Below are positions 1 to 64,000 of a DNA stretch of 64,000 bases, piece after piece; within the stretch, counting starts at the first letter, position 1; each line of letters opens with the position of its first letter. Below the pieces are notes generated by a model. It searched no databases, had not been told where the DNA came from, and saw only the letters and a list, made by a program, of their open reading frames with translations. This DNA comes from Leptolyngbya iicbica LK (GTDB lineage: Bacteria; Cyanobacteriota; Cyanobacteriia; Phormidesmidales; Phormidesmidaceae). Location of the stretch: assembly GCF_004212215.1 (NCBI RefSeq), contig NZ_QVFV01000002.1, forward strand, positions 1,482,039 through 1,546,038, in the 5' to 3' direction. The position numbers were made by a program, and so were the translations under genes.

Positions 1-128
1 CGATAGAGTAAGCTTTCATCCCTGTCTCTTAGCAAATTCCAAAACATACTAAGTGTATCTCACGAGACTGGAAAAGGCTGTAATTCCGGATGTAGCACCG
101 CATCCGTACGCAGTATTAGATTGAGTCT

Positions 129-899
129 TTAAGGAGCAGTATTGGCCGCAGTCCCACGCAGCAGATCCATGATTTCGTCGCAATAGTGGTGAAAGGGTTC
201 GGTGCGGCGCACGGCATAGGCGCGGTGTTGGCCCAGGTCGATGCTCACTTCTTCGGCGATGGTACCGGGGCGGGCGGAGAGCACGTAAATCCGTTGGGAG
301 AGAAACACCGCTTCGCTCACATCGTGGGTGATCATCAAAATGCTGATGCCCAGGCGATCCCACAGCTCCAGCAAAAATTCCTGCATACTTTCCTTGGTTT
401 GCACATCCAGTGCGCCAAAGGGTTCGTCCATCAGCAGGATCTTGGGATGGTTCGCCAGGGCCCGGGCGATCGCGACCCGCTGCTTCATGCCGCCGGACAG
501 TTCCTTGGGCAGCGATCGCGAAAACTGCGCCAGCCCCACCACATCCAGATAGCGCGACGCTTCTTCTCGCCGCTGCTTGGCCTCCATCCCCTGGAGCTTT
601 AGCCCAAATTCCACATTCTCCTGCACCGTCATCCAGGGATAGAGGGTGTAGCTCTGGAACACCATGCCGCGATCGGCCCCCGGCCCAATCACCGGCTGCC
701 CATCCACCGTAATCTCTCCCGCCGTTGGCATCTCCAGCCCCGCCACCAGTCGCAACAACGTGGACTTACCGGAACCCGACGCCCCTACCGCACAGACAAA
801 CTCGCCCGTTTCCACATGCATGTTGATGTCTTTGAGCGCGACCAACGGCCCTTGCGGCGTATCGAATTGTTTGTGAACCTTGGCGATTTCGAGGTGCAT
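129..899 (-). CDS. ABC transporter ATP-binding protein (TauB/SsuB type), putative guanidine importer
   Basis: 256-residue ATPase subunit of an importer of the nitrate/sulfonate/taurine class. Visible motifs are Walker A (GASGSGKST), the Q-loop (VFQSYTLYPW), the signature LSGGMKQRVAIARAL, Walker B (ILLMDEPFGALD) and the H-loop (MITHDVSEA). It is the last gene of the minus-strand operon that begins with the guanidine riboswitch, and its partners are the permease and lipoprotein upstream. The family includes nitrate, taurine and cyanate importers, so the substrate is not readable from this protein; guanidine is inferred from the operon. The permease-ATPase gap is unusually long because an opposite-strand S23 gene and repeat arrays lie in it, so translation of this gene is not coupled to the permease. 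Full length for the family. Confidence 0.9.
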   Translation of the reverse strand: MHLEIAKVHKQFDTPQGPLVALKDINMHVETGEFVCAVGASGSGKSTLLRLVAGLEMPTAGEITVDGQPVIGPGADRGMVFQSYTLYPWMTVQENVEFGLKLQGMEAKQRREEASRYLDVVGLAQFSRSLPKELSGGMKQRVAIARALANHPKILLMDEPFGALDVQTKESMQEFLLELWDRLGISILMITHDVSEAVFLSQRIYVLSARPGTIAEEVSIDLGQHRAYAVRRTEPFHHYCDEIMDLLRGTAANTAP

Positions 900-1073
900 G
901 GGTTTGGGGGAGTGTGAGGGTGGCAGGGTAGGTGAGTGGCAGGGTAGCAGGGTGGTTGGGTAGCTGGGTGAAGTAGGTGAGTGGGTGAAGTAGGTGCGGC
1001 GGGTGCGGTAGGTGAGTGGGTGGGGGAGGTGGGAAATCTAGGGGTGGATTGAATTGATTTAGGAGCGGATGCG
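900..1073. repeat. G-rich short-unit tandem array (left arm)
   Basis: On the plus strand this stretch is built of 8- to 9-bp units such as GGTGAAGTA, GGTGAGTG and GGTGCGGTA. Its C-rich counterpart lies at 1488-1571, beyond the S23 gene, so the two form an imperfect inverted repeat around that gene. The last about 30 bp before 1074 are unique sequence with an AGGAG ribosome binding site at 1061-1065. Confidence 0.85.
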
Positions 1074-1487
1074 ATGGGGCAGTTGGTGAGGCGGCATGAG
1101 GATTTGGAGGTTTACCAACTCGCGTTTGATGCGGCGATGCAAATTTTTGAATTGTCGAAGCAATTTCCAGTTGAGGAACGGTATTCGTTGACAGATCAGA
1201 TGCGGCGGTCTTCGCGCTCTGTGTGTGCCAATTTGGCGGAAGCATGGCGGAAGCGCATCTATGAAGCTTCCTTTGTCGCTAAGCTATCTGACTGCACCGC
1301 TGAAGCCGCTGAAACCCAAACCTGGATTGAATTTGCCGTGAAGTGCAAATATCTCGACCAGCAGGTAGGAGATGACCTGAAGCAAACCTACGATCGCATC
1401 ATCCGCACCCTCATCAAGCTCATCCAAAACTCCAAATCCTGGACTCTCTCCCACCCCCTTCACACACGTACAACCTCTTCGAAGTAA
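1074..1487 (+). CDS. Four-helix-bundle protein, S23 (23S rRNA intervening-sequence) family
   Basis: 137-residue protein with the family pattern: HEDLEVYQLAFDAA near the N-terminus, LTDQMRRSSRSVCANLAEA in the middle, and EAAETQTWIEFA before the last helix. S23 proteins are encoded inside hairpin-borne intervening sequences of some 23S rRNAs and occur widely in bacterial genomes; they are related to the Avd accessory protein of diversity-generating retroelements, and their biochemical role is not settled. The start is chosen at an ATG preceded by AGGAG with 8-nt spacing. It lies antisense to the guanidine operon, between the permease and ATPase genes, exactly between a G-rich array (900-1060) and a C-rich array (1488-1571). 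The last residues (SHPLHTRTTSSK) look like read-through into the C-rich arm. Confidence 0.88.
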   Translation: MGQLVRRHEDLEVYQLAFDAAMQIFELSKQFPVEERYSLTDQMRRSSRSVCANLAEAWRKRIYEASFVAKLSDCTAEAAETQTWIEFAVKCKYLDQQVGDDLKQTYDRIIRTLIKLIQNSKSWTLSHPLHTRTTSSK

Positions 1488-1571
1488 CCAGACACCCACT
1501 CCACCTACCCATCACCTCACCCATTCTTCACCCCACCTACCCTTCATCACACCTACCTCACCTACCCGTCC
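1488..1571. repeat. C-rich short-unit tandem array (right arm)
   Basis: C-rich units such as CCACCTACC, CACCTCACC and TCACACCTAC, roughly the reverse complement of the G-rich array at 900-1060. It ends at the stop codon of the permease gene, which lies on the minus strand. Together with the left arm it brackets the S23 gene. Confidence 0.8.
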
Positions 1572-2420
1572 CTACTTCACCGCCCACTTACACGTCATCC
1601 GCATGGCCGCTTGCAGGGACAGATCGAGAATGAACCCGATCAGGCCCAGCACCAGCAAGCAGGCAAAAATATCGTCGGTTTGGAAGAACTTTTGAGAAAT
1701 GGCGATGCGTTTGCCGAGGCCGCTGTCAGCGGCGACGAGTTCGGCGACGATGACCAGGTTCCAAGAGGCGGCCATGTTGACCCGTAAGGTGTCGAAGATG
1801 CTGGGCACCACGTATGGAGTGATGACTTGCATGAGTACCTGACGACGATCGCCCCCCAACGTATAAGTCGTCTCGATCAGTTCCTTGGGCACAAACTTCA
1901 CCGCATCCATAATCATCAGCGTGTTGAAAAACACCGTGCCGATGAAAATCAACGCAATTTTCGGTTCTTCACCCAAGCCGAGGTAAATCACCAATAGGGG
2001 AATGAAGGCCGGGGCGGGCATGTAGCGGACGATGCCGATGAGCGGTTCCAGCAGCGATCGCACACTGCGAAACGCCCCCATACCAATGCCCAAGGGAATC
2101 GCCACCAGCGCGGCCAGCAAAAAGCCCGCCGACACCCGCAAAAAGCTCGCCAGCGTATCGGTGAGCAAATAGCCCTCTTGCCAGAGGCTCACCAGCGACG
2201 CCGCCACCATTCCCGGTGTGGGCAAAAACTTATTGTCAATCCAGCCCGTGCTCGCGATCGCCCACCACAGCAAAAACGGCACCAGCACCGACATCACCAT
2301 CAGCGCCCATTTCAGCCGCTGGGGAATGTCTTCCGCAATGCGCCAAAACACCGTCGGCTTAAGGCTGGGCGCGACGGTAGACGACTCGGAATAGGTCGGT
2401 GGAGAAGACGCGATCGCCAT
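1572..2420 (-). CDS. ABC transporter permease, putative guanidine importer
   Basis: 282-residue inner-membrane permease of the NitT/TauT (binding-protein-dependent transport) class. About six hydrophobic segments are visible, the first at residues 38-55 after a hydrophilic N-terminal tail. The cytoplasmic coupling loop EAA-like motif is present in the region DAVKFVPKELIETTYTLGGDRRQVL. It belongs with the ATPase at 129-899 and the lipoprotein at 2681-3742. The 260-bp gap to the lipoprotein gene is filled by a paired G-rich/C-rich repeat element. Substrate assignment rests only on the riboswitch-controlled operon. Confidence 0.88.
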   Translation of the reverse strand: MAIASSPPTYSESSTVAPSLKPTVFWRIAEDIPQRLKWALMVMSVLVPFLLWWAIASTGWIDNKFLPTPGMVAASLVSLWQEGYLLTDTLASFLRVSAGFLLAALVAIPLGIGMGAFRSVRSLLEPLIGIVRYMPAPAFIPLLVIYLGLGEEPKIALIFIGTVFFNTLMIMDAVKFVPKELIETTYTLGGDRRQVLMQVITPYVVPSIFDTLRVNMAASWNLVIVAELVAADSGLGKRIAISQKFFQTDDIFACLLVLGLIGFILDLSLQAAMRMTCKWAVK

Positions 2421-2445
2421 AATGTTCAGACCTGTGAGAGAGCAG

Positions 2446-2680
2446 TTAGGTAGAGAGTGCCCGGATTCGATGGGGTAGGTGAGGTGGAGGGTGGGTGAGG
2501 TCGGTTGGGTGAAGGTAGACGGGGTAGGCGAGGTAAAAGGTAGGTGAGGTAGAGGGTGGGTGGGGTAAATCTATGGAGCTTATGAGGAAGGGCTGTTCCA
2601 CTTCACCTACTTCACTCACTCCACCTACTCCAACTACTCCACCTCCTCCATCCACTCCATCCAATTCACCCACTCACCAA
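2446..2680. repeat. Paired G-rich/C-rich short-unit arrays between binding-protein and permease genes
   Basis: Bases 2470-2572 are built of units like GGTAGGTGA, GGTGGAGG and GGTGGGTGA. After a spacer (about 2573-2596) the sequence turns into C-rich units such as TTCACCTAC, TCCACCTAC and TCCATCCAC up to 2680. The two halves are imperfect reverse complements and could fold into one long hairpin. The G-rich half precedes the C-rich half when read on either strand. Confidence 0.85.
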
Positions 2681-3742
2681 CTACGCATTCGCCTCGGCAT
2701 ACGCCGTCACGAACTGGTCATCCAGCACTGCTTCCAGATCCGGCGCTTCGGGGATGAAACCGACTTCCACCATGAAGTTCGCCATCTCTTCAGCGGCATA
2801 GGGCATGTGGACCATGCTGTCGCCGGGGGTAAAGGCTTCCAGGTTTTCTTCCAGGGTGAAGAAGCGGGTACCTTCCAGGTATTTCTCAAATTCGTCGGCG
2901 CTGACGCTGGCGCGATCGGCCATGATTTCGTAGGCGCGTTCCTGGTTTTCGTCGATGAAGGTCAGAATGTCGAACCAGGTATTCACCAGGGCTTGGACGA
3001 CCTCGGGCTGTTCGTCGATGAGGACTTGCGTGACCACGAGCAGGTCAGGGATGGCACCAGGAAAGTCAGCGGAACTGGTGAGTTCTTTGCTGCCTTCGCG
3101 GGTCAGCGCCGTTTCCCAAAAGGGTACCCAGCCCGCGAACCCGTCGGCTTGACCAGCGGCAAAGGCGGCAGCGGCAGCTCCGGTTTCCAGGTTTTCGATA
3201 TTCACGTCATCGCGGGACTGGCCGGCTTCTTCGAGGGCCAGGGTGAGCAGAAAGTCGCCGACGACGCCTTCTTCCAGTGCGACGGATTTGCCGACGAGGT
3301 CGGCGACGGTCTCGATTTCTTCCGCCACGATGACTTTGTCGTTGCCAGCGGAGTTGTCGTTGACCACGACGGCGACTTCACCGTTCACAGCTTCCCCCGC
3401 AAAGGAAATGGTGTCGTTGAGGGTTTGGCAGTTAGCGTCGAGTTGGCCGGAAGCTAGCGCCTGCATGGATTCTAGATAGCCGTCGAACCAGATGAGTTCG
3501 ACGTTGACGCCGTTGGCTTCGAATAGTCCTTCTTGTTCGGCGATCGCCCACGGCCACCACCCAGCCCAGCTGCTGTATCCCATCACAATCGGCGTTTCAT
3601 TGATCAGCTCGGTGGGTTCGGCAGCGGTATCTGTGTCGCCATCGGCTGGCGCTTCGGACGTGTCTTGAGCACAGCCGATAGTAATGAATAAGGTGCAAAA
3701 GAACGCCAGCAGCACTGGCAAAAGGGAACGACGTTTCATCAT
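2681..3742 (-). CDS. ABC transporter substrate-binding lipoprotein, putative guanidine-binding
   Basis: 353-residue periplasmic binding protein of the NMT1/TauA/SsuA type. It has a lipoprotein signal with lipobox ITIGC (Cys24), then a low-complexity acidic linker, then the binding core starting near PIVMGYSSWAGWWPWAIAEQEGLF. The tryptophan-rich segment (SSWAGWWPW) would suit a cationic ligand by cation-pi contacts; that is inference. It lies between the hypB-like gene and the permease in the operon controlled by a guanidine-I riboswitch, which is the basis for the guanidine call. Nitrate/cyanate-type or taurine-type substrates cannot be excluded from sequence alone. Confidence 0.88.
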   Translation of the reverse strand: MMKRRSLLPVLLAFFCTLFITIGCAQDTSEAPADGDTDTAAEPTELINETPIVMGYSSWAGWWPWAIAEQEGLFEANGVNVELIWFDGYLESMQALASGQLDANCQTLNDTISFAGEAVNGEVAVVVNDNSAGNDKVIVAEEIETVADLVGKSVALEEGVVGDFLLTLALEEAGQSRDDVNIENLETGAAAAAFAAGQADGFAGWVPFWETALTREGSKELTSSADFPGAIPDLLVVTQVLIDEQPEVVQALVNTWFDILTFIDENQERAYEIMADRASVSADEFEKYLEGTRFFTLEENLEAFTPGDSMVHMPYAAEEMANFMVEVGFIPEAPDLEAVLDDQFVTAYAEANA

Positions 3743-3782
3743 GATGTTGAGACCGTAAACAAACGAGACAGCAAAAAATTGA

Positions 3783-4472
3783 TTAAGCAGAAGTCAGCTC
3801 AGGAGACTTCACAGCAGAGCGCACCCAGTCAAACCAATCCTCTAAGCCTTCCCCCGACTTAGCCGACACCGGAATCACGGTGACGTGGGGATTGATTTGG
3901 CGCACATTGGCTTCAATGCGGGCTAAGTCCACATCTAAATAGGGAGCGAGATCAATTTTTGTAATCAGAAGCACATCCGCCTCGCGAAACATGACGGGAT
4001 ACTTCAGCGGTTTGTCTTCGCCTTCGGTGACGCTGAGCAGGGCGACCTTGGCATGCTCACCCACTTCAAACTCGGCGGGACACACGAGATTGCCGACGTT
4101 TTCGACAATCACCATGTCCAGATCTTGGGGCGTGTGCTCGTGGCTCAAGGTGTGAATGCCCCCGGCGACCATGCGGGCGTCGAGATGGCAGGCGCGGCCC
4201 GTGTTGATGGCGATGACGGGGACACCGTACTGGCGGAGGCGATCGGCATCGAGTTCGGTGGTCATATCGCCTTCGATTACCGCGATGCTGAGGTCATCGG
4301 TGAGGCTGGCGAGGGTTTTTTCCAGCAGGGCGGTTTTGCCCGCGCCGGGGCTACTCATCAGGTTCAGGCAGGTGATGCCCCAGGCGTCAAAATGGGCGCG
4401 ATTGTGATCCGCGTCTTCCTGGTTGGCGTGGAGGAGGTTGATGCCGAGGGTGTCGTCGATGATTTGGTGCAT
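3783..4472 (-). CDS. hypB: HypB-like nickel GTPase, metallochaperone for guanidine hydrolase
   Basis: 229-residue SIMIBI-class GTPase of the HypB family. It shows the P-loop [11 protein letters not shown] (residues 38-47), [47 protein letters not shown] and the guanine-specificity motif ITKIDL. HypB delivers Ni to [NiFe] hydrogenase; in cyanobacterial guanidine operons HypA/HypB paralogues have been reported to load Ni into the guanidine hydrolase. No hydrogenase gene is in this window, so that second role fits. The start at 4472 (MHQIIDD) is the conserved one; an upstream in-frame extension would only translate the palindromic repeat at 4506-4579. There is no N-terminal histidine-rich Ni-storage stretch. 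Confidence 0.92.
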
Positions 4473-4505
4473 GGTTTTGGGTGTCGGTGGATAGCAATCA
4501 ATTTT

Positions 4506-4579
4506 GTAGGGGCGAGGCATTGTGGGAATCACATTTCGGATAATTCCAAAGCATTTTTTCCTCAATGCCTCACCCCTAC
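4506..4579. repeat. Palindromic intergenic element, copy 1
   Basis: Ends are GTAGGGGCGAGGCATTG and CAATGCCTCACCCCTAC, with about 40 bp between. One mismatch (GCG against CAC) separates the arms. It lies between glnT and hypB. Confidence 0.9.
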
Positions 4580-4595
4580 GAGATGGGTGGATGGG

Positions 4596-5954
4596 TCAGA
4601 AGAATTTCAGGTAGCGTTGGTGTTCCCAGTCGGAGATGTGGGTGTGGTAGTCCTCCCATTCTTGCCGTTTGAAATCGGTGTAGGTGCGGTACATCAGCGG
4701 CCCCATCACGGCTTTGCTCAGCGGATCGCGTTCGAAGGCGTCAACGGCCTCTTGCAGGGTGCGGGGTAGCAGGTCAATGCCCAGGGCGTCGAGTTCCGGC
4801 AGGGTGTAGTTGTACATGTTTTCTGTATGGGGATCACCGGGATCAAGGCATTGTTCGATGCCCTCCAATCCCGCCGCGAGAATCATGGCCGCGCCCAGAT
4901 ACAGGTTGGTGGCAATGTCGGCGGCGCGGCACTCCACCCGGCCGCCCGCGAGGGGAATGCGGAGCATGTTGGTGCGGTTGTTGTTGCCGTAGCAGATGTA
5001 GACCGGAGCCCAGGTGAAGCCGGACATGCTGCCTTTGCGGATTAGCCGTTTGTAGCTATTGACCGTGGGGCAGGTGACGGCGCAGATGGCTTTGGCGTGG
5101 CGCAAAATGCCCGCGATGAATTGGTAGCCCAGCTGCGAAAGCCCACAGCCACGCGGATCGTGGGAGTCTTCAAACAGGTTTTTGCCCGTGTCGATATCGG
5201 CCAGCGACATGTTGTAGTGCGCGCCGCTGCCCGTGCGATTGGCGAAGGGTTTGGGCATGAAGCTGGCGAAGTAGCCGTGCTTGCGGACGATTTCTTTCAC
5301 CATGAGGCGGAAGAAGGTGAGGCGATCGCTCATCGTCAGCGCATCCGCATAGGCAAAGTCGGTCTCAAACTGACCATTGGCATCCTCGTGGTCAAAGGAA
5401 TACACGTCCCAGCCGAGGTGGTTCATGGTATCCACCAGTTCGGTGAGCCAGCCATAGTTGTCGAGCAGGCCGGTGAGGTCGTAACAGGGCTTGGCGAGGG
5501 TGTCGCGATCGCTGATCGGCTCGAAGCCCTGCTCGGTTTCTTTGAAGACGAAGAATTCTGTCTCGATGCCCAGGTTGAAGGTGAAGCCCAGGCTCGCGGC
5601 CTTGTCCAACATTCGTTTGAGGATGATGCGAGAGCACGCTTCAAACGGTTGGCCGGACAGGTACAGATCGCTGGCGAACCAGACCACTTCTTTATTCCAC
5701 GGCAGGATGGTGGCGGAGCGGGCGTCGGGCATCGCCGCTACTTCTTCGTCGCTAATGTCTTGGGGCACCCCGTCCAGCGCCGCGCCGGTAAAGAGTTCGG
5801 AGCCCTGCATCATTTGACCCAGGTGGCTCAGGGGCACCATTTTGGCTTTGGACATGCCGTGAATATCGACATAGCTGGCGAGGGCATATTTCACGCCCTG
5901 GGATTCCAGCGACGATTTGAGGGTGGCGATTTCGGCAAGGGTGTCGGTGGTCAT
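4596..5954 (-). CDS. glnT: GlnT-type (type III-annotated) glutamine synthetase family protein in the guanidine operon
   Basis: 452-residue ATP-dependent ligase of the glutamine-synthetase superfamily, closest in pattern to GlnT and gamma-glutamylmethylamide synthetase rather than GlnA. Visible are the beta-grasp start (YALASYVDIHGMSKAKMVP), the ATP/metal motif GIETEFFVF, NGQFETDFAYADAL, the KPFANRTGSGAHYNMSL ATP-binding loop, and the NNNRTNMLRIPLAGGRVECR substrate loop. It sits between the hypA- and hypB-like genes. It could capture ammonium released from guanidine, or ligate glutamate to another amine; the sequence does not decide. The start MTTDTL (5954) is chosen because the longer in-frame version reads through the palindromic repeat at 6027-6101. 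Confidence 0.9.
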   Translation of the reverse strand: MTTDTLAEIATLKSSLESQGVKYALASYVDIHGMSKAKMVPLSHLGQMMQGSELFTGAALDGVPQDISDEEVAAMPDARSATILPWNKEVVWFASDLYLSGQPFEACSRIILKRMLDKAASLGFTFNLGIETEFFVFKETEQGFEPISDRDTLAKPCYDLTGLLDNYGWLTELVDTMNHLGWDVYSFDHEDANGQFETDFAYADALTMSDRLTFFRLMVKEIVRKHGYFASFMPKPFANRTGSGAHYNMSLADIDTGKNLFEDSHDPRGCGLSQLGYQFIAGILRHAKAICAVTCPTVNSYKRLIRKGSMSGFTWAPVYICYGNNNRTNMLRIPLAGGRVECRAADIATNLYLGAAMILAAGLEGIEQCLDPGDPHTENMYNYTLPELDALGIDLLPRTLQEAVDAFERDPLSKAVMGPLMYRTYTDFKRQEWEDYHTHISDWEHQRYLKFF

Positions 5955-6026
5955 GGGTGCGGGGAGAGGGAATAGGGATTGGGGAACGGGACGACCGGGA
6001 TGGTCAATGAACCCCATGCGGGTGCG

Positions 6027-6101
6027 GTAGGGGCGAGGCATTCTCGCTTGGACTGCTCTGGCTAAGCCTGAAAAGTTACTACGAGAATGCCTCGCCCCTA
6101 C
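6027..6101. repeat. Palindromic intergenic element, copy 2
   Basis: Perfect 20-bp arms: GTAGGGGCGAGGCATTCTCG at 6027-6046 and its complement ending at 6101, with a 35-bp centre. The right end overlaps the hypA gene: the hypA stop codon TAG is part of the GTAGGGG end. Confidence 0.93.
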
Positions 6102-6478
6102 GGGGTGGGGGAATTGCCCGATCGCTCGGGTTGGGTATATTGCACGCGATCGATTTTGAGTTCGCGACCTGAGCGGATGTCATCGAGGGGCGATCGGCAG
6201 GTGGGGCAGGCGTATTGCAGGCCCATTTCCGGTCGATATTCGGCCTGACAGGGGTGGCAAAAGGCGATCAGCGGCGTTTCTTGAATCACCAGTTCTGCCC
6301 CATCGAGAAAGGTGCCCCGCGTCTGCACCTCAAAGGCAAATTGCAGGCTGGCGGGCTCGACGCAGGTGAACTGGCCCACGGTGAGAAACACACGTTCAAC
6401 CGGGGGGCGTTCTGGCTGCGATTCCCACCATTCCCGCAGGGTGATGATGAGGGCCTTGGTCATGTCGGTTTCGTGCAT
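6098..6478 (-). CDS. hypA: HypA-like nickel metallochaperone for guanidine hydrolase
   Basis: 126-residue HypA/HybF family protein. The start MHE is the conserved Ni-binding N-terminus (His2). The zinc site is formed by two CxxC pairs, C74-HP-C77 and C91-PT-C94. HypA partners HypB in nickel insertion. In this operon the pair flanks glnT and follows the Ni-dependent guanidine hydrolase gene, so its client is most likely that enzyme. The C-terminus (about 18 residues beyond the zinc domain core) is poorly conserved and ends in a stop codon supplied by the palindromic repeat. Confidence 0.92.
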   Translation of the reverse strand: MHETDMTKALIITLREWWESQPERPPVERVFLTVGQFTCVEPASLQFAFEVQTRGTFLDGAELVIQETPLIAFCHPCQAEYRPEMGLQYACPTCRSPLDDIRSGRELKIDRVQYTQPERSGNSPTP

Positions 6479-6509
6479 GGCGATCCTGTATCTGGATGAT
6501 GGGGGCGGC

Positions 6510-6582
6510 GTAGGGGCGAGGCATTCTCGTCAGTCCCATTTGTTATGTCCGAGATGCATCGGCGAGAATGCCTCGCCCCTAC
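6510..6582. repeat. Palindromic intergenic element, copy 3
   Basis: Perfect 20-bp arms (GTAGGGGCGAGGCATTCTCG and its complement) around a 33-bp centre. It fills the gap between the guanidine hydrolase gene and hypA. Confidence 0.93.
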
Positions 6583-6605
6583 AGGATGTTTTGCATCTAC
6601 GAACG

Positions 6606-7778
6606 TTATTCCCAGGCCTGATCGACGTTCATATTGGCCTCGTCGTGGATGTAATCGGGCTTCCCTTGGCGGGGCAACTGACCGGAGACGACGAGATGGG
6701 CCATGGTGTCGCAGATCACGCGAGTCGCCATCAGGGCGGTCATGTCGCTGACGTCGTAGGGGGGCGAGACTTCCACGACTTCGATGCCGCAGACGGTGGT
6801 TTCTTGAATGATGCGCTTGAGCAGGTACAGCGCTTCGCGGGGCATGAGGCCGCCGGGTTCGGGCCAGCCCGTGCCAGGGACAAATCCGGCGTCGATGCAG
6901 TCGATGTCGAAGCTAATCCACACGCAGTCGGTGCCGTCGGTAGCTTTTTCAATGGCGAAATCAGCCGCTGCATCCAGCCCCATCTCCATAATGTCGGTAA
7001 CAGTGAGGATGTTGGTGCCCCGCTCGCGACACACCTTGACGCCCTGGCGCGGCACTTGCCAGCCGCCGATGCCGAGCTGCACGAGATTTTCTGCTGGAGC
7101 ATTGGCCATGTTGGTGGCGTGGAACCAGGGGCAGGTGTGCATCCGTTCGTCGAGGTCGGTTTCCTGGGTGTCGACGTGGCGATCGAAGTGAATGATGCCG
7201 ACCTTTTTATCCCCCAAATGGCGGCAGACGCCGCGCACGGTGGGAAAGCCGATAGAGTGGTCGCCGCCGAGGATGATGGGGAACGCGCCTGAGCTGAAAA
7301 TGTGGGCGATGCCTTTGGAAATTTGGTCGAAGGACTTTTCGTTGTTGGCGGGAATGGTGAACACGTCGCCCACGTCGCAGAGGGTGATTTGTTCCCGCAG
7401 ATCAACGCCGAGTTCAAAATTGTAGGGCGTGTAGAGGGCGGAGATTTTGCGGATGCCCTGGGGGCCGAAGCGGGTGCCCGGACGGTAGGTGGTGCCGGAG
7501 TCGTGGGGCACGCCGACGATCGCCACATCGTAGTTCCCCACCTTCCGCACATCTTCTAAATAGGGCGCTTTGAGAAACGTGTTGATGCCCGCGTAGTGGG
7601 GCAGCTCGCCACGGGAAAAGGTGGGAATGGTGCGATCGCGAATACTCTCCGCTGCCTCTAACCCATAGGTCAATCCCTGATCGACTTCTTGCTGCCAGCC
7701 CGTCATGGGCAAGCGGGCTTCCTTTTGCAGCGCCTCGCTCGCTTCACTCGGTCTGCGAAAAGTCGGTTCGTCCGTCAT
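6606..7778 (-). CDS. gdmH: Nickel-dependent guanidine hydrolase (GdmH), agmatinase/arginase superfamily
   Basis: 390-residue ureohydrolase that would split guanidine into urea and ammonium in the cytoplasm. Metal ligands are visible: GGDHS (His174), DRHVD (Asp199, His201, Asp203) and DIDCID (Asp291, Asp293). The long N-terminal extension before GVPHDSGTTYRPGTRFGP, and DRHVD in place of the usual DAHxD, resemble the cyanobacterial guanidine hydrolase Sll1077 as I recall it. Older databases call this family agmatinase (speB). The first gene of the operon, it directly follows the guanidine-I riboswitch; HypA/HypB-like chaperones downstream agree with a Ni centre. The start at 7778 has AAGGAG at 7785-7790; an in-frame upstream start at 7802 lacks one. 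Confidence 0.93.
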   Translation of the reverse strand: MTDEPTFRRPSEASEALQKEARLPMTGWQQEVDQGLTYGLEAAESIRDRTIPTFSRGELPHYAGINTFLKAPYLEDVRKVGNYDVAIVGVPHDSGTTYRPGTRFGPQGIRKISALYTPYNFELGVDLREQITLCDVGDVFTIPANNEKSFDQISKGIAHIFSSGAFPIILGGDHSIGFPTVRGVCRHLGDKKVGIIHFDRHVDTQETDLDERMHTCPWFHATNMANAPAENLVQLGIGGWQVPRQGVKVCRERGTNILTVTDIMEMGLDAAADFAIEKATDGTDCVWISFDIDCIDAGFVPGTGWPEPGGLMPREALYLLKRIIQETTVCGIEVVEVSPPYDVSDMTALMATRVICDTMAHLVVSGQLPRQGKPDYIHDEANMNVDQAWE

Positions 7779-7821
7779 CACAATCTCCTTATGACATATC
7801 ATTTGCCAGGGTATTCAGCAC

Positions 7822-8005
7822 CAAAACGGAAGCCCGAGAGGGCGATGGAGACTATTCCTCCATCGAACCTCCCGGGCTTTTATCCCGCCGTGTACTGGCA
7901 AAACGTCTGAGGCCTGCTCAGAAATTCCTAAACCAGCCGCTTCTCTCGGACCAGGCACTCAAGCGCCGATAACACCGCTGAGCCGGAACCCTAGAAGCTC
8001 GTAAG
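7822..8005 (-). promoter_or_regulatory. Guanidine-I (ykkC subtype 1) riboswitch with terminator
   Basis: Read on the minus strand, the leader carries the conserved blocks of the ykkC-I class in order: CTAGGGTTCCGG (7994-7983), GGTCCGAGAGAAGCGGC (7952-7936) and ACGGCGGGATAAAAGCCCGG (7891-7872). The last block's GCCCGGGAGG (7877-7868) is complementary to CCTCTCGGGC (7841-7832), which is followed by TTCCGTTTT. That gives a terminator competing with aptamer helix P3: without guanidine the terminator forms, with guanidine transcription runs into gdmH. The terminator U-tract is weak. A second helix, GATGGAG/CTCCATC, sits inside the terminator stem. The first gene starts 44 nt downstream. Confidence 0.96.
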
Positions 8006-8052
8006 TAATTCCCCAACTTTCGGACGTTGAGAACTGAATGCTCTGATTAATA

Positions 8053-8088
8053 GCAAGCTGGTTTACGATGAACCGTAACTAATGATAC
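8053..8088 (-). promoter_or_regulatory. Putative NtcA-activated promoter of the guanidine operon
   Basis: GTA-N8-TAC at 8075-8088 (GTATCATTAGTTAC on the minus strand, inside the palindrome-like CCGTATCATTAGTTACGG). Exactly 22 nt later comes TATTAAT, a -10-like box. NtcA-activated cyanobacterial promoters have this layout (GTAN8TAC, 20-24 nt, then TAN3T-like). The start would lie about 40 nt before the riboswitch. The -10 match is imperfect, and GTAN8TAC alone occurs by chance roughly every 4 kb, so position is the main support. Confidence 0.65.
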
Positions 8089-8454
8089 GGAAGGCTGATT
8101 TAGCTAAGTGCTGGGAATAAAGGGCGATCGCGCTCATCAGGTAGGCTGAGATGCCAGCAAAATCGCTCAGAATAATTGATGAGATCGCCGCTCATCTGGC
8201 TGGAAATTCGAGGTTTTCTCAGAACATTGATCAATTCAAAAAACTGGTTTTTAAGCGACGCAATTCAACTTTATCCAGAGCATTTCTAAAGGTTTCCTGG
8301 CGCTGAAAATTGTTGATTTTTTGACCAGGAAGTTATTGCGATTCATTAAAAAGTCGCGATCGCTCACTGCATCATTCGACAGTCGTACTTAGTGAGATAG
8401 ACGCATCCAAACCGAGATTTACCTATCCTGAAACCGTAGCCCAGGTAGGTCGCT
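8089..8454. other. Intergenic region without a recognised gene
   Basis: 366 bp between the guanidine-operon promoter and the next gene. It holds several GCGATCGC or GCGATCG sites but no credible reading frame, tRNA or strong hairpin. It probably contains the promoter of the divergent gene at 8455. Confidence 0.6.
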
Positions 8455-9372
8455 ATGCCACTCTCATCCCCTCGATTCCTGAATCCGATCGCCCTCACGA
8501 GTGCCGTCATTTTAGGCAGTGTGCCCGTCGCGCAAGCCGCCAATGTCATCGCGGGGCCAACGGATGCACAATTTAAAATTGCTAACCTGCCCGACGGCAA
8601 CTATCGGTTTTGTAGCGATCGCCCCCCCAGCGATGTCAAGCGTGTTTCGGGCGTCTGTTTTCGCTTTCAAAAAGACGGTGAGGCAATTACTGGCGACTAT
8701 TACTATCCCTACGAAGGGTCGAGCATTTGTTTGACCGGACAAGTCAACGGCAATACTGTCTCCGGGCAAGGGCTGGAGCGATTTTCCATCAATTCTGCAC
8801 CCCCCGACGACTTTGACCAGACCTCGCTGCACGATTGGCGACCGGAAGGCTTCTTAGAAATCGGTCGCGGCGTGGCCGTCAGCGATCGCCCCGCCGATCA
8901 GAAAGCCGTTCGCTATCGCAGCGCCCTGCTCAACCTGCATAACTTCTATCAGTACAATGCGGGCACCGTCTTGCCTCCTAGTCGTTGCAACCTGCCCACC
9001 ACCCGTGCCGCCAGCCCCACCCCCGATCGCGAAAATCTGCGAGAAGTTGGCGAGTCAGCGTTTTACAACGGCGAGCCCATCTATTTAGACGAAACCAGCA
9101 TCACCGCCGTCGGCGACCAGGAATATCGCTACCAGACTCTAATCGGCGTCCCCGATCGCCTCAGCGAAACGGAATATCGCCTTGACTGCGACAACCTGGG
9201 CACCGTGCAGGTATTGCGATCGCGCTATTACGACAGCGACGGTGACCTGCAAGAAGTGGAAGTCGTCAACCGCGCCGTCCCCGCCGAACAACGCGACACC
9301 CCCTACGCCACCCCCAGCAACCAGCGCTACAACGCCAGCCGCTACATCTGCGATGCTTACGCGCAGAATTGA
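8455..9372 (+). CDS. Secreted hypothetical protein, cyanobacterial
   Basis: 305 residues with an N-terminal signal peptide ending near PVAQA-AN. The mature part is rich in Asp, Arg and Tyr. It has two similar-looking segments: one around YRFCSDRPPSDV...VCFRFQKDGEAITGDYYYPYEG, typical of small beta-rich secreted proteins, and a C-terminal one (YRLDCDNLGTVQVLRSRYYDSDGDLQEVEVVN) resembling cyanobacterial surface-adhesin-like domains with paired cysteines. No enzyme motif is seen. It is divergent from the guanidine operon and a palindromic repeat starts 9 bp after its stop. Function unknown. Confidence 0.75.
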   Translation: MPLSSPRFLNPIALTSAVILGSVPVAQAANVIAGPTDAQFKIANLPDGNYRFCSDRPPSDVKRVSGVCFRFQKDGEAITGDYYYPYEGSSICLTGQVNGNTVSGQGLERFSINSAPPDDFDQTSLHDWRPEGFLEIGRGVAVSDRPADQKAVRYRSALLNLHNFYQYNAGTVLPPSRCNLPTTRAASPTPDRENLREVGESAFYNGEPIYLDETSITAVGDQEYRYQTLIGVPDRLSETEYRLDCDNLGTVQVLRSRYYDSDGDLQEVEVVNRAVPAEQRDTPYATPSNQRYNASRYICDAYAQN

Positions 9373-9380
9373 CCTGGGGC

Positions 9381-9450
9381 AGGGGCGAGGCATGCTCGAT
9401 GCCACTTTGTGGGCGAAGACGATGAGTTATTTCGAGCATGCCTCGCCCCT
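9381..9450. repeat. Palindromic intergenic element, copy 4
   Basis: Arms AGGGGCGAGGCATGCTCGA (9381-9399) and its complement (9432-9450). The inner bases read CATGCTCGA instead of CATTCTCG in copies 2 and 3, yet they still pair. Confidence 0.92.
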
Positions 9451-9458
9451 ACGATCGC

Positions 9459-9530
9459 CCACCCACCGACCTCACCCACCCTCACACCCGACCACCCTCA
9501 CACCCCTTCACCTTTCGTAAAACTCCCAAC
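9459..9530. repeat. C-rich short-unit array without a G-rich partner
   Basis: Units such as CACCCACC, CTCACACC and GACCACC directly after palindromic copy 4. Only the C-rich half of the paired-array type is present here. Confidence 0.65.
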
Positions 9531-9668
9531 GCTCCCGCCGCGATCCCCACGCAGAACTCACGCAGCCCCCACAATGAACGGTAGAATATTTCTCTTGCGA
9601 CTACGCGACCCCCGGCCCAATTTAGTTTGTACTTCTGTAATTAGCGTTAACGCTTCTGCTTCAACGAC

Positions 9669-10841
9669 ATGCTCAATCCCAACCTCGATGACATTCAACT
9701 ACATCCCGAGGAGTACGAGCGCTTTTCCAGGCACCTGATTCTGCCCGAAGTGGGTCTGGAAGGGCAAAAACGCCTTAAGGCGGCGAGCGTACTCTGCATC
9801 GGCACCGGCGGTCTCGGCTCCCCCCTCTTGCTGTACTTAGCAGCGGCGGGCATTGGCCGCATCGGCATTGTCGATTTCGACATTGTGGATAAGTCAAACC
9901 TGCAACGGCAGGTCATTCACGGCACCTCTTGGGTCGGCAAGCCCAAAATTGAATCGGCGAAAAACCGCATCCACGAAATCAACCCCTTCTGCCAGGTTGA
10001 TTTGTACGAAACCCGGCTCTCGTCTGAAAATGCCCTCGACATTATCGAACCCTACGATGTGGTGGTCGATGGCACCGATAACTTCCCCACTCGGTATCTG
10101 GTCAACGACGCCTGCGTGCTGCTGAACAAGCCCAACGTCTACGGCTCCATCTTCCGGTTTGAGGGACAAGCCACCGTCTTTAACTACGAAGACGGCCCCA
10201 ACTATCGCGACCTTTACCCCGAGCCGCCGCCACCGGGCATGGTGCCCTCCTGTGCGGAAGGTGGCGTGCTGGGCATTTTGCCCGGCATCATCGGCGTCAT
10301 TCAGGCTACCGAAACGGTGAAAATCATTGTGGGCAAAGGCCGCACCCTCAGCGGTCGCCTGTTGCTCTATAACTCCCTCGACATGACCTTCCGGGAACTG
10401 AAGCTGCGGCCCAACCCCGTGCGTCCGGTGATCGAAGAGCTGATCGACTACGAACAGTTCTGCGGCATTCCCCAGGCCAAAGCGGCGGAAGAAGCGGAGA
10501 AATCCGCTGTGCCCGAAATGTCGGTGAAGGAACTGAAAGCCCTGCTCGATGCGAAGGGCGACCAGGTGCTGCTGCTGGATGTGCGGAATCCCCATGAGTG
10601 GGAGATTGCCCAGATTCCTGGTGCGGTGCTGGTGCCTCTGCCCGACATCGAAAAAGGTGAGGGCGTGGACAAGGTGAAGTCACTGCTCAACGGTCACGAG
10701 TTGGTGGTGCATTGTCGCTCAGGGGTGCGATCGGCCAAAGCCCTCGGCATCCTGAAAGAAAGTGGCATCACCGGCACCAACGTCGCGGGCGGTATCCTTG
10801 CCTGGAGCGAAGAAATCGACCCCTCCGTCCCGCAGTACTAA
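9669..10841 (+). CDS. moeB: Molybdopterin-synthase adenylyltransferase MoeB with C-terminal rhodanese domain
   Basis: 390-residue E1-like enzyme that adenylates the C-terminus of MoaD (and possibly ThiS) and transfers sulfur in molybdenum-cofactor synthesis. The ATP-binding motif is CIGTGGLGSPLLLYLAAAG, followed by the adenylation Arg/Asn segment KSNLQRQVIH and a ThiF-type zinc/cysteine region (MVPSCAEGGVLGILPG). From about residue 280 there is a rhodanese domain with active-site loop VVHCRSGVRSAKALG. The MoeB-rhodanese fusion is normal in cyanobacteria and resembles human MOCS3. It stands alone, followed at once by a strong terminator. Confidence 0.93.
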   Translation: MLNPNLDDIQLHPEEYERFSRHLILPEVGLEGQKRLKAASVLCIGTGGLGSPLLLYLAAAGIGRIGIVDFDIVDKSNLQRQVIHGTSWVGKPKIESAKNRIHEINPFCQVDLYETRLSSENALDIIEPYDVVVDGTDNFPTRYLVNDACVLLNKPNVYGSIFRFEGQATVFNYEDGPNYRDLYPEPPPPGMVPSCAEGGVLGILPGIIGVIQATETVKIIVGKGRTLSGRLLLYNSLDMTFRELKLRPNPVRPVIEELIDYEQFCGIPQAKAAEEAEKSAVPEMSVKELKALLDAKGDQVLLLDVRNPHEWEIAQIPGAVLVPLPDIEKGEGVDKVKSLLNGHELVVHCRSGVRSAKALGILKESGITGTNVAGGILAWSEEIDPSVPQY

Positions 10842-10859
10842 AACTCTCAATGCGCCTGA

Positions 10860-10897
10860 GAAGTAAAAAGCAAGCCGATTGGCTTGCTTTTTACTTC
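10860..10897. terminator. Strong bidirectional terminator after moeB
   Basis: Perfect inverted repeat with 17-bp arms: GAAGTAAAAAGCAAGCC and its complement, with a loop of 4. The A/T runs at both ends would end transcription from either side. Confidence 0.9.
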
Positions 10898-10949
10898 GGC
10901 TTATTTGTCGAACTGCTGAGACATAGTTGTTATGAGAAGGAGTTACAAC

Positions 10950-11387
10950 ATGGAAATAAATAAAACTAGAGATCACAATTTGAATTTATTGAGTGAACTT
11001 GGGTTTGTTAAGTTCTCAAACACTACAGTTTTCCACAAAAGCTCGACCAGTCTAATTTCACCTGCGGTCGCTGAAAACAAAACAGGCGGATATTGGTTTG
11101 ATATACGCCAAGTGAATCTAGAAAGGCTATCTGAAAATTCTTATTTATTTGTCCGGATTGTACCTAATATGTTTGTCCTAGCAACCATTGGCGAGATATC
11201 GTATTTGATTTCATCAGAACTCATGGATAACCGCCCTCATTCAGGAGACGTTTGGGGATTAGGTATAAAAATTGATCATGCAAAAAAAACTGCTGACATA
11301 TTTAATAAAAGTTCTTCAGAAAACAAATTTAGAACAGAGTTGCTTTCCATCGATGAAGCCAAATTAAAGCTAGCTTCTATTGTATAA
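10950..11387 (+). CDS. AT-rich orphan hypothetical protein
   Basis: 145 residues, not recognised. Composition is clearly more AT-rich than the neighbours, with codons such as AAA, ATT and TTA common and no GCGATCGC. The start at 10950 (MEINKTRD) has AGAAGGAG 7-8 nt before it; the earlier in-frame ATG at 10932 has none. It looks mostly alpha/beta, with a segment NSYLFVRIVPNMFVLATIGEISYLI that could be a buried strand pair. It lies between a strong terminator and the decayed toxin-antitoxin area, which suggests acquired DNA. No function is proposed. Confidence 0.65.
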   Translation: MEINKTRDHNLNLLSELGFVKFSNTTVFHKSSTSLISPAVAENKTGGYWFDIRQVNLERLSENSYLFVRIVPNMFVLATIGEISYLISSELMDNRPHSGDVWGLGIKIDHAKKTADIFNKSSSENKFRTELLSIDEAKLKLASIV

Positions 11388-11493
11388 ATTCACATAGCCA
11401 ATTCTTCAGGGTTTGTGAAGGCGATTCTCAATTGCTTTGGACTCAGTAGTTTTAAATATCATTGAAGAATTGCAATCGCTGCCAAGATTCTCA

Positions 11494-11549
11494 ATAACTG
11501 TGGATTAATTGGCCAGAGATGATAACTGTGGATTAATTGGCCAGAGATG
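11494..11549 (+). repeat. Perfect 28-bp tandem duplication
   Basis: Two adjacent identical 28-bp copies (11494-11521 and 11522-11549) beginning ATAACTGTGGATTAATTGGC. The surrounding 233 bp (11388-11620) hold no gene. Confidence 0.95.
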
Positions 11550-11620
11550 CCGCAAAGCCTTGCATGGGGCACACTAGCGCCTCGCTATAATTCGGCTAAA
11601 GCTGGATGTCTTGGACTGCT

Positions 11621-11719
11621 ATGACTGAACTTTTAGAGCAAGCGATCGCGCAGTTGAGGAACCTGGATGCTGAGAGGCAAGATGCGATCGCGGTTGAGTT
11701 TGTCGAGGGAGATTGGTGA
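11621..11719 (+). pseudogene. Truncated antitoxin remnant (32 codons)
   Basis: Reads MTELLEQAIAQLRNLDAERQDAIAV and stops after 32 residues. The opening matches a common cyanobacterial antitoxin N-terminus (MTELLEQAIAQLxxLPxxxQDAIA), which normally runs on to about 70-80 residues. Here the downstream part is replaced and a stop follows, so it looks like a remnant. It lies 57 bp before another antitoxin gene. The family call is from memory of the motif. Confidence 0.55.
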
Positions 11720-11776
11720 TAGAGCGATCGGCTATGCTAGATGACATGATTCAGAGATCGGCCTGGAGTCTTCCCT

Positions 11777-12019
11777 ATGCCTCAGCCCCTGAAAGCAACT
11801 TACCGTAACGGTACATTCGTCCTCCAAACAGCATTGGAGTTGCCGGAAGGAAGCGAGGTTGAGTTACTGATTCAGTCACCTCAAGTGGTGTCGTCGCCCA
11901 TTGTAGATGTAGAAACGAAGCGGCAGTTTTTGCGATCGCTGATTGAGCGAATGCAACAAAATCCAGTTCCCATGAATGCGCCTCGATTCACGCGGGATAT
12001 GCTGCATGAACGCCGTTGA
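11777..12019 (+). CDS. Antitoxin of a type II toxin-antitoxin pair (DUF104/AF2212-like)
   Basis: 80 residues. The N-terminal half (LKATYRNGTFVLQTALELPEGSEVELLI) is the small beta domain of AF2212-like antitoxins: a short strand, a turn with NG, then LPEGxxVEL. The C-terminal half is a helical toxin-binding tail. It overlaps the PIN toxin gene by 14 nt, the usual antitoxin-toxin arrangement. The toxin is broken, so this antitoxin has no intact local partner. Confidence 0.78.
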   Translation: MPQPLKATYRNGTFVLQTALELPEGSEVELLIQSPQVVSSPIVDVETKRQFLRSLIERMQQNPVPMNAPRFTRDMLHERR

Positions 12020-12413
12020 TACAAACATCCTGATTTACGTCAACGATCCTCGTGATCTAACCAAATAAGAAATAGCAGCTTCCCTTCTATCTACTTTGAC
12101 GGAAGGGGTTTTGTTATGGCAGGTTGCTAGCGAGTATTTAGCCGCTAGTCGCAAATTAGGATCATTGGGATATAACAGAGCGCAAGCCTATCAGTATATT
12201 CGTGACTTGCAGCAGGTTTGGTATACGACGATTCCCACATGGGGTGTGATTGATCGGGCTGAGGATCTAATGAGTCGTTTCAGTTTATCTCATTGGGATT
12301 CAATGATTGTTGCGGCTTGTTTAGAAGCCAACGTCCAAACCCTTTACACAGAAGATTTTGGATACTCAAATATTGATGGGCTAGCAATTGTTAATCCATT
12401 TAGGAATCTTTGA
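12006..12413 (+). pseudogene. PIN-domain (VapC-like) toxin interrupted by one in-frame stop
   Basis: The frame opens MNAVDTNILIYVNDPRDLTK and meets TAA at 12066-12068 as codon 21. The same frame continues without gap for the rest of a PIN domain: ASEYLAASR, the SHWDSMIVAAC motif with its Asp, and TEDFGY near the end. All four acidic positions of the nuclease appear intact (Asp5, the Glu of SEYLA, the Asp of HWDS and the Asp of TEDF). CAA (Gln) to TAA is the simplest origin. The antitoxin gene upstream is intact. The downstream part could only be made from an internal TTG at 12096, lacking the first Asp. Confidence 0.88.
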
Positions 12414-12437
12414 AAATATGCTGCATGATAATAGGTA

Positions 12438-12989
12438 ATGAAAACCTACCAAAGCCAGTTGCCCCTCTCTGTCTATCTCGGCCTAGCAGTTAGCTATTTG
12501 CTATTTCAAGGGTCGGTATTTTGGTTTTTCATTAGCCGTGACAACTTTTTGCGAAACAACCTCTTCATGTTGCCGGTTGGCTTGGTGTTTCTGGGGTGGC
12601 TCTACTATTTTTCTGCCACCTCAAAGCTGCAAGTAGACGCTGATGGTTTCGAGTGGCAGCGGGGACGGCTTCACCTGCGATCGCCCTGGTCAAACGTTAG
12701 TTATCTGGGCTCTAAGAACGAGGGCGACGGCACCACCTATGGCCTCTTTCTCAAGACGCCGATGGCCACAACCTTCGATGCCAAAAGGCTGCTGCCAAAG
12801 GTCTTGCTCGACCCCAAAACCATGGACTACGTTCCCCTCTCCGGGATTGTGCCGCTGCCCATTCGGGCTGGCGCGATCGATCTGCACGCGCTGAGGCAGA
12901 CACCGTTCGGCCAAGACCTGATCAGGCTCGCCCCGCAGGTCTTTCAGTCTTCAGAGGAGCCCAGAGCGGGCGATCGCCCCTTGCCGTAG
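12438..12989 (+). CDS. Membrane protein with PH-like cytoplasmic domain, hypothetical
   Basis: 183 residues. Two hydrophobic segments (about residues 12-31 and 42-60) are joined by a short loop, followed by a soluble domain starting at LQVDADGFEWQRGRLHLRSPWSNVSYLG. That pattern (short strand, DGF, strand, W at the start of an IxWxxI-like turn) is like bacterial PH domains that sit under the membrane. No family is certain. It is transcribed with or just after the broken toxin gene. Confidence 0.7.
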   Translation: MKTYQSQLPLSVYLGLAVSYLLFQGSVFWFFISRDNFLRNNLFMLPVGLVFLGWLYYFSATSKLQVDADGFEWQRGRLHLRSPWSNVSYLGSKNEGDGTTYGLFLKTPMATTFDAKRLLPKVLLDPKTMDYVPLSGIVPLPIRAGAIDLHALRQTPFGQDLIRLAPQVFQSSEEPRAGDRPLP

Positions 12990-13117
12990 ACTGGCTGGGG
13001 AGTGTGAATGTTTTGTAGGTTTGCGATCGCCCCTCTCTCCCATTCACTGCTAGCCGCGATCGCAGTCAAGACGTTGCATAATTTTGCTGCACTTCACCGT
13101 TGAGCAGAGACGAAGCA

Positions 13118-13696
13118 ATGACCAAACGATGCGAATGGTGCGGCGATGACCCGCTCTACCGCTCCTATCATGACCATGAATGGGGTGTCCCGATTCATGA
13201 CGATCGCCGGTTGTTTGAGTTCTTGATTTTGGAAGGGGCGCAGGCGGGGCTGAGTTGGCTGACCATCCTGAAGAAACGGGAGAACTACCGCAAGGCATTT
13301 CACAACTTCGACTGTGAGCGGATTGCCAGCTACACAGAAGCCGATGTGGCACGTTTACTAGCCGACTCCGGCATTGTCCGCAATCGTCTCAAAATCGCAT
13401 CAGCCATCAAAAACGCCCGCGCCGTTCTAGGGATTCAAGCGGAATTTGGCTCACTGGATGCCTATCTCTGGCGCTATGTCGATGGGTTGCCCCAGCAAAA
13501 TGCGTGGCCATCCCTGGCCGAAGTTCCCGTCAAAACAGCACTCTCAGACATGCTGAGCAAAGACTTAAAGCAAAGAGGATGCAACTTTGTGGGTTCAACA
13601 ATTTGCTACGCATTTATGCAAGCCGTGGGCATGGTGAATGACCACACCCTCGACTGCTTTCGCTACGAGGCAGTCAAGGCATTATCCCGCCAGTGA
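13118..13696 (+). CDS. tag: DNA-3-methyladenine glycosylase I
   Basis: 192 residues. Base-excision repair enzyme removing 3-methyladenine. Tag hallmarks are present: RCEWCGDDPLYRSYHDHEWGVP at the start with the zinc-binding Cys, FEFLILEGAQAGLSW, ILKKRENYRKAFHNFD, IVRNRLKI, and the C-terminal zinc motif NDHTLDCFRY. The ATG at 13118 is used; an upstream in-frame TTG at 13100 would only add six non-conserved residues. A hairpin follows the stop codon at once. Confidence 0.95.
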   Translation: MTKRCEWCGDDPLYRSYHDHEWGVPIHDDRRLFEFLILEGAQAGLSWLTILKKRENYRKAFHNFDCERIASYTEADVARLLADSGIVRNRLKIASAIKNARAVLGIQAEFGSLDAYLWRYVDGLPQQNAWPSLAEVPVKTALSDMLSKDLKQRGCNFVGSTICYAFMQAVGMVNDHTLDCFRYEAVKALSRQ

Positions 13697-13700
13697 AGGT

Positions 13701-13733
13701 ACTTTCCTACGTGAGCCCCTCCTTTAGGAAAGT
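13701..13733 (+). terminator. Hairpin after tag
   Basis: ACTTTCCTA and TAGGAAAGT arms around a 15-nt loop, 4 nt after the tag stop codon, followed by GCTTTC. Probably the tag terminator or a transcript 3' end; there is no long U-tract. Confidence 0.6.
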
Positions 13734-13838
13734 GCTTTCAGAGCGCTAAGTTCACGGTTTTCCAGCTCGTTGACAGCCATTGAGCATCCCCTGCCCCACA
13801 ACTCCCATCTCCGCCAAAACCGCGATGAGCATTCTCCA

Positions 13839-13871
13839 AGCCCCCCGGCTTTTTGAAAAAGCCGGGGGGCT
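13839..13871. terminator. Perfect GC-rich hairpin with T/A runs
   Basis: Arms AGCCCCCCGGCTTTTT and its complement with a one-base centre: 16 perfect pairs with AAAAA/TTTTT next to the loop. The A and T runs are inside the stem, so it may be a REP-type element rather than a terminator. No gene ends next to it. Confidence 0.7.
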
Positions 13872-14407
13872 GAGTCATCTCAAGTGTCGATGCGATCGCC
13901 CCTATCCCTACAATCTCAAAGCTTTGCTTGACATCATCTAGAGTCACTTTGTCACCGTTTCCGAAAATTTTCCAGATCGGCTGCTTACTTCATGAAGATG
14001 AGATGAAGTAGGGAGATGTCATCAGCGATCCTACGGATTATTTAACAGAAACTTTACTGAGGCCAGGGAGCAAGATCACACATATCCCCGATAAAGTCTT
14101 TCATAATATTCAGATGGCTTGCTGCCGTGACGCCAGTCGGGGTATGTCCTGAGGGCTTTGTGGCAGGTAGCCAGCGGTGATTGCTGCATCAGTCAAGGCG
14201 GGCCAAGGATTTGTCCAACACAAACCCGAGGAAAGATTCGGCTGCTCAGTATATCGCCCAAGTTTCAGTTCCTTTGTAGGGGTTGGATAGTGCCCAGCAA
14301 GCTTGGGCGATCGCGAGTTTAGGACCGGGGGCCACAAGGCACGCTAGATACTTATCGGCGTTTTGGACTCTGCTCCCGTTCTCACAGGTCATTTTTAATA
14401 AGCAACT
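13872..14407. other. Intergenic region without a recognised gene
   Basis: 536 bp. Short frames exist on the minus strand but have no ribosome binding site, no recognisable protein and compositions like shadow frames. No RNA gene is seen. The stretch before 14408 should contain the promoter of the amidohydrolase gene. Confidence 0.55.
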
Positions 14408-15622
14408 ATGATTTCAACGGTTTTTCCTACTTCTACTCCCACCCTGTCAGGGGTGCGGTTAGCCATTCGTCAATTACAGCCCCAGATTGTGTTGTGGCGG
14501 CGACAAATTCACCAGCAGCCAGAACTCGCCTTTCGAGAAGCCCAGACGGCAGCATTTATCAGTCAAAAACTGACCGACTGGGGCATTGAGCACGAAACCG
14601 GGGTCGCCAAAACGGGCATCGTCGCGGTTGTGCAGGGCCAGCAACCCGGGCCGGTGTTGGCGATTCGGGCCGATATGGATGCCCTGCCCATTCAGGAAAT
14701 GAACGAGGTTGAGTATCGATCGCAGCAAGATGGGGTGATGCACGCTTGTGGCCATGACGGTCACGTGGCGATCGCCCTGGGCACGGCTTACTACCTGTCA
14801 CAGCATCGCGACAGCTTTTGCGGCACGGTGAAATTCATCTTTCAGCCTGCGGAAGAGGGGCCGGGGGGCGCGAAGCCGATGATTGAGGCTGGGGCGTTGG
14901 AAAATCCTGATGTCGATGCCATTATCGGTCTGCATTTGTGGAATAACCTGCCCGTCGGGACGGTAGGGGTGCGCACGGGACCGATGATGGCCGCCACCGA
15001 ATTTTTCCACTGTACGATTCGTGGCCGGGGCGGCCACGGCGCCATTCCTCACCAGACAGTCGATTCGATTGTGGTGGCCGCGCAAGTCGTCAATGCGATT
15101 CAAACGATCGTGGCTCGCAACATCGATCCGCTCAAGTCGGCGGTGGTGACCCTGGGCGAACTGCATGCCGGCTCGGCGGTGAATGTGATTGCCGATCAGG
15201 CCCGCATGAGCGGCACGGTGCGTTACTTCGACGAGATGTACGAGGGGTATTTTGCGCGGCGTCTGGACGAGATTATCGGCGGCGTGTGTCAGTGTCACGG
15301 AGCCAGCTACGAGTTGGACTATAACCCGCTGTATCCGCCTGTGGTGAATGATGCCGACATTACGGAACTGGTGCGATCGGCCGCGCTAGCGGTAGTGGAA
15401 ACGCCCGCTGGGGTCGTCCCTGAGTGCCAAACGATGGGCGGCGAAGACATGTCCTTTTTCTTGCGGGCCGTGCCGGGCTGTTACTTCTTTTTGGGGTCGG
15501 CAAACCAAGCCAAAAATTTGGCCTATCCGCACCACCATCCCCGCTTTGACTTTGATGAAGCGGCTTTATCCACAGGCGTTGAAATTTTTGTGCGCTGCGT
15601 GGAGTCGTTTTGCCAGGGTTAA
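14408..15622 (+). CDS. M20 family amidohydrolase (hippurate / indole-3-acetyl-amino-acid hydrolase-like)
   Basis: 404-residue di-metal amidohydrolase that would cleave N-acyl amino acids. Visible: HQQPELAFREAQTAAFI (family start), AIRADMDALPI with the first metal Asp, HACGHDGHVAIALG with metal Cys and His, QPAEEGPGGAKPMIEAG with the catalytic Glu, GLHLWNNLPVG, and GGEDMSFFL near the end. Length and motif order match the HipO/ILR1/AbgB-like group. The true substrate cannot be told. Monocistronic. Confidence 0.9.
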   Translation: MISTVFPTSTPTLSGVRLAIRQLQPQIVLWRRQIHQQPELAFREAQTAAFISQKLTDWGIEHETGVAKTGIVAVVQGQQPGPVLAIRADMDALPIQEMNEVEYRSQQDGVMHACGHDGHVAIALGTAYYLSQHRDSFCGTVKFIFQPAEEGPGGAKPMIEAGALENPDVDAIIGLHLWNNLPVGTVGVRTGPMMAATEFFHCTIRGRGGHGAIPHQTVDSIVVAAQVVNAIQTIVARNIDPLKSAVVTLGELHAGSAVNVIADQARMSGTVRYFDEMYEGYFARRLDEIIGGVCQCHGASYELDYNPLYPPVVNDADITELVRSAALAVVETPAGVVPECQTMGGEDMSFFLRAVPGCYFFLGSANQAKNLAYPHHHPRFDFDEAALSTGVEIFVRCVESFCQG

Positions 15623-15699
15623 TTTCTAGCAAAAGTGCCATCACTGCCGAAATTTCCCGGTAAGCTAGGGGCGAACTGGATTGCTGAGGGGCTGAGCCC

Positions 15700-16302
15700 A
15701 TGAATCGACGCTCACTGGGATGGATTGGCGTTGCCGCGATCGCGCTCATCGCGGCCCTCATGTTTGGCACGGGCCAGGTTTGGCTAAGACCAGCCCTGTC
15801 GATCGAGCCCCCTCTCCTGGCTCAAACCACGCCCGAAGAGACGGTCAGCGCTGATGGGGCGGCCCCGGCCCTCAGTGGCACCTATGAAGATCCGCAAGGC
15901 AACTTTCAAATTGGCCTGTTAGAAGGCGTGACCACCACAACGGCTGGCGGTTCCCCGCTATTCACCTTACCCGATGGCAGTCTGTCTTACAGCGTGGTGC
16001 AGTTGCCGTTGGAGAGTGAAGCCCCACTGCCAGAAGTGACGCTGGTAGCTCTCGCCAATCAGGCGTTGAATAATGGCGAAGGCTTTCAGACCCAAACGTT
16101 TACCGCCGTGCCCCGGGGCTTGCAGATTGAATGGACCGGACGCTTGAGTCAGCGCGGTGCACCGCAACCAGTGTCGGGCAGCATTCTGGCCAATCAGCAA
16201 GGGGCCACTGTGTATTTGCTGGTGGTAGCAGCTTTGGAAGACGCGACGGCGCAAGTGCCGCAGACATTGGTCACGCTCGCTGACAGCCTGGAATTTCTGT
16301 AA
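15700..16302 (+). CDS. Secreted hypothetical protein
   Basis: 200 residues. An N-terminal hydrophobic segment (about residues 7-25) acts as a signal or anchor, followed by an Ala/Pro/Glu-rich linker and a beta-rich domain (residues 60-200) with no cysteine pair or catalytic motif. The domain start (YEDPQGNFQIGLLEGV) resembles small cyanobacterial exported proteins that read GxYxDPxGRFxIxLP. Function unknown. Confidence 0.68.
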   Translation: MNRRSLGWIGVAAIALIAALMFGTGQVWLRPALSIEPPLLAQTTPEETVSADGAAPALSGTYEDPQGNFQIGLLEGVTTTTAGGSPLFTLPDGSLSYSVVQLPLESEAPLPEVTLVALANQALNNGEGFQTQTFTAVPRGLQIEWTGRLSQRGAPQPVSGSILANQQGATVYLLVVAALEDATAQVPQTLVTLADSLEFL

Positions 16303-16377
16303 CCCAGTTTGCGCTAAGATCCTCTCCTACGGGCTTTGCCAGTAACTGACGAATGACCAGGGTTTGAGGGCTTATCT

Positions 16378-16989
16378 GTGGTCAACACTAACGCTGAAGT
16401 AACTCGCCTCAAGGATTTGATGCCCGCCTCGGGGCGCATGAAAACGCGCATCATTATTGACGATCGCCAATCCACTGTGGTGGAGACTCCGTTTCCCCGT
16501 CCCTGGCACAAAAGCCATCCCCTCATTATTAACTGGCGTCTCTGGCAAGAACTCTCGGTTTCTCAACGAGACATGCTCTTTTTACACAACGTCTCTTGGC
16601 TCACCGCTGTGCGCCTGATCAAACCGGAGTTGTATCAGGGCATTGCCGCTGTCGGTCTGCTAGGCACGGTATTTGAAGCGTTTCAGGCCGATGCGGTCGG
16701 TATTTTGGCAGCGGGCGGCTTGACCGCGATCGCCGCAGGTCAGGTTTGGCGCACCAACACGGGCAATCAAGCGAAATTGGATGCGGACGACGCGGCCATT
16801 CGGGTGGCCCAACGGCGCGGCTATTCTGAGCGGGATGCAGTGCGGCATCTGCTAGAAGCCATCGAAGCGGTGCCGCTGGTTGAAGGGCGAGGCGGCCTGA
16901 ACTATACCGAACTGCTCCGGGCGCAACAACTCAAGTCTCGCTTGGGCACGGTCAATGCCCCCCCACCGGAGCGGATTCGGACTCAATAG
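16378..16989 (+). CDS. DUF3318 domain protein, cyanobacterial
   Basis: 203 residues starting at GTG. Features of the cyanobacterial DUF3318 family: EVTRLKDLMPASGRMKTRI near the start, then WHKSHPLIINWRLWQELSVSQRDMLFLHNVSWLTAVRLIKPELYQG, with two hydrophobic segments (about 85-103 and 108-122). Probably a thylakoid or plasma membrane-associated protein of unknown role. Closely spaced before the S41 peptidase gene (48 bp). Confidence 0.85.
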   Translation: MVNTNAEVTRLKDLMPASGRMKTRIIIDDRQSTVVETPFPRPWHKSHPLIINWRLWQELSVSQRDMLFLHNVSWLTAVRLIKPELYQGIAAVGLLGTVFEAFQADAVGILAAGGLTAIAAGQVWRTNTGNQAKLDADDAAIRVAQRRGYSERDAVRHLLEAIEAVPLVEGRGGLNYTELLRAQQLKSRLGTVNAPPPERIRTQ

Positions 16990-17037
16990 CGCCACCCCAA
17001 ATACGGGTTGAGCGTGGCGTGATGAACGAGATAACTT

Positions 17038-18111
17038 ATGACTGCTGATTTTTCTGACGGGGCGGATTTTCGGTTGGACGACGGACAGCGCGCCGCCGTT
17101 TTAGATGCCGTTGTGGAGACACTCAATAACTATGTGTTTCCAGACGTTGCCGCTACCCTCCAGGCTGACATTCAGCAACGTCGTCAAGATGGGGGCTACG
17201 CCGAGGTCACGGGTGGCGAGCAGTGCGCCGACATCCTGACGCTACAACTGCAAGAGCTGTCGGGCGATCGCCAACTCAAAGTGCATTTCAGTCCTCAACC
17301 GTTGCCCCATATCGACCCCGAGGCCAAACCCTCGGCGGCGGAACTAGCCGTCGAGCAACACCAAAGCAGTTTGCGCAATTTTGACATTAACCGAGTCGAG
17401 CGCCTGCGCGGCAACGTGGGCTATTTAGAGCTTTATGGCTTTGAACCACCGGAATTTGCGGGGGCGGCGATCGCGGCGGCGATGACCTTCATCACCCACA
17501 CCGAAGCCCTGATCATCGACATTCGCCATAATCGCGGCGGTTCGCCCGCCATGGTTTCCCTACTCTGTAGCTATCTGTTACCGGCCTACCCGGCCATCCA
17601 CTTGAACGACCTGTATTGGCGACCTGACGACTCGACACGCCAGTGGTGGACGCTGCCGCACCTCGACGCGCCCCGCTATCTAGACAAGCCTGTGTATCTG
17701 TTGACGAGCCAAGAAACCTTTTCCGCCGCTGAAGAATTTGCTTACAACTTGCAGGCGCTCAAGCGGGTGACGGTGGTAGGTGAACATACGGTTGGCGGTG
17801 CCCATCCCGGTCGGGGCTACCGCCTCCACGACCATTTTTGGATGTTTGTGCCGGTGGGGCGATCGCTCAATCCCACGACGGGCGATAACTGGGGACAAAC
17901 GGGCATTGTGCCGGATGTGAAGGTGCCGTCAGAGGTAACCTTGCTCACCGCCCACCTCATCGCCTTGAACACACTCATGGAAACGGCCCCGACGGGCGCA
18001 GGCTTTCGCGAACTGCAGCGCACGATGTTGACCGTTGAGCGCGAACTCAACACCCGCCGCGCCGACCTCATCAGTCAACTCAAGCAGCCCCGCGCCGAGA
18101 GTACGCCTTAG
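17038..18111 (+). CDS. S41 family peptidase (IRBP/tail-specific type), cytoplasmic or unexported
   Basis: 357 residues. The N-terminal helical bundle (LDDGQRAAVLDAVVETLNNYVFPDVAATL) is the S41 N-terminal domain, followed by the protease core: GYLELYGF, LIIDIRHNRGGSPAMV, and the catalytic region LLTSQETFSAAEEFAYNLQ (Ser) with VVGEHTVGGAHPG. There is no signal peptide and no PDZ domain, unlike CtpA. This form is common in bacteria and its substrates are not defined. Confidence 0.88.
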   Translation: MTADFSDGADFRLDDGQRAAVLDAVVETLNNYVFPDVAATLQADIQQRRQDGGYAEVTGGEQCADILTLQLQELSGDRQLKVHFSPQPLPHIDPEAKPSAAELAVEQHQSSLRNFDINRVERLRGNVGYLELYGFEPPEFAGAAIAAAMTFITHTEALIIDIRHNRGGSPAMVSLLCSYLLPAYPAIHLNDLYWRPDDSTRQWWTLPHLDAPRYLDKPVYLLTSQETFSAAEEFAYNLQALKRVTVVGEHTVGGAHPGRGYRLHDHFWMFVPVGRSLNPTTGDNWGQTGIVPDVKVPSEVTLLTAHLIALNTLMETAPTGAGFRELQRTMLTVERELNTRRADLISQLKQPRAESTP

Positions 18112-18129
18112 AAATCAGACTTGAATCCG

Positions 18130-18180
18130 TTGGAATAGCCGTCTCGGCTGTTCCCAGGCAGGCAAGATGCCTGCCCTAAA
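18130..18180. repeat. REP-like hairpins after the S41 gene
   Basis: Two small hairpins side by side: AGCCGTCTCGGCT, and GGCAGGCAAGATGCCTGCC. The AGCCGTCTCGG block recurs at about 25650, and GGCAAGCTCCTTGCC there mirrors the second hairpin, so this is a two-hairpin repeat family. Confidence 0.7.
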
Positions 18181-18276
18181 CAATTTGGGGGTGATTGACT
18201 CCCCACTCTTAAAAGCGTTATTCCTTAAAAGCGTTCAGCAACCACTTGCTGGGCTGTGACGGTGAATCGATCAAGG

Positions 18277-18573
18277 TTATTTACCGCCGTAGTAAAAGGC
18301 GATTTCCTTGTCCTTTAGCGGCGTGAATTCAGCGTCGAGCAGCATTTGGTTCAAGTCCGCTTGGGAAAAGTGCTTGGCGCCGATGCGCACGATGCGCGAT
18401 CGCATAGAATTTTGCACTCCGCTGCGCTGGCGGTCGGCTTCTTTTGCCATCACGGTTTGATACAGCGAGAGTTTGTTCGCCGGAATCGGGCTGCCATCAA
18501 GATCAATGCCCTGGGCGATCGCGGCATCCACCGCTTCGGCTCCGGTCATGGCTGGGGAAGAATCGGTCATCAT
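18277..18573 (-). CDS. Small conserved hypothetical protein
   Basis: 98 residues, mostly helical, with GAEAVDAAIAQGIDLDGSPIP, a central basic segment (MRSRIVRIGAKHFSQADLNQML) and the C-terminal end YYGGK. Composition matches the host genome. No enzyme motif or membrane segment. The basic helix could bind nucleic acid, which is only a guess. Confidence 0.65.
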   Translation of the reverse strand: MMTDSSPAMTGAEAVDAAIAQGIDLDGSPIPANKLSLYQTVMAKEADRQRSGVQNSMRSRIVRIGAKHFSQADLNQMLLDAEFTPLKDKEIAFYYGGK

Positions 18574-18741
18574 AGTGGGCTCTAGAGAAGCCTAAGAAAC
18601 AATGGCATCCAGTTTAGACCTCCATGAACAGGGGATCAATCGGCTGAATTCTGATTCTTCAGTACAGTTAACCGCTCAACTATTTCCGGTCAATGGGCCT
18701 CAGCATCGAGACCACGCCAGGCCCATTGACCCAGCATCCCG

Positions 18742-19110
18742 TTAGCTGTTCCAGCCTTCGATCGCCGCTACCACCACATTCACATAAGGAATGTCCAAAA
18801 ATTCCTCAATCGCAGTCTTTCCACCAGCTACAAATGCGTTGATCAACCTTTCTTGAAGAGGCTTAGAAGTTTCTCTAGTCAGTTTTGCCACTTCTTGGGA
18901 CTGACTGATATCTGGCTTTTCAGTTCTTAAGGTAAATAAAATATTTTGAACCTCCTGCAAATCTGATTTCAGCTGTTGTCTTTCATTGAACTCTGAACTT
19001 CCTCCTCCAACGACCGATTTTGGAGAGCCCTGTATATTTCCTCCGGCACTAATATTATTACCTATAGCATTGCCACCAATACTGATCGAGTTGTTGGGCT
19101 GATAAATCAT
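18742..19110 (-). CDS. Small protein with glycine/asparagine repeat N-terminus, unknown
   Basis: 122 residues. The first 35 residues are a low-complexity SIGGNAIGNNISAGGNIQGS run like the first turns of a beta-helix. Then comes a coiled-coil-like segment (ERQQLKSDLQEVQNILFTLRTE) and a helical end with FLDIPYVNVVVAAIEGW. Such short proteins are common in cyanobacteria beside STAND or effector genes, but no family is certain. AT-rich relative to the window. It pairs with the membrane protein just upstream on the same strand. Confidence 0.68.
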   Translation of the reverse strand: MIYQPNNSISIGGNAIGNNISAGGNIQGSPKSVVGGGSSEFNERQQLKSDLQEVQNILFTLRTEKPDISQSQEVAKLTRETSKPLQERLINAFVAGGKTAIEEFLDIPYVNVVVAAIEGWNS

Positions 19111-19207
19111 GAGAACTCCTTTTCTAGTTCACCAAAAGTCATGTTGATTTATCCTGTGACTCATTCTTATCTGACAGGGCGTGCAAAACGCCAATATCAA
19201 ACTATGG

Positions 19208-19753
19208 TTAGCGATTCAAATCGTACGGCCATTTACTCAAACCTGTTCGAAAGTCATTACTGACAGCATCTCCATAAATTTTTATGGAATTATCAGAGAA
19301 GTCAACCACTCTACTCATGAAATATGGATCTTCAATGGCTTCCTTGAGAAGCAAAACTACACTCTCCAAAAAATCGGGCTTGCAGCTTTTGAAGAAACGC
19401 CGTGAGCCGGAGTTAAAGTCAAGAATGAGAAGATAAAAATAGTCAACTTTTTCAAGCTTGCTGACAAAGTAAAAATAAACTCCCACAATCAAAATCAGTA
19501 CCCCATACAAGTTAACTCTAGGATCTTCTGAACTGGCAATAACAAAGGCTGACAAGAAGATCCACATCCAGAGGACATATAAAGGCATTGACTTATCTTC
19601 TGCCCTCTTCCATTTTTTGACTGTGGCGTAGGAAATATTACTAATTTGATAAACTGTATCCCTGAACACTACAGCATTTTTGTGGACAATAATCTCATTA
19701 GTTTTTCCAAGGTTTAGGTTAACTTCTTCCTCTGAGAAAATTTCCATTTTCAA
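19208..19753 (-). CDS. DUF6232-like membrane protein, unknown
   Basis: 181 residues. A beta-rich N-terminus (IIVHKNAVVFRDTVYQISNISYATVKKW) of the type seen in DUF6232, then two hydrophobic segments (LYVLWMWIFLSAFVIAS and YGVLILIVGVYFYFVS), then a cytoplasmic domain (FYLLILDFNSGSRRFFKS). AT-rich. It is transcribed toward the 122-residue gene 97 bp downstream, forming a two-gene unit. The DUF number is recalled from pattern and should be checked. Confidence 0.7.
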   Translation of the reverse strand: MKMEIFSEEEVNLNLGKTNEIIVHKNAVVFRDTVYQISNISYATVKKWKRAEDKSMPLYVLWMWIFLSAFVIASSEDPRVNLYGVLILIVGVYFYFVSKLEKVDYFYLLILDFNSGSRRFFKSCKPDFLESVVLLLKEAIEDPYFMSRVVDFSDNSIKIYGDAVSNDFRTGLSKWPYDLNR

Positions 19754-19959
19754 GAATCACCTAGTAGACACTCTTTGAAGATATCAAAATTAATTGGTCA
19801 AGAGAATCGGGTTTTTCTCAGATTTGTTCAGTCTTATGTTCAGTTTTCTGCAGGACATGGAAAAGCCGCTGGCTGTTGATTAATGTGTGCAGGCAGCGAT
19901 CGCTATTCATTGCCGACTAAAATCTGAGGCATGGAATTGCGGCGGCTAAGCGAGTTGAC

Positions 19960-21282
19960 ATGACCCCAACGCTGAAACTGTATGGACTGCTGGCGATCTC
20001 AGGGGGTATCGCCACTGCCCTGGATGCGCTGGGGTCAACTGAAGCCGTCATTACCTTTCCGTTAGAGGCGATGCTATTTATTAACGGCATCATCTTGTTG
20101 CTGATGGTGGTGGATTGGGCACAAGTGAATGGCCCCCAGCGGGCGATCGCCCAGCGCGAAAAACTGCCCCGCCTTTCCATTGGTCGCGACAATCCCGTGA
20201 CGCTCAAAGTCTCGGCCCCCAAAGCCGCCGCCAAACTGCAAATTTTTGATCGCTACCCCACCGACTTTGACGAAATTCCGATGCCGCTCACGGTGGAGTT
20301 ACCGGCTAAAACCGCGACGCAAATTACCTATCAAGTCTTGCCTCGACACCGGGGCGAATATGCCTGGGGCGACCTGCAGATCCGTCAATTGGGGCCGTGG
20401 GGTTTGGCCTGGCGCAGTTGGACGATTTCTGCAGCGCAAACCGTTGCCGTCTATCCCGATTTGGTGGGGCTGCGATCGCTCTCCGTCAAACTGGCCATTC
20501 AGTCCACCGGCAGCATGCGCCAGCGTAAGCGGGTCGGCATCGGCACCGAATTTGCGGAACTGCGCGAATACGCCGTGGGCGATGACCCCCGCTTCATTGA
20601 CTGGAAAGCCACCGCTCGCCGTAGTGCTCCGCTCATCCGGGTTTTAGAACCGGAACGCGAACAGTCCCTGATTGTGCTGCTCGATCGCGGTCGCCTGATG
20701 ACCGCCAACGTCAAAGGGCTTTCCCGCTTTGACTGGGGCCTGAATGCCACCCTTTCCCTTGCCCTGGCTGGACTGCACCGGGGCGATCGCGTCGGCGTCG
20801 GCGTCTTTGATCGCGAAATGCACACCTGGATTCCGGCCACCGGGGGCCGCCAGCACTTGCAGCACCTGATCGAAAAACTCACCCCCATTCAGCCCGCCAT
20901 TCTCGAATCTGATTATTTGGGCGCAGTGACCCAAGTGGCGACCCAGCAACACCGTCGTGCCCTCGTCGTGGTTATCACCGACTTGGTGGATCAAACCGCC
21001 TCCGCCGAACTGCTGACGGCCCTGACCCGACTCAAATCGCGCCACCTGCCGTTTTGTGTCACCCTACGCGATCCGCAGGTCGATACCCAGGCTCACGAAT
21101 TTACCGATGAGGTCAGTGCGGCTTATCGCCGCGCCGTCGCCCTCGATTTGTTAGAACAGCGCCAGGCCGCCTTTGCCCAACTCAAGCAATCGGGCGTGTT
21201 GGTGCTCGATGCCCCCGCCGACCAAATTACCGACCCGCTCGTGGAAGATTATCTCCGCATCAAAGCCCGCAACCGCTTATAA
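19960..21282 (+). CDS. DUF58 domain protein (MoxR/VWA-associated)
   Basis: 440 residues. Two N-terminal membrane segments (about 5-20 and 36-52), a beta-sandwich with LSIGRDNPVTLKVS, then the DUF58 signature RVGIGTEFAELREYAVGDDPRFIDWKATARRSAPLIRVLEPEREQSLIVLLD, a von Willebrand-like fold. DUF58 proteins usually accompany a MoxR AAA ATPase; none is next to it here. Likely in the cell envelope, as a chaperone or assembly factor by family context. Confidence 0.9.
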   Translation: MTPTLKLYGLLAISGGIATALDALGSTEAVITFPLEAMLFINGIILLLMVVDWAQVNGPQRAIAQREKLPRLSIGRDNPVTLKVSAPKAAAKLQIFDRYPTDFDEIPMPLTVELPAKTATQITYQVLPRHRGEYAWGDLQIRQLGPWGLAWRSWTISAAQTVAVYPDLVGLRSLSVKLAIQSTGSMRQRKRVGIGTEFAELREYAVGDDPRFIDWKATARRSAPLIRVLEPEREQSLIVLLDRGRLMTANVKGLSRFDWGLNATLSLALAGLHRGDRVGVGVFDREMHTWIPATGGRQHLQHLIEKLTPIQPAILESDYLGAVTQVATQQHRRALVVVITDLVDQTASAELLTALTRLKSRHLPFCVTLRDPQVDTQAHEFTDEVSAAYRRAVALDLLEQRQAAFAQLKQSGVLVLDAPADQITDPLVEDYLRIKARNRL

Positions 21283-21474
21283 ATAGTTACTCGGAGAAGA
21301 GCGGGCACTATCAGATGCACAGGTTTGACCATCATTCTCGGCCCTATCACGGGCACAAATTTTGCGGTGTCGCGACTGTGGGGCACAACTTTGAGAAGTG
21401 TGCAAAACTACAGGCAATCCCGTTGCGATAACGGAAAATTGCCCCTTAACTTCACCCTCGATCTCAGCACCATC

Positions 21475-22839
21475 ATGACTGCCATGGCTCCCAAGAATGT
21501 GGATTGGAATCGCTTTGTTGACACCTTGAGCGGCGTGGAAGTAATTCGCGATCGCCCCCAGGTTGAGAAACTTTCCAAGGACTATTACTATTTCAGCCCC
21601 ATTTTGCAGACCCAATTAGCCGATAAAACGGCGGATCTGGTGGTGCGGCCAAAGTCCGAGGCGGAGGTCTTAGCCGTCGCCAAAGCCTGCGTCGCGGAGC
21701 GCATCCCCCTGACCGTGCGCGGCGCGGGCACGGGGAATTATGGTCAGTGCATTCCGTTAGCGGGCGGCGTCATTCTCGACCTGAGTCGCCTGAATGCGGT
21801 GAAGTGGGTGAAGCCAGGGATGGCCTGCGTGGAAGCAGGGGCCAAGCTGGCCGCGATTGACAAGGTGACGCAGCCCCAGGGCTGGGAAATTCGCATGTAT
21901 CCCTCGACCTATCGCACCGCCACCATTGGGGGCTTTATCGGCGGCGGCAGCGGCGGCATTGGCTCCATCATGTATGGGCAACTGCGCGATCGCGGCAACC
22001 TGAATGCCGTGCGCGTGGTCACGTTGGAAGACGAGCCTCGGGTGCTGGAACTGCGCGGCGACGATGTGCAGCAGGTCAACCACGCCTATGGCACCAACGG
22101 CATCATCACCGAATTAGAAATTCCCCTGGGGCCGGTCTACCCCTGGGCCGAAGTCATTGTCACGTTCGACAATTTCATGACGGCGGCGCGGTTTGGGCAA
22201 GCGTTGGGCGACACCGATGGCCTCATCAAAAAGCTGATTAGCGTTCATGCCGCTCCGATTCCCAGCTATTTTGCCGGGTTGAAAGCCTATTTACCCGAGG
22301 GGTGCCATGCAGCGCTATTGATGGTGGCTGAGCCGTCGATGGAACTGTTTCAGGAATTGGTGAAGGAATTTGGCGGCACCGTCACATATCACAAGCCAGC
22401 GGAAGAAACGGGCAAAAAGACCCTGCTGGCCGAATTTACCTGGAACCATACCACCCTGCACGCCCGCAATGTTGACCCGTCTTTGACCTACTTGCAAACC
22501 CTGTTTCCCTATGACCCGGAGTTAAAACTAGTGCAGCACATGCACGAGCACTTTGGCGATGAAGTGATGATGCATCTGGAATTTTTCCGGGTGGGGGGCG
22601 CGGTGATTCCGGCGGCGCTGCAACTGGTGCGCTTTTCCACGCCAGAGCGCTTGCAGGCAATTATTGATTACCACGAGGCTAACGGCGCTTTGATCGCGAA
22701 TCCTCACACTTACCTGCTGGAAGATGGTGGCATGAAGACGATCAATCCGGTGCAGGTGGATTTCAAAGCTCAGGTCGACCCCTATGGGTTGTTGAATCCG
22801 GGCAAGATGCGCGGGTGGCTAGAGCGAATGGCTGGGTAG
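21475..22839 (+). CDS. FAD-binding oxidoreductase (FAD_binding_4, GlcD-like)
   Basis: 454 residues from the ATG at 21475. The PP-loop FAD domain is visible as VVRPKSEAEVLAVAKACV, IPLTVRGAGTGNYGQCIPLAGGVILDLSRLN and TVGGFIGGG-like TIGGFIGGGSGGIGSIMYG. The C-terminal end (DPYGLLNPGKM) is the usual FAD-oxidase closing motif. Substrate unknown; glycolate- or lactate-type dehydrogenases are the nearest named group. Starting further upstream adds residues unlike the family. A G-rich 8-bp array follows the stop. Confidence 0.88.
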   Translation: MTAMAPKNVDWNRFVDTLSGVEVIRDRPQVEKLSKDYYYFSPILQTQLADKTADLVVRPKSEAEVLAVAKACVAERIPLTVRGAGTGNYGQCIPLAGGVILDLSRLNAVKWVKPGMACVEAGAKLAAIDKVTQPQGWEIRMYPSTYRTATIGGFIGGGSGGIGSIMYGQLRDRGNLNAVRVVTLEDEPRVLELRGDDVQQVNHAYGTNGIITELEIPLGPVYPWAEVIVTFDNFMTAARFGQALGDTDGLIKKLISVHAAPIPSYFAGLKAYLPEGCHAALLMVAEPSMELFQELVKEFGGTVTYHKPAEETGKKTLLAEFTWNHTTLHARNVDPSLTYLQTLFPYDPELKLVQHMHEHFGDEVMMHLEFFRVGGAVIPAALQLVRFSTPERLQAIIDYHEANGALIANPHTYLLEDGGMKTINPVQVDFKAQVDPYGLLNPGKMRGWLERMAG

Positions 22840-22950
22840 TGGTGTGGCAGGGTAGTTGGGTAGCTGGGTAGCCGGGTGGCTGGGTGGCAGGGTGGCAGGG
22901 TAGTTGGGTGGGTGAGATGAAGGTGGAGAGGGTGAAGTGGGTGATAGTGT
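22840..22950. repeat. G-rich 8-bp tandem array
   Basis: Eight or more units such as GGGTAGTT, GGGTAGCT, GGGTAGCC, GGGTGGCT and GGGTGGCA, directly after the oxidoreductase stop codon, drifting into 9-bp GGTGAAGTG-type units. No C-rich partner follows, in contrast to the arrays in the nif region. Confidence 0.85.
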
Positions 22951-23043
22951 TACGGTCTGTGGACGATCGACCTGACAACTCTCCCCAATTCGCATACACT
23001 CAGAAGCGACAGGATAGTACAAATCAACTATCAGACTAGGCCC

Positions 23044-23460
23044 ATGTCGCAACGGACCGCGCAGTCAATGGATGACCAACACCTCAATTTGCGGTTGGGA
23101 TTGGGAATCGGGGTCGCGATCGCCACTCTGCTCGTGATTTGGCTGATCAAACTCTTGCTGCCGTGGTTGTTGCTGGTGGCGGGACTGGCGGCGGTGGGGG
23201 TTGGCTGGCAGCGCCATCGACAGTTTCAGCGGCGACTGTATCGATGCTTTTACCGCTGTTTAGAACACAATGGAGGCAAAGTGAGCGTGCTGGATTTTGC
23301 GATCGCTGCTCACATCACTGGGCCTCAAGCCCGTGCTTTCTTGGATGCTCGCGCCCGGGACTTTTTTGCCGACTTTGAGCCGACAGACTACGGCGACGTG
23401 GTGTACACCTTTCGCATTCAGGGGCCGACTGCGATCTCCCATCCGCCCCGGTCAGGTTGA
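23044..23460 (+). CDS. Conserved cyanobacterial membrane-anchored hypothetical protein
   Basis: 138 residues. A long hydrophobic stretch (about residues 19-52) can form two membrane helices, followed by a basic hinge (QRHRQFQRRLYRCFYRCL) and a soluble part (NGGKVSVLDFAIAAHITGPQARAFLDARARDFFADFEPTDYGDVVYTF) shaped like a winged-helix fold. The winged-helix idea is inference. It ends 41 bp before the convergent protease gene. Confidence 0.7.
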   Translation: MSQRTAQSMDDQHLNLRLGLGIGVAIATLLVIWLIKLLLPWLLLVAGLAAVGVGWQRHRQFQRRLYRCFYRCLEHNGGKVSVLDFAIAAHITGPQARAFLDARARDFFADFEPTDYGDVVYTFRIQGPTAISHPPRSG

Positions 23461-23501
23461 TTGGCTGGCCGATGCAGTCCGGGTTTTTCTCGACCCTTGC
23501 C

Positions 23502-24500
23502 TCATTCGGGGACGGCTCGCAACGTCATCGCTCGGTCGGCCCAGCGAGAGACGGGAATGCCCCGATTCAGCACGTCAGTTTGCTCGCCCGTGGGTAAGGC
23601 AATACTTTCTAACAGCGACACGCTACCCGTGTGCAGGCCCACGATGTAATATTCGCCATCATCAAACAAGGCGAAAATCGGGGCTCCCGATGCGCCGGGA
23701 TTGGTATCGCAGGTGTGGATGAGGCTCCCGGCAAATTCGCCGGTGGCGAGTTCGGTCACCACGCTGCAATGGGCGCTGAGGCCAGCGGTTTCGCCGGGCT
23801 CACCCAAGCCGGCAAAGGCGGCGGTGGGAAAGTCGGCGGAATAGCCCACGACACTGAGCTGCCCGGCCAGGGTGGTCAACGTATCGGCGTCGGCAAAATC
23901 CGCAAAGCGCCAGCCGAGAAAGCCGAAGTCTTCGCCCAGGGGGACATCGAGGGTGAGCAAGGCCCAGTCATCGGCGGCACTGCCCGTAAAGGGACTGTCG
24001 CCATAATCGTAGGCCACCACATTGGCGATCGCGGTCGCTTCTCCCTGCACGACGTTGGGCCGAAATACGATGGTGTGCGTCGTGGGCTGATTGGTCTCAG
24101 GGTCGAGCAAGCAATGCGCATTGGTCAGTACCAGATTTGGCCCAATCAGGGTGCCGGTGCAGGCTCCGAGCACGGTGACGCCATCGGGGGCCAACCAATC
24201 GACTCGGCCAATCGCCGACCACGGATAACTGTCGCTGAGCACGGGGGTGCGATCGTCACGATTGACGACGGCTCGCAACGGTCCATTGATGGGGCGCGGG
24301 GACGTAGCGCGGGTCACGGGAGCATAGGCCGCACCGCCAATTTCTGTCGCCGCCGAGGGCAGCGGCTCCAGGGTTACGCTGTCGAGGGATTGCGCTAACC
24401 CCGGAAAGGTGTTTGTGGGTGCGGCGATCGCCAGCATCAGGCCGCCCGCGACGCCACCCAAAATTTTGTCCTGCATCATAAATTTTTTCCAAACCGACAA
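23502..24500 (-). CDS. Secreted trypsin-like serine protease (S1/V8-like)
   Basis: 332 residues with a membrane or signal segment at residues 13-32. The chymotrypsin-fold triad is visible: TNAHC (His), the DDWALL region (Asp) and TNPGASGAPIF (Ser). It resembles V8-type glutamyl endopeptidases with a short pro-region (residues 35-90). It would act outside the cytoplasm. Divergent from the DsbA-like gene across 221 bp that must hold both promoters. Confidence 0.88.
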   Translation of the reverse strand: MSVWKKFMMQDKILGGVAGGLMLAIAAPTNTFPGLAQSLDSVTLEPLPSAATEIGGAAYAPVTRATSPRPINGPLRAVVNRDDRTPVLSDSYPWSAIGRVDWLAPDGVTVLGACTGTLIGPNLVLTNAHCLLDPETNQPTTHTIVFRPNVVQGEATAIANVVAYDYGDSPFTGSAADDWALLTLDVPLGEDFGFLGWRFADFADADTLTTLAGQLSVVGYSADFPTAAFAGLGEPGETAGLSAHCSVVTELATGEFAGSLIHTCDTNPGASGAPIFALFDDGEYYIVGLHTGSVSLLESIALPTGEQTDVLNRGIPVSRWADRAMTLRAVPE

Positions 24501-24721
24501 CTGAGAAGCGTGCCGCCCTGTGTCTGTCTACTGCATTCAAGATGCCCCATTTGGGGACGAGACCGTCAATCAACGATCTGGCTAGGGTCAACCATCGGCG
24601 TTGTCGCCTGACGGTGCTGTCAGTGCTGCGGCGATCGCGCTACAGTATTGACGCTTTGCCAACCGCAACGGTGTTGTCACCGCTGCGATCGCCCCCTTAA
24701 CGATCCCGTATCCGCACGATT

Positions 24722-25528
24722 ATGAGTGATTCTTCGCCTTCACCGGCTGAAACCAACCCCGAGCCCACACCCGAAACTCCTTCCGAGTCCCCCCGTCCGA
24801 CGGCCAAAAACTGGCCATTATGGTTGGGCATCGGCTTTTTTGGACTGATTAGCGTAGCTTTATTGGTCTCGTTAGGGAGCTTGATGCGTACCGAGGGCGA
24901 TGCCTCGCTGGTGGCCGACGCGCCAGATACCGCAACGGCTGAGGCAAATCCGCAGGACGATCTGCGGGCCCATCAAGCTTTGGTTAATGAAGTGGTGGCC
25001 GACCTGGGTCGTGATTTTTTGATCGGCGATTCGCCCACCAAGGGCAACCCGGACGCCGAGATCATCATGCTGGAATTTTCGGATTTTCAGTGTCCTTACT
25101 GCGCCCGGGCTTCCGAGCAAGTGGAAGCCTTTATGGAGGCGCATGGGGATGAGGTACTCCTGGTGTTTAAGCACTTTCCCCTTACGAGCATTCACCCCGA
25201 GGCCATTCCCTCGGCGTTAGCGACTTGGGCCGCTGACCAACAGGGCCAGTTTTGGGAATTTCATCAAGCGCTTTTTGCCAATCAGGCAGACTTAGGTGAA
25301 GAGCTGTATGTGCAGATTGCCACTGACTTGGGGCTCGATCTAGAACAGTTTAACCGAGATCGCGCCAGTGATGAGGCGAAAGCAGCATTAGCCCGCGATT
25401 TGGCCCTGGTGCAAGAGTTTCAACTCCGCAGCACCCCCACCTTCATCATGGATGGCCTGTTGATTCCCGGTGCGGTGCCGAGCGAGTTTTTTGCCGAAGC
25501 GCTCACCCGTTTGCAAGCAGATCAGTAA
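24722..25528 (+). CDS. Membrane-anchored DsbA-like thioredoxin (Thioredoxin_4)
   Basis: 268 residues: a Pro/Glu-rich cytoplasmic tail, one membrane helix (about 32-52), a spacer, then a DsbA/BdbD-like domain with C124-PY-C127 in SDFQCPYCARA and the cis-Pro loop RSTPTFIMDG near residue 240. It would oxidise or isomerise disulfides in the lumen or periplasm. The family is usual in cyanobacteria and other bacteria. Confidence 0.9.
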   Translation: MSDSSPSPAETNPEPTPETPSESPRPTAKNWPLWLGIGFFGLISVALLVSLGSLMRTEGDASLVADAPDTATAEANPQDDLRAHQALVNEVVADLGRDFLIGDSPTKGNPDAEIIMLEFSDFQCPYCARASEQVEAFMEAHGDEVLLVFKHFPLTSIHPEAIPSALATWAADQQGQFWEFHQALFANQADLGEELYVQIATDLGLDLEQFNRDRASDEAKAALARDLALVQEFQLRSTPTFIMDGLLIPGAVPSEFFAEALTRLQADQ

Positions 25529-25574
25529 ATCGTTCAGCCAAACTGATATTCCTGCAGGAATGGGTATGGAATCA

Positions 25575-25725
25575 GTTGTGACAGCCGTCTCGCGGATTCA
25601 CTGCCAGCCGCGCTAAGGAATGAGAATTGAATTTGAATTAAGTGTGAACAGCCGTCTCGGCGGTTCCAGTACAGGCAAGCTCCTTGCCCGACAGGAACTG
25701 GATTTTATGAAATCCTCATGCCTAA
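25575..25725. repeat. Intergenic repeat with AGCCGTCTCG blocks
   Basis: Two copies of ACAGCCGTCTCG (near 25581 and 25647), each followed by a partial inverted repeat, and a GGCAAGCTCCTTGCC hairpin near 25674. The set is related to the repeat at 18130-18180. No gene is present. Confidence 0.6.
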
Positions 25726-25745
25726 GTTCAGACCATCCAAGAAGG

Positions 25746-26531
25746 CTACTTGTTTTTGGGCAGGCGGCGCTTTTTCGACGGTTGCGATCGCCGTGTGTGG
25801 CCCTTGGTCGTGTTGATCAGGGCGTTCGCGGCGGCGACCACCGCTGGGTCGGTATCTTTGAGGGCGCGTTGTAGCCAGGGCAATCGCTTCGCCGGGCTCA
25901 CTGGCTCTAAGGCTTCGATCGCGGCTAGCCGCACGGTGGCGTCAGTATCGCGGGTTAACCGCCCGAGGACTGGTAGCCAGCGAGCTTGGGACTGCATTCC
26001 GGCTTGGGGCAAAATTTCAGCGATCGCAGTGGCGACCTGATAGCGTGTGGCGGCATCCGGGGCATAGCTGGCAGCTAATACAGCATTAGGGTCAGCAACG
26101 CGGAGGTCTGAGGTCGGCGCTGACGAGCTAGAGGCTGACGCTGGGCCTTCGGGCACCGTCGGACTCTGCATAACCGGCTGCGGCAGGGGAGTCGGAACCG
26201 TCGCCGTGACCGGCGTTTCGGCCCGTTGGGGCGAGGTAGCAACGGATGCAGTGGGGGGCTCAACCGGAGTCGCCACGGAGGCCGGGGGGCTGACTGCGGC
26301 GGGAGCCGGAGCCGGACTGACCGCAGGAGCTGGGGCCGGGGCGGCATAGTCTCGGCGCAGCTGGTCAGTGGCTTCTCGCAGCCGCCGCTCATGCTCCGAT
26401 TCTGACAGGTCGAGTTGGCGCTGCAAATCTTGCACGATCGCGGCCTGACGCGACGCCTGTTTTGACGCGAGGAAATATGCGATCGACCCTCCCGCTAAGA
26501 CACCAATGATCAAACCAATCACGAATCCCAT
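25746..26531 (-). CDS. Membrane-anchored protein with Pro/Ala linker and HEAT-like repeats
   Basis: 261 residues. An N-terminal membrane helix with a glycine pattern (GLIIGVLAGGSIAYFLA), a short coiled coil (QRQLDLSESEHERRLREATDQL), about 80 residues of Pro/Ala/Thr-rich linker, then HEAT-like helices (ATRYQVATAIAEILP, DATVRLAAIEALEPV, DPAVVAAANALI) and a very basic tail. The layout suggests a membrane-tethered scaffold. The basic tail could touch nucleic acid or acidic lipids. Confidence 0.75.
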   Translation of the reverse strand: MGFVIGLIIGVLAGGSIAYFLASKQASRQAAIVQDLQRQLDLSESEHERRLREATDQLRRDYAAPAPAPAVSPAPAPAAVSPPASVATPVEPPTASVATSPQRAETPVTATVPTPLPQPVMQSPTVPEGPASASSSSAPTSDLRVADPNAVLAASYAPDAATRYQVATAIAEILPQAGMQSQARWLPVLGRLTRDTDATVRLAAIEALEPVSPAKRLPWLQRALKDTDPAVVAAANALINTTKGHTRRSQPSKKRRLPKNK

Positions 26532-26671
26532 CTGGTTAACCTCCCAACATGCCCAGCAAACCCTTTCAGAGGCTTAGTTTACCGCGAAGGGCGATCGCCA
26601 TTCAGCTGGGACGGGCTCGGGCTGTGATCCATGAGGCGACATCGCCCCAAGTCGTGGATGATTAGGCCGAG

Positions 26672-28090
26672 TTAACCGCCATTTGCCAGGGCAGGCCGAT
26701 CGCAGTTCTGGAAAAAGGTGTGTTCTAGTTGAGCAGCGATCGCCAGCACCGTATCATCCGCTGCCGGGCGACCAATCAGCTGCACCCCCACGGGCAAGCC
26801 CGATGGAGTAAAACCAGTGGGGAGGGCGATCGCGGGCTGTCCACTCGCATTAAAAGGCGGACAGGGGGCAATCCAATTAATAATGTTGTCCAGAATTTGC
26901 GGACAACGCAGGGATTGCCATTCGCCAATGCGGATCGCGGGATGCATGTACACCGGCGCGAGCACGATGTCGTAGTCCTGCAATTGCGCCACGATTTTTC
27001 GCGACACCACCTGTAGCTTGCTCACCGCCCGCAGGTATTTGCCACTGCGAATCTGCCAAGCTCGCCACCAGAGCCAGCGGTTCATTTTTTCCATCACAAA
27101 GAACGGAACGTTGGCTTCAGCCAGCACACATTGCCAGGCCGTGGTAAACGGTTCAATCAACTCGGATAAATCTGGCGGCGGCATCGACTCGACTTGATGA
27201 CCCAGCGACTCTAAATGATGGGCGGTGTCGAGCACCGCTTGTTTGCAATCCGCATCGGCATCGCCAATGGGTTCAACGCCAGTGATGACCCCGATTTTGA
27301 GCGGCGGCGGATCAACCTGCGTGGCGGTGAGAAAGCTGGTTTCTGGCGGGGGCAACCAATACGGATCGCCCGTTACGTAACCCGCCATCACATCTAAAAA
27401 AGCGGCGGTGTCGGACACGGTGCGCCCCAGCGGCCCGTTGGTTGCCAAACCGTGCAGCCGTTCGCCCACAGGGGCAAAACTGACCCGCCCACGCGAGGGT
27501 TTCATGCCCACTAACCCACAGCAAAAAGCGGGACCACGCAAGGAACCGCCACCGTCAGAACCTTGGGCGATCGCGCACAATCCCGCGGCCAATGCCGACG
27601 CCCCACCGCCCGTCGAGCCGCCTGCCGTATGTTCCAGGCTCCAGGGATTACGGGTGGGCAAGAAGCCGGGCGGTTCGGTATAGGGAAAGGAACCGAGCTG
27701 CGACGTGGCGGTTTTGCCTAAAAAGACGAAACCCGCATTGCGTAAGCGGGGAATCAGGCCATCATCTTTTTCGGCGATGCGGTTTTTGGCGGCGGCAAGA
27801 CCATAAGAACAGGGCACGCCCGCGATCGGATTCAAATCTTTGACCGACAGCGGCACGCCAAAAAATGGGGGCAGATCAGTTGGATCACTCGTGGCCAGGT
27901 ATTCGGTCTTTTGCGTGGCGTCGGCGATCGCCGCTTCCCTCATGACGGTGAAATAGCTACCCAGGATGGGATTCAACCGCTCAATCCGCTCCAAATACAG
28001 TTCCGTCAGCTCCAGCGGGGAGATAGTTTTGTGGCGAATGAGGCGGGCTTGCTCTAACGCTGGGGTAAACGCAAGATCTGTTTTATCCAT
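26672..28090 (-). CDS. Amidase signature family protein (GatA-like)
   Basis: 472 residues. Ser-cisSer-Lys hydrolase: the Lys lies in GVPLSVKDLNPIAG, the Gly/Ser-rich region is EHTAGGSTGGGASALAAGLCAIAQGSDGGGSLRGPA, and the nucleophile Ser lies in GSDGGGSLRGPA. The C-terminal end FTPSGLPVGVQLIGRPAAD is typical. It is a stand-alone amidase and not the GatA subunit of the tRNA amidotransferase, since no gatB/gatC is near. Its substrate is unknown. Confidence 0.88.
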   Translation of the reverse strand: MDKTDLAFTPALEQARLIRHKTISPLELTELYLERIERLNPILGSYFTVMREAAIADATQKTEYLATSDPTDLPPFFGVPLSVKDLNPIAGVPCSYGLAAAKNRIAEKDDGLIPRLRNAGFVFLGKTATSQLGSFPYTEPPGFLPTRNPWSLEHTAGGSTGGGASALAAGLCAIAQGSDGGGSLRGPAFCCGLVGMKPSRGRVSFAPVGERLHGLATNGPLGRTVSDTAAFLDVMAGYVTGDPYWLPPPETSFLTATQVDPPPLKIGVITGVEPIGDADADCKQAVLDTAHHLESLGHQVESMPPPDLSELIEPFTTAWQCVLAEANVPFFVMEKMNRWLWWRAWQIRSGKYLRAVSKLQVVSRKIVAQLQDYDIVLAPVYMHPAIRIGEWQSLRCPQILDNIINWIAPCPPFNASGQPAIALPTGFTPSGLPVGVQLIGRPAADDTVLAIAAQLEHTFFQNCDRPALANGG

Positions 28091-28976
28091 GAACTCAATC
28101 GGGGACCTGCGTAGGTAAGCATATCGCGGATGTTTTCAGCGTTGCCCAGTCTGACAGACAGTATGGCAATTGGGGCAGACAGCCACACGGCCACTCCCGA
28201 GACCGTCAGGACATGACCAAATCAAGCTGCCCATCGCATTGCAGGGGGAATGACCAGAAAACTCAACCCCAGCGGTCAGCAAAGCCACTGTTTGGCTCAA
28301 TCGGCCTGCGCCTCTCCCTGGCCGGATAAAAACACCTGTGAACAGCTCGGCCATGGCATCGGTGCAGCCAGATCAGTCGAAAGCAACCAATGCATTTGCC
28401 CAGCCAGGAGTGTTACATCTCTTTACCGGAGAAATCGGTACTCCCTGACAAAAAGCGTAGGAAAAAGCAACAAACGATACAGACGATTTTGATTTGTGTT
28501 TTCGCATGTAAAGAAACTGTATCGTCCTTAACCAAAGAAATGAACCCGAGTACTCAAGTGTTCCTACTTAGAAGCCTTGGCTGTTTGCCGTGAATGTCTT
28601 GTTCTATAAGGCGTTGGGGTGAGTGCAGAAAAGGTCGAAGGGGGCAGCAAAAACACCTGTCCCTACTCAATGAAATACTCGTGCCCCTAGTTTGGGAAAA
28701 AGTTTTGGGCCTACTATTTTGCGGCTTTGAGCGCTTGAGTACAGGCCTAATCACTCAATAAACCCTAGGGCGGGAATCGCCTCAATCAAAGTTAAGGCGA
28801 TTGATATAACTCCTTCAACGCCAAACGGCTATCGCGCTGCCAGAGATTTCTAAGGTTTCCACCCTTGACGCCTTCCCTCACCAAATCGTTAGCGAAGTGC
28901 CCACCCAAGCCTGATCAGAAAGACTCTCCAGCTCTATCGATAGCCCCTCAGCGGAATCTGGTTAATACTCACACGC
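28091..28976. other. 886-bp non-coding region upstream of nifB
   Basis: No credible coding frame. It contains an inverted repeat ACGATACAG (28474-28482) / CTGTATCGT (28517-28525) with 34 bp between, and a later C/T-rich stretch. With the terminator at 28977 it could encode a small RNA or a long nif leader. The nifB promoter must be in or just after it; I could not identify a CnfR or NtcA site. Confidence 0.5.
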
Positions 28977-29006
28977 AAAAGAGACGTGGCAAGCCGCGTC
29001 TCTTTT
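28977..29006 (+). terminator. Rho-independent-type terminator or attenuator before nifB
   Basis: AAAAGAGACG (28977-28986), a 10-nt loop, then CGTCTCTTTT (28997-29006). A perfect 10-bp stem with flanking A and T runs, 86 bp before the nifB start. No gene ends upstream on the plus strand, so it either ends an unseen RNA or attenuates nifB transcription. Confidence 0.75.
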
Positions 29007-29091
29007 ATCTCACCTGCTCCCAGATGCCGCTCAGGATTTATGCGAACCACCACTCGCGGCTTTGACTGGACCCCACCCACCCTGAGAGCCC

Positions 29092-30591
29092 ATGACGCCA
29101 CCCCCTAACGCCACCACCGCCGAACCGACCCTCGACATTACCCTGACCAAGACTCAGACCAAAGTGAAGTCCGCTAAAGGCAGCAACTGCGGCTGTAGCA
29201 CCTCCGGCCAGCCCAAGGAAATGGATGACAAGATGCGATCGCGCATCGAAAACCATCCCTGCTACAGCGAAGAAGCCCACCACCATTACGCCCGGATGCA
29301 CGTCGCCGTGGCCCCCGCCTGCAACATCCAGTGCAACTACTGCAACCGCAAATACGACTGCGCCAACGAGAGCCGCCCCGGCGTCGTCAGCGAACTGCTC
29401 ACCCCGGAAGAAGCGGCCCATAAGGTACTGGTGGTCGCAGGCAAGATTCCCCAAATGACGGTGCTGGGCATTGCTGGTCCTGGCGATCCGCTGGCGAATC
29501 CTGAAAAGACGTTCCGCACCTTTGAGTTGATTGCGGACAAAGCGCCCGACATCAAGCTGTGCCTCTCGACCAACGGCCTGATGCTGCCGGACTACGTGGA
29601 CCGCATCAAAGAACTCAACATCGACCACGTCACCATCACGATTAATATGATCGATCCCGAAATCGGGGCGAAGATTTATCCCTGGGTTCACTATCGCCGC
29701 CGTCGCTATCGCGGCATTGATGGGGTGAAAATCCTCCACGAGCGGCAAATGGAAGGCTTGCAAGCCCTGCAAGAGGCCGACATCCTCTGCAAAGTGAACT
29801 CAGTCTTGATTCCCGGTGTGAATGACGAACACATGCCGGAAGTCAACGCCGCAATCCGAGAACGAGGCGCTTTTCTGCACAACATCATGCCTCTCATCTC
29901 GGCTCCGGAGCACGGTACCTACTTTGGCTTGAACGGCCAGCCTGGCCCCACCCCCAAAGAGCTGAAAGCCGTTCAAGACAAGTGCTCCGGCAATATGAAA
30001 CTGATGCGCCACTGCCGTCAGTGTCGGGCCGATGCCGTTGGCCTGCTGGGTGAAGACCGCAGCCAAGAATTCACCAAAGAGAAGTTCATGGAAATGTCGG
30101 CGGACTACAACCTGGAAACCCGCCAAGCCGTCCACATCGGCATCCAACAGTTCAAAGCGAAGGTGCAAGCCGCGAAGGAACTGGCTTCTAAGGGCGGTGC
30201 AGAAAGTTCTGACGCGATGCCTTCACCCAAGATTTTGGTCGCGGTGGCGAGCAAGGGCGGCGGCATGGTGAACCAGCACTTCGGGCATGCCAAGGAATTC
30301 ATGATTTACGAAGTGGACGCGAATGAAGCCAAGTTCATCGGTCACCGCAAGATTGCCGACTACTGCCAGGGCGGGTACGGCGAAGAAGCGGCCCTGGACG
30401 GCATTCTCAAGACCATTGAAGACTGCAAGGCCATCTTTGCGATGAAGGTTGGCCCCTGTCCCCAAAAGGCCATCAAGGAAGCAGGCATCGAAGTGGTCGA
30501 AGACTACGGCGTGATTGAAGCGATCGCCCGCAAGTACTACGACCAAGCCGTTCTCGCCGAATCGGAAAGCCTCGCCTCGGTCATCGCCTAA
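29092..30591 (+). CDS. nifB: Nitrogenase cofactor biosynthesis radical SAM protein NifB
   Basis: 499 residues. Makes NifB-co, the 8Fe-9S-C precursor of FeMo-co. An N-terminal extension with CGCSTS is followed by the radical-SAM cluster motif [15 protein letters not shown], then [12 protein letters not shown] (SAM-binding), and the [11 protein letters not shown] cluster region. From about residue 380 there is a NifX/NafY-like domain ([29 protein letters not shown]). This fused architecture is the usual cyanobacterial one. It is the first gene of the nif supercluster, 61 bp before fdxN. Confidence 0.97.
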
Positions 30592-30596
30592 TCCCG

Positions 30597-30624
30597 GTAG
30601 GGGCGCACGGCCGTGCGCCCCTAC
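30597..30624. repeat. Short perfect palindrome after nifB
   Basis: GTAGGGGCGCACGG joined directly to CCGTGCGCCCCTAC: 28 bp, 14-bp arms, no loop. It shares the GTAGGGGCG end with the longer palindromic elements and starts 5 bp after the nifB stop. Confidence 0.9.
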
Positions 30625-30651
30625 GAATCAACCCTCTATTGATTAATCGCC

Positions 30652-31005
30652 ATGACTTACACCATCACCTCGAACTGTATCGGTTGCCAACGATGTCTCT
30701 CCGCCTGCCCCACTGCGGCGATCGCGGTGGATGGTGCCCAAGTCAGGATTAATGAATCTCGCTGTAACCAATGCGCCGACAGCTTTAGCGTCCCCCAATG
30801 CTGGGCCATCTGTCCGACAAGCAATGGATGTATCGAGGCGATCGCCACCACCACCCCCGACTACTGGGAAACCTGGTTCGCCACCTACGCCCACATCGTC
30901 CAGCGCCTCCGCAAAACCGCCAAACCCCAATACTGGAACGCCTGGTTTGACCGCTACGCCGCCACCCTGAATCAGTTGCAAGGGAACGGGCCAGTCACAC
31001 CCTAA
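30652..31005 (+). CDS. fdxN: 4Fe-4S ferredoxin FdxN
   Basis: 117 residues with two cluster motifs: CIGCQRCLSAC near the start and a second, variant CNQCADSFSVPQCWAIC. The spacing with an insertion in the second site is typical of cyanobacterial FdxN in nifB-fdxN-nifS-nifU. The C-terminal 45 residues are helical. Thought to feed electrons to NifB or other maturation steps. Confidence 0.93.
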   Translation: MTYTITSNCIGCQRCLSACPTAAIAVDGAQVRINESRCNQCADSFSVPQCWAICPTSNGCIEAIATTTPDYWETWFATYAHIVQRLRKTAKPQYWNAWFDRYAATLNQLQGNGPVTP

Positions 31006-31017
31006 ACATCCCGTAGA

Positions 31018-31180
31018 AGCGGGGTTCAAGGTACAGGGTTTAGCAGGGTTCAAGGTACAGGGTTTAAGGTTCAAGGCCGACCCTAAACCCCAAACCCTAA
31101 ACCCCAAACCTTAAAACCCTAGACCTTAAACCTTAAACCCTAGACCTTAAACCCTAACCCCCTCACACACCCCTCGGAGC
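31018..31180. repeat. Paired 7-bp arrays (GGTTCAA-type / ACCCTAA-type) between fdxN and nifS
   Basis: Left arm with GGTTCAA, GGTACAG and GGTTTAG units; right arm of about eleven units such as ACCCTAA, ACCCCAA, ACCTTAA and ACCCTAG. The arms are roughly complementary (GGTTTAA against TTAAACC). The right arm looks like a plant telomere repeat but belongs to the window-wide array type. Confidence 0.92.
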
Positions 31181-31187
31181 TTGCCCA

Positions 31188-32405
31188 ATGGTTGTCTATC
31201 TCGATAACAACGCTACGACCAAAATCGACCCCGCTGTTCTCGAAGCGATGTTGCCCTACCTGAGCGAGCTTTACGGCAACCCTTCCTCGATGCACAGCTT
31301 TGGCGGACAGGTCAAAACCGCGCTGGAAGCAGCCCGCGCCCAGGTCGCCAGTCTGCTTGGGGCGCAGGATACCGAAATCATCTTCAATAGCTGCGGCAGC
31401 GAAGGCAACAACACCGCGATTCACGCCGCCCTCGCCGCACAGCCGGAGAAGCGCCACATCATCACTACGGCGGTTGAACACCCCGCCATTCTCTCGGTGT
31501 GCAAGCACCTGGAAAAGAAAGGCTACGACGTGACCTACCTCTCGGTGGATCGGCAGGGTCAGCTCGACCTGATGGAGCTGGAAGCGGCGCTGACGGGCGG
31601 CACGGCACTAGTGACGACGATGTACGCCAACAACGAGACGGGTGTGGTCTTCCCGGTGGAAGCGATCGCCCTCATGGCCAAGGAATACGGCGCGACCGTT
31701 CATGTCGATGCGGTGCAGGCGGTCGGCAAACTGCCTATTGACCTGAGTCGAAGCGCGATCGACCTGCTGACCCTCTCCGGTCACAAGCTCCACGCCCCCA
31801 AAGGCATCGGTGCCCTGTACGTCCGCAAAGGCTTCCGGTTCCGCCCCTTCCTCCTCGGCGGCCACCAGGAGCGGGGCCGCCGCGCCGGGACGCAGAACGT
31901 CGCCAGCATCGTCGCCCTCGGCAAAGCCGCTGCAATTGCTGAGTTGGATTTGGCCCAGGGGACGGACCCCTCCAAGGGGTCCGTCCCCTCAGAAGCGGCA
32001 CTCCGGGATCTGCTGCAACGCGAACTGCTCGCCACCATTCCCGACTGCGAAGTTAACGGCGGCAACTCCCCCCGCTTGCCCAACACCACCAACATCGGCT
32101 TCAAATACATCGAAGGCGAAGCCATCCTTTACATGCTCAACCGCGAAGGCATCTGCGCCTCCTCCGGTTCCGCCTGTACCTCCGGTTCCCTCGACCCATC
32201 CCACGTGCTGATGGCGATGGGCCTGCCTTACACCATCCTGCACGGCTCCATCCGGTTCAGCCTTTCCCGCTTCACCACCGAAGCCGAAATCCAGCACGTC
32301 CTCGCAGTGATGCCGGGAATCGTCGATCGCCTCCGCGCCCTGTCCCCGTTCAACAACGACCAGGCCGATTGGCTGCAAGAACGGGATGTCGCGCTGGCGA
32401 CGTAA
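31188..32405 (+). CDS. nifS: Cysteine desulfurase NifS, with an in-frame palindromic insertion
   Basis: 405 residues. PLP enzyme supplying sulfur to NifU. PLP lysine in LSGHKLHAPKGIGALYVRKG; active Cys in SSGSACTSGSLDPSHVL. Between the large domain and the C-terminal domain, residues about 257-267 (QGTDPSKGSVPSE) are encoded by a perfect palindrome (31957-31989) that looks like an inserted repeat unit; the frame is kept and all catalytic residues are intact. NifS proteins without it are about 11 residues shorter at this point. Confidence 0.95.
   Translation: MVVYLDNNATTKIDPAVLEAMLPYLSELYGNPSSMHSFGGQVKTALEAARAQVASLLGAQDTEIIFNSCGSEGNNTAIHAALAAQPEKRHIITTAVEHPAILSVCKHLEKKGYDVTYLSVDRQGQLDLMELEAALTGGTALVTTMYANNETGVVFPVEAIALMAKEYGATVHVDAVQAVGKLPIDLSRSAIDLLTLSGHKLHAPKGIGALYVRKGFRFRPFLLGGHQERGRRAGTQNVASIVALGKAAAIAELDLAQGTDPSKGSVPSEAALRDLLQRELLATIPDCEVNGGNSPRLPNTTNIGFKYIEGEAILYMLNREGICASSGSACTSGSLDPSHVLMAMGLPYTILHGSIRFSLSRFTTEAEIQHVLAVMPGIVDRLRALSPFNNDQADWLQERDVALAT
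31957..31989. repeat. Perfect palindrome inside nifS
   Basis: Arms AGGGGACGGACCCCT (31957-31971) and its complement AGGGGTCCGTCCCCT (31975-31989) around CCA. 33 bp, a multiple of three, so the reading frame survives. Confidence 0.95.
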
Positions 32406-32411
32406 CCCCCG

Positions 32412-32485
32412 GTAGGGGCGAGGCATTTTCGAGACACCATTTGGGACTCGACCGAAACGATTTTTCGAAAATGCCTCGCCCCTAC
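32412..32485. repeat. Palindromic intergenic element, copy 5
   Basis: Arms GTAGGGGCGAGGCATTTTCGA and TCGAAAATGCCTCGCCCCTAC with a 32-bp centre. Inner bases are TTTTCGA, differing from CTCG in copies 2 and 3 but still paired. Confidence 0.93.
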
Positions 32486-32549
32486 GGACCCAACCACCCA
32501 ACCACCCTGCCACCCTGCTACCCATCCACCTTCTTACCCAAAAAAAGCC
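32486..32549. repeat. C-rich 8-bp array before nifU
   Basis: CCCAACCA, CCCTGCCA, CCCTGCTA, CCCATCCA. Only the C-rich arm is present, right after palindromic copy 5. Confidence 0.8.
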
Positions 32550-33464
32550 ATGTGGGATTATTCCGAAAAAGTACTCGACCTCTTCTACAACCCCGTTAAC
32601 CAAGGTGCCATTGAAGACGGCAACGAGCCCGATGTGGCCGTGGTCTTTGGCGAGGTGGGCAGCATTGCCTGCGGGGATGCCCTGAGACTGCACCTGAAAG
32701 TCCAGGTCTCGAAAGATCAGATTTTGGATGCGCGGTTCCAGACCTTTGGTTGCACGAGCGCGATCGCCTCTTCCTCGGCCCTGACCGAAATCATCAAGGG
32801 CAAGACCCTCGACGAAGCGCTGAACATCAACAACCACGACATCGCGGAATACCTCGGCGGTCTGCCCGAAGCCAAGATGCACTGCTCCGTCATGGGTCAG
32901 GAAGCGCTAGAAGCCGCCATCTACAAGTATCGCGGCATCGAAGTCGAGCACCACGATGAGGATGACGAAGGCACCCTGCTCTGCAAATGCTTCGGCGTCA
33001 CCGAAAACAAAGTCCGCCGCTTCATCCTCGAAAACGACCTGCAAACCGTTGAACAAGTCACCAACTACATCAAAGCCGGTGGCGGCTGCGGCTCCTGCCT
33101 CGCGGGTATCGAAGATGTCCTCATCGAAGTGCAGAAGGAAGCGGCGGACTCTGTCCGCGTCGCCGCCTCGGTCGCCCTGAAACAAGAAGCCGCTGCCACC
33201 GCCGTCGCCGAAGCCCCCGTTCGCACCCTGACGACTCTCCAGAAAATCACCCTCATCCAACAGGTGATCGACGAAGAAATCCGCCCCGTGCTGATTGCCG
33301 ACGGCGGCGACGTCGAACTCCACGACGTCGACGGCGATCGCGTCCTCGTCAAGCTCACAGGAGCCTGCAACGGCTGCGCCAGCAGCGGCGACACCGTCAA
33401 ATACGCGATCGCGGCTCAACTGCGCGATCGGGTCCTCCCCACCCTCACCGTCGAAGCGATCTAA
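32550..33464 (+). CDS. nifU: Fe-S scaffold protein NifU
   Basis: 304 residues with the full three-domain layout: IscU-like scaffold ([42 protein letters not shown]), the central [2Fe-2S] Fer2_BFD domain ([12 protein letters not shown] ... [11 protein letters not shown]), and the C-terminal Nfu domain with CNGC ([13 protein letters not shown]). Takes sulfur from NifS and delivers Fe-S clusters to NifH and NifB. Central-domain cysteines are intact. Confidence 0.97.
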
Positions 33465-33545
33465 ACGGTTCAAGGTCCACGGTTCAAGGTTCAAGGTTCA
33501 AGGCCCAACCCTAACCCGTAAACCGTAAACCGTAAACCTTAGACC
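33465..33545. repeat. Paired 7-bp arrays (GGTTCAA / ACCGTAA) after nifU
   Basis: Left arm: five GGTTCAA-like units. Right arm: ACCCTAA, CCCGTAA, ACCGTAA, ACCGTAA, ACCTTAG. The arms are approximately complementary. Confidence 0.9.
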
Positions 33546-34685
<1,140 letters not shown>

Positions 34686-34695
34686 ATCAACGGGC

Positions 34696-34773
34696 AGGTT
34701 TAACGACGCAGGCGTGAAGCCAAATCACTTGCGAGTCAGCCCTTGGGCCATTCACTCCCAACTCGTTAAACCT
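34696..34773 (+). repeat. 11-bp inverted repeat in the nifH-nifD gap
   Basis: AGGTTTAACGA (34696-34706) and TCGTTAAACCT (34763-34773), perfect, with 56 nt between. It would form a stem at the nifH 3' end. A C-rich run of 7-bp-like units (CTCAGCA, CTCCCAA, CACTCCC) follows at about 34785-34833. Confidence 0.85.
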
Positions 34774-34847
34774 CACCGTTCATGCTCAGCACTCAGCACC
34801 CAATTTCACTCCCAACACTCACTCCCTACGCTTATTGAGAGGGCATT

Positions 34848-36293
34848 ATGGCCACAGTAGAAGACAGAAAAGAGCTCATCCAGGAGGTGTTAGAAGCCTA
34901 TCCTGCGAAAGCCAAGAAAATGCGGGCGAAGCACCTCGATGTCACCGAAGCCGAAGCCACTGACTGCGGTGTGAAGTCCAACAAAAAGTCCGTGCCTGGC
35001 GTGATGACCACCCGTGGCTGCTCCTATGCTGGGGCCAAAGGGGTGGTCTGGGGTCCGGTCAAGGACATGATTCACCTCAGCCACGGTCCTGTGGGTTGTG
35101 GCTACTATTCCTGGTCCGGACGTCGTAACTACTACGTCGGTACTACGGGCGTCGATAGCTTCGGCACCATGCAGTTCACCTCCGATTTCCAAGAGCGCGA
35201 CATCGTGTTTGGCGGTGACAAAAAGCTCGCCAAGATTATTGATGAACTGGGCGAACTGTTCCCCCTGAGCCAGGGCACCACGATTGAATCAGAATGTCCG
35301 GTGGGCCTGATTGGGGACGACATTGAAGCCGTTGCCCGCCAAAAAGCTAAGGAAACGGGCTTACCCGTCATCCCTGTACGTTGCGAAGGCTTCCGCGGCG
35401 TGTCGCAATCCCTCGGTCACCACATCGCGAATGACACGGTGCGGGACTGGGTATTGCCCAAAGCTGATGAGTACCGCAAACTGCCGGAAGGTTTCGAACC
35501 CGGTCCCTACGATGTCAACATCATCGGTGACTACAACATCGGTGGAGACGCCTGGCCTAGCCGTTTACTGCTCGAAGCGATCGGGCTACGAGTCATCTCC
35601 CAATTCTCCGGTGATGGCACCTTTAACGAAGTAGTCATGGCTCCCCTCGCCAAAGTCAACCTCATCCACTGCTATCGGTCGATGAACTACATCTGCCGCT
35701 TCATGGAAGAGAAGTACGGCATCGGTTGGCTAGAGTACAACTTCTTTGGCCCCACCCAAATCGCCAAGTCCCTCCGCAAGATTGCCGCCCAGTTTGACGA
35801 AACCATCCAGGCGAAAGCGGAAGAAGTGATCGCCAAGGGCCAGGCCCGCATGGATCAGATCGTCGCCAAGTACCGTCCGCGCCTCGAAGGCAAGCAAGTG
35901 ATGATGATGGTCGGCGGCCTGCGCCCCCGTCACGTGGTTCCCGCCTTCCACGATCTCGGCATGGAAGTCATCGCCACGGGCTATGAATTCGGCCATGGCG
36001 ACGACTACAAACGCACCACCGACTACGTCAAAGAAGGCACCCTGATCTACGACGACGTCAGCGGCTACGAGTTCGAAGAATTTGCCAAGCAACTCAAGCC
36101 CGACTTAATCGCCGCCGGCATCAAAGAGAAGTACGTCTTCCAGAAGATGGCCCTACCGTTCCGCCAGATGCACTCCTGGGATTACTCCGGTCCTTACCAC
36201 GGCTACGACGGCTTCGAAGTCTTCGCCCGTGACATGGATCTGGCGATTAACAATCCCACCTGGGGTCTGATCAACACGCCTTGGGAGGAGTAG
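34848..36293 (+). CDS. nifD: Nitrogenase molybdenum-iron protein alpha chain NifD
   Basis: 481 residues. P-cluster ligands Cys58 (TRGCSY), Cys84 (GPVGCGYY) and Cys150 (ESECPVGL) are in place. The FeMo-co ligands are the Cys in [13 protein letters not shown] and the His in [17 protein letters not shown]. No excision element interrupts the gene, unlike many heterocystous strains. It makes the catalytic tetramer with NifK. Confidence 0.98.
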
Positions 36294-36460
36294 GGGAGTA
36301 GGGGAGTAGGGGAGTAGGGGAGTAGGTGAAGTGGGTGAAGTTTGCCCTATTGATTCACTCAGCTGACTCACCTACCTCATCCACCCACCCACCCACCTCA
36401 TCCACCTACCCACCGACCTCATCTACCCATCCACTCACCCACCCATCGACCTCTCATAGG
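36294..36460. repeat. Paired G-rich/C-rich arrays between nifD and nifK
   Basis: Left: four perfect 8-bp GAGTAGGG units, then 9-bp GTGGGTGAA-type units. A spacer (about 36340-36368), then C-rich CCACCCAC, CTCATCCACC and CTACCCATCC units. The G-rich half starts in the nifD stop region; the C-rich half ends just before the nifK ribosome binding site (AGGAG at about 36458). Confidence 0.9.
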
Positions 36461-36468
36461 AGAGCATC

Positions 36469-38040
36469 ATGACTGACAATCTTGACAACACCCAAACGCC
36501 GAATGTGCCTGCTGATCCGGGCAAGATTCAGGATCACTTTGAACTGTTCCACAACGATGAATATCAGGAACTCTTTGACTACAAGCGCCAGTTTGAAGGG
36601 GCGTATAGCAAAGAGAAAATCGAAGAAGTTGCTGAATGGACTAAGACCTGGGAATACCGGGAAAAGAACTTTGCCCGCGAAGCCCTCACCATCAACCCCG
36701 CTAAAGCTTGCCAACCCCTTGGGGCGTTATTTGTGGCCGCTGGGTTTGAAGACACCTTGCCCTACAGCCACGGTTCCCAGGGCTGCGTCGCCTACTTCCG
36801 CACCCACTTGACCCGTAACTACAAAGAGCCCTTCCAGGCAGTTTCCTCCTCGATGACTGAGGATGCAGCGGTCTTCGGCGGACTCAGCAACTTGAAGCAG
36901 GGCTTGGAAAACTCCTTCACCCTGTATAAGCCCAAGATGATCGCCCTCTGCACCACCTGTATGGCGGAAGTCATCGGGGATGACCTGGGTGCGTTCATCA
37001 CCACCTCAAAGCAAGAAGGCCATATTCCCGAAGACCTGCCTGTGCCCTATGCTCACACCCCGAGCTTCGTCGGCTCCCACATTACGGGCTACGACAACAT
37101 GCTGAAGGGCATCTTGACGACGCTCACCAAGGGCAAGAAAGCCGAGACCACCAACGGCAAGTTCAACTTTAACCTGGGCTTTGATCCGTACATCGGCAAC
37201 ACCCGTGAGCTGAAGCGCATTCTCGACCTGTTCGGCGTTGACTACACCATCCTGTCGGACAACTCCGATGCCTTTGATTCGCCAAACACAGGCGACTTCA
37301 AGATGTACAACGGCCTCACCAAGCTGGAAGACGCCGCTGACAGCATCAACGCCGAAGGCAGCTACTTCTTCCAGAAGTACACCACGCCCAAGTGCCAAGA
37401 GCTGACCGCGAAGGAATGGGGCCAGCAGACCTACACCTTCCGTCCGTTTGGCATTCGCGGCACCGATGAGTTCTTGATGAACCTGTCGGCAGTAACGGGT
37501 AAGCCCATTCCCAAGGAGTTGCAAGAGGAACGCGGTCGGGCCGTTGACGCCATGACCGACTCCCAAGCCTGGATTCACGGGAAAAAAGTCGCCCTTTACG
37601 GCGATCCGGATCATGTGATTACCGTGGTCAACTTCTTGCTGGAACTAGGTGCTGAACCGACCCACATCGTGGTGACGAACAGCAATGACAAGTTCGAAGC
37701 GGAACTGCGCGAAATCCTGACGGCGAGCCCCTACGGACAAGGCGCAACGGTCTGGGGCGGCAAGGATCTGTGGCATCTGCGATCGCTGATGTTCACCGAG
37801 CCCGTTGACCTGCTGATCGGCAACAGCTACGGCAAGTACCTGTGGCGCGACACTGGTACCCCGTTAGTGCGCATTGGCTACCCGATCTTCGATCGCCACC
37901 ACATGCACCGCTACGCCACCCTCGGCTACAACGGCGCGATCAACCAGCTCAACTGGATCGTCAACACCATCCTTGAGCAACTCGACCTCAACACCATCGT
38001 CCCGTCGAAGACCGACATCTCCTTCGACTTGATTCGGTAA
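36469..38040 (+). CDS. nifK: Nitrogenase molybdenum-iron protein beta chain NifK
   Basis: 523 residues. P-cluster cysteines in INPAKACQPLGA, HGSQGCVAYFRTHLTRN and CTTCMAEVIGDD. The Ser/Glu loop SSSMTEDAAVFGG is the usual beta-subunit signature. An N-terminal extension (about 35 residues) packs over NifD in known structures. Preceded by AGGAG with good spacing. Confidence 0.98.
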   Translation: MTDNLDNTQTPNVPADPGKIQDHFELFHNDEYQELFDYKRQFEGAYSKEKIEEVAEWTKTWEYREKNFAREALTINPAKACQPLGALFVAAGFEDTLPYSHGSQGCVAYFRTHLTRNYKEPFQAVSSSMTEDAAVFGGLSNLKQGLENSFTLYKPKMIALCTTCMAEVIGDDLGAFITTSKQEGHIPEDLPVPYAHTPSFVGSHITGYDNMLKGILTTLTKGKKAETTNGKFNFNLGFDPYIGNTRELKRILDLFGVDYTILSDNSDAFDSPNTGDFKMYNGLTKLEDAADSINAEGSYFFQKYTTPKCQELTAKEWGQQTYTFRPFGIRGTDEFLMNLSAVTGKPIPKELQEERGRAVDAMTDSQAWIHGKKVALYGDPDHVITVVNFLLELGAEPTHIVVTNSNDKFEAELREILTASPYGQGATVWGGKDLWHLRSLMFTEPVDLLIGNSYGKYLWRDTGTPLVRIGYPIFDRHHMHRYATLGYNGAINQLNWIVNTILEQLDLNTIVPSKTDISFDLIR

Positions 38041-38197
38041 GGAGTGATGGAGTGTGAGGGTATGAGGGTGTGAGGGTAGCTGGGTTCATCAGCCCTCACA
38101 CCCTGCCACCCAAGCCCTCCGGGCGGGCTTTGCCAACATACCCTCACACCCTGCCACCCAATCACCCTCACACCCAATCACCCTCACACCCTCACCC
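38041..38197. repeat. Paired 8-bp arrays between nifK and nifZ, with a nested palindrome
   Basis: Left arm GAGGGTAT, GAGGGTGT, GAGGGTAG. Right arm CCCTCACA, CCCTGCCA, CCCAATCA repeated up to the nifZ ATG. The right arm is split at 38112-38130 by AAGCCC-TCCGGGC-GGGCTT, a small hairpin that looks like a later insertion. Confidence 0.92.
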
Positions 38198-38476
38198 ATG
38201 AAACTCGGCGATCCCGAACTCCACCTTCCCCCCACCTACGACCTCGACCAAAAAGTGCGCGTCACCAAGGTCATCCGCAATGACGGCACCTACCCCGGCG
38301 AAGTCACCGGCAAACGCCTCGCCGAAAAAGGCGAAGAAGGCTACGTCATCGGCATCGGTACCTACCTGCAAACCGCATACATCTATTCCGTCCATTTCCT
38401 CGAAACCAACCGCATCGTCGGCTGCCTGGGCCTGGAATTAGAACCCGCCGAAGACCTGTCGAAGGCAAGGGAATAG
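38198..38476 (+). CDS. nifZ: NifZ family protein
   Basis: 92 residues. Matches the NifZ core: VRVTKVIRNDGTYPG, EEGYVIGIGTYLQTAYIYSVHFLETNRIVGC. NifZ acts with NifH in maturing the second P-cluster of the MoFe protein in Azotobacter. Its place right after nifK fits that. Start directly abuts the C-rich array with no clear Shine-Dalgarno sequence. Confidence 0.93.
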   Translation: MKLGDPELHLPPTYDLDQKVRVTKVIRNDGTYPGEVTGKRLAEKGEEGYVIGIGTYLQTAYIYSVHFLETNRIVGCLGLELEPAEDLSKARE

Positions 38477-38611
38477 GGTTCAAGGTCTAAGGTCTAAGGT
38501 CTAAGGTCTAAGGTTCAAGGTCCAAACCGCAAACCCTAAACCGTGAACCGTAAACCGTAAACCCTATTCCCAACCACCCATCCACCCATCCACCCTCCCA
38601 CCCTCCCCACC
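38477..38611. repeat. Paired 7-bp arrays (GGTCTAA / AAACCGT) between nifZ and nifEN
   Basis: Left: GGTTCAA, four perfect GGTCTAA, GGTTCAA. Right: AAACCGC, AAACCCT, AAACCGT, GAACCGT, AAACCGT, AAACCCT, then an 8-bp CCCATCCA-type run up to the next ATG. One of the clearest examples of the array type. Confidence 0.94.
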
Positions 38612-41599
38612 ATGACCTCCACCAAGCCCAAAATCAGCGAACTCCTGACCCAGCCGGGTTGTGAGCATAACCATGAGAAGAATGGGAAAGGTCACAACAA
38701 GGCGTGTAAGCAACAGGCGAAACCCGGTGCCGCTCAGGGCGGCTGTGCCTTTGACGGCGCGAGCATTACCCTCGTCCCTATCACCGACGCGGCGCACCTC
38801 GTTCATGGCCCGATCGCATGTGCGGGCAACTCTTGGGGCGGACGGGGCAGCCTCTCCTCTGGCCCCCTGCTCTACAAGATGGGCTTCACCACCGACCTGA
38901 GCGAAAACGACATCATCTTTGGCGGTGAAAAGAAGCTCTACAAAGCCATTCAGGATGTCAAAGAGCGCTACAGCCCAGCGGCGGTGTTTGTGTACTCTAC
39001 CTGCGTGACGGCGCTGATTGGGGATGACCTGGACGCGGTGTGCAAGGCCGCGGCGGACAAATTCGGACTCCCGGTAATACCCGTTCACGCTCCCGGCTTT
39101 ACGGGCAGCAAGAACCTGGGCAATCGCCTTGCCGGAGAAGCGCTGCTGGCCAGCGTCATCGGCACGGCGGAACCGACATACACCACCCCCTACGACATCA
39201 ACCTGATTGGCGAATACAACATTGCGGGAGAACTGTGGGGCGTGCTGCCGCTGTTCGATAAGCTCGGCATCCGCGTCCTCGCCAAGATTACGGGGGACGC
39301 CCGCTACGAAGAAGTGGCCTACGCCCACCGCGCCAAGCTCAATATCGTGATTTGCTCCAAAGCGCTGATCAACCTGGCGACCAAGATGGAAGACCGCTAC
39401 GGCATTCCCTACATCGAGGAGTCTTTCTACGGGGTGGAGGACATGAACCGCTGTCTGCGGAACATCGCCTACCAGCTTGGCGATATGAACTTGCAGGCGC
39501 GAGTGGAAGCGCTGATCGCTCAGGAAACGGCGCAGTTGGATGAGCAATTGGCACCGTATCGAGAACGGCTGCAAGGCAAGCGGGTCGTCATCTCCACCGG
39601 GGGAGTCAAGAGCTGGTCGATCATCTCGGCGGCTCAGGATTTGGGCATCAAGGTTGTCGCCACCAGCACCAAAAAGAGTACGGAGGCCGACAAAGCCCGC
39701 ATCAATGCCCTGCTCGGCAAAGACGGCATGACCATCGAAAAAGGCGGTGCCCAGGAACTGTTGAGCATCATCAGCAAGACAAAAGCGGATTTGCTCATCG
39801 CCGGAGGCCGCAACCAGTTCACCGCGCTGAAAGCCCGCATTCCCTTCCTGCATGTGAACCAGGAGCGCCACAACCCCTATTCGGGCTACGGCGGTCTGGT
39901 GGAGATGGCGAAGGAGCTGGACGAGACGATTTACAGTCCGGTGTGGCAGGAAGTGCGCCGCCCCGCCCCCTGGGATGTGGAAGCGGCCAAGCGCAGCCAG
40001 GACGCCTGGTGGATTCCCAATCGGTTGGAGACGCTACAGCAACAGCCGACCCCCAACCCCGACGACACCGTGACCAAAGTCATTGCCCGTCGCAAAGCCG
40101 TGGCGGTGAATCCCCTCAAGCAAAGCCAGCCGCTGGGGGCCGCGATCGCCTTCCTCGGTATCCAGGGCGCAATTCCCTTGTTCCACGGCTCTCAGGGCTG
40201 CACCGCCTTTGCTAAAGTGCTGCTAGTCGGCCATTTTCAGGAAGCGATTCCCCTGGCGACGACGGCGATGGGTGAGGTCAGCACCGTGCTCGGCGGCGAC
40301 GAGAACGTGGACACGGGCCTCTTGACCGTCATCGAAAAGACCCAGCCAGAACTGGTCGGCCTCTTCACCACGGGCCTGACGGAGGTGCGGGGCGACGACA
40401 TGAACGGCATTCTGAAGCAGTTCCACAACGACCATCCGGAATTGCAGGTGCCTATCGTCTTCGCCTCGACGCCGGACTACAAGGGCAGCCTGGAAGATGG
40501 CTTTGCGGCGGCGGTCGAAAGCCTGATGCGCGACCTGCCGGAAGCGGGCGAGGTGAACCTGCGGCAGGTGACGCTGCTCATGAGTTCCGCCTATGGTCCC
40601 GGCGATGTGGAAGAACTGCGGGAAATCGTGGAGTCCTTTGGCCTGCGTCCGATTGTGGTGCCGGATCTGTCCACCTCGCTGGATGGCCACTTAGAAGACC
40701 TGAACTACGCCACCACGACCACAGGCGGCACCCCCATCGCGGATTTGAAAGCGATCGGTCAGTCTGCCGTCACCTTCGTCATCGGGCGCAGTCTGACGGG
40801 CGCAGCGGCAATCTTATCGGAACGCTTTGGCACTCCCGCCATCCCCTTTGACCAGCTCACCGGACTGGAAGGGGTCGATCGCTTCCTCGATGTGCTCTCG
40901 AAACTGAGCGGCTATCAAGTGCCCCAAAAGTACCAGCGACAGCGGCGACGGGTGCAAGACGCCATGCTCGACACCCACTTCTACTTTGGCCGCAAAAAAG
41001 TGGCGATCGCCGCCGAACCCGACCTGCTCTACAACACCGCCTGGTGGCTGCAATCCACGGGGGTCGAAATTCAGGCTGCCGTCACCGCGACCAAGTCGCC
41101 CCTGCTCAAGCACCTGCCTACCGACAAGGTCTACATCGGCGACTTCGAGGACTTCGAGGAACTCGCCGCCGGAGCTGACCTGTGGATCGCCAACTCCAAA
41201 GTGCGCCCCGTCGCCCGTCGCCACGGCATCCCCCTCTACCTGCACGGCTTCCCCATGCTGGATCAGTTGGGCAACGGCCAGCGCTGCACCGTCGGCTATC
41301 GCGGCACCCTGGACATGCTGTTCGCGATCGGCAACATCTTCCTCAAAGCCGACGAAGAACGGGTCCACGCGCTGGTGCATGAGTGGCGCGACGGCTGCTT
41401 CGATCGCACTACCCCGGTTGACGTCCATCTCCCCGTCGCGATCGAGGCAGCCCTGAACGCCCTCCAGCGCAATGGTGAAAAATTTGCCGACCCGTTCATG
41501 ACCTGTGCCGGAGAGGCGATCGCCAATCCAGCAATATTTCCCCAGGGCGAGGTGTCTACCGATCCGACCACGTTCCGGCGAGGGGGCACCGTTCCGTAA
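38612..41599 (+). CDS. nifEN: Fused NifE-NifN, FeMo-cofactor assembly scaffold
   Basis: 995 residues, about the sum of NifE and NifN. Residues 1 to about 480 are NifE: CAFDGASITLVPITDAAHLVHGPIACAGNSWGGRG, VYSTCVTALIGDDLDAV, GGVKSWSII and HVNQERHNPYSGYGG. From about 487 it is NifN: VNPLKQSQPLGAAIAFLGIQGAIPLFHGSQGCTAFAKV, TTGLTEVRGDDM and the rest. The join is a Pro-rich linker (PTPNPDD) with no stop or frameshift. An in-frame GTG at 40070 could allow separate NifN translation. NifEN fusions occur in some other cyanobacterial nif clusters. It matures NifB-co before transfer to NifDK. Confidence 0.96.
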   Translation: MTSTKPKISELLTQPGCEHNHEKNGKGHNKACKQQAKPGAAQGGCAFDGASITLVPITDAAHLVHGPIACAGNSWGGRGSLSSGPLLYKMGFTTDLSENDIIFGGEKKLYKAIQDVKERYSPAAVFVYSTCVTALIGDDLDAVCKAAADKFGLPVIPVHAPGFTGSKNLGNRLAGEALLASVIGTAEPTYTTPYDINLIGEYNIAGELWGVLPLFDKLGIRVLAKITGDARYEEVAYAHRAKLNIVICSKALINLATKMEDRYGIPYIEESFYGVEDMNRCLRNIAYQLGDMNLQARVEALIAQETAQLDEQLAPYRERLQGKRVVISTGGVKSWSIISAAQDLGIKVVATSTKKSTEADKARINALLGKDGMTIEKGGAQELLSIISKTKADLLIAGGRNQFTALKARIPFLHVNQERHNPYSGYGGLVEMAKELDETIYSPVWQEVRRPAPWDVEAAKRSQDAWWIPNRLETLQQQPTPNPDDTVTKVIARRKAVAVNPLKQSQPLGAAIAFLGIQGAIPLFHGSQGCTAFAKVLLVGHFQEAIPLATTAMGEVSTVLGGDENVDTGLLTVIEKTQPELVGLFTTGLTEVRGDDMNGILKQFHNDHPELQVPIVFASTPDYKGSLEDGFAAAVESLMRDLPEAGEVNLRQVTLLMSSAYGPGDVEELREIVESFGLRPIVVPDLSTSLDGHLEDLNYATTTTGGTPIADLKAIGQSAVTFVIGRSLTGAAAILSERFGTPAIPFDQLTGLEGVDRFLDVLSKLSGYQVPQKYQRQRRRVQDAMLDTHFYFGRKKVAIAAEPDLLYNTAWWLQSTGVEIQAAVTATKSPLLKHLPTDKVYIGDFEDFEELAAGADLWIANSKVRPVARRHGIPLYLHGFPMLDQLGNGQRCTVGYRGTLDMLFAIGNIFLKADEERVHALVHEWRDGCFDRTTPVDVHLPVAIEAALNALQRNGEKFADPFMTCAGEAIANPAIFPQGEVSTDPTTFRRGGTVP

Positions 41600-41614
41600 A
41601 TCCATCAACATCCC

Positions 41615-41688
41615 GTAGGGGCGAGGCATTCTCGCCAGAACATTTTGGTCAAGAACGACATGTAATTTCGAGAATGCCTCGCCCCTAC
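41615..41688. repeat. Palindromic intergenic element, copy 6
   Basis: Arms GTAGGGGCGAGGCATTCTCG and CGAGAATGCCTCGCCCCTAC, with a 34-bp centre including ACATTTTGGTC. It fills the nifEN-nifX gap. Confidence 0.93.
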
Positions 41689-41754
41689 AACCCCGACCAA
41701 CATTTGGACGAAAACGCACCATCCATCCCAACGCAAATTCAAAAGGAGACCCCG

Positions 41755-42180
41755 ATGAAAATTGCATTCACAACCAAAGATTCGATTTACATCAACGCCC
41801 ATTTCGGCTCCGCCAAACAGATTGACATCTACGACATCAGCACCGAAGGCTACACCCTGGCCGAAACCGTGACCTTTGGCGGCAACCTCAAGCAAGACGG
41901 CAACGAAGACAAACTCGTGCCCAAAATGAACGCCCTCAAAGACTGCACCATCGTCTACCTGGCCGACATTGGCCCCAGTGCCGCCGCCCGCCTGATCAAC
42001 AAAAACATCACCCCGATCAAGCCCACCGATCCCGACATCCCCATCGCCGAAGTGCTCGATCGCCTCGTGATCACCCTCAAAGGCAGCCCCCCGCCCTGGC
42101 TCCGCAAAGCCCTGCGTCAGGACGCCGCCCCCAACTTTGACGAAGACTACATCGAAACCGAAGAGGAAGTGACCGTATGA
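41755..42180 (+). CDS. nifX: Nitrogenase cofactor carrier NifX
   Basis: 141 residues. NifX/NafY fold: MKIAFTTKDSIYINAHFGSAKQIDIYDIS, a Cys in LKDCTIVYLADIGPSAAARLINKNI, and the acidic tail. Start at 41755 is set by AAAAGGAG and the conserved MKIAF; the longer frame begins in the palindromic repeat. It carries NifB-co or the VK-cluster between NifB and NifEN. Overlaps the next gene by 4 nt (ATGA). Confidence 0.95.
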   Translation: MKIAFTTKDSIYINAHFGSAKQIDIYDISTEGYTLAETVTFGGNLKQDGNEDKLVPKMNALKDCTIVYLADIGPSAAARLINKNITPIKPTDPDIPIAEVLDRLVITLKGSPPPWLRKALRQDAAPNFDEDYIETEEEVTV

Positions 42181-42656
42181 GCCCCACCCCCACCGCCACC
42201 GAACTCGCCCCAGCGCTATTGGTCGATAGCTCGCCCTTTTTGAAAGCGATCGTCCAGCAAATCCGCGCCAACGACGCCTACGGCACCTACCGCAACTGGG
42301 CCGACGAGCTGCTGCTCAAGCCCTACATCGTCAGCAAAGCCGACAAAAAAGACATTCCCCTCGAAGACGAAATCGATCCCCTAACCAAGAGCCGGATATT
42401 GGCTTTTTACAGAGCGATCGCCTACTGCATCGAACAAGAAACCGGCTCCCTCGCCCAAGTCGTCATCGACCTCAACCACGAAGGCTTCGGCTGGGCCCTC
42501 GTCTTCGCCGGACGCCTCCTCCTCGTCAGCAAAACCCTCCGCGACGCCCAACGCTTCGGTTTCCCATCCTTGGAGAAGATGAGCGCCGAAGGCGAAAAAC
42601 TCGTCCAGAAAGGGATTGAGTTGGCGAAGAAGTACCCGGAGGTGGGGGAGTTGTAG
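42177..42656 (+). CDS. NifX-associated protein, DUF269
   Basis: 159 residues, mostly helical. Family hallmarks: PFLKAIVQQIRANDAYGTYRNWADELLLKPYIV, LAFYRAIAYCIEQETG and VIDLNHEGFGWALVFAGRLLLVSKTLRDAQRFGF. DUF269 genes nearly always follow nifX; no biochemical role is settled. Start overlaps nifX, so translation is probably coupled. Confidence 0.94.
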   Translation: MSPTPTATELAPALLVDSSPFLKAIVQQIRANDAYGTYRNWADELLLKPYIVSKADKKDIPLEDEIDPLTKSRILAFYRAIAYCIEQETGSLAQVVIDLNHEGFGWALVFAGRLLLVSKTLRDAQRFGFPSLEKMSAEGEKLVQKGIELAKKYPEVGEL

Positions 42657-42910
42657 AAGAGTGTGAGGGTAGGAGGGTGGCAGGGTAGGAGGGTAGCAGG
42701 GTGTGGACAATCTTCGAACCCGCTCAAACTGATCCAACCACCCAGCTACCCAGTCACCCAACCACCCAGCCACCCAGCCACCCAGCCACCCAACCACCCA
42801 ACCACCCAGTCACCCAACCACCCAGTCACCCAGCCACCCAACCACCCAGTCACCCAGTCACCCAGCCACCCAACCACCCAACCACCCAGCCACCCTCACA
42901 CTCCCCAGCC
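42657..42910. repeat. Paired 8-bp arrays after DUF269
   Basis: Left: GGGTAGGA, GGGTGGCA, GGGTAGGA, GGGTAGCA. A 30-bp spacer. Right: about twenty C-rich 8-bp units (CCCAGTCA, CCCAACCA, CCCAGCCA), the longest array in the window. The right arm is much longer than the left, so most of it has no partner. Confidence 0.94.
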
Positions 42911-43129
42911 ATGCCCACCTCCACCCCCACCGACCTCGACGCCCTGAAAAAACAAATCAAGCGGCTCAACAGCAAGGCCGGCCAGATGAAGATGGACCTT
43001 CACGACATTGCTGAAGGTCTCCCCGCCGATCTCGAAAAGCTGCCCGATGCTGCCGCTGCCACCTTCGACATCTTCTGCCAACTACGCGACCTCAAGCAAC
43101 AACTCAAAACCCTGGAGCAAGACCAATGA
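42911..43129 (+). CDS. Small nif-cluster protein, CCE_0567/DUF683 type
   Basis: 72 residues forming a helical hairpin: LDALKKQIKRLNSKAGQMKMDLHDIAEGLP, then LDKLP-like LEKLPDAAAATFDIFCQLRDLKQQLKTL. This small helical protein lies between DUF269 and nifW in many cyanobacteria; a structure of the Cyanothece homologue has been described, role unclear. Overlaps nifW by 4 nt. Confidence 0.9.
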   Translation: MPTSTPTDLDALKKQIKRLNSKAGQMKMDLHDIAEGLPADLEKLPDAAAATFDIFCQLRDLKQQLKTLEQDQ

Positions 43130-43443
43130 ACCCCACCCTCGTCAACTTCAACACCCTCAGCCAAGCCGAAGAGTACCTGGAGTTCTTCGGCATCCCCTTC
43201 GATCCCCAAGTCGTCAACGTCAACCGCCTGCACATCCTCAAGAAATTCTCCCAATTCATCCGCGAAAACAACATCGACGCCGCCAGCCTCACCGACGCAA
43301 CCACCTTCACCCAAACCTGCGACGCCCTCGCCAGCGCCTACAACCTGTTCACCACCTCCACCTCCGTCGAACAAAAACTGTTCAAAGTCTTCCAAGATCA
43401 CCCCAGCAACGTCGTCATGGTTTCCGAAATCGAGATTGAATAG
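43126..43443 (+). CDS. nifW: Nitrogenase-stabilising protein NifW
   Basis: 105 residues. NifW family pattern: FNTLSQAEEYLEFFGIPFDPQVVNVNRLHILKKFSQFI. It helps MoFe-protein stability or maturation. Overlaps the preceding small gene by 4 nt (ATGA), suggesting coupled translation. The palindromic element copy 7 starts 13 bp after its stop. Confidence 0.95.
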   Translation: MNPTLVNFNTLSQAEEYLEFFGIPFDPQVVNVNRLHILKKFSQFIRENNIDAASLTDATTFTQTCDALASAYNLFTTSTSVEQKLFKVFQDHPSNVVMVSEIEIE

Positions 43444-43456
43444 GCCCAACATCCCG

Positions 43457-43530
43457 GTAGGGGCGAGGCATTTTCGATGAAACATTTGGAATTTGAACGA
43501 AACGTGATTTCGAAAATGCCTCGCCCCTAC
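43457..43530. repeat. Palindromic intergenic element, copy 7
   Basis: Arms GTAGGGGCGAGGCATTTTCGA and a near-complement (TTTCGAAAATGCCTCGCCCC region) ending at 43530. Centre contains ACATTTGGAATTTGAACGAAACG, close to the centre of copy 5. Confidence 0.92.
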
Positions 43531-43539
43531 AGACCCCAT

Positions 43540-43586
43540 TGAACATCCACCCTGCCACCCTCACACCCTCACACCCTCACACCCCC
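43540..43586. repeat. C-rich 8-bp array before hesA
   Basis: CCCTGCCA followed by three CCCTCACA units and CCCCC, ending at the hesA ATG. No Shine-Dalgarno sequence is visible, as for nifZ. Confidence 0.85.
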
Positions 43587-44378
43587 ATGCCCCTTTCCCC
43601 CACCGAACTCGATCGCTACCGTCGCCAAATGCAGCTTCCCGGCTTTGGCGAGGCGGCTCAGCTCCAGCTCAAAAACACGACCGCGCTGGTCACGGGCGTG
43701 GGCGGACTCGGCGGGACGGCGGCGCTGTACCTGGCGGTGGCGGGCGTTGGCAAGCTGATCCTGGTGCGGGGCGGCGATCTGATTCGGGACGACCTCAATC
43801 GGCAGGTGCTCATGACCGATGACTGGGTCGGCAAACCCCGCGTCTACAAAGCCCAGCAAACCCTGGCAGCGCTGAATCCCGACATCGAAATTGAAGCGGT
43901 CTGCGAATACGTCTCCGCCGATAACATCGACGAGCTGGTGCAAGCCGCCGACATCGCCCTGGACTGCGCCTTCGACTTTAAAGAACGGGACTTGCTGAAT
44001 GGGGCCTGCGTGCGCCACGGCAAACCCATGGTCGAAGCGGCCATGAACTCGATGGAAGCCTACCTGACCACCATCATCCCCGGTCAGACCCCCTGCCTGA
44101 CCTGCCTTTACCCCGAAAAGCCGAACTGGGATCGCTGGGGTTTCGGCGTCCTGGGAGCCGTATCGGGCACCCTCGCCTGCCTCGCCGCCCTCGAAGCCAT
44201 CAAGCTCATCACTGGACTCGGTGACCCGCTGCTGGGCCAACTGCTGACGATGGACCTCGCCCGCGCTGAGTTCACCAAACTGCGCACCTTCCACGATCAC
44301 GACTGCCCCGTTTGCGGAGGCATTTCCCACCACCCAAAAAAGACCGCTAACCGTCAGCTTGCCACTGCCGCACCCTGA
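43587..44378 (+). CDS. hesA: HesA, ThiF/MoeB-like E1 protein of the nif cluster
   Basis: 263 residues. ATP motif VTGVGGLGGTAALYLAVAGVGK, adenylation segment DDLNRQVLM, and a zinc-binding CxxC...CxxC set (CLTCLY and CPVCGG). Unlike the MoeB at 9669 it has no rhodanese domain. hesA is conserved in cyanobacterial nif clusters, probably for sulfur or metal handling. The start is after the C-rich array. Confidence 0.94.
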   Translation: MPLSPTELDRYRRQMQLPGFGEAAQLQLKNTTALVTGVGGLGGTAALYLAVAGVGKLILVRGGDLIRDDLNRQVLMTDDWVGKPRVYKAQQTLAALNPDIEIEAVCEYVSADNIDELVQAADIALDCAFDFKERDLLNGACVRHGKPMVEAAMNSMEAYLTTIIPGQTPCLTCLYPEKPNWDRWGFGVLGAVSGTLACLAALEAIKLITGLGDPLLGQLLTMDLARAEFTKLRTFHDHDCPVCGGISHHPKKTANRQLATAAP

Positions 44379-44388
44379 GGAAACGCCG

Positions 44389-44664
44389 ATGCCCTGGTAC
44401 GTCTGGTTGCCGATTTTCGCGATCGCCCTTCACCAATCTCACCGCCGCCATGACGAAGTCATCCAACTCTTATTTGTCTTGCTCACCACCGCCGCCCTTT
44501 GCGGACTCATCTTCAGTTCCTCGTGGATTTTACATCTGGTTTTAGTCACCGTTCTTTTGGCACTGCCCATCTGTGAATTTCGGTTCAAACAAAATACGCC
44601 TGATCAGTGCGATCGCCCCTGTTTAAGAAGAACCCTTTGTCGGGCTCAAGAATCCTTCAAGTAA
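44389..44664 (+). CDS. Small two-helix membrane protein between hesA and hesB
   Basis: 91 residues from an ATG with TGAGGAAA before it, only 10 bp after hesA. Hydrophobic segments at about residues 5-14 (weak), 26-44 and 49-67; the tail holds three cysteines (DQCDRPCLRRTLCRAQ). It is not recognised. Position in the operon and a good start support it being real. The cysteine tail could bind metal or a cluster, which is speculation. Confidence 0.6.
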   Translation: MPWYVWLPIFAIALHQSHRRHDEVIQLLFVLLTTAALCGLIFSSSWILHLVLVTVLLALPICEFRFKQNTPDQCDRPCLRRTLCRAQESFK

Positions 44665-44700
44665 TCCCCTTCCTTCCCCATTTCCTAAAGGAGAATTCCG

Positions 44701-45063
44701 ATGAACATCACCCTCACCGAAGTCGCTGAACTCCGCTTGAGAACCTTCCTGAAATCCAAAGTGGATTCTCCCGAACGGGGCGTCAGAATTGGGGTCAACG
44801 ATGGCGGCTGTAGCGGCTACGAATATGAAGTGAAATTAGCGCGATCGCCCCAAGCGGACGACATCATTCTCGACAATGGCCGCATCAAGTTGTATGTCAA
44901 TCCCACCAATGCGGCACTGCTCGATGGCATCGAAGTTGATTACGTCGAAGGTCTTCTAGAAAGCGGCTTTAAATTCACCAATCCCAACGCCACCGATACC
45001 TGTGGCTGCGGCAAATCTTTCAAAGCCGGAGATTGTACGCCAGCAGGCGTTACTTGTTCGTAG
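44701..45063 (+). CDS. hesB: HesB/IscA-type Fe-S assembly protein
   Basis: 120 residues. A-type carrier with the three conserved cysteines: GGCSGYEYEV, and the C-terminal TCGCGKSF. Ribosome site AAAGGAGAA before the ATG. Nif-linked hesB is conserved downstream of hesA in cyanobacteria and acts in cluster transfer. Confidence 0.95.
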   Translation: MNITLTEVAELRLRTFLKSKVDSPERGVRIGVNDGGCSGYEYEVKLARSPQADDIILDNGRIKLYVNPTNAALLDGIEVDYVEGLLESGFKFTNPNATDTCGCGKSFKAGDCTPAGVTCS

Positions 45064-45205
45064 ATAGGTATTGGGTGCGAGGTATTAGGTATTAGGTTGA
45101 GATTCTGTTTGAATTTTTCAACTTTTACTTATGAGCTAATACTCGCCATCTAGCACCCAGCACCAAGTACCTAAAACCCAAAACCTAAGACCCAATCCCC
45201 TTTCC
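45064..45205. repeat. Paired 7-bp arrays (GGTATTA / AGTACCT-type) between hesB and fdxH
   Basis: Left: GGTATTG, GGTGCGA, GGTATTA, GGTATTA, GGTTGAG. Spacer about 45 bp, AT-rich. Right: AGCACCC, AGCACCA, AGTACCT, AAAACCC, AAAACCT, AAGACCC, AATCCCC. Confidence 0.88.
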
Positions 45206-45220
45206 CAAGGAGCCAAACCA

Positions 45221-45520
45221 ATGACAACTTATCAAGTCCGCCTCATCAACAAAAAGCGTCAGCTTGACATCACAATTCCAGTCGATGATGACGTGTATAT
45301 CATCGATGCCGCTGAAGAAAACGACATCGAACTGCCTTTCTCTTGCCGATCTGGAGCGTGCTCTAGCTGTGTCGGCAAGGTTGTCGAAGGCGAAGTCGAT
45401 CAAGAGGATCAATCTTTCTTAGATGACGAACAAATTGCCAAAGGCTTTGTTGTTCTATGTTCGGCTTATCCCCGTTCTGATTTGACGATCAAGACTCACA
45501 TGGAAGCTTATCTCGTCTAG
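45221..45520 (+). CDS. fdxH: [2Fe-2S] ferredoxin FdxH
   Basis: 99 residues. Plant-type ferredoxin with ligands CRSGACSSC and, later, VVLCSAYP. The N-terminal region and [17 protein letters not shown] fit the nif-specific FdxH, the direct electron donor to NifH in heterocystous strains. Good ribosome site AAGGAG. Flavodoxin follows 51 bp on. Confidence 0.93.
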
Positions 45521-45571
45521 GTTCAAATACTCATCCCTTGTCTTAATCTTGCAGCAACCCGGAGTCGAAAA

Positions 45572-46102
45572 ATGACCAAAATTGGAATTTTCTACGGCAG
45601 CACCTCTGGAGTTACAGAAGAAATTGCCGAAAAAATCCGCGACGAAATTGGCGAAGACAACTGTGATCTCTACAGCATGGAAGAAGATTTTGATGATGTG
45701 GATGATCTGCTGAAATATGACTATCTTCTGCTCGGCTGCTCGACCTGGGGAGCGGGAGAAGTTCAGAACGATTGGCGAGAACCGTTGTTTGATATGGAGG
45801 TTGAAAAACCTGACTTTTCGGGTAAAACGATCGCACTCTTTGGTCCCGGTGATTGTCAAGGGCATAGCAAGCATTTTGTCGGTGCCTTGGGCCTTCTCTA
45901 TGACCAATTCAAAGCGCTCGGTGCCACACTGGTCGGTGCCGTTTCTACAGAGGATTATACCTTTGAAAAATCCACTGCCATTCGCGATGGCAAATTCGTC
46001 GGTTTGCCCCTCGATGAAGTGAATGAAAGCGACAAAACCGACCAGCGCATCGCCGATTGGTTAGCGCTTCTGAAGGCTGATTTTCCCGCGATCGCGGCTT
46101 AG
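45572..46102 (+). CDS. Flavodoxin of the nif cluster
   Basis: 176 residues. FMN-binding loops: IGIFYGSTSGVTEEIAEKI (phosphate), LLLGCSTWGAGEVQNDWREPLF (first flavin loop) and GPGDCQGHSKHFVGALGLLYDQ (second loop). A long-chain flavodoxin, either IsiB- or NifF-like. Its place between fdxH and fdxB suggests an alternative donor to nitrogenase, useful under iron limitation. Confidence 0.94.
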   Translation: MTKIGIFYGSTSGVTEEIAEKIRDEIGEDNCDLYSMEEDFDDVDDLLKYDYLLLGCSTWGAGEVQNDWREPLFDMEVEKPDFSGKTIALFGPGDCQGHSKHFVGALGLLYDQFKALGATLVGAVSTEDYTFEKSTAIRDGKFVGLPLDEVNESDKTDQRIADWLALLKADFPAIAA

Positions 46103-46161
46103 CCAATTAACTCGGTAGGAGCGTATCAATCCCGCATCCGTTGAAAGAGGAGAACTGTACC

Positions 46162-46461
46162 ATGACTTTTGTAACCGGATTGACCTTTGGGGGCGAAACC
46201 TGGACCCCCCAGTATTTGAAAGAAATCATCAAGGACAAGTGCCTCGGCTGTGGCCGCTGCTTCAAAGCCTGTGGTCGGGGTGTCATGGCCCTCATCGCCC
46301 TAAACGAAGACGGTGAGGTCGTCGATGAAGATGACGACGACGACGAAATTGAACGCAAAGTCATGTCTGTGATAAACGCGGCGAAGTGCATTGGGTGTCA
46401 GGCGTGCGATCGCGTTTGCCCCAAAGCCTGCCACGTTTATGAACCGCTCGCGGCAACATAA
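46162..46461 (+). CDS. fdxB: Nif-specific ferredoxin III FdxB
   Basis: 99 residues. Two [4Fe-4S] motifs: [14 protein letters not shown] and [15 protein letters not shown], separated by an acidic run [10 protein letters not shown]. FdxB family start is [18 protein letters not shown]. Start at the ATG at 46162 with GAGGAG before it. Confidence 0.95.
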
Positions 46462-47088
46462 ATTTGACTGATTCTGGCCGATTGTCTCGTTACTAAACTT
46501 GCTGGTTCGCTGCTCACACACGACTCAATTTCTGACACAAAGGGGGTGATTCCCATGGGCTAGCCACAGCTATTCTTGCCCTTCGAAGAATAGCCCAACA
46601 ATCTCCAAGTTTCAGCACAAACTCGACTTTCAAAACTTCGTCCGTATTTAGGCATAGTGATTTCACGTTTCGAGATAACCTCACCTAACCTCTCCTTAAA
46701 AAGGAGAGGAACCGGAGCGTTCATGATCGCTACTTCCAAACCAAAACAAGAGCGCCACTAAACCTCTCCTTAGTAAGGAGAGGTGCCGCAGGCGGTGAGG
46801 TTTCCAGAACGCCAAACCCTATTCCTAATATTGATGAAGTTCAAACACCCAACTACGCGAAATCAAGCTTCAAATCTGTGCCCGAAACTTGTTTTTCTCT
46901 GAAGAGCCATACGGACTCTCAACATCAACCCCGTCCATCCAAAACCTAGATTTTGAAACCTTCGTGCCTGGGCTTTTTTCCAATTCCTGCACAGAAACAA
47001 GTTCATCCCAAGAGGCTTGCAAAAGCTACGCTCGATGTTGACGTGGTTAATCACATTTCGTCCCCATTAACGTTACGAGGATAGTTCC
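46462..47088. other. Intergenic region with hairpins after fdxB
   Basis: 627 bp without a gene. Hairpins: CTATTCTT...AAGAATAG (46571-46594), CCTCTCCTTAAAAAGGAGAGG (46689-46709) and CCTCTCCTTAGTAAGGAGAGG (46763-46783). The latter two, with flanking CCTCACC / GGTGAGG, belong to a repeat common in cyanobacteria. The first could end the fdxH-fdxB transcript. The CBS promoter must lie at the right end. Confidence 0.65.
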
Positions 47089-47688
47089 ATGACGAAAGCT
47101 AAAGATGTGATGACCCAAGAAGTTGAAACCGTTAAAGGGTCAGCCACCGTTGCCGATGCTGCCAAGCTGATGAAATTCAAAGGTATCCACTCGCTATTAG
47201 TTGAGCCCCGCAACGCCGAAGATGCCTACGGCATTGTGACGGATACCGATATCGTCAATAAGGTGGTGGCCTTTGGCAAAGATCCCAAAGCCGTCAAAGT
47301 CTACGAAGTCATGACCAAGCCCTGCATCGTCGTGAATCCGGACCTGGCGGTTGAGTATGTGGCTCGCCTGTTAGCCCAGTGCGGCATCGATCGCGCCCCC
47401 GTCATCCAAGGGGAACTGCTCGGCATCGTTTCTCTCAACGACATCCTGCACCGCAGCGAGTTTATCGAACATCCGCGCGTGCCGCTGCTGCAAAAGGCTC
47501 TCCAGGCGGCTGTTGCCGAAGCCCGTGCCGTTTCTGCCGTTAACGCTGCCGACACGGAAGCCTATCAGCTGGCGTGGGAAGAGGTAAACGAAATCGAAGC
47601 GGAACTGGCCTTTATTCAAGGCATGGTTCCCGCCAGAGCCGCTCAAGCCGAGTTCGGCGAAGCCGCTGCTCAACCCGTCGCGGTTTAG
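47089..47688 (+). CDS. CBS-domain pair protein of the nif region
   Basis: 199 residues. Two CBS motifs: KAKDVMTQEVETVKGSATVADAAKLM and KVYEVMTKPCIVVNPDLAVEYVARLL, then a helical C-terminal part rich in Ala and Glu. CBS pairs bind adenine nucleotides and sense energy charge. Regulatory protein of unknown target; its place after the nif electron carriers suggests a link to ATP supply for nitrogenase, inferred only. Confidence 0.9.
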   Translation: MTKAKDVMTQEVETVKGSATVADAAKLMKFKGIHSLLVEPRNAEDAYGIVTDTDIVNKVVAFGKDPKAVKVYEVMTKPCIVVNPDLAVEYVARLLAQCGIDRAPVIQGELLGIVSLNDILHRSEFIEHPRVPLLQKALQAAVAEARAVSAVNAADTEAYQLAWEEVNEIEAELAFIQGMVPARAAQAEFGEAAAQPVAV

Positions 47689-48127
47689 CCGCTTCTATGT
47701 GAACTGAGATCCCCCGCTGTCGCTGCCCCCTTACCCAAGGGGGCGATCCACAACTCGAATCTCAATGCCCTCTTGTCAAGCTAATCCTGTAGGGATTTCT
47801 GAGACGCCTGATGTCACCTACCTTTCAGCCTCCGTAATAGACAATTTCTGGCAGGCGCAAGTCCCCTAAATAACGGGTCGGGTAGGCTTCCAGCCTGCCT
47901 CCATCACCCGTCTGTTGAAGGGCTGCGAGGTGTTCATGACGGCCAGGATGGCCATCAAACAAGAGCGTACCGAGGTCGCTCTCCCAAATCAGCCTTAAAA
48001 ACCCTACAGGATTAGCTTTTTAAGGGGGGTGAGGGATCTCTCTGTTTGCCAATTCCTAATCCGATTTCTATTGAGATCATTTCAAAAAACTTCATTCTCA
48101 GGTAATCGCCTTGCGCGATCGCGATCC
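47689..48127. other. Intergenic region
   Basis: 439 bp. One clear hairpin GCCCCCTT-ACCC-AAGGGGGC (47725-47744) and no gene or RNA seen. An in-frame extension of the next gene to 48029 starts at the end of this stretch but lacks family similarity. Confidence 0.5.
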
Positions 48128-48808
48128 ATGTGTGACTTTTGGAAACGTTGGAAACCGTCAAACTTGGATAATCCCGCCCAAACTTCTATGGAATTTGAGC
48201 ATCGCTGGTCAAGTTATTACAAAGTGGTGGAAGGTCGTCCTCCCCGCGAAACTTTAATGAAAGCTTTAGAATTATTCACGGCTGAAGCTAATTCTAACCC
48301 TGATAGGAATCGCCATTTTGCAGTGGATTTAGGCTGTGGCAATGGGCGCGATACAGCAGAGCTATTGCGGCAAAATTGGCGCGTGCTGGCTATTGATGGA
48401 CAGGCTGAAGCAATCGAGCAATTGCGACAGCGCAACGACCTGAACCGCACGTATTTAGAGGCTCGCGTCCAGAAATTTGAAGACCTGACCTTACCCCCCG
48501 AAGTTGATTTGATCAACGCGAGCTTCTGCTTACCGTTTTGTCCGGCTGAACACTTTTCTGAGCTGTGGGAGGTTATTGTTAATTCACTGAAAACAGGCGG
48601 TCGTTTTTCGGGACAGTTGTTTGGCGATCGCGATTCTTGGGCCGCTTTATCTAACATCGTGACCCACACGCGATCGCAAGTTGACGAACTGCTTCAACCC
48701 TTCATTGTTGAGTTTTTTGAAGAAGAAGAACATCCCGGCAAAACCGCCCTTGGTGAAGACAAATACTGGCATCTTTACCAAATAGTTGCTCGCAAACAAG
48801 GAGACTAA
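48128..48808 (+). CDS. Class I SAM-dependent methyltransferase
   Basis: About 226 residues from the ATG at 48128 (an alternative ATG is at 48188). SAM motif I is [17 protein letters not shown], motif [16 protein letters not shown], motif III around [13 protein letters not shown] and [15 protein letters not shown]. It resembles TehB-like small-molecule methyltransferases. The gene ends 1 bp before the cysK ATG, so the two are likely co-transcribed. Target unknown. Confidence 0.85.
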
Positions 48809-48809
48809 C

Positions 48810-49826
48810 ATGCCCATTGCCCACGACGTCACTGAACTCATCGGCCATACACCCCTCGTGCAGCTCAACCGCATTCCCCAGGCGGAGGGCTGTGCGTCTC
48901 GCATTGTGCTCAAACTTGAAGGTATGAACCCCGCCGCCTCGGTCAAAGACCGCATCGGGGCCAACATGATCCGCGCCGCTGAAGAGGCGGGCACCATCGA
49001 ACCCGGCAAGACCGTGCTGATTGAGCCGACCTCCGGCAACACCGGGATTGCCCTGGCGATGGTCGCCGCCGCCAAAGGCTACCGCCTGGTGCTGACCATG
49101 CCCGAAACGATGAGCCTCGAACGCCGCGCCATGCTCAACGCCTACGGGGCCGAACTGGTGCTGACGCCAGGATCACAGGGGATGAAAGGGGCGATCGCCA
49201 AAGCTGCCGAACTGGCCGAACTGATCCCCGATGCCTACATGCTCCAACAGTTCCAGAATCCGGCGAATCCCGCCATTCACCGCGCGACCACCGCTGAGGA
49301 GATCTGGGCCGACAGCGACGGTGACGTAGACATCGTGATCGCAGGCGTTGGCACCGGGGGCACCATCACGGGCATCGCCGAAACCCTCAAACCCCGCAAG
49401 CCCAGCCTGCAAATTATTGCGGTGGAACCGGAAAACAGCCCTGTCCTCTCCGGCGGCAACTCCGGTCCCCACAAGATCCAGGGCATCGGTGCAGGCTTCG
49501 TGCCTGATGTGCTGCGCACCGACCTGCTGGACGAGGTGGTGCAGGTCAGCGACGACGAAACCCTGGCCTACAGCCGTCGCCTTGCCCGCGAAGAAGGACT
49601 GCTCTCCGGCATTTCCGCTGGGGCCGCCCTCGCCGCCGCCATCAAAGTCGGCCAGCGCCCCGAAAACGCCGGCAAGCTGATCGTCGCCATCCAGCCCAGC
49701 TTCGGTGAACGCTACCTCAGCACCGTCCTCTTCCAGGACTTGCCCGCCCGCGAACCCTCCGTTCTCGCCGATTTGCCCTACGTCAAAACGCCCGAATCCG
49801 CCCCGGCACTGGTGGCGCAAAGCTAA
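48810..49826 (+). CDS. cysK: Cysteine synthase CysK (O-acetylserine sulfhydrylase) in the nif cluster
   Basis: 338 residues. PLP lysine in [11 protein letters not shown], the PLP-phosphate loop [12 protein letters not shown], and [18 protein letters not shown]. Makes cysteine from O-acetylserine and sulfide. Start at 48810 with AAGGAG. In this position it can supply NifS with substrate; cyanobacterial nif clusters often include a serine acetyltransferase (nifP) instead or as well. Confidence 0.95.
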
Positions 49827-49830
49827 TGCT

Positions 49831-49895
49831 TTGTAGGTTGGGTAGAGCGCAGCAAAACCCAACATTTGCCAGGGGCGCACGTCGATGCGCCCCTA
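49831..49895. repeat. Two small hairpins after cysK
   Basis: GGTTGGGT...AACCCAAC (about 49835-49864), a REP type common in bacteria, followed by AGGGGCGCACGTCGATGCGCCCCT (49871-49894), a short relative of the palindrome after nifB. Confidence 0.85.
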
Positions 49896-49927
49896 CGGAA
49901 TACCCAACTGATTACTTCGAAACTCTG

Positions 49928-50431
49928 ATGAATGCTCTGCTGAACGATACTGACGGCGATCGCTACTCCTGGTACAACGCCCCGGAGGAAATCAAACAAC
50001 TCCTCCATGCCGCCGTCGAAGCCTGGGAAGACACCGCCCAGTCCGAGCAATTCATCCTGCAAGCCCTCGCCCACCCCCAAACCGACGTGGATACCCTCGT
50101 CAGCGCCTACCGCTACTTCTTCTACAAGCAGAAAGACGCCATGGCCCGCCGCCTCGCTCTGCAAGTCATGGCAGAAATCCGCACCCAAGAAGCCCTCCCG
50201 GAAGCCTGGGAAGATCTCCAGCCCATCCTGCAAGACCGCCTCCTCGACCCCGCCATTCGGCTCTACCTCAGCGCCTACACCGCCCTCGGCGTCATGCTCG
50301 CCCGCTGGGGTGCGTTCCAGGCCGCGATCGAAATCGCCGATCGCGTCAAAACCCTCGACGACAAAGACGAATTCGGTGCGGGCGTCCTCGTCAAAATCCT
50401 CACCCCATACCAATCCGAATTCCAACTTTAG
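49928..50431 (+). CDS. Unknown helical protein of the nif cluster
   Basis: 167 residues, all-alpha, no cysteines. Repeated amphipathic helices: LLHAAVEAWEDTAQSEQFILQALAHP, DTLVSAYRYFFYKQKDAMARRLALQVMAEI, LSAYTALGVMLARWGAFQAAIEIADRV. The layout is like a TPR or HEAT-type adaptor. It is likely conserved in nif clusters, judged from context only. The start MNALLND (49928) follows the repeat; upstream in-frame codons only translate the hairpin region. Confidence 0.8.
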   Translation: MNALLNDTDGDRYSWYNAPEEIKQLLHAAVEAWEDTAQSEQFILQALAHPQTDVDTLVSAYRYFFYKQKDAMARRLALQVMAEIRTQEALPEAWEDLQPILQDRLLDPAIRLYLSAYTALGVMLARWGAFQAAIEIADRVKTLDDKDEFGAGVLVKILTPYQSEFQL

Positions 50432-50545
50432 CCCTGAGTTTTGAGTTTTAAGTTTTGAGTTTTAAGTTTTGAGTGTCCAATTATTACCAAAAACCTAATT
50501 CAAAACTCAAAACTCAAAATTAAAAACTTTCTCACCTCACCTACT
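50432..50545. repeat. Paired 7-bp arrays (GAGTTTT / AAAACTC) before the cupin gene
   Basis: Left: GAGTTTT, GAGTTTT-type, AAGTTTT, GAGTTTT, AAGTTTT, GAGTGTC. Loop CAATTATTACC. Right: AATTCAA, AACTCAA, AACTCAA, AATTAAA. The clearest complementary pair in the window; its units have no sequence link to the G/C-rich ones elsewhere, only the layout. Confidence 0.94.
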
Positions 50546-50566
50546 TCCACCCACTCCACCTCCACC

Positions 50567-51187
50567 ATGAACGCTCAAGATTGGTTCGTAACCAGTGATG
50601 GTCAATGTCAGCCGCGTCCATCGGCACGGGCTTGGGATCTGCTGCGCGAACCCTACTACCTGCACCAGTTCCTGACAGAAATCCTGGAGATTTTGGCCAA
50701 TGCTCCCCATGAAAAAGATGAGTGGGACTACCTTCCCCAAATTCGGCGGCAGGTACGGCAATTTATTCTCAATTCCTATTGGGTCAAGACGCGCTCCGAG
50801 TCACCCAATGCCCACACTGGCGTCAACGTCACCACGCTTTATGACGAAATCGGCTACCCGCTCACGATCCAAAATGTGACCACTCAACCGGGTCTGACCA
50901 CCTCCATCCATAATCACGGCACCTGGGGCGTGGTCTTCCAAATTCAAGGCGAAGAACGCCACATCTTTTGGCGGCGGGTCAACGCGCCTGATCAGCCTGT
51001 CCAGATTGAAATTGCAGGCGAACATCTGCTGCGCCCTGGCGAAATGATCAGCTTTCATCCCGATGCCATCCACCAGGTCGAAACCCTGGGCAATACCGAT
51101 TCCCTGACCTTTCAGCTTTATGGCGATACCCAACCCCAGGGGCGGTTTCAATATCAACCCGAAACCCAGACGGCAAAACCGTTTTGA
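50567..51187 (+). CDS. Cysteine-dioxygenase-like cupin of the nif cluster
   Basis: 206 residues. Cupin with a three-His iron site as in cysteine dioxygenase: TSIHNHGTWGVVFQIQGEE (two His) and FHPDAIHQVETLG (third). The Glu of ordinary cupins at the GxHxH motif is absent, as in thiol dioxygenases. Probable substrate is cysteine or another thiol such as mercaptopropionate. In this setting it could remove excess cysteine, or use oxygen near nitrogenase; both are inference. Confidence 0.82.
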   Translation: MNAQDWFVTSDGQCQPRPSARAWDLLREPYYLHQFLTEILEILANAPHEKDEWDYLPQIRRQVRQFILNSYWVKTRSESPNAHTGVNVTTLYDEIGYPLTIQNVTTQPGLTTSIHNHGTWGVVFQIQGEERHIFWRRVNAPDQPVQIEIAGEHLLRPGEMISFHPDAIHQVETLGNTDSLTFQLYGDTQPQGRFQYQPETQTAKPF

Positions 51188-51243
51188 TCCCATCAACATC
51201 CCATTTTGGCGGCGATATGTTTGCGAAATCATCAACATCGCGC

Positions 51244-51315
51244 AGGGGCGAGGCATTTTTGAAATAACGCGTTGGTCATGCCCAAAATATTGTTCCGAGA
51301 ATGCCTCGCCCCTAC
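51244..51315. repeat. Palindromic intergenic element, copy 8
   Basis: Ends AGGGGCGAGGCATT and AATGCCTCGCCCCTAC, with diverged inner bases (TTTGAAAT against TTCCGAG) that pair poorly. The most degenerate copy. Confidence 0.85.
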
Positions 51316-51355
51316 AACCCGTCCAACCACCAAACCAACTACCTTCATTCCCCCC

Positions 51356-51790
51356 ATGTCCACCGTCATTTTTTACGAAAAACCTGGCTGCATCAACAAC
51401 ACCAAACAAAAGGCGCTGCTCACAGCGGCAGGCCATACCGTGGATGTACGTAACCTATTGACCGAACCCTGGACGCCCGATCGCTTGCAGCAATTTTTTG
51501 GCGATCGCCCCATTGCCCAATGCTTCAACCGCACCGCCCCCGCCATCAAATCCGGTCAGATGCAGCTCGATCGCGTGGATGTGGAAACCGCTCTAGCGCT
51601 GATGGTGCAAGAGCCACTGCTGATTCGCCGTCCGCTGATGCAGGTGGGCGATCGCTGCGAGGTGGGTTTCGACAAAGATGCGGTCAATCAGTGGATTGGT
51701 TTAAAAGCCGTGGAAGGAGAGCAAGAAAAGCGCGATCGCCTCATCCAGCAAGACCTCGAAACCTGTCCCACCGCCACCGCCACTGTCTAA
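51356..51790 (+). CDS. ArsC/Spx-like nitrogenase-associated protein
   Basis: 144 residues. Thioredoxin-fold ArsC family: FYEKPGCINNTKQKALLTAAGHTVDVRNLL with a single Cys in PGCINN, and FFGDRPIAQCFNRTAPAIK. This matches the nitrogenase-associated branch (sometimes called NifO). Start MSTVIF at 51356; an upstream in-frame start is in the palindromic repeat. Role unknown; a single-Cys thiol protein. Confidence 0.9.
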   Translation: MSTVIFYEKPGCINNTKQKALLTAAGHTVDVRNLLTEPWTPDRLQQFFGDRPIAQCFNRTAPAIKSGQMQLDRVDVETALALMVQEPLLIRRPLMQVGDRCEVGFDKDAVNQWIGLKAVEGEQEKRDRLIQQDLETCPTATATV

Positions 51791-51912
51791 CTCGCTAATC
51801 TCCCCCCTCTGCCCCCTCGCTCCGTTGCCCCCCTGCTCCCCTTGCCCCTCCGCCCCCCTGCCCCGTTCCCCCGTTTCCCAGTCCCCCTTTCCCCCCCAAG
51901 GAGCCCCTGACC
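51791..51912. repeat. C-rich 7- to 9-bp array
   Basis: CCCCCTCTG, CCCCCTCGC, CCCCCTGCTCC, CCCCTTGCCCC and similar, ending in AAGGAG before the next gene. C-rich arm only. Confidence 0.75.
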
Positions 51913-52173
51913 ATGACTGCCCAAACTGTGACTGCTGAACTCGACGCCTACTACAACTTGATCGACGAACTGCTCCAGTGTCCCTCCGGTAGCGAGCCCG
52001 ACGTGTTAGCCCAATACCCAGACCTGCTCAATGCTCAGCTCGTGCAAACGATGCTGCAAGTAGCCGCAGCGATGGCCCACAACAACCAGCAAGAACCTTC
52101 CAAGTTCTTAGTTTTCATTGCGCGTAAACTTGCGGCCAATCTGCGAGAACTGGCTGAAACAACCGCAGAATAA
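51913..52173 (+). CDS. Small helical protein at the end of the nif cluster
   Basis: 86 residues, helical (LDAYYNLIDELLQCPSGSEPDVLAQYPDLLN, LVQTMLQVAAAMAHNN, FLVFIARKLAANLRELAETT). Not recognised. AAGGAG ribosome site 9 nt before the ATG. It is the last gene in line with the nif cluster and is probably co-transcribed with the ArsC-like gene. Confidence 0.75.
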   Translation: MTAQTVTAELDAYYNLIDELLQCPSGSEPDVLAQYPDLLNAQLVQTMLQVAAAMAHNNQQEPSKFLVFIARKLAANLRELAETTAE

Positions 52174-52305
52174 GCTGAGTAACAGTCGTATCAGCCAGCG
52201 ACACCTCGACCAAGGCTCAGACCCAGCACTTTTTACATACGCCCTGTAGTTTGGCTACCCTTTGCCGAAAAATGCAAAGTGGGGGGCTAACCTTGGCGTT
52301 ACTGT

Positions 52306-53061
52306 ATGAAGAGCATTGAGGGAGACCGAGGCGGCTTGGCTACTGCGACCCCAGACACAACAGCGCTCTTGCGGTGGTGGCACCAGCATCAAGCGCAAAT
52401 GATCCGCCGGGAAACCGACTTCCTGCGCAACGGCGTTTTACAAGAAATCATCGCCATTCGGCGACGGCTCGAGGTCACCTGTCCCCTCGGGCACACTTCG
52501 GAACTATCGACCTGTGAGCCTCATCTGGCAGATTTGACCCGCCTTTATAGCCTGCTCGAAAATTTTTGCGATCGCCTGCAATCCCCTTTTTCCCCGGATT
52601 CGCTGCCGCTGGCGTTGCAACATACGCTGCAGCCCTGGCAAGCGCGATTGCAGTTACAAGCCCAATGCCCGAGCACTTGGCCAACTGAACCGCTAGAGCT
52701 CACTCAATTATTGGTGTTGTTGTTCAAAGCGGTGCTCCCCGTGTTGGCCGAAAATCCTCCCTATCCCGCCACCACTGAGTTGCAATTGACCGAGGCTAAC
52801 AACTGCAAAACGCTGACTTTTACCGCGCACTACGAAGGGGCGATCGCGTCGGCATTAACATCGCTCATTCAGCAAACGGTGCAGCCGTTTCTCGATACGT
52901 TCTGTCTCTTTACCGATGCGACTTGTGACGTTGTGTTTCACGCCGAACACTTTTTCTTAAAATTAGGGTGGCAGCCTACCATCGCCGTCGCATCTGACCA
53001 CCCTCACGCTAGCGCCTCCCATGACATCCCCTACCCCCTCGCTCAAGCTCCTGGTGATTGA
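52306..53061 (+). CDS. Degenerate histidine-kinase-like protein (HisKA_3-type, catalytic residues lost)
   Basis: 251 residues. Residues 32-50 (MIRRETDFLRNGVLQEIIAI) line up with the HisKA_3 dimerisation helix, in which ELHDGVLQEL is usual; here the phospho-acceptor His is Arg and the Asp is Asn (RNG for HDG). The following region (LPLALQHTLQPWQARLQLQAQ, LELTQLLVLLFKAVLPVLAEN) matches the start of a NarL-type kinase ATPase domain, but the N-box Asn and later G boxes are missing. It overlaps the response regulator gene by 41 nt. It is probably a signalling scaffold rather than a kinase. The alignment is by eye. Confidence 0.6.
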   Translation: MKSIEGDRGGLATATPDTTALLRWWHQHQAQMIRRETDFLRNGVLQEIIAIRRRLEVTCPLGHTSELSTCEPHLADLTRLYSLLENFCDRLQSPFSPDSLPLALQHTLQPWQARLQLQAQCPSTWPTEPLELTQLLVLLFKAVLPVLAENPPYPATTELQLTEANNCKTLTFTAHYEGAIASALTSLIQQTVQPFLDTFCLFTDATCDVVFHAEHFFLKLGWQPTIAVASDHPHASASHDIPYPLAQAPGD

Positions 53062-53683
53062 CGATCACGAAGCCGTCTTAGGGGGCACCGTCATGGCGTT
53101 AGAAAAGACCTATCCCGATGCCACCATTCGCACGGCGGGGACGGCCCAAGCGGCTTTAGAAGATTTAGGCTACGGTTTACCCGATCTGGTCATGACCGAT
53201 CTCTCGATTCCCAAAGCTTCCGGGGCACCGTCGGAAATCGATGCGGGCATTGAGCTGCTGCGATCGCTGCTGGCCGATTATCCCGAACTGAATATCGTGG
53301 TGCAGAGTGCTCACGTGCGATCGCTAGTGCGCCTCAAACCCGCCATCGACGCCCACCGGGGGGGCTTTACCATTGCCGACAAAAACCTGCCCATGCAAGA
53401 AATGTTGACCAAAGTGGACTGGGCGCTGAAGGGGTTAATCTATACCCCCCGCGATATGCGCACGGGCATTGAAGTGAAGCCAGAATGGCTAGAAGTGTTG
53501 CGCCTCGCCTTTAAAGAAGGATTGCAGGATAAAGCGATCGCCGAAGAAATCAACGTCGCTGAACGCACCGTCCGCCACTACTGGACGAAGGTGCAGGATG
53601 CCCTGGAGGTCTACCCCGAAGCGGGCAAAAACATCCGCATTCAAACCGAAATCCGCGCCCGCGAAGAAGGCTTGATCGATTGA
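53021..53683 (+). CDS. NarL/FixJ-type response regulator
   Basis: 220 residues. Receiver domain with Asp14-Asp15 (VIDDHEAVL), phospho-acceptor Asp60 (LVMTDLSIP) and a Lys in ADKNLP. LuxR-type HTH near residues 165-190 (FKEGLQDKAIAEEINVAERTVRHYWTKVQDAL). The ATG is inside the preceding gene (41-nt overlap), so the pair is translationally coupled. Targets unknown. Confidence 0.88.
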   Translation: MTSPTPSLKLLVIDDHEAVLGGTVMALEKTYPDATIRTAGTAQAALEDLGYGLPDLVMTDLSIPKASGAPSEIDAGIELLRSLLADYPELNIVVQSAHVRSLVRLKPAIDAHRGGFTIADKNLPMQEMLTKVDWALKGLIYTPRDMRTGIEVKPEWLEVLRLAFKEGLQDKAIAEEINVAERTVRHYWTKVQDALEVYPEAGKNIRIQTEIRAREEGLID

Positions 53684-53834
53684 GGGGGCGTCCCGAATCA
53701 TCCGGTTGAACTAGGGTGTGGCAAGCCGATCAAGCGGCGCGATCGGCAAACAGTACAATTGAACTTCAGAAGCGCGATCGCTGGCGCTGTCTACCTTTGC
53801 CAACCGCTCGATACCGTCACCCCTGATAAACGCT

Positions 53835-55709
53835 ATGCCTGTTCAAAAAGATCCCCAACCACCCCGCTCTCGTCAGTTAATCAATTTGGTGTTCTTCCTC
53901 AGCACCGCCTTTTTGATTGTGAATCTGCTGTTTCCGGAGGCGTTTGGCTCCACCACGCCCCGCGAACCCTACAGCATGTTTATCCATCGGGTGCAAGCGC
54001 ATGAGGTGATCAAGGCGTCCGTCGGGCAGGATGAAATTCGTTATCAGGTGGCCGACGCCAATGGCGAACCGGGGCAAGTGTACGAAACCACGCCGATTTT
54101 TGACCTGCAACTGCCCCAAGTGCTGCAAGATAACGGGGTGGAATTTGCCGCTGTGCCCGCGCAAAATCAATGGTTTGGCAATATTCTCAGCTGGGTGATT
54201 CCGCCGCTGATTTTTGTCGCGGTGTGGCGCTTTTTCTTGGCGCGCAACGGGGGCGGCTCCCAAGGGGTGCTTTCCATCGGCAAAAGCCGCGCCAAAGCCT
54301 ACGTCCAAGATGAAGCGACCAAAACCACCTTTGCCGATGTGGCGGGAGTCGAAGAGGCGAAGGCGGAATTGGTGGAAATCGTAGACTTTCTCAAAACGCC
54401 CCGACGGTTTACGCAACTCGGGGCCAAGATTCCCAAGGGGGTGCTGCTGGTGGGGCCACCGGGAACTGGGAAAACCCTGCTGGCAAAGGCCGTTGCGGGG
54501 GAAGCGGGGGTACCGTTCTTCAGCATTTCGGGTTCCGAATTTGTGGAAATGTTCGTCGGCGTCGGCTCTTCGCGGGTGCGCGACCTGTTTGAGCAGGCGA
54601 AAAAACAAGCCCCCTGCATTGTCTTCATTGACGAGTTGGATGCCATTGGCAAATCCCGCAGTTCCGGTGGATTTTACGGCGGCAATGATGAGCGGGAGCA
54701 AACGCTAAATCAGTTGCTCACCGAGATGGATGGCTTTAGCGCTGGCGACAACACTGTGATCGTGCTAGCGGCGACGAACCGACCCGAAACCCTCGATCCA
54801 GCCTTGTTACGACCCGGTCGCTTTGACCGTCAGGTGCTAGTCGATCGCCCCGATGTGAAAGGGCGCGAGGCGATTCTGTCAATTCACGCCCAGGGGGTGA
54901 AGCTGGACGACGAGGTGGATCTGAAGGCGATCGCCACCCGCACCCCCGGATTTGCTGGGGCGGATCTGGCCAATCTGGTGAATGAAGCCGCCCTGCTCGC
55001 CGCCCGTAACAATCACGACGCCGTCAAGCAGGCGGACTTTGCGGAAGCGATCGAGCGGGTCGTCGCCGGATTGGAGAAAAAGAGCCGCGTCCTGAACGAC
55101 ACCGAGAAAAAGATCGTGGCCTATCACGAAGTCGGTCACGCCCTCGTAGGGGCGGTGATGCCGGGGAGCGACCAGGTGGCGAAGATTTCCATCGTGCCGC
55201 GTGGCATGGCGGCCCTGGGCTACACCCTGCAACTACCGACGGAAGATCGCTTCTTGCGCAATGAGGCGGAACTGAAGGGCCAAATTGCCACGCTGCTGGG
55301 GGGGCGATCGGCGGAGGAAATCGTGTTCGGCAGCATCACCACCGGAGCCGCAAACGACCTGCAGCGGGCCACCGACCTGGCGGAACAAATGGTGACCACC
55401 TACGGCATGAGCAAGGTGTTGGGGCCGCTGGCCTACGATCGCGGTAGCCAACCCGCCTTTTTGGACAATGGCATGATGCAAAATCCCCGCCGCGCCGTCA
55501 GCGCCGAAACTGCGAAGGAAATCGACCATGAGGTGAAGGAACTGGTGGAAGCTGGGCACCAGCGTGCCCTCGCGATTCTGGCTGCTAACCGCGACCTGAT
55601 GGAAACCATCACCCAAAGCCTGCTGGAGTCTGAAGTGATTGAAGGGGAAAGCCTGAAGGAGTGGCTGTCGCAAGTGCAAGTACCTGACGAGCAAATGCTG
55701 ACGGTTTGA
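53835..55709 (+). CDS. ftsH: ATP-dependent zinc metalloprotease FtsH
   Basis: 624 residues. Two N-terminal membrane helices (about 15-35 and 115-135) around a lumenal part, AAA domain with Walker A GPPGTGKT, Walker [13 protein letters not shown] and SRH ([19 protein letters not shown]), then the protease zinc site HEVGH. Membrane protein quality control. Cyanobacteria have four FtsH; this one looks like the FtsH1/FtsH3-type rather than FtsH2, which is uncertain. Confidence 0.95.
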
Positions 55710-55803
55710 GGCGGCGGAAGCCTGCTTGGGGAGAGGGGCGATCTCTTATACCCTTTCGGGTGAATGCAAACTGAGTCAGTCGATACCAGCTTTTGTTGAT
55801 GGT

Positions 55804-56208
55804 TCAGGCCTGTCGCCAATTTTCGATCTGCAAGTTGGGAACACGCTCAAACTCACGTTGGTTAGCCGTAACCATCACCAAGTTATGATGAAGGGCCGTG
55901 GCGGCAATCAGGACATCATATGCGCCAATGGGCTGCCCTTGAGATTTCAGCACCGCTCGAATTTGTGCGGCTTGTTCAGCTTCGGCAGTGCCGAAAGGCA
56001 ACTGTGTTGCGGAAGAGAGAATGCCAGCGATCGCGGGTTCAACTTTCTGCGCTCGCTGCGGGTTGAGCACCAAGCCGTAGCGTAGTTCCATGACAGTGAT
56101 GGCTGAGATAGCAACGTCAACTGGTGGCGTTTGCTTGAGTCTTGCGATTGTTCCCGCTTCGCCTTTGATGAAGTCGCTGATGACGCAGGTATCGAGCAGA
56201 TAGCGCAT
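55804..56208 (-). CDS. vapC: VapC toxin (PIN-domain ribonuclease)
   Basis: 134 residues. PIN acidic residues: Asp in YLLDTCVISDF, Glu in MELRYGL, Asp in GAYDVLIAATA, and the terminal TANQREFERV motif with N/E. Its ATG shares one base with the vapB stop (TGATG). Intact, unlike the PIN gene at 12006. Confidence 0.92.
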   Translation of the reverse strand: MRYLLDTCVISDFIKGEAGTIARLKQTPPVDVAISAITVMELRYGLVLNPQRAQKVEPAIAGILSSATQLPFGTAEAEQAAQIRAVLKSQGQPIGAYDVLIAATALHHNLVMVTANQREFERVPNLQIENWRQA

Positions 56209-56450
56209 CAAAATAGCTCCGGTTCACGGGGCGGCAGGAGTTCTTCGCGGTAGGCTTCAAACGCGGGAAAGTCCGGAGTGCCTTCATAGGACAAAACCAA
56301 TTCTGACCACTGGGATGTGGTGGCAGTTGTTGGTTGAGTTGCCTGACGCAGAGCTTGCAAGATCAATGCTTGAAGCGAAACTTTAGATTGAGCTGCCCGA
56401 TACATCAAACTTTGCTCAAGGTCTGGGGGTAAGTCGATCTTAATTTCCAT
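56208..56450 (-). CDS. vapB: VapB-type antitoxin
   Basis: 80 residues. N-terminal ribbon-helix-helix-like start (MEIKIDLPPDLEQSLMYRAAQSKVSLQALILQAL), then a C-terminal toxin-binding tail with FPAFEAYREELLP. Precedes vapC with a one-base overlap. Confidence 0.88.
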   Translation of the reverse strand: MEIKIDLPPDLEQSLMYRAAQSKVSLQALILQALRQATQPTTATTSQWSELVLSYEGTPDFPAFEAYREELLPPREPELF

Positions 56451-56535
56451 CGCATGTCTTCTCCAATCAAGATATGTGTCTTATTGTCCCAGTGATAGAT
56501 GGCCTGTAAATCATCTAGTACAGACATTCTACTCT

Positions 56536-59500
56536 TTAGTATTCATCGACAAATTGGGGATGAACCCAGAGAAATTCGCGCCGCTTATTTTGCACTTTCT
56601 CCAAACCGCCAAAGCCAGGATCTTTATCTTTGAGCAAAGCATGGAGTTCTCGGAGCATGGCACCTTGAGCGCGAATAGCCTCCCCATGCTCAAACTCGGC
56701 TTCATCTCGTTTGGTATGCCAATCGACCGCAATGTTGCTGCTCTTGATGCCAAACTCCAGACTTTTTTGACCGAGATCGAGTTCTTCTTTGATGCCTTGG
56801 TAGGTGCTGTCATCGAGCATGAACTGGGTGGTGGAGGCGGCGACAGGTAAAACCAAGCTCAAAGTCCCGGTCACAAATTTGAAAACGGGAACGGCTTTGG
56901 TAAACCACTCGCGATTGAGTTCTAGTTCATAGACACCTTGCTTGGGGGCGTCTGGATTTAAGACGGGCAGGGGTTTGCGGGAATGTTCACACCAGAGCGT
57001 AAGTCGGAATTTTTCGGCAACCCAGTTGGGGCGATCAAAGAAACCCGGATCAACAGGCTGAAAGCTAAACAACCGAGGGCCTTCTTTGGCTTCATCAATG
57101 AGCATTTGCATGAGGTAAGCGAACTGCTGATCGATACGGCTCATCATTGCCCGCTGCTCTCGCGATAATGCCTGATATCGCTGGTGTTCGCGGCGGTCAA
57201 GCTTTACGAGATCGCTGCGGATGGCATTCTCAAGATCCTTAGCCATATTTTGAAACTGGTCGATCCCAATTACCTGGGAGGGGGCTGGCGTGGTGGGGGC
57301 GTTGTTCAGCAGTTGATCAATGTTTTGCCACTCGTCACAACCGGATACCGTACAGGGGAATTCGGGGCGATTTTTCTTTTTGCTTTCGATCAGCTTTTGC
57401 ACTTCAAAAAGCCCCTGTCCTGGGTTTTCCATGCCGCAGGGCGCAATACAAGGCACCATGATGTTGCAATTCAGCCCTTCCCAAAAGCTCTCGACCAACC
57501 ATTTGACCTCTTCGGTGAGGTAAGAGAGAAAGCGTTCTGGATAGGCGGCGCGGACAGTGATTTTGACATCGTTACCGATGTGTTCCAGCAGGGCGCGACC
57601 GTTGTAGTCGTTATCGAGCATGAGACCCCGCTGCCAATGGACGCTGTCGGGGTAGTTGTTGCGACCCAAAGAATATTTGTGGAGGCGGACGATGAGTTGG
57701 TAAAACAGCCCTTCAGCGTTGGCACTTTGGCCGCGATCGTCTACGATGCGGCAGATTTGGACTTGTTGGCGATCTCCAGCTTCAGGTTCTGCGCCCCAGT
57801 TGGGCAGTTGCTCTGGGCGTTGGTCGGGCACCAATTGGGCAATCAGGTGAGTATTGCTGGCTTCGGGCACAGCGGGATCGAGGACGACTCTGTAGGAAAG
57901 ATCGAAGCGCTCCATCAGCCGCAGAAAGATGGGATGGAGTTCTATGGGATAGCCCGTTTCGCCTTTAAACGGGGGATGGCTCCAGAGTTGGCTGAGATGC
58001 TCAAACTCGACGAGGCCATTGCGATCGCGGGTCAACTCATCATCAAGGACAAAGCTGATGGCTTTGGCGAGCCAGTCGGGTTGCAGGATGACGGTATCCT
58101 TAAGGATTTCGTCGTAGTGGTAGTGGATGAGATAGCCCAGGGTGTGGGACACGCGCACAAACAGTTCAGCGGCAAAGCCTTCGAGTCCGTGTTCTTCACA
58201 GAGGGCGATGACATCGCTGTAGGGCATATAGGGCTTGCCGGAAGCTTCCAGCAATTCGCGAATCTGCTGCCATTTGGTCGGTACTTTGCGACCCATGCCG
58301 GGAAGAGTCGCGGCAACCTCCGCAATGGCCTCTCGCAATTCGGCAATGCCCGTGCCCTCTTTGCTATCGATGTGGTGAAAGCCCAGAACGGTATCGCTAC
58401 CAAACAGGTCAATTAATTCTTGACGATCAATGTCGGGCTGACGTTGACCAGGCCCACCGTGAGTAGCAACCACCAGAATCTTGGCATCCGGCTCTCGATG
58501 CTTAATCAGCGTAATCCACTCTTTGACAAACCCCTGCTGTGGCCCCTCACGGGGCTTCCACACCACCAGATAGACTGCTGTAGAGCTGAAAAAGAGCTGA
58601 TGAGTGGGACGATAAACCCGCTGCCCTCCAAAGTCCCAACCGTTAAGTGTAATTTCTGTTCCGTTGTTTGAAGCGTTGACAATGACAGGCTTAATCTCAA
58701 TACCATGAGTCGTGGGGCGGCCTTCTAACCAGTCATCACCCCGCAATGATCCCAGCAAGCAACTTTTCCCAACCTCGCCCTCCCCAACCAAGATTAACTT
58801 GGCTTCACTCAGTAATACTTCTCCTTCTGCTCTGGCCCTCAAATATTGAGAAATCGCTCTCATGCCTTGTTCGTAAGCTGCTGAGAGATCAGGATTCAGT
58901 GGGTTATGGTCAAGCTCAATTTTAATGAGTAGGGGAATCTGTACTAGAGAAGTAGGTAGATCAATTAAATGATTAGACTCCAATTCGAGACTTTCGAGGT
59001 TTTTTAAATCTCCGAGCCATTCAGGCAAAAATTTGAGTTGGCACTTATAAGCCCAGAGTCTCCTAAGTTGCTTCATATGCCTGACAGAGCTTGGAAGATT
59101 TCCTAAATAATTACCTCCTGCTACGTAACCTAGCCCGAGCTGCCGTAGTTGTTTAAGTGATGAGAAACTATTAGGCAATTTCGATAATTGGTTATCTGTT
59201 AAATTCAGACTTTGTAACTGATTCAAAGCAAAAAATACTTCTGGCAATTCTTTTAATTGATTTCCAGCAAGCCCCATAAACCTTAGCTGGTGTAAGGATC
59301 TTATTGTAAGAGGTATCGTCTCCAATTGATTGTCAGTAAAATCGAGGGAGCGTAATTCAGTCAGATCCCCGATCCATTCAGGCATTTCCGTTAGCTGATT
59401 GCCAGAAAAATAAAGATTCTGCAATTGCCTAAAGTTTTGAATGAATCCCGGCAATTCCGTCAATTGGTTGCCAGAGAAATCAAGTTTTTGCAATTGGGTG

Positions 59501-59763
59501 AGAGTGGCGATCGCCTTAGGCAATTCCGATAATTGGTTACCAGAAAGGTTAAGCGATTGCAATTGGGTGAGAGTGGCGATCACCTCGGGTAATTCCGCCA
59601 ATTGGTTGCCAGAAAGATTCAGCGATTGCAATTGGGTGAGAGTGGCGATCGCCTCGGGTACTTCTGTTAAGCCCAATCCACTGAGATCAAGTTCCGTCGC
59701 ACCCTCCTGACGGGCTGCTTCAATTCGTCGTTCTGCTTCCTGGTAGGCTTCATCTCGCGCCAT
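56536..59763 (-). CDS. Roco-family GTPase: leucine-rich repeats, Roc, COR and a C-terminal extension
   Basis: 1075 residues. LRRs at about 25-290 in 23-residue units (LTQLQSLNLSGNQLAELPEVIAT type). Roc GTPase from about 320: P-loop GEGEVGKS (327-334), switch I TTHGIE (351-356), and WDFGGQ (376-381); the G4 motif is THGG rather than NKxD or TKxD. COR follows to about 800. The last 270 residues carry a coiled-coil stretch, a hydrophobic hairpin (VTGTLSLVLPVAASTTQF) and a charged tail. Bacterial Roco proteins dimerise through COR and cycle on GTP; targets here are unknown. The first LRR units are nearly identical at DNA level (69-bp period, about 59441-59700). Confidence 0.93.
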   Translation of the reverse strand: MARDEAYQEAERRIEAARQEGATELDLSGLGLTEVPEAIATLTQLQSLNLSGNQLAELPEVIATLTQLQSLNLSGNQLSELPKAIATLTQLQKLDFSGNQLTELPGFIQNFRQLQNLYFSGNQLTEMPEWIGDLTELRSLDFTDNQLETIPLTIRSLHQLRFMGLAGNQLKELPEVFFALNQLQSLNLTDNQLSKLPNSFSSLKQLRQLGLGYVAGGNYLGNLPSSVRHMKQLRRLWAYKCQLKFLPEWLGDLKNLESLELESNHLIDLPTSLVQIPLLIKIELDHNPLNPDLSAAYEQGMRAISQYLRARAEGEVLLSEAKLILVGEGEVGKSCLLGSLRGDDWLEGRPTTHGIEIKPVIVNASNNGTEITLNGWDFGGQRVYRPTHQLFFSSTAVYLVVWKPREGPQQGFVKEWITLIKHREPDAKILVVATHGGPGQRQPDIDRQELIDLFGSDTVLGFHHIDSKEGTGIAELREAIAEVAATLPGMGRKVPTKWQQIRELLEASGKPYMPYSDVIALCEEHGLEGFAAELFVRVSHTLGYLIHYHYDEILKDTVILQPDWLAKAISFVLDDELTRDRNGLVEFEHLSQLWSHPPFKGETGYPIELHPIFLRLMERFDLSYRVVLDPAVPEASNTHLIAQLVPDQRPEQLPNWGAEPEAGDRQQVQICRIVDDRGQSANAEGLFYQLIVRLHKYSLGRNNYPDSVHWQRGLMLDNDYNGRALLEHIGNDVKITVRAAYPERFLSYLTEEVKWLVESFWEGLNCNIMVPCIAPCGMENPGQGLFEVQKLIESKKKNRPEFPCTVSGCDEWQNIDQLLNNAPTTPAPSQVIGIDQFQNMAKDLENAIRSDLVKLDRREHQRYQALSREQRAMMSRIDQQFAYLMQMLIDEAKEGPRLFSFQPVDPGFFDRPNWVAEKFRLTLWCEHSRKPLPVLNPDAPKQGVYELELNREWFTKAVPVFKFVTGTLSLVLPVAASTTQFMLDDSTYQGIKEELDLGQKSLEFGIKSSNIAVDWHTKRDEAEFEHGEAIRAQGAMLRELHALLKDKDPGFGGLEKVQNKRREFLWVHPQFVDEY

Positions 59764-59805
59764 ATTCTCTCACCAAGCTTTCTGCCACCTCCGTTATAGC
59801 TTTCG

Positions 59806-59879
59806 TAGGTGCATCCGCGTAGCGATGCACCATTCCATTCATGTCGGGCGGTGCATTAGCTTCGCTGAATGCACCCTAC
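59806..59879. repeat. Palindromic intergenic element of a second type
   Basis: GTAGGTGCATCCGCGTAGCG at the left; at the right GGTGCATTAGCTTCGCTGAATGCACCCTAC. Both halves are themselves hairpins (GGTGCAT...ATGCACC). Distinct from the GAGGCATT family. Confidence 0.8.
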
Positions 59880-59904
59880 GGGGGGCAATTTGGGGGAGAG
59901 GCAC

Positions 59905-60978
59905 CTATTCCATCTGCAAGTGGGCCTTAATTTCGGGCAACTGCTGCTGGGCATAGTCGTAACCCGTTTGGATAATCGCCTTAGCCTGATGAAAGTCAAA
60001 GATACCGTACTGACTCAAGGGTGGCTGTAGCAGAATCTCGGGCGGATGCTCAGTGAGCATGCTGTGCGTGACGCGCTGCTCCATCACATTAAGCGACACT
60101 CCAATTACATCAAAAATGTTGGGGCCTTGCCGTTCTTCCGGCATCCAGTTGTCGAGCTTGGCTTGCAGTTGATCTTGCAGGGTTGCGTACTGGTCTTGAA
60201 GGCGTTGCAAAACCTTGGCGGCGCGGGTGCTCTGAAATTGGTCGGCCAGGCGATCAAGCTGCTCGGGCATGCGGTTGCGATCGCTCTCCGAGGCTTCGGT
60301 CAGGGGATTGTCTGACGACTCAGCACCGCGATCGCCATCCGCCATCTCTGGATCTGAATCATCGGGCTGATTGCGGGTTGGTGCGGCAGTGGAGTCAGTG
60401 CTCATTTCCCCAGACGTTTCATCCGGCGGAGCGGGATGATTGAGATTCACCGCCAGCACCACATCGACGCCCAAGCGGCGGGCCACATCCACCGGCACGG
60501 GGTTCACAATACCGCCATCTCCCAGATGACGACCAGAATGCAAGAATGGGGTGAAAATGCCCGGAATTGAAATGCTCGCGCGAACGGCATCGGCCAGGTG
60601 TCCCTGCTCTAAACAAACGGGGCCGCCAGTTTCGAGATCCGTCGCGACGCAGCAAAAGGGAATGGTGGTGTCTTCGATGTGGCGATCGTAGAGATGCTCC
60701 GACAATAAGTCGTAGATGCGGTTGCCATCGAGCAACCCCGTGCTGGGAAAGACCACATCAAAATACGAGACGATCGCCCGCCAGTTGAGGTTTTGCACAA
60801 AGGCTTCAAGTTCATCGAGTTCATCCGCCGCATAGATGGCCCCGACAAAGGCTCCGATGCTAGAGCCCGCGATCGCGTGAATCTGAATACCGGCCTCCTC
60901 CAAAGCACGAATGACGCCAATATGCGCCCATCCCCTCGCTCCGCCACTGCCTAGCGCTAGCCCCAAGGTCTTCACCAA
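59905..60978 (-). CDS. Patatin-like phospholipase / esterase (RssA-like)
   Basis: 357 residues. Patatin motifs: oxyanion loop GSGGARG (residues 11-17), nucleophile elbow GSSIG (38-42) and catalytic Asp in DGGIVNPVP. Residues about 215-290 are an acidic low-complexity linker with a coiled coil (QRLQDQYATLQDQLQ), then a conserved C-terminal part (PPLSQYGIFDFHQAKAIIQTGY). Acts on acyl esters; substrate unknown. Confidence 0.92.
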   Translation of the reverse strand: MVKTLGLALGSGGARGWAHIGVIRALEEAGIQIHAIAGSSIGAFVGAIYAADELDELEAFVQNLNWRAIVSYFDVVFPSTGLLDGNRIYDLLSEHLYDRHIEDTTIPFCCVATDLETGGPVCLEQGHLADAVRASISIPGIFTPFLHSGRHLGDGGIVNPVPVDVARRLGVDVVLAVNLNHPAPPDETSGEMSTDSTAAPTRNQPDDSDPEMADGDRGAESSDNPLTEASESDRNRMPEQLDRLADQFQSTRAAKVLQRLQDQYATLQDQLQAKLDNWMPEERQGPNIFDVIGVSLNVMEQRVTHSMLTEHPPEILLQPPLSQYGIFDFHQAKAIIQTGYDYAQQQLPEIKAHLQME

Positions 60979-61063
60979 GTCTCTGTCCCCTTGTGGTTAA
61001 TGACACACACAGCATACGTGCTGCCACCAATTTCGTTAGACCAAGAAGCAGAATTGAACCGGT

Positions 61064-61888
61064 TTAATCCACCTTGGTTTCATCCACTAGCGTCAGGCTC
61101 ACCCAGGTGCCCTGAACGGAATATTGGCGAATCAGGCGTTGGCGATGGGTGGGAGAAATCAGCCAGCCGACTTCCAGAAACAGCGGTTGGCGCGGCGTGA
61201 TCGCGGTGGGACAGGTCGAGGACGCGCCATCGGGCAAAAGCAACACCTGCACCGGCTGACTCCCGGTGGTGAAAAGAAGGCGATCGCCACTCACCACCCC
61301 CTGCGACTGAATGGATGGCCCCCCATCGCCAAATTGCAGCGTTTGTTCTACGGTACCGCTGTGATGGGCGATCGCTAAGCGCGTGGCATAGGTGTCATCC
61401 GGGCGCAAATCGGGATACACCGTGGTCGCTTCTCCCACCCAGGTGCCGACCAATTCCTCGACTCGCAATGGGGAGCGCGTCGAGGGCGCTGTGCCATCCA
61501 GATGTTCGCGAATCAGGGTGAGCTGGTGCAGGTCACGGTTTTTGTCAAAGAGCTGCACCAGGCGCAGGCGATGGTTGGCAGCAATCAAGCCCAGCTCCAC
61601 GCCAAATTCGGAAAACGGCCCCCACTGCATGGAACCCTGAGAAAACGCGCCATTGTCCAAAAACAGCACACTTTTGGCCAGCGTGCGATATTGCAGCACT
61701 GTTTCCTGGGGCGGTTCTCCCGGTGGCTGTTTGGTAATGGTCTGCCGCATCAGATTGTCGTGATCCAGTGGCTGCAACTCAACCACGGTGGGCGTATCGG
61801 CCAACACCTCACCCGTCGGCGACACTTGTGTAAAAGAGCCGACCCAGCGCCCCGTATTTTTGAGCAACCGTTGCCATTGGGATGCCAT
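61064..61888 (-). CDS. DUF3598 domain protein, lipocalin-like
   Basis: 274 residues with two related halves, each starting with a W-x-G segment (NTGRWVGSFTQVSPTGE, and VEELVGTWVGEATTVYPD) typical of the cyanobacterial DUF3598 proteins, a beta-barrel lipocalin fold related to CpcS lyases. Probable ligand binding or chromophore-protein handling; unproven. Confidence 0.85.
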   Translation of the reverse strand: MASQWQRLLKNTGRWVGSFTQVSPTGEVLADTPTVVELQPLDHDNLMRQTITKQPPGEPPQETVLQYRTLAKSVLFLDNGAFSQGSMQWGPFSEFGVELGLIAANHRLRLVQLFDKNRDLHQLTLIREHLDGTAPSTRSPLRVEELVGTWVGEATTVYPDLRPDDTYATRLAIAHHSGTVEQTLQFGDGGPSIQSQGVVSGDRLLFTTGSQPVQVLLLPDGASSTCPTAITPRQPLFLEVGWLISPTHRQRLIRQYSVQGTWVSLTLVDETKVD

Positions 61889-61958
61889 CGTGCCTGCCCC
61901 TCAAACCTCTGAAATTCAGCGTCTCATGTTTTGTTGCGGCACTGGCCGTTCCGTAAAT

Positions 61959-62885
61959 TTAGTTGATGGCAGTCACCGTCGAGCCAGTCGTGTCGATCGC
62001 CAGCGGGGTCGCATCCACAATTTCAATACCGGTTTGCTGCCAGGCTTGGGCCATCGCCTGGGCGATCGCGGCGGCCCGATCGGCGCTGCCCAACGCCAAC
62101 AGGGTCGGCCCCGCCCCGCTAATGGTGACTCCATAAGCCCCGGCATCCCGCGCGGCCTGAGTCACCGCGTCGTAACCGGGAATCAGGGACTTGCGGTAGG
62201 GCTCGTGGATGCGATCGCCGATCGCCGTCCGCAACCAATCGCCATTCCCTGTCGCCAACGCTTGAATGAGTAGGCCCAGATGGCCCATCGTATAGACCGC
62301 ATCCGCCCGCGAATATGCCGTCGGCAACACCGCCCGCGCCTGGGCAGTAGAAACCTCAAAAGCGGGGACCACCAAGATCGGAATAATGTCTGGATGCCAC
62401 GGCACCTCGCATACCGTAGCCGTCCCCGCATCGTCTACCGTGGTCAGGCGACAGCCCCCCAACAACGCGGGCACCACATTATCCGGGTGTCCCTCAATTT
62501 CGGTGGCGAAATCCGCGAGCGCCTGGGCATCCAGAGGTTCCCCCGCCATCGCATTTGCCCCCAAAATGCCCCCCACGATCGCCGTCGAAGAGCTGCCCAT
62601 CCCCCGGGCCAACGGCACATCCAGCTCAATTTCCAAGCTCAGTGCCGGAACGGGTTGCCCAATTTTGTGAAAGAACTTTTGAAACGCCACATAGGCCAAA
62701 TTGGAAGCATCCGTGGTGACGCGATCGCTATCCAAACCCTGCACAGTAATTTGTAGCGTCTCGGCCGTCGGCAGCGACGCAAAGGTGAAGTGGTTGTAGC
62801 GGGTCAGCGCTGCCCCCAGACAGTCAAACCCCGGCCCAATATTCGCGGTGGTCGCCGGTACCGCTACTCGAAATGCCCCGCTCAT
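61959..62885 (-). CDS. thrB: Homoserine kinase ThrB
   Basis: 308 residues. GHMP kinase fold: [19 protein letters not shown] at the N-terminus, the ATP loop [17 protein letters not shown] and the C-terminal motif [14 protein letters not shown]. Threonine biosynthesis. Start at 62885 because of GGAGGGGAC just before; the slightly longer frame at 62900 reads through that ribosome site. Confidence 0.96.
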
Positions 62886-63032
62886 GTCCCCTCCTTCCAC
62901 GATCCTGCGCCGCTGTTACCCGCACTAGCGCCCCGAATATTACCATTCATTCTGGGGACCACGTTGAGTTCATCAAGATTCGAGCGCCGATTTCGCTAGA
63001 CTAGATGCGGTCTGAGCCCAGGGAGAGCCAGC

Positions 63033-63521
63033 ATGAGCAAACTGCTTGTTGTCGTCGGATTATCAATTGCGGGACTCAGCGCGATCGCCAGTAGCGCGAT
63101 CGCTGCCGACGAGCAGACCACGGCTCGCCGCATGGCTGAGCTGCCTTTGCCCGCTTTGTCTGCCCCGCTGCCGCCAGCTCCCGAGCGCCCCGGTCAGAGC
63201 CTGACACAAATCTTTCCGCCCGAAAACTTTGCTGATGTCTCCCCCAATCACTGGGCCTACACCGCCGTCAGCACCCTGGCTGAAGACTACGGCTGCTTGG
63301 CTGGCTATCCCGATGGCACCTTTCGTGGCGACGAATTTGTCACCCGGTACGAATTTGCCGTCGCCCTCGAAGCCTGCCTGGATGCGGTTTTCCAACTCAT
63401 TGACCCGCAGCAGCAAATCGACACCGAGCGGCTGCTGAATCAGCTCGAAGTCTTGCATCGCGAACTGGGCACTCTGGCAGACGACGTCGGCGAATTGGAG
63501 TCACCGCTAGAAACCGAGTAA
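63033..63521 (+). CDS. Short exported protein with one S-layer homology domain
   Basis: 162 residues. Signal peptide ending near SAIA-AD; Pro-rich stretch; one SLH domain (NFADVSPNHWAYTAVSTLAEDYGCLAGYPDGTFRGDEFVTRYEFAVALEACLD); then a helix (ERLLNQLEVLHRELGTLADDVGEL). It matches the N-terminus of cyanobacterial SLH porins but stops where the beta-barrel would begin. It may be a stand-alone cell-wall adaptor or a truncated porin. Confidence 0.85.
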   Translation: MSKLLVVVGLSIAGLSAIASSAIAADEQTTARRMAELPLPALSAPLPPAPERPGQSLTQIFPPENFADVSPNHWAYTAVSTLAEDYGCLAGYPDGTFRGDEFVTRYEFAVALEACLDAVFQLIDPQQQIDTERLLNQLEVLHRELGTLADDVGELESPLETE

Positions 63522-63572
63522 ATAGCTCCCTACCCCCAACTTAAGAGATCTCCGGAAAAGAAGTCCCCACTT

Positions 63573-63610
63573 GTAGGGTGTCATAAGCGCAGCGTCATGC
63601 AACCCAGGCC
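63573..63610. repeat. REP-like hairpin
   Basis: GTAGGGTGTCATAAGCGCAGCG followed by TCATGCAACCC; resembles the common GTAGGGTGcaTTAaGCGcaGCGtAATGCACC repeat in a partly decayed form. Confidence 0.5.
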
Positions 63611-63675
63611 GGTATTTTGGGGTCCGGAACTCTCCTTAGGTCCTACTTCTGCTTGAGACAACAGTGGAGCTGTCG

Positions 63676-64000
63676 TTAATTAATGAGGCGGCGATCGTGG
63701 CTGATGCGATAAGTGATGGCGCAAATTACGCTGAGAAAACCTAGCCCCAGTAAACCTGCTAGGGGATTGCCACCGATACCGGTGACCCATTCCGGTACTT
63801 GCGCCGTTGCCACCATCAGGTCATTCACATCAACTTGATAATACGCAAACACCAGCCCGCCATGGAGTCCAGCCGCTGGCCCCAAAACTGTCGTGCGACG
63901 CTGCTGCCATCGCCCCGCCACGGGAATTCGGCGCGCCCACACTAGCGCCACTCCTAGCATGAGTAACCCCAAGAACTGGGGCCAGGTTGCCAAAATTGCC
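63676..64000 (-). CDS. C-terminal part of a membrane protein, cut by the window edge
   Basis: The reading frame is open to the window end (the first visible codons are GCA ATT TTG GCA ACC TGG), so the start lies beyond 64000. Three to four hydrophobic segments. The pattern RRTTVLGPAAGLHGGLVFAYY and GLLGLGFLSVICAITYRIS resembles the ferric-reductase-like/MsrQ membrane domain, with a His in LHGG that could ligate haem. Weak assignment. Confidence 0.5.
   Translation of the reverse strand, partial: AILATWPQFLGLLMLGVALVWARRIPVAGRWQQRRTTVLGPAAGLHGGLVFAYYQVDVNDLMVATAQVPEWVTGIGGNPLAGLLGLGFLSVICAITYRISHDRRLIN

Follow-up and report, generated by a model that had tools for sequence, protein, structure and literature searches.

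Nucleotides 900–1582 of the window (the whole 64,000-nucleotide stretch of Leptolyngbya iicbica LK contig NZ_QVFV01000002.1 analysed here) probably constitute a single insertion element, a hairpin resembling the intervening sequences (IVSs) of 23S rRNA that resides in messenger RNAs and of which the 23S rRNA IVSs are the known special case. Its S23 gene and the two complementary repeat arrays that flank it (the arms) very likely form one unit: they are present or absent together at a site, lie between or within genes, and are predicted to fold end to end. Across the genomes compared, the arms go with the S23 gene, track its lineage, are absent from most of the empty sites examined, and match each other better within a site than between species.

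Results

An S23 gene enclosed by complementary arrays in a transporter operon

The element lies between two genes of an ABC-transporter operon. The features of the window are as follows.

129–899, minus strand: ABC-transporter ATPase gene of the host operon
900–1035, plus strand: 5' arm, a G-rich tandem array with units of 8 and 17 nt, for example AGGGTAGC and TGGGTGAAGTAGGTGAG (TRF rows 917–1031), which pairs with the 3' arm
1036–1073, plus strand: short leader from the 5' arm to the S23 start codon, in which taggag (by eye) may serve as a ribosome-binding site
1074–1487, plus strand: S23 (four-helix-bundle) gene, 137 amino acids (PF05635, TIGR02436; PDB 2gsc and 2rld are relatives)
1490–1582, plus strand: 3' arm, a C-rich array complementary to the 5' arm (TRF rows 1497–1562; ends set by eye, at about 1582)
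1572–2420, minus strand: ABC-transporter permease gene of the host operon, with its stop codon within the 3' arm
2473–2675, no strand given: paired array lacking an S23 gene, in the operon's next gap (pair score 19)
4506–4553, 6027–6102, 6509–6582, 9381–9450, 32412–32485, 41615–41688 and 43457–43530: places of a REP-like palindrome
7867–8005, minus strand: Guanidine-I riboswitch (Rfam), some kilobases away from the transporter genes around the S23 element
59453–59664: about three copies of a 69-nt repeat, probably coding repeats

The S23 reading frame matched PF05635 at 107 bits (cut-off 33.8) and TIGR02436 at 101.6 (cut-off 24). The local alignment score of its complementary flanks was 25, a value reached in 0.23% of 1,771 control cores drawn from the S23 loci, and RNA folding of 900–1590 predicted that the arms pair with each other around the gene (z -3.17; none of 20 shuffles did as well). 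These data bear out an earlier note on this DNA, which had placed the S23 gene between a G-rich array and its C-rich counterpart. Both arms directly adjoin the neighbouring genes: the 5' arm starts directly after the ATPase start codon (897–899, minus strand), and the permease stop codon (1572–1574) lies inside the 3' arm, whose C-rich array continues past it. The S23 gene is antisense to both operon genes. The source genome has three S23 genes, two with arms (L055 and L061) and one without (L034). An Rfam scan of the window returned the guanidine riboswitch and no rRNA; reading the element as a true 23S IVS fails on location, outside 23S rRNA.

The window also contains several further paired arrays without an S23 gene, as well as a GTAG-tagged REP-like palindrome (GTAGGGGCGAGGCAT...), found in at least six places and belonging to a family distinct from the tandem arrays.

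Arms accompany most single S23 genes

Among the 95 genomes of relatives searched, the window's own included, S23 genes were found in 52. From these, 102 S23 places were fetched (the rest were lower scoring, tandem partners or at contig ends), 99 of them with enough flanking sequence. Arms were called where the complementarity of the flanks was beaten by at most 1 in 100 dinucleotide-preserving shuffles. This was the case at 74 of the 99 testable loci, with arms at 74/89 single S23 genes and at 0/10 tandem S23 pairs. The arm-less tandem pairs (L091, L092, L201, L204, L205, L206, L207, L210, L211 and L217) look like a separate system. For the first 60 loci, 46 of 57 testable cases had flank scores above 16; that score was also exceeded by 12 of the 1,771 control cores and by 18% of 3,192 pairs of mismatched flanks.

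A broad set was then assembled from GTDB representative genomes using a universal-type S23 alignment. In the best 80 of 549 confirmed matches, the same shuffle test found arms at 62 of 79 testable loci, comprising 10/11 cyanobacterial and 52/68 other loci; the non-cyanobacterial armed loci among these 80 include Mesorhizobium, Bosea, Ochrobactrum/Brucella, Planctomycetes, Chloroflexi, Acidobacteria and two archaeal MAGs. Control cores of the broad loci exceeded a score of 16 in 3/125 and 20/788 cases (together 23/913), and outside cyanobacteria 48/68 S23 loci did so versus 20/788 control cores. The same 80 loci (best 80 of 549) gave tRNA matches only and no rRNA. All these counts are of loci and not of independent insertions, many loci sharing one site. 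The earlier proposal of an IVS-like element made up of an S23 gene and short-repeat hairpin arms is thus well supported, far beyond cyanobacteria, and the outcome that was to count against it, most cyanobacterial S23 genes lacking such arrays, is not what the 10/11 cyanobacterial broad loci and the 74/99 loci of relatives display.

Significant arms were lacking at 15/89 single S23 genes in relatives (L034 of the source genome among them) and at 17/79 broad loci (best 80 of 549); about a sixth to a fifth of non-tandem S23 loci have no arms. One S23 locus common to two Trichormus plasmids scored only 12, with no clear arms. In Calothrix brevissima NIES-22, two plasmid loci (L344 and L345) have identical S23 flanks with arms, scoring 29, lie beside a gene of the phage-integrase family and share neighbouring genes, with no junction readable. 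These Calothrix and Trichormus cases were all that a search of plasmids for near-identical filled and empty pairs returned, none giving a junction. Runs of N were seen within or beside the arrays at L178 and L281.

Arms are built from short G-rich units and match within a site

A unit period could be resolved in 57 of 121 arms and was mainly 7 or 14 (42 arms) or 8 or 16 (12 arms); short G-rich tandem units of 7–8 nt are therefore the rule among them, the window's own units being 8 and 17 nt. The G-rich arm was the 5' arm in 114 of 119 loci with a bias, two more loci having none. Because an inverted repeat reads alike on both strands, this bias is a property of the hairpin and not of S23 orientation. 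The orientation of S23 relative to the flanking genes, judged from the longest open frames, was both sense in 21, both antisense in 42, mixed in 14 and unclear in 15 cases among relatives; the corresponding numbers for the broad set (best 80 of 549) were 35, 10, 19 and 1. By eye, the arrays at L348–L368 and L369–L398 frequently start at the upstream gene's stop codon or themselves provide it, as where TAGGCAG follows the last codon.

At eight hand-picked sites, the two arms of one locus were compared with mixed arms of other species from that site; the own arms matched better in 29 of 36 comparisons, and in 10 of 10 at nuoC–nuoD, where the unit varies by species while both arms stay matched. 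In Mesorhizobium, copy number differs freely between arms and between strains.

Gene and arms are present or absent together

We compared orthologous gaps at the window site, kdpA–kdpB, opp and znuB–znuC, among best-matching loci only, with the automatic gap ends being wrong at some loci (L099, L113 and L114). Of 99 gaps, 11 held an S23 gene, and 9 of these 11 had arms by the shuffle test (not L034 and L048). Among the 88 S23-less gaps, 85 did not score as paired, 54 of them being at most 40 nt long and unscored, while 3 of the 34 scored gaps exceeded 16 (L164, L178 and L180). At the window site itself, 0/27 S23-less gaps exceeded 16, with 18 of these at most 40 nt and unscored (L113 through its mis-set end), a result that speaks against the possibility raised at the outset that arrays occupy the permease–ATPase gap independently of the gene. 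The fuller gap sequence of L113 at this site held no paired array. One locus initially grouped with the window site, L074, was set aside, as comparison suggests a paralogous transporter. The SBP–permease gap next to the window site, without S23, scored above 16 in four loci (L110, L116, L118 and L121).

The Mesorhizobium acyl-CoA dehydrogenase–mmsB gap, examined in the 30 best-matching loci, was filled in 8, all 8 with TAGGCAG arms, and was empty and short in the other 22, none of which had arms. At nuoC–nuoD, 12 of 21 Rhizobiales genomes had S23 with arms, 10 of these 12 having been chosen for holding the insertion; the other nine genomes included a one-sided array at L356 and weak S23-like matches somewhere within the loci L355, L361 and L362. 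In a tree built on few columns, with bootstrap values not settled, the nuoC–nuoD S23 genes are spread over several branches, and three separate S23 lineages (L034/L048, L059 and L077/L080) lie between znuB and znuC. Since S23 genes of several lineages occur in one gap, some gaps have been hit more than once, although unit drift and re-insertion at such recurrent gaps are not fully separable in these data. Upstream of znuB, short gap sequences at L141 and L150 keep the start of an S23 gene (by eye) and are likely decayed elements. Across filled and empty sites, a search for an exact junction or target-site duplication fixed none and caught no transposition.

Arm sequence follows S23 relatedness

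When S23 genes at different sites were compared, arm similarity rose with S23 identity (rank correlation 0.44, 0 of 500 permutations as high). Between different genera and different sites, the unit was shared by 81% of 31 pairs at an S23 identity of at least 0.75, and across different sites by 4% of 871 pairs at an identity below 0.5. Within one genome, pairs below 0.5 shared a unit in 8% of 25 cases, which makes it unlikely that each genome simply imposes a unit of its own. As an example, the related S23 genes L076, L077, L080–L082, L087 and L088 lie in different gaps and all have GGATGRGT-type arms. Dinucleotide-shuffled arms gave correlations of 0.19 between genera and 0.44 within a genome, compared with 0.43 and 0.64 for real arms, and seldom scored above 16; base composition explains part of the correlation, not the whole effect. 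At the same site, pairs with S23 identity below 0.3 shared a unit in 25% of 16 cases, and the site thus has some effect on the unit, smaller than that of S23 relatedness. Between sites, the relatedness of the S23 genes is a better guide to arm similarity than the host is.

Some elements lie within host genes

At 14 of 181 loci, the S23 gene was nested: a longer open frame, always in frame +2, ran through it and on for 80 codons or more past each of its ends. Ten of the 14 hosts were scanned: nine look like methyltransferase or restriction genes and one like a defence-type helicase. Their best PADLOC matches were to DrmMI or type IIG-like and type III methyltransferases and, in one archaeal MAG, to an HmaA/DrmD-like helicase; the methyltransferase matches of L276 were weak only. 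When the joined flanks of two such host genes were scanned against families, nothing matched.

Homologues without the insert exist for two of the host genes. In place of the element of L035 and L036, L240 has a linker of eight residues (by eye), and L252 corresponds to L037 without its insert. At the insertion site of L035/L036, L245 holds only array-like sequence and L247 another palindrome (by eye). The S23 protein of L039 is identical to that of L035 at 113 of 120 residues, and its element has the same unit but occupies a second position within the same kind of host gene.

The nested S23 genes are spread over several tree branches. Of 167 non-nested S23 genes, 9 had an open frame +2 and none an open frame +1. 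The invariable +2 phase is thus set by the S23 sequence and does not count as independent evidence. When the synonymous codons of each nested gene were shuffled, frame +2 stayed open in 3 to 25% of trials. A single nested case could thus be chance, and it is the recurrence that constitutes the evidence. Judged from their sequences, methyltransferase and helicase genes that appear to be read through S23 in a second frame would be unusual nested genes in themselves.

Paired arrays without an S23 gene

The earlier note had also regarded S23-less paired arrays as relatives of the element, a link that is only partly supported. In its favour, each arm of the array at 2473–2675 also pairs with an arm of the window S23 element (scores 25 and 23), indicating matching units, and the unit of one S23 lineage is commoner in the genomes that host this lineage. 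Within the family, the unit GTGGATGGGT had a median of 12 pattern matches in 11 hosts of its S23 lineage (assigned by hand from tree and sequence) versus 0 in 46 other genomes (p 0.0005), a difference confounded by kinship. Against it, the unit is missing altogether from two hosts, and some non-hosts contain many copies, with 52 in G049. A second unit, TTATTGG, was present in 3 of the 4 known hosts of its S23 lineage and in 6 of the 95 genomes overall; this pattern reads the same backwards, which leaves its control uninformative.

Discussion

Relation to known elements

Parts of this picture are known already, though apart. In the 23S rRNA IVS of, for example, Coxiella, an S23 reading frame sits in the loop of a hairpin formed by complementary termini, the stem is plain, 28 bp long and located in 23S rRNA helices, it is cut by RNase III, and the S23 structure is pentameric, as described in PMC4990558. 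The window element likewise has an S23 frame in the loop of complementary termini, by sequence and predicted fold, and an insertion where a cut is tolerated. Unlike those IVSs, the S23 elements described here are found in operons or coding genes, and their stems are made up of short tandem repeats. In this respect they are like the G-rich heptamer repeats of Xanthomonas and Nostoc, 7-nt tandem units that often occur as two close, inverted sites, with 70 cases in X. campestris (PMC4692102). The term S23 is absent from that paper; X. campestris, whose heptamer pairs include GGGAATC, also has an S23 protein, XCC0516, with a structure, 2gsc.

REPINs are hairpin-forming inverted repeats found across extragenic space and tied to a flanking gene family, the RAYT tyrosine transposases (PMC3116915). 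The S23 elements share with them the association of hairpin-forming inverted repeats with a gene family, but S23 arms are tandem arrays, and the S23 protein matched no transposase family (only PF05635 and bAvd). Rickettsia palindromic elements, as described in PMC10969869, are inserted in-frame in protein genes, are about 150 bp long and encode a conserved short peptide. Nested S23 elements are also palindromic, in-frame insertions in protein genes, yet they enclose a complete S23 gene, through which the host frame runs in a different phase. Finally, Avd of diversity-generating retroelements is a homologous four-helix-bundle protein (PMC10053308); the window protein falls short of the Avd equivalog NF033474 (22.6 bits, cut-off 80), as it does of bAvd (23.4 bits, cut-off 40). 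What appears to be new is the S23 element with array arms outside rRNA. Hairpin-borne S23 in rRNA, the paired G-rich heptamers of Xanthomonas and the in-frame Rickettsia palindromes were each known, but we did not find their union, or any link of S23 genes to flanking arrays, in the literature searched, which covered few subscription journals or preprints.

A possible mode of residence

The element would consist of an S23 gene, encoding a four-helix bundle distantly homologous to Avd, between inverted arrays of a short unit, typically of 7–8 nt. In a transcript of either strand, the arrays would pair as one long double-stranded stem and leave the S23 frame in its loop, the carrier being an operon mRNA instead of a pre-rRNA. 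Entry would occur where a cut or an additional segment is tolerated, such as at the stop-to-start junctions of operons, or linkers of large proteins where the host frame stays open. By analogy with the S23 IVSs of 23S rRNA, cutting of the stem by an RNase III-type enzyme might limit the harm of an insertion; we put the chances of such hairpin processing in host mRNA at about even. The arms may be kept matched by hairpin-templated correction or by selection.

Avd binds nucleic acid, and from this, its homology with S23 and the pentameric S23 structure we infer that S23 may do so as well. If it does, the protein could help the element to spread or be copied, or could shield its RNA; a role for S23 in spread is a tentative suggestion that we hold to be somewhat doubtful.

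Alternative explanations

One could suppose that the arrays came first, and that S23 genes settle in paired arrays as a safe landing spot, the arms being no part of the element. The S23-less paired arrays of the window fit such a history, as do the 3 of 88 S23-less orthologous gaps that score as paired (L164, L178 and L180) and the four S23-less SBP–permease gaps above 16 (L110, L116, L118 and L121). However, arms follow S23 lineage across sites and genera, unrelated S23 genes of the same genome usually differ in their units, arrays are missing from most S23-less orthologous gaps, and outside cyanobacteria background arrays are rare (20/788 control cores versus 48/68 S23 loci). Lineage tracking and the empty sites make this history very improbable and largely refute it. 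Even less credence is due to the idea that the arms are ordinary terminators or mRNA stabilisers and S23 a stable accessory gene of operons. It would account for gaps that recur in several species (nuoC–nuoD, kdpA–kdpB, opp and znuB–znuC), but S23 genes of one gap come from several branches (znuB–znuC and nuoC–nuoD), gene and arms are both absent in many relatives, and some elements lie within coding frames.

Two further readings concern the origin of the arms. The insertion might bring only a short inverted repeat, from which the arms grow in place, as a by-product, by replication slippage and hairpin-templated correction. The free variation of copy number between arms and strains is as expected from such growth, and so are the species-specific units of nuoC–nuoD, whose arms stay matched. 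Yet close S23 relatives at different sites share a unit, which means that the gene takes at least some of its array with it, and simple slippage does not predict a G-rich 5' arm in 114 of 119 loci. Growth in place as the main source of the arms is, in our judgement, unlikely, with perhaps some chance of being correct. A bolder reading, which we consider less probable again, is that S23 proteins form the coding core of an unrecognised mobile element of bacteria and archaea whose arms arise by templated addition of a short G-rich unit, with S23-less paired arrays as non-autonomous copies and the 23S IVSs as rRNA-resident members. Both flanks would then be extended from their 3' ends, in a telomere-like manner, and the 5' arm would be G-rich on either strand because of this.

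Significance

Under the reading we prefer, that of an IVS-like insertion element made of an S23 gene and its arms, S23 genes and short paired arrays, two puzzles so far treated apart in the literature found, are joined by the present data. The 23S rRNA IVSs would gain a wider family, and at least some paired arrays a source. The reading also predicts a new kind of mRNA segment, one that is folded and perhaps cut out, and the filled and empty Mesorhizobium sites make its excision, processing and mobility directly testable.
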